Made by a program: the position numbers and the translations under genes. The notes under the pieces are model-generated. The model was not told the DNA's origin and made no database searches. It worked only from the letters and a program-made list of their open reading frames with translations. This document shows positions 1-27,555 of a stretch of 27,555 nt of DNA, piece by piece. Each line of letters begins with the position of its first letter. Position 1 is the stretch's first letter. This stretch comes from a virus: the IMG/VR virus record IMGVR_UViG_3300021961_000494, positions 1 to 27,555 of that record; one strand, given 5' to 3'.

Positions 1-67
1 GTGTCGGGCCACGCGTGAAGGGGGTGGGGGTCTAGGAGACTCCTTACAGGGGTATATCGGGCGTTTT

Positions 68-613
68 TCATCGTGCGTCAGGGGCAGGGCGGGGGCGGGC
101 CTGCTTATGTTTGTCGCGTCTGGCATTAACGTGCGGGAACATTCCGATCGCGTCGGAGTTCACGGCGCGCTGGATTTCCTTGGCTCGGCTACGCATCCAG
201 AAGTGGGAGCGTCCGTACATCTTGCCGATGGTGCGGGAGTCCAGGCATCCTGGCAGGGACAGCGCCCACCTCACCGTCTCGACGTGACGACGGAATGCGA
301 AGTTATCCGTCGCGGCCAGCGCGTCGATGAAGCCTTTCAACATCACGCCGACATGATCGCGGGAGATGAACGCCTCTGTCTCCTTGCGTAGGTTGTCACC
401 GTCACGCGTCGACCATGCCGGGTGATTGGCATCGACTTGGAATACATGGCGAGACTGGCACATCTCGCGGTAAGGCAGCACGCCGTTCTCGCGCATCTTC
501 TCCTGGACCTTCTTGGGCTGGGAAAAGAACCACGCATCGAAGCTCTTCGCGTCCTTCGCAGGAGCGGAGAGGTCGTTGATGCTGGCCTTGGTCACGCTCG
601 TATTGGAAAGCAT
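68..613 (-). CDS. Protein of 181 residues with a possible HTH, unidentified
   Basis: The ATG at 613 lies 26 bases after the preceding gene. The C-terminal part has an HTH-like stretch LDSRTIGKMYGRSHFWMRSRAKEIQRAV (about 124-151), and the tail (RRDKHKQARPRPAP) is basic and disordered. The middle, SRDHVGVMLKGFIDALAATD, is helical. It could be a terminal regulator of the left end. No family is recognised. The palindrome AGGAGACTCCT at 34-44 lies just downstream, within the final 67 bases of the window, which hold no gene that I can support. Confidence 0.55.
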   Translation of the reverse strand: MLSNTSVTKASINDLSAPAKDAKSFDAWFFSQPKKVQEKMRENGVLPYREMCQSRHVFQVDANHPAWSTRDGDNLRKETEAFISRDHVGVMLKGFIDALAATDNFAFRRHVETVRWALSLPGCLDSRTIGKMYGRSHFWMRSRAKEIQRAVNSDAIGMFPHVNARRDKHKQARPRPAPDAR

Positions 614-639
614 CTTACCCAGCGGGCAAGTGGCAAAGG

Positions 640-924
640 TTAGACGATTAGTCTGCCACGATACCTTCCGTCTAACTTGTGGACGTTAAGCCAAGTAAAG
701 GCCTTGCTTCCCTTGATCCTGTTCTTGCGCTTGGATAACAGTAATCCGTCCTCCATCATGATTTGAGCAAACCAACTAGGGGTGATGTAGATTTCCGGGT
801 TGGCTGAGATGTAGGCCGCACAATGTGCAATCAATTCTTTCTTGGTCATGCTATCCGGGAATGACTCTAAGGCTTTCTCAACGTGTGTGGCCATGTTCGT
901 TCCTATCAGTATTCTGGTCTTCAT
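640..924 (-). CDS. Hypothetical protein of 94 residues
   Basis: Starts ATGAAG in overlap with the preceding stop. Helical N-terminal half (ATHVEKALESFPDSMTKKEL, IAHCAAYIS) and a strand-rich second half (SWFAQIMMEDGLLLSKRKNR, GSKAFTWLNVHKLDGRYRG). It looks like a compact winged-helix-size protein, and the C-terminal arrangement of DGLL-S-R-KN-KG would fit a wing. That is inference. The DNA is AT-richer than the rest of the window. Confidence 0.5.
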   Translation of the reverse strand: MKTRILIGTNMATHVEKALESFPDSMTKKELIAHCAAYISANPEIYITPSWFAQIMMEDGLLLSKRKNRIKGSKAFTWLNVHKLDGRYRGRLIV

Positions 925-1280
925 AGTTTAAAATACATATTCTCCCAAAGCATGGTGGAGTCGTCGAACTTGATGTATCCGTAGCGGATCATCGTCTTGA
1001 CGTAGGACTCGGTCTTAGCCGTGTCGCCCTCTGCCCGGTCACGGTCAATCATCCTGCGAAGTTGTTCGCGGCTGAAGTGCGAGGGGCATTTGGCTAGCCA
1101 CTGCCTCATCCAAAGCCTGTGTTCATCGTGCTTGGCTGAGATGGCCTTGCGACCTAGTTCAGCTAGTCTGAGCATCCTGGCACGATTGGATGCCCACATA
1201 TCGCGGTAACGTTCTTTCGCTTTGATGATCTCGGCCTTCGTCAGGCGTCGCACCTTGCGCGGTTTGGTTGGGTTATTCAT
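921..1280 (-). CDS. Basic helical protein of 119 residues, unidentified
   Basis: Starts ATG after TTTCACCCCC (no Shine-Dalgarno sequence). Highly basic N-terminus (PRKVRRLTKAEIIKAKERYRD), then helical LRLAELGRKAISAKHDEHRLWM and SREQLRRMIDRDRAEGDTAK, and a C-terminus rich in aromatics (YGYIKFDDSTMLWENMYFKL). The DNA is less GC-rich than in the main phage operons. Likely nucleic-acid-binding by charge only. No family is recognised. It is coupled to the next gene by ATGA. Confidence 0.55.
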   Translation of the reverse strand: MNNPTKPRKVRRLTKAEIIKAKERYRDMWASNRARMLRLAELGRKAISAKHDEHRLWMRQWLAKCPSHFSREQLRRMIDRDRAEGDTAKTESYVKTMIRYGYIKFDDSTMLWENMYFKL

Positions 1281-1519
1281 GGGGGTGAAATTGTATTCCT
1301 GTATCTTGTCTTCAACCCAGACCTAGGCCGGCGTAAGCTAAGGCCGCAGGGACTGGGTGAGGGGGACTGCATCTTGTATTTGTCCCCCTCTAACGGATTG
1401 ATAAAGGGTTTGTTAAAGTGGTGAGTAGTAGGTTGTCCATTAGCCTGTCCTTGATTTACTCAAAGTCAAGCCTAGGATGGCTTATGCGGGCTTTTGTATG
1501 GTTAAGGCTGTCCTTGCTC
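1281..1519. promoter_or_regulatory. AT-richer intergenic region with dyads between helicase and left-end genes
   Basis: Non-coding by eye on both strands. Contains CTGTCCTTG twice (1445-1453 and 1508-1516), the perfect dyad CTGTCCT/AGGACAG (1508-1514 and 1522-1528), CTTGA/TCAAG (1451-1455 and 1466-1470), and CCTAGG at 1322-1327 and 1471-1476. Immediately upstream of the left-end genes the minus strand has GAATACAAT, a -10-like element ending about 10 bases before the ATG at 1280. It could hold a promoter, operator or origin. No precise assignment is possible. Confidence 0.4.
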
Positions 1520-2827
1520 TCAGGACAGACCCAAACGCCTTGGCGACCCCTTAGCGGTGCGGGAATCGGCCTTCTGGATTGAAGCCTCGTCTCCCATTTG
1601 GGAGGGGGGCTGGCTGTATTCCCAGCGGATGACCCCCTTCTCGGCGGCGTGGCGGATGTGAATCTCCCCCTTGAACTGGCCTTCGGCGTCCTTCAGGCCG
1701 GCACGGCCACGGCGCTTGGTCAGGCCGAACTTGTAGATCGGCTCTTCGCCCTGGCAGCGGAAGAGGACGGCGACCTCGCGGAAGTAGTTCGTGAACTCGG
1801 ACGACCCTAGGCCAGCGTAGGCTAGGTCGGCGACGGTGTGGCCTTCCTTGTCGGACGCGGCCTTGGGCTTCCCGGTGTGGTGCATGGCCACGAGGACGGC
1901 GCCTGTCTCGAGCAGGATGGGGGCGAGGTCATGGCGGAGGAACTTGGACGCCTGCTCCTGATCGGAGACGTCGATGCCCGCGAAGGACAGGAGAGGGTCG
2001 ACGAAGACGATGTCCGCCCGGTGTTCGCGGACTAGGTCGGCGAGGGCGGCGGTAAAGGCCGTGCCCGTGCTGACGGTATCACGGAAGATGGCGAGTGACT
2101 CCCGCAGCTGGTCACGCTCCTGGCTGTCGAGGTATGCCCCAGCGACCACGTCCTGCAAGGCTTCGGAGACGTCGCCCGCGTCATTCTCGGCCTGTAGGAT
2201 GATGGCCCGCAGGGGTCGGGCAGGCTTGATGCCGAAGAAGTCACGCCCCAAGGCCCAGTGGACGGCGGCCTGCATCATCAGCGACGACTTGCCCGTGCCG
2301 GACTGGCCGACGATCAGGAGGGAGCCTCCCTTGCAGAGCCAGCGGTTGCCGAGGACGGTGTTCGGGTCGTCCTTGCGGTCGAATGCCATCAGGTCGTCGA
2401 AGGCCATGCGCTTCGGGCCGTGCTTGACCTTGGAGCCCTTGCGCTTGTCGGCAAGGCGGGCATAATGCTCGAGCAGGGTGTCGGGGTCGGTTGCAGACGC
2501 GGCGGCGGCGGTGGCCGCACGGAGCAGGGCGGCGTCGGCAATGAGCTCGACGTGCTCGGATCGGTATGTGCCCGCGCCGGAGTCGCTGACCAGGAGCGAG
2601 ACGGCGGAGGCATCGACAGGGGAACGGGCTTCGCGTAGGCGCTGGCTAACGGTCAGTTCGTCCGCAGCAATGCCGTCGACGGCGAGCGAGAGGATCGCGG
2701 CGGCGATGTCCTGATGGGCTGGCTCGAAGAAATCGGACGGTTTTAGCTCTGGCGGGAAAGGGAGCGCATCACGGAGAAGCACACCGAGGAGGTGGCGTTC
2801 CGCCGGCACGTTGTTCGGAGGAGTCAT
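1520..2827 (-). CDS. Replicative helicase-type ATPase (DnaB N-domain plus RepA-like)
   Basis: A 435-residue RecA-like hexameric ATPase. The frame opens upstream, but the ATG at 2827 gives MTPPNNVPAERHLLGVLLRD, typical of the DnaB N-terminal domain (LGVLL, then DFFEPAHQDIAAAIL and a TVSQRL motif to about 67). The C-terminal ATPase core has Walker A GQSGTGKSS (about 174-182), Walker B DIVFVDP (272-278) and HHTGK (316-320), followed by VADLAYAGLGSSEF, as in RepA/RSF1010-type helicases. It probably drives phage replication fork unwinding. No primase domain was seen. The stop lies in a 7-base dyad (1508-1528). Confidence 0.85.
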   Translation of the reverse strand: MTPPNNVPAERHLLGVLLRDALPFPPELKPSDFFEPAHQDIAAAILSLAVDGIAADELTVSQRLREARSPVDASAVSLLVSDSGAGTYRSEHVELIADAALLRAATAAAASATDPDTLLEHYARLADKRKGSKVKHGPKRMAFDDLMAFDRKDDPNTVLGNRWLCKGGSLLIVGQSGTGKSSLMMQAAVHWALGRDFFGIKPARPLRAIILQAENDAGDVSEALQDVVAGAYLDSQERDQLRESLAIFRDTVSTGTAFTAALADLVREHRADIVFVDPLLSFAGIDVSDQEQASKFLRHDLAPILLETGAVLVAMHHTGKPKAASDKEGHTVADLAYAGLGSSEFTNYFREVAVLFRCQGEEPIYKFGLTKRRGRAGLKDAEGQFKGEIHIRHAAEKGVIRWEYSQPPSQMGDEASIQKADSRTAKGSPRRLGLS

Positions 2828-2868
2828 GGAAGAGAGGGGTTTGGGTTTGGGGGCGTGGGTGCCCTTGG

Positions 2869-3318
2869 TCAAGATGCTTTGCGGAGGATGCGGTCTAGGT
2901 CGGCCACGCGGTAATGGCGGCAAGGGCGTGGGATGCGGTAGACCTTGAAGTCGATGCCTGCGTCGTCGATGCGGTACTGGATGCCTCGGACGGTGCGGCG
3001 GTTCTTGCGGGCGTAGGCGGCGAGCGTCACCCATCCGGGCGGGCTGACAGGCTTATCTAGCTCGAGGGCCTTCTCGTGGGCTTCTGCCCAGGAGTCGAAC
3101 TTGGCCGACAGGCGGAAGATGAAGCGGACGCTGGAGAGTTTGCGGTGCTCGACGAAGCCAGCACGGATCATGCGCTCAAGGGGCAGGCGAACCCCGGACA
3201 AGGTACGCAGGCCGAGCAGGGGGACGATTTGCTTGGTCAGCAGCCAACCCTTGGGCACGGCGTAGACCCTGTCCTCGCGCAAAGCCTCGATGAGGCGGGC
3301 GGGGTCGAAGCGCTTCAT
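2869..3318 (-). CDS. DNA-binding protein with two HTH-like domains
   Basis: 149 basic residues. The N-terminal half (LLTKQIVPLLGLRTLSGVRL, PLERMIRAGFVEHRKL) resembles a winged HTH. The C-terminal half (WVTLAAYARKNRRTVRGIQY with YRIPRPCRHYRVADLDRIL) resembles an excisionase/MerR-type HTH. It lies 41 bases upstream of the helicase gene and overlaps the phosphoesterase stop. An origin-recognition or helicase-loading role is a reasonable guess, but a regulator or excisionase is equally possible. Confidence 0.6.
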   Translation of the reverse strand: MKRFDPARLIEALREDRVYAVPKGWLLTKQIVPLLGLRTLSGVRLPLERMIRAGFVEHRKLSSVRFIFRLSAKFDSWAEAHEKALELDKPVSPPGWVTLAAYARKNRRTVRGIQYRIDDAGIDFKVYRIPRPCRHYRVADLDRILRKAS

Positions 3319-4079
3319 TTGCTTTTCGGGGTGAAGACCTTGAGGTCAGTCGTCCAGACCCAGCGGTTGCCGACGCGGTGGACGAGCCAGACTTTCCAGT
3401 CTTGGCCGTCGACCCAGCCTGCGGCGAAGCCTGAGCCCCAGCGGGACGTGGCGAGGCGGTGAGAGGCGTAGGCCATGGCTTCCTTCTGGCAGAGACAGCC
3501 AGCGGAGAAGGCCGCACCGCCCTGGTGCTTGGTCAGGTTCACTTGGGACAGCGTGTGCGTGTGGCCGTGGATCAGAGCGCCGCCACGGTCAGCGTAGTGC
3601 TTGCCCTGCTCTGCGGTGGCGTTCAGGCCGTGGGCATAGCCATGGATGAAGGCGACCGGGCCGAGGCGGTAGACACCTTTCTCGGCGTGGTAAGGCAGGA
3701 TAGTCTTCGCCCCGCAGCTCTTCGCGGCGGTCTTGATGCGGGCCTCGAGGTCGGCGCAGTAATCGCGAACCAGGGCGGAGCCGGAGGTATGCTGAAGAGC
3801 GGTCGCCCGGTGCTCATGGTTGCCCATGAGGTAGACGGTCGGATTGGTTCGCTCCAGGAAGTCCTCGCCGCCGGCGATGTCAGCCGCGAGAGATTCGGCG
3901 CCTTCGGCATCATTGCCCACGCCACGGCGCAAGGATCGGAAGTCGAAGCAGTCGCCTAGGTGGACGCGGACGGTCGGCTTGTAGTCCTTGATGAACTCGA
4001 CGAGGGCCTCGACGGCGTTCTCGTCGGCCATGTCGCCGTGGTTGTCGCCGAAAGCGACGAAGCGGGTCGGGGTGCTCAT
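3315..4079 (-). CDS. Calcineurin-like metallophosphoesterase
   Basis: 254 residues carrying the full metal-binding set of the family: GDNHGD (D12, H14), LGDCFDF (D43), GNHEH (N87, H88), the histidine in FIHGYAHG (H146) and HGHTH (H171, H173). These enzymes hydrolyse phosphoesters of nucleotides, proteins or nucleic acids, and the substrate is not predictable here. The C-terminal part (about 180-254) with several Trp is less conserved. It starts in an ATGA overlap with the preceding gene and its stop overlaps the next ATG. Confidence 0.9.
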   Translation of the reverse strand: MSTPTRFVAFGDNHGDMADENAVEALVEFIKDYKPTVRVHLGDCFDFRSLRRGVGNDAEGAESLAADIAGGEDFLERTNPTVYLMGNHEHRATALQHTSGSALVRDYCADLEARIKTAAKSCGAKTILPYHAEKGVYRLGPVAFIHGYAHGLNATAEQGKHYADRGGALIHGHTHTLSQVNLTKHQGGAAFSAGCLCQKEAMAYASHRLATSRWGSGFAAGWVDGQDWKVWLVHRVGNRWVWTTDLKVFTPKSK

Positions 4080-4390
4080 TTGTTGGCGAGGTAGGGGATG
4101 GGCTTGCCGGCATCGAAGGCCGCGAGCATCTCGTCACGGCGCTTGCGGGCGATGGTCAGGTCTTGGCCGATGTTCTCGACGATGTCCTTGCCGCGACGAC
4201 GCAGGCGGAACCACCAGCAGGAGCCGAGACGCTGGAGGTGGTGGTTCGGGTTGTCCTTCACGTTGCGCTCGGACTTGCGGTTGCCGTGGCAGACCGTGAA
4301 CTTCGGGCAGGCGGCGAGGAAGGCCATGCGGTCAGGGGTGATGCCGATACGCAGGCCCCACTGGATGGTTTCGCGGGTCAGAGCTTCCAT
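4076..4390 (-). CDS. Protein resembling an integrase arm-binding domain
   Basis: 104 basic residues overlapping the kinase gene by 13 bases. The stretch NHHLQRLGSCWWFRLRRRGKDI (about 49-70) followed by LTIARKRRDEMLAAFD recalls the N-terminal arm-site domain of tyrosine integrases, whose pattern is a three-stranded sheet plus helix with W-Y-F-R-R and A-R-x-R-D-E. No catalytic integrase domain follows. It may be a DNA-binding regulator or a remnant. The homology is pattern-based only. Confidence 0.5.
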   Translation of the reverse strand: MEALTRETIQWGLRIGITPDRMAFLAACPKFTVCHGNRKSERNVKDNPNHHLQRLGSCWWFRLRRRGKDIVENIGQDLTIARKRRDEMLAAFDAGKPIPYLANK

Positions 4391-4971
4391 GCCTTGGCGA
4401 GCAGACGCCCCTCCGACATGATCTGGTTACGGGAGTTCGGCTTGAAGATGTACTCCTGGTCGAACAGGTGGGCGGCGCGTATCTCGGCGATGCTGTCTAG
4501 TTCCTCGTCGTTGGCCGGGCCGATGCCGGCGGTGGCGACATAGACCGTGCGGACCTTCCAGCCGCGCTCCCAGAGGATGTCCTGGCAGACGCGCAGCTCG
4601 TTGATGTAGCGCCAGTCGGAGCAGACGACCGTCTCGGGGGAGGGCTGATCGGCGTGCTTCATGACCGGGCACCAGTTGGCGAAGTGGCGGGCGAAGACGT
4701 CACGGTCCAGGCGCCGTGCGAACTTCCCCGCGTTGACGAGGAAGTCACGGTTCTCGACCTTGAAGTCCTCGCGGAAGAAGTCGCCCTCGATGCCGAGGTA
4801 GTCGATGTACTGGTTCGCGGCCTCCTTCAGGGCGTCGGCGAAGTTGATATGCTCGGCGGGGCGGGTGGACCATTCCAGCAGGCCGCTCGCGAGGGTGTCC
4901 TTCCCGGCCCTTGCGAAGCCGCAGATCAGGACGAGAGTGGGTGCGGCCATCGGCGTGGGAGCGTCGGTCAT
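4378..4971 (-). CDS. Deoxynucleoside monophosphate kinase
   Basis: Converts dNMPs from degraded host DNA or synthesis to dNDPs for phage DNA synthesis. The 197 residues have an N-terminal strand and P-loop LICGFARAGKDTLA (about 15-28), the lid and substrate-binding parts around DFFREDFKVENRDFLVNAGKFARRLD, and a VVCSDWRYINELRVCQD stretch near 117-130 typical of T4 gp1-like kinases. A start at M8 is possible. It begins three bases after the SSB-like stop. Confidence 0.8.
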   Translation of the reverse strand: MTDAPTPMAAPTLVLICGFARAGKDTLASGLLEWSTRPAEHINFADALKEAANQYIDYLGIEGDFFREDFKVENRDFLVNAGKFARRLDRDVFARHFANWCPVMKHADQPSPETVVCSDWRYINELRVCQDILWERGWKVRTVYVATAGIGPANDEELDSIAEIRAAHLFDQEYIFKPNSRNQIMSEGRLLAKAWKL

Positions 4972-4974
4972 CGG

Positions 4975-5409
4975 TTAGAAGGGCGGGGCCTCGGTGTTCG
5001 CGTCAGGCACGACGGGCTTCTGGCTGCCCTTCGGGAACGTGAGCTTGTACTTGAACTGGGGCTTGCCGTTCCACTCGCCGTTAGGGATGGCTTCCACACC
5101 GATCAGGCACGTCTTGCCGAAGGCCGGTTCGCAGTAGGTCATGAACTCGGCGGGGGTTGCGTCGAGGCGCAGCTCTTCGGTGTACTTGCCGGAGAACTTG
5201 CCGATGAGCATCGCCAGCGGCTTGGCGTACTTGGAGCCGTAGGACTTGGAGAGGCAGTTGCCCTGGTCGTCGAGGAAGAACAGGCGGCAGGAGGACGTGC
5301 CGTCCTCGTTGTGCTTAACCTTCTCGAACTTCGGCTTGATGAGCTTCAGTTTGTAGGTGCCGTTCACTTCGATGGACTTCAGGGGCGGGCGGTCGTTTTG
5401 GTTTTCCAT
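4975..5409 (-). CDS. SSB-like single-stranded DNA-binding protein
   Basis: 144 residues with a beta-rich OB-like body (YKLKLIKPKFEKV, SSCRLFFLDDQGNCLSKSY, TCLIGVEAIPNGEWNGKPQFKYKLTF) and a C-terminal disordered Pro/Ala stretch ending EAPPF. Bacterial SSB tails end in acidic residues plus a Pro-Phe (xPF) that recruits partners, and the same ending is seen here. Gene order SSB-like then nucleotide kinase, next to the RecE-like nuclease, fits a replication/recombination cluster. No single catalytic motif exists, so the call is by fold and tail. Confidence 0.65.
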   Translation of the reverse strand: MENQNDRPPLKSIEVNGTYKLKLIKPKFEKVKHNEDGTSSCRLFFLDDQGNCLSKSYGSKYAKPLAMLIGKFSGKYTEELRLDATPAEFMTYCEPAFGKTCLIGVEAIPNGEWNGKPQFKYKLTFPKGSQKPVVPDANTEAPPF

Positions 5410-5418
5410 GGTGGGAGA

Positions 5419-6225
5419 TTAGGCGAAGGAGATGTTGGTCGCGGCGCTGGGCTTGGCGGCGAGGTCGATGGTCGTGATCTCCTTCTGGTAGCCGGGCCAC
5501 TCGCCCGAGGCGGTGCACTGCTTGTAGAGGGACAGCGCACGCTCGAAGTCGAAGGCGGCGTTGGTCATAAGTTCCGGGCCGAGCTCGTAGACGGCGGTCG
5601 CGTAAGGCGGCTCCTTCTCGACGGCGATGAAGCGGAAGCCGAGGACGCGGCACTTGTAGGCCGACTCAACGGCGTGGCGGTAGAAGTACGCCTGGAGGTT
5701 GTAGCGGTACTTGCGGACGGCGGACAGGAAGCCTTGCGGGCTGGCGTCTTCGCACGTCTTGAGGTCGTAGATGTAGCCGTCGTCGGAGATGCCGTCGATG
5801 GCGCACTTGACCAGGACATCGCCGAGGAAGGCGGTGAACATGACCTCGGTCTTCGACAGGACGATGCCGTGCTCCTTCATGCACTTCGCGGCGGCGTTGG
5901 CCACGTTGTCGACGAGTTGGCCTTCGTCGGCGGTCAGGATCGCCTTGCCTTCGTTGGCGGTGACGAACTCCTGCCACGCCTGCTTGCCGTCCTTAGTCCG
6001 CTTATCCACCTCCGGGGCGATGGCGTGGGAGGCGTTGTAGGCGTCCAGCCCTTCGAGGGCGAGCTTGTGGACGGCGGTGCCGACGCGGAGGGCCTTGCTG
6101 TCCTCCTGGGTGCGGTTGAGGTACGCCTGATAGTGGGCCGGAGACTTGAGCAGTTCCTTGGCGCCGGACTGGTTCAGGGCTTGGATGCCGTCATAGACGA
6201 CGCGTTCGGTGATGAGGTCGGGCAT
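5419..6225 (-). CDS. RecE-like PD-(D/E)XK exonuclease
   Basis: 268 residues. Conserved elements of the RecE/DUF3799-type nuclease: LRVGTAVHKLALEG (H53), a helical middle, TEVMFTAFLGDVLVKCAIDGI (E127, D144), the catalytic YIYDLKTCEDASP (D154 and K156) and RYNLQAYFYRHAV (Q178, Y180). Such enzymes resect one strand of dsDNA and hand single strands to an annealing protein, here the ERF gene product. A fairly long leader with TTTCCCACCAACAACC precedes the ATG. Firm family call. Confidence 0.87.
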   Translation of the reverse strand: MPDLITERVVYDGIQALNQSGAKELLKSPAHYQAYLNRTQEDSKALRVGTAVHKLALEGLDAYNASHAIAPEVDKRTKDGKQAWQEFVTANEGKAILTADEGQLVDNVANAAAKCMKEHGIVLSKTEVMFTAFLGDVLVKCAIDGISDDGYIYDLKTCEDASPQGFLSAVRKYRYNLQAYFYRHAVESAYKCRVLGFRFIAVEKEPPYATAVYELGPELMTNAAFDFERALSLYKQCTASGEWPGYQKEITTIDLAAKPSAATNISFA

Positions 6226-6266
6226 TGGTGTGCGGGTATGGTGTTCTGGGTTGTTGGTGGGAAAGG

Positions 6267-6620
6267 TCAGAGGGAGTCGTCCTCGGGGGCGGCTTCTTCG
6301 ACGGAGGCAGAGATGCGGCGGACATCCTCAATGGCTTTCTCGGCGGCGTTCTCCATCTGCTCGAGGGTGTTCCGCAGGACGCGCAGCTGGACGACGAGCA
6401 CGTGTACCCGGTCGTGCAGAGGCTTCACGGCGGCGGCCTCGTCGGCGAGTTCGATGGAGTCGGAGAAGACCTGAAGTTCGGTGATCGCGGAGCGGTTCAG
6501 GTCGGAGACGGTGCTGATGTCCTCGGTGTGCTGCTCGTAACGGCTGGCGATGTGCTGGACGGTGGCGAGACAGCCGGTGATGTTCTCCACCAGGCGCTTG
6601 ATGTTTTCGCGGTTGGTCAT
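6267..6620 (-). CDS. Long coiled-coil protein, unidentified
   Basis: 117 residues, almost all helical: NIKRLVENITGCLATVQHIA, YEQHTEDISTVSDLNRS, LHDRVHVLVVQLRVLRNTLE, AAEKAIEDVRRISASVEEAA. The acidic tail EEAAPEDDSL is disordered-looking. It is ATGA-coupled to the previous gene and lies upstream of the RecE-like nuclease. It could be an oligomerisation or scaffold partner of recombination proteins, but this is only inferred from composition. Confidence 0.55.
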   Translation of the reverse strand: MTNRENIKRLVENITGCLATVQHIASRYEQHTEDISTVSDLNRSAITELQVFSDSIELADEAAAVKPLHDRVHVLVVQLRVLRNTLEQMENAAEKAIEDVRRISASVEEAAPEDDSL

Positions 6621-6865
6621 CGGTTAAAGGCAAGTTCCTTTATTTCCCCGCTCGGGGCAAGCGTGAAGAAGCGGACGTCGGAGCGGGCGAGGGACGGGTA
6701 GGTCTTTCGCTTCCACGCGTTGACCTCGGTGAGGAAGTCGGCGTGGCGTCTGGCCGTGAGCTCGACGTAGGGGAAGCCGTCGAGGAAGAGCAGGAGGGCG
6801 TATTGCCCTGGGACGGTCTTGGCGATCGTGAGGATGCCTTTGGGGGTGGCGTGGGTGCGGTCCAT
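6617..6865 (-). CDS. Hypothetical protein of 82 residues
   Basis: A protein with ATG at 6865 inside the preceding ORF. Strand-rich N-terminal half (KGILTIAKTVPGQYALLLF, GFPYVELTARRHADFL) and a second part KRKTYPSLARSDVRFFTLAPSG. No family is recognised. The stop overlaps the next ATG (ATGA), which supports this frame. It may be the C-terminal continuation of the upstream frame by -1 shift, as described there. Confidence 0.6.
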   Translation of the reverse strand: MDRTHATPKGILTIAKTVPGQYALLLFLDGFPYVELTARRHADFLTEVNAWKRKTYPSLARSDVRFFTLAPSGEIKELAFNR

Positions 6866-6999
6866 TTGTTGAGTGAGAAGAGGTAGTCCCAGCGGGACTT
6901 GGCGGTGGCAAGTTCATTCGCCACCAAAGCGGCCTCGGCAGGAGTAAGGCTTCGCTTGATGAAAGCCTGATTCTTCCTGCTCGGGCCGCGTGAGGTCAC
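6640..6999 (-). CDS. GTG-started ORF that runs out of protein-like sequence (possible frameshift)
   Basis: The first 46 residues (SRKNQAFIKRSLTPAEAA, VANELATAKSRWDYLFSLNKW) look like a genuine helical protein, and the GTG is in GTGA overlap with the preceding stop. After position 46 the frame becomes Ser/Pro/Arg-rich antisense-like noise, while the adjacent -1 frame (6617-6865) becomes protein-like exactly there. So either translation continues in the -1 frame, or two separate genes overlap, or a base was lost in sequencing or evolution. Only residues 1 to about 46 should be trusted. Confidence 0.4.
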   Translation of the reverse strand: MTSRGPSRKNQAFIKRSLTPAEAALVANELATAKSRWDYLFSLNKWTAPTPPPKASSRSPRPSQGNTPSCSSSTASPTSSSRPDATPTSSPRSTRGSERPTRPSPAPTSASSRLPRAGK

Positions 7000-7172
7000 T
7001 TGGTCTTGGCCTTGGCGGCGTAGGGGCTAGGTAGGCGGACGCCCATGCGCTTGGCCGCATAGTAGACGGAGTAGCGGGACAGGCCGAGTTCGCGGACGAT
7101 GGCCGGGGCGGGCAGGTGGATGCGCTGCGCGACGGCTTCCTTAACTGAGCCCCACTTGCGGCGGGTGTTCAT
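6996..7172 (-). CDS. 58-residue HTH-like protein
   Basis: ATG in ATGA overlap with the previous stop. A helix-turn-helix-like stretch APAIVRELGLSRYSVYYAAKRMGV (about 22-45) is followed by a basic tail ending YAAKAKTK. The size suggests a small transcriptional regulator or a recruited DNA-binding helper. The DNA-binding role is inferred. Its stop overlaps the following GTG (GTGA). Confidence 0.55.
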   Translation of the reverse strand: MNTRRKWGSVKEAVAQRIHLPAPAIVRELGLSRYSVYYAAKRMGVRLPSPYAAKAKTK

Positions 7173-7477
7173 CGGCCGGTCTTCGCCGCCTTCCAGCGGG
7201 CGACGGTGGCGGTCATCACGGCGCGGGAGATCTGGCACGTCACCATGCCGGTGCCCAGGATGTCCTCCATGACGCGGGCGAGTTCGTCGCCAGCATAGCG
7301 GAGTTCGCCGATGGTCTTGGCTTGGTTCTCGCAGCGGGCCTCGGCACGCTTGCAGGCGTCCGCCCAGAACTGCTCGTTGTTCGTCTCGCGGGCTAGGGCG
7401 AGGCTGTCCTCGAGGGACTTGATTCGGGCGTCCTTGGCGGCGAGTTGGTTGCCCTGGTCCAAGGCACGCATGGCCAT
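7169..7477 (-). CDS. Coiled-coil protein of 102 residues
   Basis: The ATG at 7477 is the first in frame, although the frame is open to the previous stop. The N-terminal half is a predicted coiled coil (LAAKDARIKSLEDSLALARETN, ACKRAEARCENQAKTIGEL). The second half is helical with two Met-rich patches (MEDILGTGMVT, AVMTATVARWKAAK). No family is recognised. It overlaps the next ATG by ATGA and lies in the recombination operon. Confidence 0.5.
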   Translation of the reverse strand: MAMRALDQGNQLAAKDARIKSLEDSLALARETNNEQFWADACKRAEARCENQAKTIGELRYAGDELARVMEDILGTGMVTCQISRAVMTATVARWKAAKTGR

Positions 7478-7509
7478 GTTGACCGGGTCGAAGGGGTCGA
7501 ACTGCTTGC

Positions 7510-7965
7510 TCAGCGGGTAAGGGGGCGGGGGGCGGCAGGAGCCGGGGCGGAGGCAACGGAGGCCGCAGGACGGAAGCCAGAGGCCGCCGCGCCGTCGTCG
7601 TCGAGGTCGACCGAGATGCCGCAGGCGGTCTGGATGGACTGGCGGCGGATGTAGGTGATGGCCCCGCCGATCTGCTGGGCGGTCAGCCCCTCGGCCTTGA
7701 CCATCAGCCGACCGAAGTCGAAGCGTTCGCCGGACGAGTGGAGGAAGGCCGTCGAGACGCCGACCTTGCCGTCCTCGGAGACGAGCGTCTGGATAAGGGC
7801 GAGGTCGTGGTCGAGCAGCACGGGCTTGATGGCGTCGAGCAGCGCGTCGAGGGAGACGTACTTGGCCTTGAAGGCCGGGTTGATCTTATTGGCCTTTACG
7901 TTGTCGAGCTCTGCGAGCGCGGCGACGAGGGAGGCCGTGGCGGTTTGGGTTTTGGGCTGGGTCAT
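7510..7965 (-). CDS. erf: ERF-family single-strand annealing protein
   Basis: Anneals complementary single-stranded DNA in recombination-dependent replication or genome circularisation. The 151 residues show the ERF pattern: LAELDNVKANKINPAFKAKYVSLDALLDAIKPVLLDHDLALIQ, then a strand-rich middle and TYIRRQSIQTACGISVDLDDDGAAA, a close match to the family signature Y-x-R-R near a D-D-D-G. A Pro/Ala-rich tail follows. A leader TAATTCCCACC precedes the ATG. The nearby RecE-like nuclease, SSB-like protein and resolvase complete a phage recombination set. Confidence 0.85.
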   Translation of the reverse strand: MTQPKTQTATASLVAALAELDNVKANKINPAFKAKYVSLDALLDAIKPVLLDHDLALIQTLVSEDGKVGVSTAFLHSSGERFDFGRLMVKAEGLTAQQIGGAITYIRRQSIQTACGISVDLDDDGAAASGFRPAASVASAPAPAAPRPLTR

Positions 7966-7973
7966 GGTGGGAA

Positions 7974-8198
7974 TTATTTGGATTGTTCGGCCTTGGCGAC
8001 TTCGCCGGCCTTGATGGTGGCCTCGATGTCGGCGAGGGACATCCGCGTGTAGCCAGGGACGAAGAGGTTGTAGTAGGTCACGCCGTTGCGCACGGTCGGG
8101 GTGAGCAGGCGGGCGACCTTCTGATCGGGGAGCAGGATGTAGGACGAGTCCGCGATGACGCGGTATTCGGCAGAGGGTTTGAGGGTGTCTTTCTTCAT
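7974..8198 (-). CDS. Hypothetical protein of 74 residues
   Basis: A small protein starting MKKDTLKPSAEYRVIADSSY with a strand-rich centre (SYILLPDQKVARLL, GVTYYNLFVPGYTRMSL) and a helical Ala/Lys/Glu tail. The tight leader TAATCTCCC directly precedes the ATG. It lies between the RuvC-like and ERF genes and so probably belongs to the recombination operon. No family is recognised. Confidence 0.5.
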   Translation of the reverse strand: MKKDTLKPSAEYRVIADSSYILLPDQKVARLLTPTVRNGVTYYNLFVPGYTRMSLADIEATIKAGEVAKAEQSK

Positions 8199-8204
8199 GG
8201 GAGA

Positions 8205-8669
8205 TTAGTTGATGACGCCACGGATGGCGGAGTCGTAGATGAGCAACGCGTCTGCGTTCCAGTCGTAGACGTCGGTCTGGGGAAACAATTCCTTAGCCCT
8301 GCTCTTCAAATGACGCTTCCAGCCGGAGCCGTGGTCGGCCTTCTTGCCGACGGGGTGCGTGCGCTGCCAAGCCTTCGGGTCGATGCGCCGGACTTGCCAG
8401 CCCATGGCGACCGATGCGCCGTAGATGACTCCGACGTTGAACTGCAGCTTGGCGATGGACGCGGCGGGAATCTTCGGGCCGTATCCGGCCATGGAGGGCG
8501 TCTCCAGGTACAGTGCCACGGACTTTGTCTTGCAGGAGAGTTCGGCCATGAGCTCGCAGATCTCGACGTCGCTGTCGGGCATCTTGCGGGCCTCGACGCC
8601 GTGTCCGTCGACTGACCAGACGAAGGCGCCGTTGGCACCGGGGTCGACCGCGATAATCATATGAGCCAT
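8205..8669 (-). CDS. RuvC-like Holliday junction resolvase
   Basis: 154 residues of RNase H-like fold: first aspartate in IIAVDPGANGAF (D9), glutamate in YLETPSMAG (E56), and the C-terminal aspartate in YDWNADALLIYDSA (D140, possibly D146). A basic middle part contains HPVGKKADHGSGWKRHLKSRAKELF. Such phage resolvases cut branched recombination or replication intermediates before packaging. It lies within the recombination module near the ERF protein. A second ATG three codons in is also possible as start. Confidence 0.8.
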   Translation of the reverse strand: MAHMIIAVDPGANGAFVWSVDGHGVEARKMPDSDVEICELMAELSCKTKSVALYLETPSMAGYGPKIPAASIAKLQFNVGVIYGASVAMGWQVRRIDPKAWQRTHPVGKKADHGSGWKRHLKSRAKELFPQTDVYDWNADALLIYDSAIRGVIN

Positions 8670-8682
8670 GTGGCAAGACTCT

Positions 8683-9132
8683 TTAACGAGGGTACGGGGA
8701 CAAGCGGAAAAGATTGGCGACGCGTAAGGCGTAGTCGTTCGCCCGGAAGTTCCGGCTGCGTGCCTCCGACCAGCCGACGTTCCAGACCAAGGCGAGTTGT
8801 TCGGGGGTCGGGTTGGTCATCCCTAAGCGGTGGAAGTTAGACCTGATCCAGCGGAGATGAGAGGCCGCGATCATGTCCTGGGCGGTCGCGTCCCGCCACT
8901 TAGACCAGGGGAAGGTGTAGTGGCCCTCGGCCTTGAGGCGGGCCGAGGCATCGTCCCATGCCTCCTTGCCGACCTGATACATACCGCGTTCGCCGGCCTT
9001 GCCGATGGCCTTGCGGTTGTGCCCGGACTCGACCTCGGCGACGGCGGACAGGAAGGCCGCGTCCGACTTCGCCTGGGCGGAGAGGCCGAGGAGAAGCAGG
9101 GCGACGATGGAGAAGCGCTGGTTTAGGGTCAT
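8683..9132 (-). CDS. Secreted lytic transglycosylase-like endolysin
   Basis: 149 residues from the ATG at 9132, coupled to the previous stop. An N-terminal hydrophobic segment (IVALLLLGLSAQA, about 9-21) fits a signal peptide or signal-anchor-release element. The catalytic domain follows: AVAEVESGHNRKAIG with the catalytic glutamate E35, GERGMYQVGKEAW, a helical middle and WNVGWSEARSRNF near the C-terminus. These are motifs of the SLT/lysozyme-like transglycosylases that cleave peptidoglycan. It is therefore likely the endolysin, exported with its own signal, although it lies about 1.7 kb downstream of the holin/spanin cassette. Confidence 0.75.
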   Translation of the reverse strand: MTLNQRFSIVALLLLGLSAQAKSDAAFLSAVAEVESGHNRKAIGKAGERGMYQVGKEAWDDASARLKAEGHYTFPWSKWRDATAQDMIAASHLRWIRSNFHRLGMTNPTPEQLALVWNVGWSEARSRNFRANDYALRVANLFRLSPYPR

Positions 9133-9413
9133 ACGCGGCGGGGGACTTGTGATCCGGCGACCTCGAAGCCGTCGACCTCGTAGGAGTAAGTGATGCCGAC
9201 CCAGCCGCCGGCGGCAACGTAGGCCTGGAGCGAGACTTTCGTGGCGCCGTCTTCGTGCAGGGCTTCGTGGTAGTGGTGCAGGAGCTTCTTCATCCGGGTC
9301 GAGGCGATGGCGGCCTTGGCCGAGACGAGGTCGCCGCACATCACGCGCTCGTTGATTTCGTAGATTTCGGAGAGCAGGGCGGTCATGCCGTCGAGGTGTT
9401 TGAACTGGCTCAT
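9129..9413 (-). CDS. Hypothetical protein of 94 residues
   Basis: The ATG at 9413 overlaps the previous stop (ATGA). The upstream extension of the frame is noise. The first half is helical (MTALLSEIYEINERVMCG, AKAAIASTRMKKLLHHYHEAL), and the second half is short and beta-rich (VSLQAYVAAGGWVGITYSYEVDGFEV). No family is recognised. It is coupled to the lytic transglycosylase by ATGA, so the two may be expressed together. Confidence 0.5.
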   Translation of the reverse strand: MSQFKHLDGMTALLSEIYEINERVMCGDLVSAKAAIASTRMKKLLHHYHEALHEDGATKVSLQAYVAAGGWVGITYSYEVDGFEVAGSQVPRRV

Positions 9414-9670
9414 TTGCGGGGGCCGTGCAGGGCTTCGTTGAGGTCTTCGACGCGGCGACGGAGGTTCGCAATCTCCTCGGACTGGTCGACGATGATGTGG
9501 GCCTGCATCTCGAGGGCCTTGTCCTGGCGGTCTGTCAGGGCACGCAGGGCGTTGGCGGCGGTGTGCAGGGTGCGGGCGTAGCTCCATGGGAAGAGCCACC
9601 AGAGGCGGGGCTTTGCGTGGGGTCGGATGATGGTCATGGGGTCGTAGGGTCGGTGGGAGGGGTCAGGCAT
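9410..9670 (-). CDS. Small coiled-coil protein
   Basis: 86 residues from an ATG overlapping the previous gene. An ATG at 9637 (MTIIRPHAKPRLWW) would give 75 residues and cannot be excluded. Neither has a Shine-Dalgarno sequence. The N-terminal part contains aromatic/basic RLWWLFPWSYARTL. The C-terminal half is a predicted coiled coil (LTDRQDKALEMQAHIIVDQ and EEIANLRRRVEDLNEAL). Possibly an oligomeric accessory protein, perhaps membrane-associated through its aromatic segment. The stop overlaps the next ATG (ATGA). Confidence 0.5.
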   Translation of the reverse strand: MPDPSHRPYDPMTIIRPHAKPRLWWLFPWSYARTLHTAANALRALTDRQDKALEMQAHIIVDQSEEIANLRRRVEDLNEALHGPRK

Positions 9671-9974
9671 GGGTCCAAGGTGCGTCTCGGGAGATGACTA
9701 ATTCAACGTGGATTTGTCCTCCATCGTTGTCGTCGTATTCATGGTATTGTTTTACGTACCAAGCGGGGGCCAGCTCATTTAGCACTTCGGCTTCCAGCAG
9801 GGTCGGACGATGCGCTCGCTTAATGATTTGGCTGTCTTCACGCTCAATGAAGCCGGCAACGCGGATTTCATTGTCATTCACGATGCACATACCTTTGACA
9901 TAAACGCCAAGCTCTTCGTCAGAGTTAAGTCTGACAGTAATGGCCCGGGGATGTTTGATGAAGAGTTCGCTCAT
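9663..9974 (-). CDS. Hypothetical protein of 103 residues in AT-richer sequence
   Basis: The frame is open upstream, but protein-like sequence begins at the ATG at 9974 (MSELFIKHPRAITVRL). The product is acidic, with a beta-rich central part (VYVKGMCIVNDNEIRVAGFIE) and an Asp/Glu-rich C-terminal region (YHEYDDNDGGQIHVELVIS). By eye its DNA is clearly less GC-rich than that of its neighbours, which suggests recent acquisition. No family is recognised. It overlaps the next gene by 8 bases. Confidence 0.6.
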   Translation of the reverse strand: MSELFIKHPRAITVRLNSDEELGVYVKGMCIVNDNEIRVAGFIEREDSQIIKRAHRPTLLEAEVLNELAPAWYVKQYHEYDDNDGGQIHVELVISRDAPWTHA

Positions 9975-9981
9975 GGTTGTA

Positions 9982-10248
9982 TCAGCTGCGGGTCTTGTAG
10001 GGTCCACGGACCTTGAGGTTCGTCCAAGTAGTCCCGGTGATTTCAATCCACTTGCGGAGGGAGCAGACGGTCGTGCCGAGGGCGGCGGCGGCGTCGGCCT
10101 GCGTCTTGCCGGCGGCGTTGAGCGCGGCGATCTGCGGGAGGATGGCCTGCAAGCGGTTGGCCGCGTAGACGGCCATGGGTCGCTTGAGGGGGATGGACCG
10201 ACCTGCGAAGGTCAGGTGGTCGGTGTAGGGGTGGTTGGCGTTGGGCAT
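9982..10248 (-). CDS. Small HTH DNA-binding protein
   Basis: The frame is open upstream, but the ATG at 10248 is the first in protein-like sequence. The 88 residues contain a helix-turn-helix GKTQADAAAALGTTVCSLRKWI (about 47-68) like those of small phage transcription regulators and recombinase HTH domains. The rest is basic with WTNLKVRGPYKTRS at the C-terminus. A leader TAATCTCCACAACC precedes the start, a variant of the C-rich leader seen at other genes. Likely an early regulator. DNA target unknown. Confidence 0.6.
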   Translation of the reverse strand: MPNANHPYTDHLTFAGRSIPLKRPMAVYAANRLQAILPQIAALNAAGKTQADAAAALGTTVCSLRKWIEITGTTWTNLKVRGPYKTRS

Positions 10249-10259
10249 GGTTGTGGAGA

Positions 10260-10397
10260 TTAGCGGTGACGGCGGACGACCTTGGCCTTGACCGGCTCCG
10301 GGCCGTTGATGGCTCGGTAGAGTTCCGGGCCGAAGAAGGTGACGGCGGCGGTCCAGCCGAGGATGAGGATGAACGTGAGGGCGATGAGGGCTTTCAT
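10260..10397 (-). CDS. 45-residue single-pass membrane protein
   Basis: The ATG at 10397 is preferred over a TTG at 10445, because it places the hydrophobic helix at the N-terminus (ALIALTFILILGWTAAVTFF, about 3-22), followed by a short basic tail (PVKAKVVRRHR). It is preceded by CACCACCAAAC rather than a Shine-Dalgarno sequence. Its size suggests a small envelope protein connected to lysis or to regulation. No family is recognised. Confidence 0.55.
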   Translation of the reverse strand: MKALIALTFILILGWTAAVTFFGPELYRAINGPEPVKAKVVRRHR

Positions 10398-10529
10398 GTT
10401 TGGTGGTGCGGAAACATCCTTGGCAGACTGTTTTGTATTCGTCAAGGGTCTTTCCCAGCAAAGATTGACACCCCTAGGCCGTCCCTAGGTAAGACCATAA
10501 GACACCCCGAAAGACCCCTCTGGCTTGCC
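10398..10529. promoter_or_regulatory. Intergenic region with CCTAGG palindromes, possible regulatory segment
   Basis: The 132-base gap between the membrane-protein genes holds CCTAGG at 10474-10479 and 10485-10490, and the hexamer recurs at 10529-10534 and 10579-10584 just inside the preceding gene. The first two form a hairpin with a 5-base loop. On the minus strand GAATACAAAAC follows, matching GAATACAATTT upstream of the gene at 1280, so it might act as a -10-like element. There is no convincing terminator T tract. Confidence 0.3.
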
Positions 10530-10859
10530 CTAGGAGGCGTTTTGACGGCGGGAGCGTATGAAGACCGCCACCCCTACCCCTAGGCACCCCACGGCCAAGG
10601 CCCAGCCAAGGTCGCGGACAGCCTTCAGCGCAAGGGTCGCCGCCGACAGACCCTGCTCCACGCTGACCGAGTCCGACTTGATGCCGGCGTCCGTCACGAT
10701 CATAACCAGGGCGTCCCGAGACTGGAGAAGGTCAAGGACGACTCCGGCGATGTACGCCGACGCGAAGGCCGACAGACCAGCGAAGGCCGTCAGCAGGCAG
10801 ACCGCCAGCAGGAGGTTATTTCCTCCGCTTGGGGCCGGGCTTGGCTTTTGCTTTCGCAT
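10530..10859 (-). CDS. Two-pass membrane protein (antiholin or accessory lysis protein?)
   Basis: The ATG at 10859 is preferred over a GTG at 10898 that would overlap the holin gene by more than 80 bases. The 109 residues begin with a basic, Pro/Ser-rich N-terminus, then a hydrophobic segment NLLLAVCLLTAFAGLSAFAS, an acidic periplasm-type loop (LLQSRDALVMIVTDAG) and a second segment WALAVGCLGVGVAVFI ending in RSRRQNAS. The layout is compatible with an antiholin or second holin, which phages often place beside the holin. It ends in TAG inside a CCTAGG hexamer. Role not proven. Confidence 0.5.
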   Translation of the reverse strand: MRKQKPSPAPSGGNNLLLAVCLLTAFAGLSAFASAYIAGVVLDLLQSRDALVMIVTDAGIKSDSVSVEQGLSAATLALKAVRDLGWALAVGCLGVGVAVFIRSRRQNAS

Positions 10860-11190
10860 GGGAAGGCTTTGTGACTGCGGCGACTTCCTTTTCGCCACGG
10901 GCTTTGACGTACTTCAGCAGATAGTCCAGACACTCGGGGGCGGCGTAGCCTGCCGCACCGACGACACCCATCCGCAGGCCCGGGCTTTGGATGTGCTCCT
11001 GGATGGCGTAGCCGACGAGGGCGGCGGTGATCGCGGCGGCCATGACGCGGCGCACGACCCAGCCGAGGGACACCGGCTCCGTCGAGAGCAGCAGGCGGGC
11101 CGTCATCGCGAGTCCGCCCAGGATGGCGGCGACAAGGCCGTCCTTGGCCTCCTTCGGGATGTCCTCGGGATTGAAGGGGGCGGCGCTCAC
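10816..11190 (-). CDS. Holin candidate (P2 gpY/LydA-like)
   Basis: A 124-residue protein with a GTG start in a GTGA overlap. Hydrophobic segments: LVAAILGGLAMTARLLL (about 19-35), VMAAAITAALVGYAIQ (about 49-64) and LRMGVVGAAGYAAPECLDYLL (about 72-92). The C-terminus is a Lys-rich cytoplasmic tail (HAKAKAKPGPKRRK). The segment order and the basic tail match class I/LydA-type holins, which open the inner membrane to endolysin at lysis. It lies next to spanin-like and other membrane genes. Confidence is moderate because no diagnostic residue was seen. Confidence 0.6.
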   Translation of the reverse strand: MSAAPFNPEDIPKEAKDGLVAAILGGLAMTARLLLSTEPVSLGWVVRRVMAAAITAALVGYAIQEHIQSPGLRMGVVGAAGYAAPECLDYLLKYVKARGEKEVAAVTKPSHAKAKAKPGPKRRK

Positions 11191-11474
11191 GAGATGCGGG
11201 GAGGCTTGGCGTTCGGGTTCAGAAGGACGCGGCGGTAGTCCTCAGACCAGAGCATCCGGGCGAGGTCTTTGCCGGCCTTGTCCACTTGGGCCTCGCTGAG
11301 GAAGGGGAAGGTCAGGTGAATCTGCTCGTGGCAGAGCACTTCGAGCTGACGCTTGGCGCCGAGGCGGGGGTCGACTTCGATGAGGTCTTCGCCGATGGTG
11401 GCCTGACCCCACGCACGCTCGCGGCCTAGCTTGCGCCAGACCACCTTGACTTGCTTAGGCTTGCGGCGGGACAT
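11187..11474 (-). CDS. Small HExxH metalloprotease-like protein
   Basis: 95 residues with the zinc-binding motif HEQIH in EVLCHEQIHLTFPFLSEAQVDKAG (about residues 46-70), then SEDYRRVLLNPN. The downstream acidic residues and LSEAQVDKAGKDLARMLW fit the pattern of small phage zinc-protease-like proteins. It overlaps the end of the spanin-like gene by 20 bases and the next GTG by GTGA, so it belongs to the lysis cassette. Substrate is unknown. The family name is by motif only. Confidence 0.6.
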   Translation of the reverse strand: MSRRKPKQVKVVWRKLGRERAWGQATIGEDLIEVDPRLGAKRQLEVLCHEQIHLTFPFLSEAQVDKAGKDLARMLWSEDYRRVLLNPNAKPPRIS

Positions 11475-12192
11475 CGTCGGAGGGTTTGTTGACTGAATCG
11501 CGCACCTTGTCGGCGAGCCACCAGAGGCCGAGGCCGGAGCAGACCAGGAGCGTGCCGCCGGCGATGTACTCGAAATACGGCGAGTCGATGATGAAGGGCA
11601 CGGCTCCGCAGAAGGCTCCGCAGAGGAGCAGCGGGATACCGATACGCGGCCCCATGAATGCGGTCGTCAGCGCACCGATCACGGCGAGCCCGGCACCGAC
11701 GAGCGTCCAGGTCTGCGACATGGCGTCCTTCTTGATGCGGTCAATCTCTGCGGTCAGGTCGGCGATGCGCTTGTCGCGGGCGGCGAGGGCGGCTTTGCTG
11801 GCGGCGACCTGTGCTTCGAGGTTCTGCCAAGCCTGCTCGGCGGCCTTCTGCTTCTCGGCGGCCTTGGCACGCTGGCGCTCGTAGTCGGCAGGGGTGGCCT
11901 TCTCGGAGCGTTGACGCGCGTAGGCGAGGTCGCCTTCGGTCGGCTTCGGCAGGAAGGACGAGGCGACGCTGAGCTCGGACTCGACGACGGCGGGCTTCCC
12001 GGCGGTGTTCGCCTCGCGGGCGACGGTCACGGCGGCGGCCACGCGGGAGTCGATGACGTCGAGGGTCGAGCCGACGGCGGTCAGGTCGGGAGCCTTCGGG
12101 GCGGGGACGGCGGCAGGGAGCGGTTCGGCCTGCTTACGGAATACGCTGCACCCGGTCAGGGCCAAGGCGGCGATGACCAGGAGCAGGCGCAC
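11455..12192 (-). CDS. Lipoprotein with coiled coil and three hydrophobic segments, spanin-like
   Basis: 245 residues. A GTG at 12192 starts a lipoprotein signal with lipobox LTGC (about 12-15). Then come a Pro/Ala-rich linker and an Ala/Glu/Lys/Arg coiled coil (about 60-155, RQRAKAAEKQKAAEQAW, LAARDKRIADLTAEID), followed by three strongly hydrophobic segments (WTLVGAGLAVIGALTTAFMG, IGIPLLLCGAFCGAVPFI, YIAGGTLLVCSGLGLWWLAD; about 161-232) and a short charged tail. An outer-membrane lipid anchor joined by a coiled coil to an inner-membrane part is the layout of unimolecular spanins, which disrupt the Gram-negative outer membrane at lysis. Three membrane segments instead of one is unusual. The lysis role is inferred from layout and neighbours. 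Confidence 0.6.
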   Translation of the reverse strand: MRLLLVIAALALTGCSVFRKQAEPLPAAVPAPKAPDLTAVGSTLDVIDSRVAAAVTVAREANTAGKPAVVESELSVASSFLPKPTEGDLAYARQRSEKATPADYERQRAKAAEKQKAAEQAWQNLEAQVAASKAALAARDKRIADLTAEIDRIKKDAMSQTWTLVGAGLAVIGALTTAFMGPRIGIPLLLCGAFCGAVPFIIDSPYFEYIAGGTLLVCSGLGLWWLADKVRDSVNKPSDDVPPQA

Positions 12193-12195
12193 GGC

Positions 12196-12327
12196 TTACT
12201 TGCCCTTGAGGGCGTCGAGGATGGTCTTGCCCTTCTGCTCCAGTTCGGACGCCTTGGCGGCGTGCTTCCTGAAGACGAGGGCTCCGGCGACGAAGCCGAC
12301 GAGGAGGGCGAGGAGGTGGGTGATCAT
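12196..12327 (-). CDS. 43-residue single-pass membrane protein
   Basis: The ATG overlaps the fibre stop (ATGA, 12327-12324) and TAA lies at 12198-12196. One hydrophobic segment near the N-terminus (LLALLVGFVAGALVF, about 5-19) is followed by a charged helix rich in Lys/Glu (RKHAAKASELEQKGKTILDALKGK). The layout of one N-terminal membrane segment and a charged tail resembles small lysis proteins (i-spanin- or holin-like) or a small envelope protein. It lies immediately upstream of the putative spanin, in the same reading frame, separated by the stop and one codon. Confidence 0.6.
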   Translation of the reverse strand: MITHLLALLVGFVAGALVFRKHAAKASELEQKGKTILDALKGK

Positions 12328-14369
12328 ACGGTGAAAGAATAGACCTTCATGCGGCTCCGTTGAGTCAGATTACTTCCTCCGGGGAAGTTGTAACTCAAGT
12401 TCAGATAGATGTCGTAGGTGTTCCCATAAGACAGTTCTGCGTAGGCTACTAGCTGCGTGATAGGATACTGTGCTCCCGATGTGTAGAACTCCGTGATTTG
12501 CCAAGTCACGGCAGGGCTAGAGTCGCCAACAAGATAGGCCGAGAAGGCGACTTGTCCTCCGTTTGCGGTGCAAAAGTTTACCAAGTGATTCAGGCCAGCG
12601 GGGCAGCAGACGCTGTAGTCAATAGTCTGAGGATTAGAGATTGGAGCTTCTGGGTCAGTACCCGCAAACGTACCCGAAAAATAACTGACGTTCATGGTGA
12701 CATGATCCGCAAGGTTCATGCCGTTGAAAATCTCGGAAGAGAGTGCGTTAAGGACGCGCTCTTGGGCGTTGTTGGTGTAGACGGTCGGCGTGAAGATGTC
12801 GCCGGAGAACGTGTCGCCAGACAGGTCGGCCTTGCCATCGAGAGCGGACTGCAAGTCCGTCTGATCGGAGAGAGTGCCAGTGATGCCGCCCCACGAAGCC
12901 GAACCGCCGCCACCGCCAGCGACGACCCAGGCTCCGTTCTGTCGGCCATAGGTCGAACCGTCGGACGGCGCGTCGTTGATGGTCGAGATCGTGCCAAGGC
13001 CGAGGTTCGTGCGAGCCGTCGAAGTCGAAGCCAGGCCGGACAAGTTGCCAGCCTTGGAGAGATAGTCGGTAGCCGTAGCGGTCGCCATCGTGCCGAGGCC
13101 GGAGATGTCGGTGTTCACCAGCGTCACGGCGCCGGTCTTGCCAGCGACGGACGTTACAGGAGCGGAGGTCAGGTAGCCCTGGGCCTTGACGAAGGCGGTC
13201 GTCGCGATGCTGGTGTCGTTGTCACCAGTCGCAGGGGTCGGGGCGGTCGGGTTGCCTGTGAAGACCGGGCTTGCGAGGTCGGCTTTGTTCGCGGCGTTCG
13301 CGATCGTGAAGTAGGTCGAGGCGGCGGCAGAGGTCGTCAGATAGGACGACATTCCGCTGATGGTCTGGTATGTCGAGGCCGCAGCCGAGGTCGTCAGGTA
13401 CGACGACATTCCCGCGATCGTCTGGTAGGTCGAGGCCGCCGTGGCGCTGGTCAGGTACGGCGAGAGGGCCGAGGACGTGATGTATCCTGCCGGGTTGCTC
13501 GTCGAGTACTTGCCATCGAGCTCCGTCTGAAGGTCGGTCTGGCTGGACAGCGTGCCAGTGATGCCGCCCCAAGCCACGCCAGAGGAATCCGTGCCGTTGT
13601 ACCAGAGGCCAGTCGATGAGTTGTACTTGAGCACCTGACCGTTCGTCGGGCTGGAGATCGCCACGTCGTGGAGTTCGTTCAGCTCGTAGCCGTTCTGCAC
13701 GGCGACCAGGATGACGCCCTGCGTAGGATGCGAGCGGACGACGATGCCGACGTAGACCAGATGCTGAGGGGCGGACGGCTTGGTGGTCGTCCATGCGCCA
13801 GGGGTAGTCGGAGAGAGGTAGAGCTGCACGCCTTCCGTGAAGGCCGACGTGTCGAGGTTCTCGACCTCACCGCGGACGATGACGTAGCCGAAGCCGTTGT
13901 TCGCGATGCTGGCCTTGACGAAGCCCATGGTCTGGGCGGAGTTCGCGTCATTGTTAGCCTGGGCGAGCGTGACCGTCGGGCGGTTGCCCGTGGCGCCGTT
14001 GATGTAGACCACCGACCCAGCCGCGATGGTCGAGCCGGTCTGATTGCGGACGTAGACCTCGAGGTTCTTCGCGACGGCGGTGCCGGCGGCGAGCTCCTGC
14101 TGGACGAAGGCGGTCGACGCGATCTGGGTCGTCGAGGTAAGGGTAGCCGCAGTCGGCGTGGTCGGGACTCCAGACAGGGCGGGCGAAGCGAGGTTCGCCT
14201 TCAGGTTGAGCGCCGTCTGGAGGTCGGTCTGGCTCGAGAGCGTTCCAGTGATACCACCCCAGACGCTAGGACCGGCAGGGCCGGCAGGGCCTTGCGGACC
14301 GGGCGTGCCGATTTCGATGGTCAGGGTCGCGGGAGCGATTCCCGTCAGGGTGACTTCAAGGGTGGACAT
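12324..14369 (-). CDS. Tail fibre with collagen-like and tandem repeats
   Basis: A 681-residue receptor-binding candidate. Layout: a short N-terminal domain (1-20), a collagen-like stretch PGPQGPAGPAGP (23-34), repeats of WGGITGTLSxQTDLQ at about 37-51, 267-281 and 493-507, a globular virion-protein domain (about 101-235: VYVRNQTGSTIAAGSVVYING to VQNGYELNELHDVAI), three 19-residue YLTxSxAASTYQTI repeats (305-361), and a C-terminal domain (about 530-681) with several aromatics and Cys residues (YSVCCPAGLNH), likely a trimeric tip. ATGA overlap couples it to the next gene. The fibre role follows from the repeats, collagen-like part and position. Confidence 0.85.
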   Translation of the reverse strand: MSTLEVTLTGIAPATLTIEIGTPGPQGPAGPAGPSVWGGITGTLSSQTDLQTALNLKANLASPALSGVPTTPTAATLTSTTQIASTAFVQQELAAGTAVAKNLEVYVRNQTGSTIAAGSVVYINGATGNRPTVTLAQANNDANSAQTMGFVKASIANNGFGYVIVRGEVENLDTSAFTEGVQLYLSPTTPGAWTTTKPSAPQHLVYVGIVVRSHPTQGVILVAVQNGYELNELHDVAISSPTNGQVLKYNSSTGLWYNGTDSSGVAWGGITGTLSSQTDLQTELDGKYSTSNPAGYITSSALSPYLTSATAASTYQTIAGMSSYLTTSAAASTYQTISGMSSYLTTSAAASTYFTIANAANKADLASPVFTGNPTAPTPATGDNDTSIATTAFVKAQGYLTSAPVTSVAGKTGAVTLVNTDISGLGTMATATATDYLSKAGNLSGLASTSTARTNLGLGTISTINDAPSDGSTYGRQNGAWVVAGGGGGSASWGGITGTLSDQTDLQSALDGKADLSGDTFSGDIFTPTVYTNNAQERVLNALSSEIFNGMNLADHVTMNVSYFSGTFAGTDPEAPISNPQTIDYSVCCPAGLNHLVNFCTANGGQVAFSAYLVGDSSPAVTWQITEFYTSGAQYPITQLVAYAELSYGNTYDIYLNLSYNFPGGSNLTQRSRMKVYSFTV
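13287..13457 (-). repeat. Three tandem 57-base repeats in the fibre gene
   Basis: The 171 bases encode three copies of a 19-residue unit (consensus YLTTSAAASTYQTISGMSS), the first with TSATAA and the last degenerate after STYFTI. The DNA copies are similar but not identical, so they may change length by recombination. They lie within the fibre shaft between two WGGITGTL repeats. Confidence 0.8.
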
Positions 14370-14370
14370 A

Positions 14371-14691
14371 TTAGGAAGGGGTGACTTCGCCGATCACGTC
14401 AAGGCGCATGGTCGTCGTGTAGAAGACGCTGCCGCCGTACTCGAAACGGACGTCCCACTTGGCAAGGCCGATGGCCCAGTTCGACGAGTCGCCTGGATAG
14501 ACGGCGGTAAAGGAAAGGCCGCCAGACGCCACGGTGATGGTCAGGTCGTACTGGTTGTACTGCGAGTCGATGATGGTCGACGTGATGGTCGTGCCAGTAA
14601 GATTGGCCGGAGCACCAGGGGAGGGGCTGTAAGTGCAGGACGCAGCGAAGGATGTCCCGCGCTTGAAGGAAACGGTGTTAGGACAGCTCAT
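14371..14691 (-). CDS. Small beta-rich protein upstream of the fibre
   Basis: A 106-residue beta-sandwich-like protein (FAASCTYSPSPGAPANLTG, LTITVASGGLSFTAVYPGDSS, KWDVRFEYGGSVFYTTTMRLDV). The pattern of a short domain with T-G-T followed by strands and a W-DV motif resembles baseplate/fibre adaptor domains such as the N-terminal domain of BppU-type proteins. It lies one base upstream of the fibre gene (TAA, one base, ATG). It may connect the fibre to the tail tip. The homology is from memory of pattern only. Confidence 0.45.
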   Translation of the reverse strand: MSCPNTVSFKRGTSFAASCTYSPSPGAPANLTGTTITSTIIDSQYNQYDLTITVASGGLSFTAVYPGDSSNWAIGLAKWDVRFEYGGSVFYTTTMRLDVIGEVTPS

Positions 14692-14732
14692 CGGGTCTTA
14701 AACTTGCCCCGATTGGAAGGGGGGGGCTGGGA

Positions 14733-15146
14733 CTAGGTGATTGCCTCGAACCAGTCCACCAAGATGGGCTGCGAGCCACCCGAGCCAGCCGTATCCCCGC
14801 CGGCGAACATGGCCGCCGTGATCGTGAAGGTACTGCCAGCCGTCGTGACCGTGCGCCCTGTCAGTTCATCCGGGTAGGGGTCGGAGAAGCCGTCCGCGTA
14901 GAAGAAGTCGTCGATGGGCGGAGTGTTCGCCGTGAAGTAAAACGTATTCGGATTAGAGAACGGCCGACCTACCCTGAGCAGGCCATTGCCTTCGATGGTC
15001 TTCAGGTATGCGACACTGGCAGGCCATTCCTGATTGTGGTCGGTGACGATAGGAGCCGGAGGTGGAGTAGGGTAGGCAGCGCTTACGGTAGCGATGGCAC
15101 GCAGTTGCAACCAGGTCGAAACGTCTTGTCCTACGATGTATCCCAT
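14733..15146 (-). CDS. Small structural protein, tail region, unidentified
   Basis: A 137-residue protein whose ATG overlaps the previous TGA (TGATG). The N-terminus is helical (DVSTWLQLRAIATVSAAYPTPPPAP). The remainder is rich in Gly, Thr, Phe and Pro with beta-like stretches (NTFYFTANTPPIDDFFY, GSTFTITAAMFAGG) and ends ILVDWFEAIT. It belongs to the tail-tip gene run by position. I recognise no family. Confidence 0.45.
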   Translation of the reverse strand: MGYIVGQDVSTWLQLRAIATVSAAYPTPPPAPIVTDHNQEWPASVAYLKTIEGNGLLRVGRPFSNPNTFYFTANTPPIDDFFYADGFSDPYPDELTGRTVTTAGSTFTITAAMFAGGDTAGSGGSQPILVDWFEAIT

Positions 15147-15742
15147 CAGATGCGGGCGTAGTAGTAGCGAGCCGTGTTCGTCCCCAGTTTAATGCGGTCA
15201 GCCCAGAGGGAGCCGGTCACGTTCTGGCTGACGGTGAAGGTCGTCGGGGTCGTGATGTTGTCGACGGTGATCGTCCCGATGACCAGGAAGCCCCAGACGT
15301 TGTCGTCAGGCGTAACCGCGTTACCTCCGATGATGACCGGGTACTGGTTACTTGTGACGTCGTTATCAGGGTAATTGAAAGGGGTCGTGGTCTTGGCGCC
15401 GGCCCGCAGGGTGATGTAGGATGTCTTGGTCGTCGCGTCGTAGTTGCTCGACACAAGCTCCGCAGTCGGAGGATTGGGAACGCCAGAGGTCACGCGGTCC
15501 AATAGTACCTCCGTGCCGGACGCGAAGTCGTCGATGATAGGGACTAGGTTATTGATAGTGCCTGACTGCACCTGATAAGTCACGGTCGTCGTGCCGCTAA
15601 CAGTCCGTAGGGAAACGTTGATGATTTTAAAGGGGTGCGTGGTCGAAGAGCCGTCAGGGCTCGGGAACGGGTCAGACGTGTCCAGGGTGAAGCCCTTGCT
15701 GGACGAGTCGAAGTTGTAGCCGACTCCGGGTTGAATCTTCAT
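15146..15742 (-). CDS. Virion structural protein, tail region, unidentified
   Basis: A 198-residue protein. The frame is open far upstream, but the upstream part is antisense-like noise. The ATG at 15742 overlaps the previous TAA (TAATG) and gives MKIQPGVGYNFDSSSKGFTL. It is beta-rich with many Thr and Val residues (VSLRTVSGTTTVTYQVQSG, TITVDNITTPTTFTVSQN) and repeats of short strands, ending NTARYYYARI. This fits a tail-tip or fibre-base protein. It is coupled at both ends and probably assembles with the neighbouring products. No family is recognised. Confidence 0.5.
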   Translation of the reverse strand: MKIQPGVGYNFDSSSKGFTLDTSDPFPSPDGSSTTHPFKIINVSLRTVSGTTTVTYQVQSGTINNLVPIIDDFASGTEVLLDRVTSGVPNPPTAELVSSNYDATTKTSYITLRAGAKTTTPFNYPDNDVTSNQYPVIIGGNAVTPDDNVWGFLVIGTITVDNITTPTTFTVSQNVTGSLWADRIKLGTNTARYYYARI

Positions 15743-16575
15743 TAGGCGGCGGCGTAGACCGAGGCGACGTAGCCCTCGCGGTTGAAGCGCAGCTCGTACT
15801 GGACCTTGTAGAGCAGTCCGAAGTCCTCGAAAGAAACCTGAGAAAGCAGGAGCTGGTTCTTGCTGCTGATCGTGAAGGATGTGCCCATGTAGGTAGGGAC
15901 CAAGTCCTTGGAGGCAAACGTTCCAGTGCCTGAGGTCTTGCCGACCGCGTTTCGAAGGTCGTTCACAAGGGTAGAGGACGAAGTGTAGAAGACGCCGGAC
16001 AGCGAGCACTGCGGGGCGAGGTAGTTTGTCTTGCCGTAGAAGTCGCTAAACTCAGCCTTTTTGAAGCCTAGGAACTTGCGCCCAGTCTTCAGTTGAAATG
16101 TGGCACCGTTGTTGCCCTCGAACTCATCCGTGCCTGCTACTTGTGCGTAGTTAGGGCTGGCCTTAGTTCCTGGCGAAGCGCCGACGCCAGCGATGGGCGA
16201 GCCGGTAAAGCCGAGCGCCGTGGCCGTCTCGAAGAAGTTAGGGTGGGTCGTGATGTTCTCCGAAGTCAGACCCTGCGAGCCGGTGATCTGCGGGTCGGTC
16301 GAGGTTCCGAAACTAGGCGTGATGCCGACATAGTCTACGGTGTAGGTAGCGATACCAAGTGCGTCGAAAGTAACGGAATACTTATGCGCATAGCAATAAG
16401 AGTACGCTCCTAGCGGACAGGCAGACCCACGGTTGATGGTGCCTCCGACCGAGGCCGTGATGTCGGCCTTGAAGTTGATAGACCCGGTGGCGAGTCCGTA
16501 GCCGTCCTCCTGGAACTTGGCTCCAGGCTGTTGGATGACTCCTGCGAGGCTGTTGCCTTGGTTGATGCGTGCCAT
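15742..16575 (-). CDS. Virion structural protein, tail region, unidentified
   Basis: A 277-residue protein rich in Gly, Ser, Thr and aromatic residues with predicted beta strands throughout (SVTFDALGIATYTVDYVGITP, MGTSFTISSKNQLLLSQ, YKVQYELRFNREGYVASVYAAA). Three or four cysteines cluster in the first 65 residues and near 177. It has no signal peptide or membrane segment. The composition and the position downstream of the tape-measure candidate indicate a tail or tail-tip component. The start follows the previous TAA by two bases (TAACCATGG). No family is recognised. Confidence 0.5.
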   Translation of the reverse strand: MARINQGNSLAGVIQQPGAKFQEDGYGLATGSINFKADITASVGGTINRGSACPLGAYSYCYAHKYSVTFDALGIATYTVDYVGITPSFGTSTDPQITGSQGLTSENITTHPNFFETATALGFTGSPIAGVGASPGTKASPNYAQVAGTDEFEGNNGATFQLKTGRKFLGFKKAEFSDFYGKTNYLAPQCSLSGVFYTSSSTLVNDLRNAVGKTSGTGTFASKDLVPTYMGTSFTISSKNQLLLSQVSFEDFGLLYKVQYELRFNREGYVASVYAAA

Positions 16576-16577
16576 GG

Positions 16578-17339
16578 TTATTTAGATTCAGTGGTCTTAG
16601 TGAAGTCGGCGGACATGAAAGGATTACGGTCCACGAGGTTCTGGAGAAGCCCGGTCTGCTTGCGCTGCTCTTCGAGCTGGGCGTTCATGGCTTCGATGAC
16701 CGGGTTCGGACCGACGCCGATGACGTTGCCGAAGCCTTCCGGGCCTTTGAAGTCAGCGGCCTTTTTGGCCGTGTCTGTGCTAATCAAAGGCTGTGAAGCC
16801 ATATCCCTTTCCAGTATCTTGCGGACCGCGTTCTGGATTTCTGGATCCTTGGCGTACATATCTGCCATCATCTCGCGAGGGACTCCCCCGCCGAGCATAG
16901 TCCTCTGACTTCCTAGCGGGCGATTACCCAATGCTTCCTGCGCTCGCGGATCGTTAAGCAAGAATTGCCTAGTGGTTTCGACAGGCTGCATCTTGGCCTG
17001 TTCAGCAGCGAGTCGCTCTTTCTTGATGTTCTCGATCCGGCGAGCATAGTAGACGTCCTCTGCGGCCATCTGCTTGTTTGTTCCGTCAATGGCGGCTTGG
17101 TTCGCGTCCTCCTGGGCCTTCTTGATTTTCTCAAGGCGCTCGACGATGGTGTTTTGAATGGCGTTAAAAATCGCCATTGGTCCAGCAATCGAAAGGAAGA
17201 TGTCCTTAAAGGAGGTAGAGAACTTCTTCTGGATGTCCTCTAGTTGCTTCGCGTAAGATACGGTCGCAGACTTGGCCTTGTCCATGGCCTGCGGTACGTC
17301 CGAAGTCGTCTTGATGTTAACCTCCAGGGATTGGCTCAT
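16578..17339 (-). CDS. Short tape-measure-like protein
   Basis: The ATG at 17339 is chosen because it is preceded by GGAAAAG at good distance and gives MSQSLEVNIKTTSDVPQAM, a classical tape-measure N-terminus. The 253 residues contain predicted helices (SATVSYAKQLEDIQKKF), a hydrophobic stretch FKDIFLSIAGPMAIFNAIQ (about 43-61), a long charged coiled coil (IVERLEKIKKAQEDANQ to IENIKKERLAAEQAKM) and a helical C-terminus ending NAQLEEQRKQTGLLQNLVDRN. It follows the chaperone-position gene, as a tape measure should. It is very short for that role. A structural protein acting with a short tail is the alternative. Confidence 0.5.
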   Translation of the reverse strand: MSQSLEVNIKTTSDVPQAMDKAKSATVSYAKQLEDIQKKFSTSFKDIFLSIAGPMAIFNAIQNTIVERLEKIKKAQEDANQAAIDGTNKQMAAEDVYYARRIENIKKERLAAEQAKMQPVETTRQFLLNDPRAQEALGNRPLGSQRTMLGGGVPREMMADMYAKDPEIQNAVRKILERDMASQPLISTDTAKKAADFKGPEGFGNVIGVGPNPVIEAMNAQLEEQRKQTGLLQNLVDRNPFMSADFTKTTESK

Positions 17340-17928
17340 CGGATGTCTTTTCCTTTGCAGGATTGGAAGCAGACGCGGTGGCCTTGTCCTTGGCCTCTTC
17401 CTCGGCCATGAAGGCTTCCTCTTCGGGCGACATGATCGCCACGTCCGCACCCTTGCGGATAGCCAAGGCTGAGTTCAGCCAGATGGCCTGACACTCCGGC
17501 ATCTCCCATGCCCGCTTCTCGGGGATGCCAGCCTCGGCCATCAGGTTGGCCACAATTGCTAGGGGCCATGGAACACCCTTGTCGCCTCCGCCTGACTTCT
17601 TCGTCTGCTCCCAGAACTTGGGCCAGTCGTCGACCAGGATGTAGCCAGCGAAGGCTTTTAGCAGGCGCTCAAACTTGGGATGATTGTGAGCTAGGGACAT
17701 AAGCCGCAGCTCGTCAAACCAGCTTATCTTCCCCCCTAGCGGTTCTTCGGCACAGACCTTGCAGGCGAAGAGCAGGTCGGCGGGGCTGATGCCGCGAGAG
17801 CCAGTCACCAGCGGGGAATCGAAGGCCATCAGACGCACCCGGTACTTGAGGCACCACGGGTAAAGATTTCGACCCAGCAACCGAAAAGGCGCCGGGTCGA
17901 TGTATGCGTTCAGGAAGCGTCTGTCCAC
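17317..17928 (-). CDS. Protein in tail-assembly-chaperone position
   Basis: A 203-residue protein with a GTG start at 17928, preceded by GAGGGA. Residues 1-150 are mostly helical and include a pair of cysteines (LLFACKVCAEEP, about 53-61), and the sequence is rich in Trp (WFDELR, DDWPKFWEQ, PWPLAIVANLMAEAG). The C-terminal 40 residues are Glu/Lys/Ala-rich and disordered-looking. It sits between the tube-like gene and the tape-measure candidate, where siphoviruses encode gpG/gpGT chaperones. Its last 23 bases overlap the next gene in another frame. I saw no obvious slippery heptamer, so a gpGT-like frameshift is not claimed. Confidence 0.5.
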   Translation of the reverse strand: MDRRFLNAYIDPAPFRLLGRNLYPWCLKYRVRLMAFDSPLVTGSRGISPADLLFACKVCAEEPLGGKISWFDELRLMSLAHNHPKFERLLKAFAGYILVDDWPKFWEQTKKSGGGDKGVPWPLAIVANLMAEAGIPEKRAWEMPECQAIWLNSALAIRKGADVAIMSPEEEAFMAEEEAKDKATASASNPAKEKTSDEPIPGG

Positions 17929-17962
17929 TCCCTCGATGCTAGCCCCTTTGCGGGGAAGTCAA

Positions 17963-18343
17963 TTAGGCAGGCGTGATGCCTTCGTAATCAATCGCCGTGA
18001 TGGTGACGGCGGTGAAGCCCTTGTTCGAGCCCTTGTCGTCAATCTTGGTGATGGTTCCGACGAAGGACGCGGAGGCCGAGCCAGCCGGGTAGGCCGAAGC
18101 CGTGTTGACCGTGAAGGAGAGGGCGGCGCCGAGGACAGGCATCGATGTCGTCTTGGCGATGCCTTCGATGGTGATCTCGGACTTACGGTCGTCCAGTCGG
18201 TGGGTCTTGGTCAGGCCAGTCTCGTCGACCACGGTCACGTCCGCGTTGAAGGAGGACGAGAGGCTGTAGCTCTGGACGAAGAGGTTAGCGACAGTGCCTG
18301 CGACTCCGTAGATGCAGGTCGTTCCGTTAGAGATGGCGGCCAT
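17963..18343 (-). CDS. Putative tail tube (major tail) protein
   Basis: A 126-residue, Thr/Ser/Ala-rich, beta-strand-rich protein (FNADVTVVDETGLTKTHRLDD, SEITIEGIAKT, FTAVTITAIDYEGITPA). Small beta-sandwich proteins next to the terminator gene are typically the tail tube. This one is shorter than lambda gpV (246 residues) but similar in size to other phage tube proteins. It has no Shine-Dalgarno sequence: ATAATCAA precedes the ATG. Its C-terminal DYEGITP recurs as DYVGITP in the gene at 15742-16575. Confidence 0.6.
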   Translation of the reverse strand: MAAISNGTTCIYGVAGTVANLFVQSYSLSSSFNADVTVVDETGLTKTHRLDDRKSEITIEGIAKTTSMPVLGAALSFTVNTASAYPAGSASASFVGTITKIDDKGSNKGFTAVTITAIDYEGITPA

Positions 18344-18366
18344 TTGATTATGCGGGGTTTGGAAGG

Positions 18367-18801
18367 TTAAGCGGCCGGCAGGACCACCAGCACGTCAAAG
18401 GAGAAAGCCGTCGCCCAGGAGCGTTCGTCGATGCCCTCGTCCTCCGACCCGATCGTGACGTCATAGCAGGACGCGTCCCCGCTGGCCGTGAAGGCCGCCT
18501 TGATGCTGGTCAGGTCACGCATATTGCCGGACAGGGCGGCGCAGCGGGCACGGTGGTCGGCCAAGGTCGTGTCGTCGGCGTTGGAGAAAAGGGTGATGCG
18601 GACGGAGCAGGAATAGTTGCCTTCGCCTTCGGGGAGGTCGCCAGGGGCGCGGGCAGAGTCGCAGAGCACGACGGCCTTCGGCAGGGTCTGGGTCGTGGCG
18701 CTGTCCCCGGTTAGGAACTGCACGGAGGTCAGCCCAGTCTGGGTCGACAGGTAGGTCGCGACAGTGGACTCGACGATGTGCCGGATGCTCTTAGTGCCCA
18801 T
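18367..18801 (-). CDS. Putative tail terminator protein
   Basis: A 144-residue protein that begins MGTKSIRHIVESTVATYLSTQTG. The frame is open upstream, but that part runs into the ligase promoter and is proline-rich noise, so the ATG at 18801 is used. An N-terminal helix followed by alternating strands (SCSVRITLFSNADD, DVTIGSEDEGID) and a closing strand AFSFDVLVVLPAA matches the alpha/beta outline and size of lambda gpU-type tail terminators, which cap the tail tube. Position before the tube-like gene supports this. There is no diagnostic motif, so this is an inference. It begins a new minus-strand run after the ligase interruption. Confidence 0.55.
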   Translation of the reverse strand: MGTKSIRHIVESTVATYLSTQTGLTSVQFLTGDSATTQTLPKAVVLCDSARAPGDLPEGEGNYSCSVRITLFSNADDTTLADHRARCAALSGNMRDLTSIKAAFTASGDASCYDVTIGSEDEGIDERSWATAFSFDVLVVLPAA

Positions 18802-18832
18802 TTCCTTTGCCCTGATTGGTAGGGAAAGGGGC

Positions 18833-18861
18833 TTGACGGATGGGGGTGGGGGTGCTCTACT
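18833..18861 (+). promoter_or_regulatory. Sigma70-like promoter for the ligase gene
   Basis: TTGACG at 18833-18838 (5 of 6 to the -35 consensus), a 17-base spacer, and TCTACT at 18856-18861 (4 of 6 to the -10 consensus). Predicted transcription would begin near 18868, only about 8 bases before the ligase ATG, giving an almost leaderless mRNA. It lies in the 74-base gap upstream of the divergently transcribed tail gene. Confidence 0.5.
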
Positions 18862-18875
18862 TACCCCGCTCACCG

Positions 18876-19769
18876 ATGATCTGCCAACAGGACCAAGCCC
18901 TTGCCGACTTCTTCGCCATGTTCGAGAAGGCCGTGCCCCACATCCCTAAGCCCCGCCTCGTGAAGGCCAGAGGCACCGCCATGCTGGCCCGCCTCTACGA
19001 CGGCGAACTGCCGCCCTCCTACGTTTGCGAGCCTAAGGTAGACGGCCTCCGCGTCATCATCACCGCCGACATGGACAGCCGCCGCGTCTCCTTTGCCACG
19101 CGCAACGGCAACCAGATGCCCTCGCTCGACCATCTGGCTGGCGAGGTGCTGGACCTGCTTTCTGATCGTGCTGGGGTCTGGACGCTCGACGGCGAGGCCG
19201 TCTCCGGCAAGTCCTTCTTCACCTCTGTCGGCGACCTCCGCTCCGAAGCCCCCGCCGACGACGCCCGCATCTGGCTGTTCGACATTCCCTCCTGCGAAGG
19301 CGATTACAGCACCCGCCGTGCCTCTCTGGAGGATTTGTTCGCTCAGTCCTACCCTTCCTCTCTCCTGCTCATCCCGAGCGTCTCCTGCACCCCTGAAGAA
19401 GCCTTTGTACGCTTTACCGCCGAGGGCTTTGAGGGCGCTATGGTCAAGGACACGACCGCACCCTACCGCCACGGCATCCGCTCTAGGGCTTGGCTCAAGG
19501 TCAAGGACTGCGACACCACCGACGGCCAGATCGTGGACATCGTCGAAGGTTCGGGCAAGTGCGCTGGCATGGCTGGCCACATCGTCTTGCGCTGCGGTCG
19601 CCGCGACGTTAGCGTCGGCACGGGCATGGACGAGGCCACCCGCCGCGAACTCCTAGCTAATCGCTCTGAGCTCATTGGTAAGGTCGCCGAGGTAGACTTT
19701 CAGATGAAGACCCCGAAGGGTTCACTCCGTCACCCGGTGTTCGTCAGGGTGCGCGGGGATAAGGCTTAA
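18876..19769 (+). CDS. ATP-dependent DNA ligase (only plus-strand gene)
   Basis: Seals nicks in duplex DNA through a lysyl-AMP intermediate. With the ATG at 18876 the protein has 297 residues, the size of compact phage ligases (adenylation domain plus OB fold). Motifs: I EPKVDGLR with nucleophile K54, III LDGEAV (E107), IIIa WLFDIP (133-138), IV EGAMVKD (E186), V AWLKVKD (K208/K210), then an OB-like C-terminal part (GQIVDIVEGSGKCAG, EVDFQMKTPKGSLRHPVF). An earlier start at 18840 would overlap the promoter, so it is less likely. The gene is inserted on the opposite strand between neck and tail-terminator genes and has its own promoter, which marks it as a moron-like insertion. No Shine-Dalgarno sequence is visible. 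Confidence 0.93.
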   Translation: MICQQDQALADFFAMFEKAVPHIPKPRLVKARGTAMLARLYDGELPPSYVCEPKVDGLRVIITADMDSRRVSFATRNGNQMPSLDHLAGEVLDLLSDRAGVWTLDGEAVSGKSFFTSVGDLRSEAPADDARIWLFDIPSCEGDYSTRRASLEDLFAQSYPSSLLLIPSVSCTPEEAFVRFTAEGFEGAMVKDTTAPYRHGIRSRAWLKVKDCDTTDGQIVDIVEGSGKCAGMAGHIVLRCGRRDVSVGTGMDEATRRELLANRSELIGKVAEVDFQMKTPKGSLRHPVFVRVRGDKA

Positions 19770-20725
19770 CTCCTGCGGCCTGCCTTGATGCGCCTGATCG
19801 TGCGCTCGACGTATTGCTCCATGTCGGACTTCATCTGGCGGTCACGACTGCCAAGGGCCAAGGCCATCGTGTTGGCCTCGTCTGCGATGGCGTTCACGTT
19901 GCCCATCAGATTGCCAATGGTAATCATGTATTCCTTGGAGTTCTCGGCAACGCGGGAGTATCCGCCTGCCCCGGCATGGCGGGCGATGTAGGTCGCATTG
20001 CGGAGGTCGGCGCCGAACATGACCGGGCCATTCTTATTGGACGGCATAGGCAGAGTCATGAGCGCACGAAGCCAAGCAGACTTTGTCTTGCCGACGGCGA
20101 CCTGTCGCTCGCGGATATAGTCGTCGAGCTCTTTCTTGCTTTCGACCAGGAGTCGAGGTTCGCCTAGCTTCTGTCCTCGCTTCATGCGTCCGCCGAACTT
20201 GGCCTTGATGCGTTCATGGTGGGCACGCAGGTCGGTCGCATAGCTGAGGCCGTATTCGTTGACCTTGAGAGGGACGCGGTTCAGGTAGTTGCGAGCCTTT
20301 AGGAACGCCCGGTCATAGTTCGGGTCGTTCAGGATTTTGGTCATGATCGGCGAGATGCGAAGGGACTCTAGGCTGGAGCGTCGCACGACCTTGTCGAACA
20401 TGGCTCGGTTGTTGGTCTGGGTAGCGTGGGCGAGCGTGCGGAACACGATGGCCTTCTGGCTGGAGATGTTACGGTCGCCTACGGCCACGAACATCTTGCG
20501 GATGTCCCCGGCCACGGCGCCGTCGCCCGCCTGCCTTGCCTTGTCGGTAAGACCCTGACCGCCACCCTTGACCAAAGGCGGGGTAAAGCGGGCCATGTCC
20601 TCACAGATGAGTGCAGCTTGTTTTTTGGCTACGTCCTTCTCGGCCACGCCCAGCATTCTGGCGATGTCCTCGAGCGTCGTCTTAAACTCGGCGTAGGACT
20701 TCGGGACGATTTCGACCTTAACCAT
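19766..20725 (-). CDS. Putative neck/minor tail protein
   Basis: A 319-residue, basic, mainly helical protein. The N-terminus (VEIVPKSYAEFKTTLEDIARMLGV) and the sequence TPPLVKGGGQGL resemble gp10-type head-tail joining proteins, which often carry a P-x-x-T/G-x-L segment, but this protein is far longer than the usual 120-150 residues because of a C-terminal extension (about 160-319) with many Lys/Arg. The C-terminal NLMGNVNAIADEANTMALALGSRDRQ is helical. Its TAA overlaps the ligase TAA on the other strand (shared TTAA at 19766-19769), so the two genes converge tail to tail. Exact function is uncertain. Confidence 0.55.
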   Translation of the reverse strand: MVKVEIVPKSYAEFKTTLEDIARMLGVAEKDVAKKQAALICEDMARFTPPLVKGGGQGLTDKARQAGDGAVAGDIRKMFVAVGDRNISSQKAIVFRTLAHATQTNNRAMFDKVVRRSSLESLRISPIMTKILNDPNYDRAFLKARNYLNRVPLKVNEYGLSYATDLRAHHERIKAKFGGRMKRGQKLGEPRLLVESKKELDDYIRERQVAVGKTKSAWLRALMTLPMPSNKNGPVMFGADLRNATYIARHAGAGGYSRVAENSKEYMITIGNLMGNVNAIADEANTMALALGSRDRQMKSDMEQYVERTIRRIKAGRRS

Positions 20726-20728
20726 AGG

Positions 20729-21106
20729 TCACTGGTTATCGTCGATAACCAACAGGGTGACCCACGCGGAACCGGGCTTGTAGGTCTGGGTCGTGATGCG
20801 GACGGTCTTCCCGCCGGCCACGATCTTCTTACCTTGGCCGAGCGAGGCGATGGGGGCACCCGACGAGATGATGGCCGCCGAAGCCCCAATAGACCCGTCT
20901 GGGAGCGTCCAGGAGGCCGTTGCAGCGGGGAGCCTGACCGAGTACTGGGTCCGCTCGCAATACCCCCCTGCTTCGAGCACGGTGGCCACGGCAGGGTCAG
21001 AGATGAGGCACTGAAAGGTGATGGCCCCGGAGTTGGCCGACCCGGCCACGCCGAAGTCCGCGATCATCTCCTTCGCGTCCGCCAGAAACTCAGAGTAAAG
21101 GCTCAT
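20729..21106 (-). CDS. Neck or head-completion protein candidate
   Basis: A 125-residue protein starting MSLYSEFLADAKEMIADFGVAG. The frame is open further upstream, but that part overlaps the terminator and capsid gene, so the ATG at 21106 is chosen. An N-terminal amphipathic helix is followed by beta-rich sequence (AITFQCLISDPAVATVLEAGG, TVRITTQTYKPGSAWVTLLVID). This size, beta-rich content and position after the capsid gene fit the connector/stopper proteins that join head and tail. No specific family is recognised. The stop lies three bases before the next ATG. Confidence 0.65.
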   Translation of the reverse strand: MSLYSEFLADAKEMIADFGVAGSANSGAITFQCLISDPAVATVLEAGGYCERTQYSVRLPAATASWTLPDGSIGASAAIISSGAPIASLGQGKKIVAGGKTVRITTQTYKPGSAWVTLLVIDDNQ

Positions 21107-21133
21107 CTGTAATTGCCCGATTTGGGAGGGGCA

Positions 21134-21161
21134 CAAAAAAAGGGCCCCTTGCGGAGCCCTT
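21134..21161 (-). terminator. Rho-independent terminator after the capsid gene
   Basis: Read on the minus strand: AGGGCTCC, loop GCAA, GGGGCCCT, then seven T. The 8-base stem contains one T-G pair and is closed by a GNRA-type GCAA tetraloop. It lies 25 bases after the capsid stop and 28 bases before the next start. It probably separates abundant head transcripts from lower-level neck and tail expression, with partial readthrough. Confidence 0.88.
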
Positions 21162-21185
21162 GTTTGTTTGCCTTGCGGCGGCTGA

Positions 21186-22055
21186 TTAGGCCGTGGTGAG
21201 GCGGTTGAGCGAGGTCGCGCGACCGACAGCGGCACCGAAGAGCAGCGTGGCGGTGACGTTGTAGTAGCCGCTCTGCTCCTGGCCCATGAGGACCTGGACG
21301 CCGAGGCCGGTGTCGGCGTCGACAGCGTTGGCCACTTCGAAGCCCGGGATTTCGCCCATCGGGAGGGCGGAGGCGACGGCGATGGCGTCAGCGCCGCAAC
21401 CGAAGCCAGCGAGGGATTCCGAGTTGGCAGGGAGGCTGTTCCACTGGTAGACCGAGGCACCAGCAAGGGTACCGATCTGGCCGGAGGTCAGGATGCCAGC
21501 ACCGAGGACGGAGTTACCGATGATGGTAGCGTCGCCCAGGAGGTTGTTGGCGTAGGTCGGGTTCAGGATGAACGCGCGGGGTTCAGCGGCCTTGGCGGCG
21601 TCGAGCACGCCCTTGGAGGCGACGACTTCGGCGTAGGAGAGGCTGGAGCCGGTGTTCGTGCCCGAGCTGTAGTTGGCGGCGACGATGAGGGCGCCGATTT
21701 CAGCGAGGCACTTCTCGGCGAGGGCGTTGGCGGCGGTCGGGACGAAGGCGTTCGAGAGGAACTGAGCGCCGTACATCTTGACGTCGAGGGGCGAGAAGCG
21801 GGACGAGACCTTGAAGTGCTTCAGGGTGACGTTCGCGGCGGTGATGGTCGCGTCGTCCTGGGTGAGGTAACCGCCGGAGCCGAACTCGGTGGCGGTGGAC
21901 GTGCCGATCAGGGGGACCTGGACGGTCTTGCCCGCAGCCGATTCAGCGGCGGTGAAGACGCTGGAGAAGGCGCGGAGCGCGGGGAGCTTGCCCTTCAGGG
22001 AAGCGATGACGCTCTCGGCGAGGACGCTCGGAGCAACTGCGATGGAGTTAGCCAT
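21186..22055 (-). CDS. Major capsid protein (putative, HK97-fold expected)
   Basis: A 289-residue, Ala/Gly/Thr-rich, Cys-poor protein directly after the protease/scaffold pair and followed by a strong terminator, the expected setting for the major capsid protein. Features: PSVLAESVIASLKGKLPALRAF at the N-terminus, VQVPLIG, TLKHFKVSSRFSPLDVKM, and a C-terminal region GVQVLMGQEQSGYYNVTATLLFGAAV like the closing strands of capsid proteins. The gene is preceded by a 35-base leader consisting of C/A-rich sequence (CTCCTAACACACACAC before ATG) with no Shine-Dalgarno sequence. No delta-domain is obvious, consistent with the separate scaffold candidate. The fold is inferred. Confidence 0.82.
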   Translation of the reverse strand: MANSIAVAPSVLAESVIASLKGKLPALRAFSSVFTAAESAAGKTVQVPLIGTSTATEFGSGGYLTQDDATITAANVTLKHFKVSSRFSPLDVKMYGAQFLSNAFVPTAANALAEKCLAEIGALIVAANYSSGTNTGSSLSYAEVVASKGVLDAAKAAEPRAFILNPTYANNLLGDATIIGNSVLGAGILTSGQIGTLAGASVYQWNSLPANSESLAGFGCGADAIAVASALPMGEIPGFEVANAVDADTGLGVQVLMGQEQSGYYNVTATLLFGAAVGRATSLNRLTTA

Positions 22056-22090
22056 GTGTGTGTGTTAGGAGATTGAGGGTTAGGGGGAAA

Positions 22091-22900
22091 TTAGAGGGCA
22101 GCCTTGATGATGGCGGCCTTGTTGGCGGCGAAGTAGTCGTTACGCTCCTTGGAACCGACAGGCATCGCGAGGAAGGTGGCGAGGTGGTCGACGGCCTCGG
22201 CGGTAGGCTTGCTATCCGCAGGGGTGATTTCGACCGGGGAGACGCCGACGGAGGCCACGATCTTGGCGGCTTCCTTGCTGGCGCTGACCTTGGCGGACTC
22301 GACTTCGGCGAGCATCTGCTTCATGCCTTCGACTTCCTTGACGGCCACTTCGAGGGCGGCGGTCAGTTCGGCGAGCTTCGCATCCTTGGACGCGGCTTCG
22401 ACCTTGAGGGCTTCCAGCTCGGAGGCGGCGCCCACGGTGAGTTTCTCGACGGTGGCACGGAGGTCGTCGCGCTCGGCGGTGACGCCCGAGATCGCGGCGG
22501 TGGCTTCGAGGAGCTGTTCTTCGATGGTCATCTTGATGTTGCGGAAATTGGAATTAGCCGAGGCTTCGCGGTCCAGTTGCTCGACCTTGCGCTCGGCCCA
22601 TTCAGCCGTCCGCATGATGTCGCCGGAGGTAGGTCCACCCCACAGAGCCCACGCCACGGCGCCCGCTCCAGGGAAGCCGTCGTTGCCGGGCTTGTTGCGG
22701 GGAGCGTCCATGTCGGCCTCGTGCCGGCGGAACCACGGACCCATGCGGCGGAGCTTGTCTTCGGAGACGGAACCGTCCGCCATCTCGCGGGCTTCGCGCA
22801 GAGTCTTGTCCGTCACGCCGTCGCCCGACTTACCTTCCGCGTGCCACTCAAGGCCACGGCGGGCAGCGGACTGAACGTAGTCAGGGACGTCGATGGCCAT
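22091..22900 (-). CDS. Two-part protein with coiled coil, putative scaffold
   Basis: Residues 1 to about 110 form a compact domain rich in conserved-looking charged and aromatic positions (VPDYVQSAARRGLEW, SVSEDKLRRMGPWFRRHEADMDAP, FPGAGAVAWALWGG). From memory, similar domains occur in phage proteins near prohead proteases. Residues about 120-215 are an Ala/Glu/Lys heptad-like stretch that should form a long coiled coil. The last 50 residues end SKERNDYFAANKAAIIKAAL. The position between protease and capsid protein, translational coupling to the protease and the coiled coil all fit a scaffolding protein, perhaps cleaved by that protease. The N-terminal domain is not typical of a pure scaffold, so other head roles remain possible. 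Confidence 0.6.
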   Translation of the reverse strand: MAIDVPDYVQSAARRGLEWHAEGKSGDGVTDKTLREAREMADGSVSEDKLRRMGPWFRRHEADMDAPRNKPGNDGFPGAGAVAWALWGGPTSGDIMRTAEWAERKVEQLDREASANSNFRNIKMTIEEQLLEATAAISGVTAERDDLRATVEKLTVGAASELEALKVEAASKDAKLAELTAALEVAVKEVEGMKQMLAEVESAKVSASKEAAKIVASVGVSPVEITPADSKPTAEAVDHLATFLAMPVGSKERNDYFAANKAAIIKAAL

Positions 22901-23685
22901 CAGAACGAACGCAGGGCGTCGTTGAAGGAGTCGGCAAGACCAGTGACCAAGCCATGGGCGGCGGCCTGCTTGCCGGAGAAGGTCTGGCCTTCCATGGCTT
23001 CGGCCTTAACCATCTTGCGCTTCATGTTCACGGCTTCCTTGAACTCGGCGTGGATCGTGTCGACGCTGGCCTGAAGGTTGCCCATCTGGTCTTCGTTGAG
23101 GCTCGTGCCTTCGATGCCGGCGCCCTTGAACTTGCCGGACTTGATGACGACCATCTTGATGCCCTGCATCTCGGCGGCCTTTGAGTAGTCAGGGATGGCC
23201 ATGTAGACGCCGATGCTGCCCACGGTGGACGAGGGCGAGGCGACGACGCGGTCGGCAGCGGAGCCGATCCAGTAGGCGGCGGAGGCCATCTCGGAGTCCG
23301 TGTAGGCGAGGGTCGGCTTGCTCAGGTTGCGCACCTTGTTGGCAAGTTCTTCGACGCCCGTGACGGTGCCGCCAGGGGACGAGATTTGCAGGGCAATCTT
23401 TTCGACAGCAGGGTCAGAAGCAAAAGCGTCAATGGCTTCGGAGATGTCGTTAATGTCGGCGACTCCCATCATCTTCTCGAGCGGGGAAGCACCCTTGGAA
23501 ATGATACCGACCACAGGCACGATACCAATGCCATCGACCACGTAGGGCTTGGGAGCCTGCCCGAACAACTGGGCGAGCATATCCGTAAAGCCGAACTTCT
23601 CGGCGAGGACCGCGTGGTCGCTGGCCTTGGCAGGGTCGATGAGAAGGGGCTCGCGGCCCGACAGTCCGTTGGTGAGGAAACGCAT
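22900..23685 (-). CDS. Prohead protease, S49 (SppA/lambda gpC type)
   Basis: A ClpP-fold serine protease expected to trim scaffold and head proteins during capsid maturation. The 261 residues contain the S49 core: LQISSPGGTVTG (99-110), the serine nucleophile in MASAAYWIG (S135), GSIGVYM (156-162) and the lysine base in SGKFKGAG (K187, or K185), followed by a helical C-terminus and QAAAHGLVTGLADS. It lies between portal and capsid genes, as in lambda. The stop overlaps the next ATG (TGATG), so the next gene is probably coupled. In lambda the scaffold Nu3 is nested in the protease gene. Here the scaffold candidate is a separate downstream gene. Confidence 0.92.
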   Translation of the reverse strand: MRFLTNGLSGREPLLIDPAKASDHAVLAEKFGFTDMLAQLFGQAPKPYVVDGIGIVPVVGIISKGASPLEKMMGVADINDISEAIDAFASDPAVEKIALQISSPGGTVTGVEELANKVRNLSKPTLAYTDSEMASAAYWIGSAADRVVASPSSTVGSIGVYMAIPDYSKAAEMQGIKMVVIKSGKFKGAGIEGTSLNEDQMGNLQASVDTIHAEFKEAVNMKRKMVKAEAMEGQTFSGKQAAAHGLVTGLADSFNDALRSF

Positions 23686-23689
23686 GGTC

Positions 23690-25234
23690 TTAGGAATTGG
23701 GTTCGTCTTTGGACGCAGGCTCTTCCATGCTGGAAGGCTCGTCTTCAGGTTCTTCGATGCCGAGGTTGGTGGCTACATCCTCCGGGGTCTGCGTGCTCAG
23801 CTGACCCTGCTGGAGCCAGTTGAAGTCAGGCTTGTAAAGCATCCAGACCGGGATCTTGGCCTGCTTGGCTTTCTCAATGATAAAGGCCATGTCGTTAGCT
23901 CGCTTGTCCATCTCAGTGCGGAAGTCGAGGCCGCGCTGGGCGTAGAGCTCGGACATCGACAGGAGGCCCATCTCGACGTCGTTTCGGTCGTTGGCGGCAT
24001 CCCGGCCAGCGTCCACCGTGACGGACTTCGGGGTCGTCCAGGAGACTTCGTTCCACTTCGGATCGTCAGGGAGTTCTCCCGAGGCGATGGCTTGGCCGAT
24101 GATGTAGCCCCAAGTCGGGACGCAGAACTGTTCGATGATTACGTTCTGATACTTTCCGAAGACACGCGCGGCCTTGGCAGTGATTAGGCGGACAGAAGCA
24201 CCGCCAATCTTGGAAGGGTCACTAACAAACTCGTAAGGCAGGACGCCCATAGAGATGTCTCGTTCAAGCGCTGCGATGAATCCATTGAAGGTCGCGTTGG
24301 GGCGGTTGCTCTGGAAGGAGTCCATCGACTCGCCAGGCTCGAGAGCGATGAGTTTTCCGCCCATCGTGTTGGCGAGGTTGGCGTAGGAGCCGTTGACCAC
24401 GGCGCCGAGTTCTCCGGCCATGTCGCCATCCAAGACGCCGCCCTGCTTCTTGATGATGCGGGTGATGTCGCCGTTGTCCTTCACGGCCTGCTTCTCGAGG
24501 GCGAGGATTTCCATCTCGTCCTGGATGGAGTTGATCGAGTGCTGGAGCAGGGGCACGCCGCGGGCTCCGCTCGCGTACTCCTGGTCGACCACCATCATCA
24601 TGGACTGGGCCAGAATCTGACGGGACGAGCCGTCCGAACGGTATACGTTTACGGCGATGTACTCGCCATAAGGACCGAACTGGATGCCGTCGTGCATACC
24701 TTCTGGCGTCTTGCCTTCGAGAGGGTCGCCGACGCGGTGGGCTTCCATCAGCTGAATCTTGGCCTCGCCGTTACCGTTGCGGACCTTGGCGGCGAAGGAG
24801 TCGCCGTCTCGGATCATGCCGCGAAGGAGGATGGACTGGGCCTGATAGAACGAAAAGCGGTTCGTGATGTCGATACGCTTGGCCTTCTCCGCGAAGTAGG
24901 CTTCGTAGCGCTGCTGCATCTCCGGGGTGCTCGCGTGGGACTGCGGCTTGATGCCGTCGCCCACGGTGTAGAGGCACATATCCGCCAGGATCTGCTTGAA
25001 CAGGCCGGAGTTGCGCTCCGCCCAGCGGCACTTGCGCATCATCGTCAGGCGGTCGTACGGCGTCAGGTCGCGACGAAGGTCACGCGGCTCCGCACCGTAG
25101 GCCGAACGGCGGGCACGCGTCACGCCGATGGACTGCCAATCGCCATAGGAAGCCTGCGGCGCAGGGGCCGAGGGCGTCGTCTTGGGCGTCTTGGGACGCA
25201 GGCTGACGGTCTTAATCTTCTTGCGGATGGCCAT
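23690..25234 (-). CDS. Portal protein, lambda gpB family
   Basis: Dodecameric portal through which DNA enters and leaves the capsid. The 514-residue length is typical. Family-like features: a basic N-terminus, ERNSGLFKQILADMCLYTVGDGI near 90-115, a long middle with VDQEYASGARGVPLLQ followed by an alpha-helical SINSIQDEMEILALEKQAVKDNGD stretch (near 230-260; the family commonly shows R-G-P), and a Glu/Asp-rich C-terminal tail. It lies 3 bases after the gpW-like gene and 4 bases before the protease. The ATG at 25234 is the first start, with no Shine-Dalgarno sequence. The acidic tail (EEPEDEPSSMEEP) is variable in portals. Confidence 0.92.
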   Translation of the reverse strand: MAIRKKIKTVSLRPKTPKTTPSAPAPQASYGDWQSIGVTRARRSAYGAEPRDLRRDLTPYDRLTMMRKCRWAERNSGLFKQILADMCLYTVGDGIKPQSHASTPEMQQRYEAYFAEKAKRIDITNRFSFYQAQSILLRGMIRDGDSFAAKVRNGNGEAKIQLMEAHRVGDPLEGKTPEGMHDGIQFGPYGEYIAVNVYRSDGSSRQILAQSMMMVVDQEYASGARGVPLLQHSINSIQDEMEILALEKQAVKDNGDITRIIKKQGGVLDGDMAGELGAVVNGSYANLANTMGGKLIALEPGESMDSFQSNRPNATFNGFIAALERDISMGVLPYEFVSDPSKIGGASVRLITAKAARVFGKYQNVIIEQFCVPTWGYIIGQAIASGELPDDPKWNEVSWTTPKSVTVDAGRDAANDRNDVEMGLLSMSELYAQRGLDFRTEMDKRANDMAFIIEKAKQAKIPVWMLYKPDFNWLQQGQLSTQTPEDVATNLGIEEPEDEPSSMEEPASKDEPNS

Positions 25235-25237
25235 AAA

Positions 25238-25492
25238 TCAGTCGTTTCGGTTCTGCCAGTCCGTCGAGATGATGGTCACGCGACGGCCATACGTGGCAGG
25301 GTCCAGACGAGAAAGGGCGAACATCGCCTCAGACAGCATCTCCTTGGGAGGCATGGCGAACTGCTTAGACGCGGACGAGCCGGAGTCGGAGTAGGACATG
25401 AGCGTCTTGCCCTCCGTGATCATCGACAAAGCCTTGGCCTTGATGTCCAGGAGTTCGCACTCAGTGAGGCCGATGAAGATGCCGGAAGCCAT
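25238..25492 (-). CDS. gpW-like head-completion (connector) protein
   Basis: An 84-residue protein between TerL and portal, exactly where lambda-type genomes carry gpW, the small protein that joins the filled head to the neck. The sequence has an N-terminal helical part (GLTECELLDIKAKALSMITEG), a central S-rich hinge and a helical second part ending TYGRRVTIISTDW, which recalls the two-helix/beta-hairpin layout of gpW. It is slightly longer than lambda gpW (68 residues). The ATG at 25492 directly follows the TAA of the preceding small ORF. The role rests on position and general architecture, not on a strong motif. Confidence 0.65.
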   Translation of the reverse strand: MASGIFIGLTECELLDIKAKALSMITEGKTLMSYSDSGSSASKQFAMPPKEMLSEAMFALSRLDPATYGRRVTIISTDWQNRND

Positions 25493-25609
25493 TTAGATAT
25501 GCCCCGAATGGAAGATGAAAGGGGGGTACGACGCCCAGCCCACGCCATGAGTCTCTTCCTCCCACGACACTAAACGCCGTACCCTTGCAATCAGGTTGCC
25601 CGGGCTCAT
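25493..25609 (-). CDS. 38-residue ORF between TerL and gpW-like gene
   Basis: A small frame opens at an ATG overlapping the TerL stop (ATGA, 25609-25606) and ends in TAA directly abutting the ATG of the next gene (TAAATG). The product has a basic N-terminal half (IARVRRLVSWEEE) and an aromatic C-terminal half (SYPPFIFHSGHI). I recognise no family. The exact fit between stop and next start is the main support for it being a real gene. It could instead be a translational coupling spacer with no functional product. Confidence 0.5.
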   Translation of the reverse strand: MSPGNLIARVRRLVSWEEETHGVGWASYPPFIFHSGHI

Positions 25610-27393
25610 GCCGAAGGCAAGTCGGTTTCGGCGGTTTCCCGCCCAGCGATGCCCCAGCGGACGGCGGCCAGCAGGGCGAGGATTTCGCAGTCGAGGGCGT
25701 GGTTGTCCTTCTTGCCCTGCGGGAGTATCCACTGGGGCTTGCCGGTCCGTCGGTCCTTGATGCGGACTTCGGCGTTCAGTTGGTCGGGGTAGTCTGTCCC
25801 AGCGTCGATGGAGTAGGTCCATACCTTTCGGGCCCGCAGGCCGTGCAGGAGGTCTTTGCCGGCGGTGGCCGAGTGTACGATCAGGGTCGCTCGCTGAGGT
25901 ATGCCAGGGACGACGATGGACTGCTTCTCAGAGTAGAAGCGGCGGGTCGTCTGGCCGTCCTTGGACGTGACCGCGAAGTCGTCGGAGCCGGAGCCCTTGG
26001 CCGTCTTCCAATTCCGCTTGGCCGTCTCGCGGTAGACCTCCTGCGTATTGTCGCCCGAGTCGACTAGCACCAGCGCATGATGGACGCCGTGCTGCTTGGC
26101 GTAGGCTTCGACGTTTCCCCACGTGTCGATGCGGGCGAATGCCATCAGGCGGCTATGCCCGGTCTTCGACCAGCGGCGCACGACCACCCAGAAGTGGCCA
26201 CGCTGGACGTCGACCCCCATCGTGCGGAACGGGATGCTCCCCGTCGGCGCGCCGTCACGGTCGGCCACCTTGGCCTTCGGCGTGATCACGGCCTCCGCGT
26301 CCCAGTCGTCTCCCATCTTGTAGTTCGCGGCCTCGGCCAGCGCCACCATCTCGCCGCCCTCTTCGCTCCAGGGCATCGCGAGTCGCTTCTGTTTGAAGAT
26401 GCGTCTCGGCTCTTCATCGCCGTACTCGTCAGCCGATGCCTTGGCCTTGAGCATCAGCACGCCAAGTTCGCCCCAGCTCATCGACGCAAGGCTGTTCCAA
26501 TGCAGGCCGATGTGCCCGGTGTTCGCCGATGCCGCCGTGGCGACGAACGTGCCACGAGCGTTGGCCTCGAGACGCGTGGCGTTATTGTCGGGGAGAAGCG
26601 CACGACACCCTGCGCATTCGTAAGTCGTGCCCACGCTCACCTTGTGCAAGTCCCATGTGCCCGTCGACTTCGCGTCCTCGGGGAACCGAACTTGCTCCCA
26701 GACCCACGGCTGTAGGTGGTCGCACTTCGGGCAACGCATATTCCAGTCACGCTGGTCCGTCGACTCGTGCAGCTGATGGAACTCCTGCCCAGCCATACCG
26801 CCCTGCGACATGAAGATGCGTTTGCCCATCCAGCCGAACGCCGTGACGCGCGCGCTGAGTTCGGCCAAGTGTCCGGGCGGCGCCATCCAGCACTCGTCGG
26901 CGATCGTGTAGCGAAGCGACAGGCGCTGGAGGTTCGCCTCGTTCCAGATGCCGCGACAGTAGAGCGTCATGCGGTCGAAGTCCGCCGTCGTCGAGCGGTC
27001 CAAGTCCTCGAGCGATAGACGCGACTTCACCGGCGGGCAGTTGTTCCACACCGGGCGGAGATAACGCAGGGCGAAGTCCTTGGCCTCTGGGTCGGTCGCC
27101 TGCAAGACCATCGTCGGCCCAGGAGCGTTGGCGATGATGTGGCACGTGAGCAGGCGGGCGAACAGCGACTTGCCCGACTGGATGCTGGCGAGGATGGTGA
27201 GCAGACGCGTCTCGGGGTCGGCGGCGATGCGCAGCGCTTCGGCGATCCACGGCGTGCGGTCGGAGCGGAATGGCCCGGGCATCGGCGAGTCAGGGATGGC
27301 GTGCACGTTGTCCTCCAGCCACTCGACCACGTCGCCCGAGTCCGACGGACGCAGCACGTCCCGACCGATGCGGAGCAAGTCAGCCTTGTTCAT
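25606..27393 (-). CDS. terL: Terminase large subunit, lambda GpA family
   Basis: ATP-driven DNA packaging motor and genome-cutting nuclease that docks on the portal. The 595-residue length is close to lambda gpA. Visible motifs: Walker A-like SIQSGKS (about 70-76), Walker B-like TIADE (163-167), a zinc-binding set CPKC (221-224) and CAGC (260-263) typical of the GpA family, the nuclease aspartate in GVDVQ (D395), LVDSGDNT (D445) and a C-terminal KKDNHALDCE segment (D563/D568) that completes the RNase H-like metal site. The ATG at 27393 overlaps the upstream partial gene, and the stop overlaps a small downstream ORF by ATGA. The assignment is firm. Packaging mode (cos or pac) cannot be read from the window. 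Confidence 0.96.
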   Translation of the reverse strand: MNKADLLRIGRDVLRPSDSGDVVEWLEDNVHAIPDSPMPGPFRSDRTPWIAEALRIAADPETRLLTILASIQSGKSLFARLLTCHIIANAPGPTMVLQATDPEAKDFALRYLRPVWNNCPPVKSRLSLEDLDRSTTADFDRMTLYCRGIWNEANLQRLSLRYTIADECWMAPPGHLAELSARVTAFGWMGKRIFMSQGGMAGQEFHQLHESTDQRDWNMRCPKCDHLQPWVWEQVRFPEDAKSTGTWDLHKVSVGTTYECAGCRALLPDNNATRLEANARGTFVATAASANTGHIGLHWNSLASMSWGELGVLMLKAKASADEYGDEEPRRIFKQKRLAMPWSEEGGEMVALAEAANYKMGDDWDAEAVITPKAKVADRDGAPTGSIPFRTMGVDVQRGHFWVVVRRWSKTGHSRLMAFARIDTWGNVEAYAKQHGVHHALVLVDSGDNTQEVYRETAKRNWKTAKGSGSDDFAVTSKDGQTTRRFYSEKQSIVVPGIPQRATLIVHSATAGKDLLHGLRARKVWTYSIDAGTDYPDQLNAEVRIKDRRTGKPQWILPQGKKDNHALDCEILALLAAVRWGIAGRETAETDLPSA

Positions 27394-27555
27394 CTTGCGA
27401 GAGTTCGGCCTTCACACGGCGCACCCAGACCTCCAGAGCCTTGACCGCCTTGGCCGGGTTCTCCGGGTTGCAGGCTTCCGCCACGTCCAGGGCGAGCTTG
27501 TCGAGACGGTTTACCATCGTGGCCGCCAGTTCGCGCATGGCTTCGCCGGCTTCCT
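27380..27555 (-). CDS. Partial gene upstream of TerL, possible small terminase C-terminus
   Basis: The reading frame enters from the window edge and ends with TGA at 27382-27380, overlapping the terminase start by 14 bases. The visible 57 residues run from EAGEAMREL to a C-terminal SQDEQG and look alpha-helical, with a charged end (VRRVKAEL). An internal ATG at 27538 could be an alternative start, but the frame is open to the edge. A gene directly upstream of and overlapping TerL is commonly the small terminase subunit, which recognises packaging sites. That role is inferred only from position, because the expected N-terminal HTH would lie outside the window. Confidence 0.6.
   Translation of the reverse strand, partial: EAGEAMRELAATMVNRLDKLALDVAEACNPENPAKAVKALEVWVRRVKAELSQDEQG

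Follow-up and report, generated by a model that had tools for sequence, protein, structure and literature searches.

An ATP-dependent DNA ligase gene at a fixed accessory site, head-on to the late operon, in a group of uncultured freshwater phages

In its classical form, a moron consists of a promoter, a gene, and a terminator, and the terminator does not belong to every definition. Phage ATP-dependent DNA ligases mostly belong with the functions of replication or nucleotide metabolism. Under a broader definition of the moron, foreign base composition is not required (PMC2629481). Here, we propose, with a probability of roughly 0.75, that the ligase gene of the phage sequence studied is a moron-type cassette, made up of a promoter and one gene, that occupies a fixed site head-on to a single-direction late operon. 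The cassette occurs in a group of tailed phages of roughly 30 kb whose hosts are probably Verrucomicrobiota (Opitutae). No description of this ligase arrangement was found in a literature search.

The window, meaning the whole stretch of DNA that was analyzed, is a virus record of 27,555 bases. Read from right to left, its minus strand encodes the terminase large subunit (GpA type), the portal, an S49 protease, and the major head protein, followed by head-tail and tail genes, a tail fibre, lysis genes, and then DNA-metabolism genes (ERF recombinase, PD-(D/E)XK nuclease, and DnaB-like helicase). The preliminary description regarded the ligase as the only plus-strand gene, antisense to the minus-strand structural genes and sharing the stop-codon bases TTAA (19766-19769) with the converging gene at 19766, and all three points were borne out. 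None of ten long plus-strand ORFs that lie antisense to other window genes matched a PHROG family. The ligase was also the only reversed gene in a 29.4-kb ligase-bearing relative, and those window genes that were found in two near-complete relatives without the ligase (29.5 kb) all lie on one strand. The neck and tail-terminator names given earlier to the two neighbors derive from gene order only, and neither neighbor matched any profile. The features of the locus are listed in Table 1.

Table 1. Features of the ligase locus, in window coordinates.
Feature	Position	Strand	Basis or remark
Tail-terminator-like protein, 144 aa (named from gene order only), flank	18367..18801	-	72-96% identity in ligase-bearing and ligase-less relatives
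Accessory cassette (leader, promoter, ligase)	18802..19769	.	Present in ligase-bearing, missing from ligase-less relatives
Leader of tail-terminator-like gene, purine-rich AAAGG near its ATG	18802..18824	-	Junction comparison
-35-like hexamer TTGACG	18833..18838	+	TTGAC invariant upstream in every unique relative
-10-like hexamer TCTACT, extended -10 TG at 18853-18854	18856..18861	+	Relatives, 17-nt spacing
Predicted 8-nt 5' leader without Shine-Dalgarno motif	18868..18875	+	Start site inferred
ATP-dependent DNA ligase, 297 aa, minimal type (nucleotidyltransferase + OB domain)	18876..19769	+	Pfam and PHROG matches
Head-tail region protein, 319 aa, no fold assigned, convergent flank	19766..20725	-	Highly variable allele

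The ligase ORF matched PF01068 (4.5e-16) and PF14743 (2.1e-11) in Pfam, both over the cut-off, and PHROG 114 "ATP-dependent DNA ligase" (1.6e-64); its PDB matches were 6ras/6rar, 8u6x, 6gdr, and 1p8l. Motif I (KxDG) with the catalytic lysine (K54, within CEPKVDGLR), motifs III-V, and the OB domain were all present, the further motifs being LDGEAV, EGFEGAMVK, and WLKVK, with LRHPVFVRVR at the C terminus. In an alignment of 20 relatives, K54, D56, G57, E107, E186, K191, K208, and K210 were invariant. The protein is thus a conserved ATP-dependent ligase with intact catalytic motifs, and nick sealing is its predicted activity. The median dN/dS across 56 distinct ligases was 0.18, indicating that purifying selection acts on the gene. 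Against the NCBIfam equivalogs for Lig E, Lig D, and Lig B-C, the best score was 76.7 bits versus a cut-off of 227.75; the ligase fell below every equivalog cut-off and therefore belongs to none of the named bacterial classes. An AlphaFold model built from the 20-relative alignment was poor (pLDDT 47). A longer ORF starting at 18840 was rejected: the ATG of relatives lies 35, 36, 43, or 44 nt from TTGAC (bimodal, 35-36 or 43-44 nt, among unique relatives), so that the 18840 start is out of frame there, the stretch upstream of 18876 is non-coding, and the gene starts at 18876.

All 80 IMG/VR relatives found via the ligase sequence carried the gene at the same point and on the opposite strand to the same two flanking genes, and a deeper alignment-based scan returned the same phage group only. 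Sampling via the flanking genes, in which some contigs appear twice, gave 116 empty loci and about 25 with the ligase. The gene is thus optional at this exact point, which supports the moron reading of the preliminary description, here without a recognizable terminator; a ligase co-linear with its neighbors was looked for and was found at none of the loci sampled by the flanking genes. The flank-to-flank distance was about 1922-1983 bp with the ligase (loci having both flanks) and 902-1006 bp without it. Only the 19766-type gene lies between the flanks of empty sites, and the sampled relatives showed no gene at the site other than the ligase. In the tail-terminator-like gene, ligase-less relatives reached identities of up to 99%. 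On a tree of this adjacent gene, ligase presence needed 27 changes by parsimony, at least 16 of them forced by well-supported branches; these counts, which do not distinguish gain from loss and come from one short gene in recombining phages, measure exchange at the site and not separate inventions. In one contig, L046/L172 (IMGVR_UViG_3300020044_006631), the head-tail region occurs twice, once with the ligase and once without it; this contig is probably a chimeric assembly and was excluded from the trees.

No other ATP- or NAD-dependent ligase was found in the records of the near-complete ligase-less relatives, so the ligase is dispensable for the phage and accessory, and the host ligase presumably suffices for those relatives. 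The earlier argument that nick sealing is essential, and the placement of the gene for that reason unexpected, is undercut by these close relatives without the gene or any other ligase. The ERF recombinase is kept in ligase-less relatives, and 15 records yielded no tyrosine integrase. A patchy presence in otherwise similar phages could also mean that the ligase serves in counter-defence or repair, mending nicks or breaks inflicted by the host and kept only where hosts have a nicking defence. A promoter of its own would fit the immediate expression that such a role calls for, but no defence partner or difference in host range is known, and we consider this explanation rather doubtful.

Comparison of the junctions helped to delimit the cassette. 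At empty sites, a short leader belonging to the following gene stands right next to the stop codon of the 19766-type gene. At occupied sites, the insert starts in or before the leader "ttcctttgcccNNtttggtaggg" and takes in "aaaggggcTTGACgg" together with the ligase. Its far boundary is the stop codon of the ligase, and this codon either overlaps the stop of the neighbor or lies directly against it. The 18802..18824 leader occurs in ligase-bearing loci and in a minority of empty ones, with "ggttatg" in its place in L230 and L154, and where the neighbor genes of paired loci are most alike (L160/L154, L073/L230, L079/L125, and L081/L214), it lies within the insert. A good Shine-Dalgarno motif supplied by the insert to the downstream gene was considered and dropped, as AAAGG is too near that ATG.

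The 19766-type gene itself takes part in the variation. One allele clade (60% level) holds most ligase-bearing loci (40 with the ligase, 9 without), and the other alleles occur both with and without it, suggesting that exchange can involve either the cassette by itself or the cassette together with the 19766-type gene. Much of the presence polymorphism could therefore be exchange of a two-gene block made up of the ligase and this gene. Among relatives (L002-L241), the 319-aa neighbor shows 30-96% identity and the adjacent genes about 85-95%, as if it were allele-swapped under diversifying pressure. In L004 and L005, the major head protein is 34% and the portal 39% identical to those of the window and the terminase and ligase-region proteins 84-98%, values indicating that the whole head module is exchanged.

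The junctions also bear on a scenario of repeated loss, in which an ancestral core gene of this group would have disappeared many times and the orientation of the ligase would be a relic and not the result of a moron insertion. The empty sites L094, L100, L106, and L181 keep the ligase-side leader of 22-24 nt, like the scar of a loss, and the ligase (GC 0.63, GC3 0.80) is close in composition to the neighbor genes, in keeping with an old phage gene. This match speaks for a residence in the phage that is not recent, and recently captured foreign DNA was rejected for the same reason. However, many empty sites have a quite different and shorter junction, most sampled relatives are without the ligase, and the nearest isolate, P8625, carries every gene on a single strand and lacks an annotated ligase, making repeated ancestral loss unlikely.

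The preliminary description proposed a good promoter, TTGACG/17/TCTACT, in front of the ligase. Both hexamers and the spacing are present and conserved, whereas "good" overstates a -10 that is weak by sigma-70 standards. A sigma-70 -10 normally needs an A at position 2, which this hexamer lacks, and a generic sigma-70 scan, which demands this base, scored no promoter at the ligase. The promoter call is based on conservation across relatives: the spacing is fixed at 17 nt and the spacer sequence varies, the -10-like hexamers are TTTGCT, CTTACT, TCTACT, and TTTAGT (YTTRCT-like), located 6-15 nt from the ATG, and the extended -10 TG occurs in 32 of 55 unique upstreams. Similarity to TATAAT averages 3.1 of 6 at spacing 17 and at most 1.9 elsewhere. 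Scanning both strands of the window gave a single occurrence of the full -35/17/-10 motif, and the TTGAC block lies inside the insert and is absent from empty sites, which argues for a promoter belonging to the ligase itself, as earlier proposed. No terminator-like hairpin was found at the ligase end, where the stops overlap or abut. That the block is not a promoter, with the ligase read through from a distant plus-strand promoter or hardly expressed and TTGAC acting as an operator or minus-strand signal, would accord with the weak -10 missed by the scan but is quite improbable, given that TTGAC occurs only alongside the ligase, at a fixed spacing from a second conserved hexamer across a variable spacer, that the TATAAT similarity peaks at 17 nt only, and that the other genes all lie on the opposite strand and leave no visible source of plus-strand read-through.

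With transcription starting at the predicted position, 9 of 59 unique relatives would have a leader of about 0-1 nt, the ATG standing where the RNA would begin; the ligase messages of some relatives are thus predicted to be leaderless, and that of the window to have a leader of 8 nt. The near-leaderless mRNA, earlier considered notable, loses weight, since most genes of the phage have no Shine-Dalgarno motif at a usable distance and some Verrucomicrobia are themselves Shine-Dalgarno-scarce (PMC10783764). Leaderlessness as a feature special to the ligase was rejected because the phage is Shine-Dalgarno-poor throughout. For most minus-strand genes of the window, translation seems to be largely Shine-Dalgarno-independent.

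The genome ends offer a possible substrate for the enzyme. An identical stretch of 11 bases, GTGTCGGGCCA, stands at both ends of two near-complete relatives and at the start of the window. Among 32 family contigs containing GTGTCGGGCCACGC, nine stop exactly there, and others hold the joined site ...CGTGGTGTCGGGCCACG..., whose form CGTGG-TGTCGGG-CCACG is palindromic. Contigs of the group repeatedly start precisely at GTGTCGGGCCACGC, and the near-complete ones finish with GTGTCGGGCCA; this observation covers the window (1-14), G001, G002, G005, L315, L323, L335, L352, L369, L378, L382, L383, and L390. The repeated termini probably represent a cos site with 11-nt cohesive ends; together with the GpA-type terminase, they are as expected for a cos-packaging phage. 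From this probable cos site, the left end of the window would be a true genome end, with ~2 kb missing at the right. Annealed cohesive ends leave nicks, a natural substrate for an early ligase. Ligase-less relatives carry the same cos-like ends, so any benefit of the ligase there would be only incremental.

On the moron-type reading, host RNA polymerase would transcribe the ligase from the -35/-10 elements near 18833-18861, independently of the minus-strand program and probably already at an early stage of infection; late in infection, minus-strand transcription from the opposite direction would lower its expression. The enzyme may then seal nicks in phage DNA, at the cohesive ends annealed after entry and also in products of the ERF/exonuclease recombination module, adding to the host ligase and not replacing it; the host enzyme alone would serve ligase-less relatives. 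A stronger version makes the ligase an entry gene, transcribed by host polymerase as the DNA enters, sealing the ends and early nicks, shut off by convergent transcription as a built-in timer, and read from a near-leaderless mRNA suited to Shine-Dalgarno-poor hosts; we regard it as a speculation with little chance of being correct.

A search of bacterial genomes gave one short contig only, binned as Opitutae, which is weak host evidence. A relative, L082 (CAIYEN010000245.1), is binned with an uncultured Opitutae genome, a weak hint that agrees with the terminase match to P8625. The locus documents a DNA-metabolism enzyme that behaves as a moron in about a hundred uncultured freshwater phage contigs, indicating that a phage-encoded ligase need not belong to the core replication machinery. 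Pairs of occupied and empty sites lend themselves to a clean natural comparison, both of what a phage gains from the additional ligase and of how a head-on gene is expressed in a one-way genome.

Compared with known systems, the window resembles Verrucomicrobia phage P8625 (NC_029047) in its GpA terminase (24% identity, the best bit score among the matches listed), in size, and in single-strand gene order, but P8625 has no annotated ligase or reversed gene. The ligase belongs to the same catalytic family as the phage ATP-dependent ligases of PHROG 114 (T7-, T4-, and SSU5-type); in contrast to these, it stands alone inside a structural operon, with at most 34% identity to the best isolated-phage matches. 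It shares the nucleotidyltransferase and OB core with Lig E, the Chlorella virus ligase, and Prochlorococcus Pmar-Lig, whereas its scores set it apart from Lig E and the other named bacterial classes. The "ant moron" of P22-like phages (PMC2629481) likewise has a fixed site in the late operon, varies between relatives, and is non-morphogenetic; it is independently expressed, a feature in which the ligase is likened to it from sequence alone. It differs in that the present cassette is a single ligase gene, always antisense and with no recognizable terminator. At our locus, an extra gene is present or absent at one site between conserved genes with flanks up to 99% identical, a conserved promoter-like block accompanies the opposite orientation, and neither a terminator of its own nor a foreign composition was seen. 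The cassette thus departs in part from the classical three-part form and, with its expression part predicted, falls within the broader definition of PMC2629481: it is an accessory ligase that behaves as a known kind of phage add-on gene, a moron.
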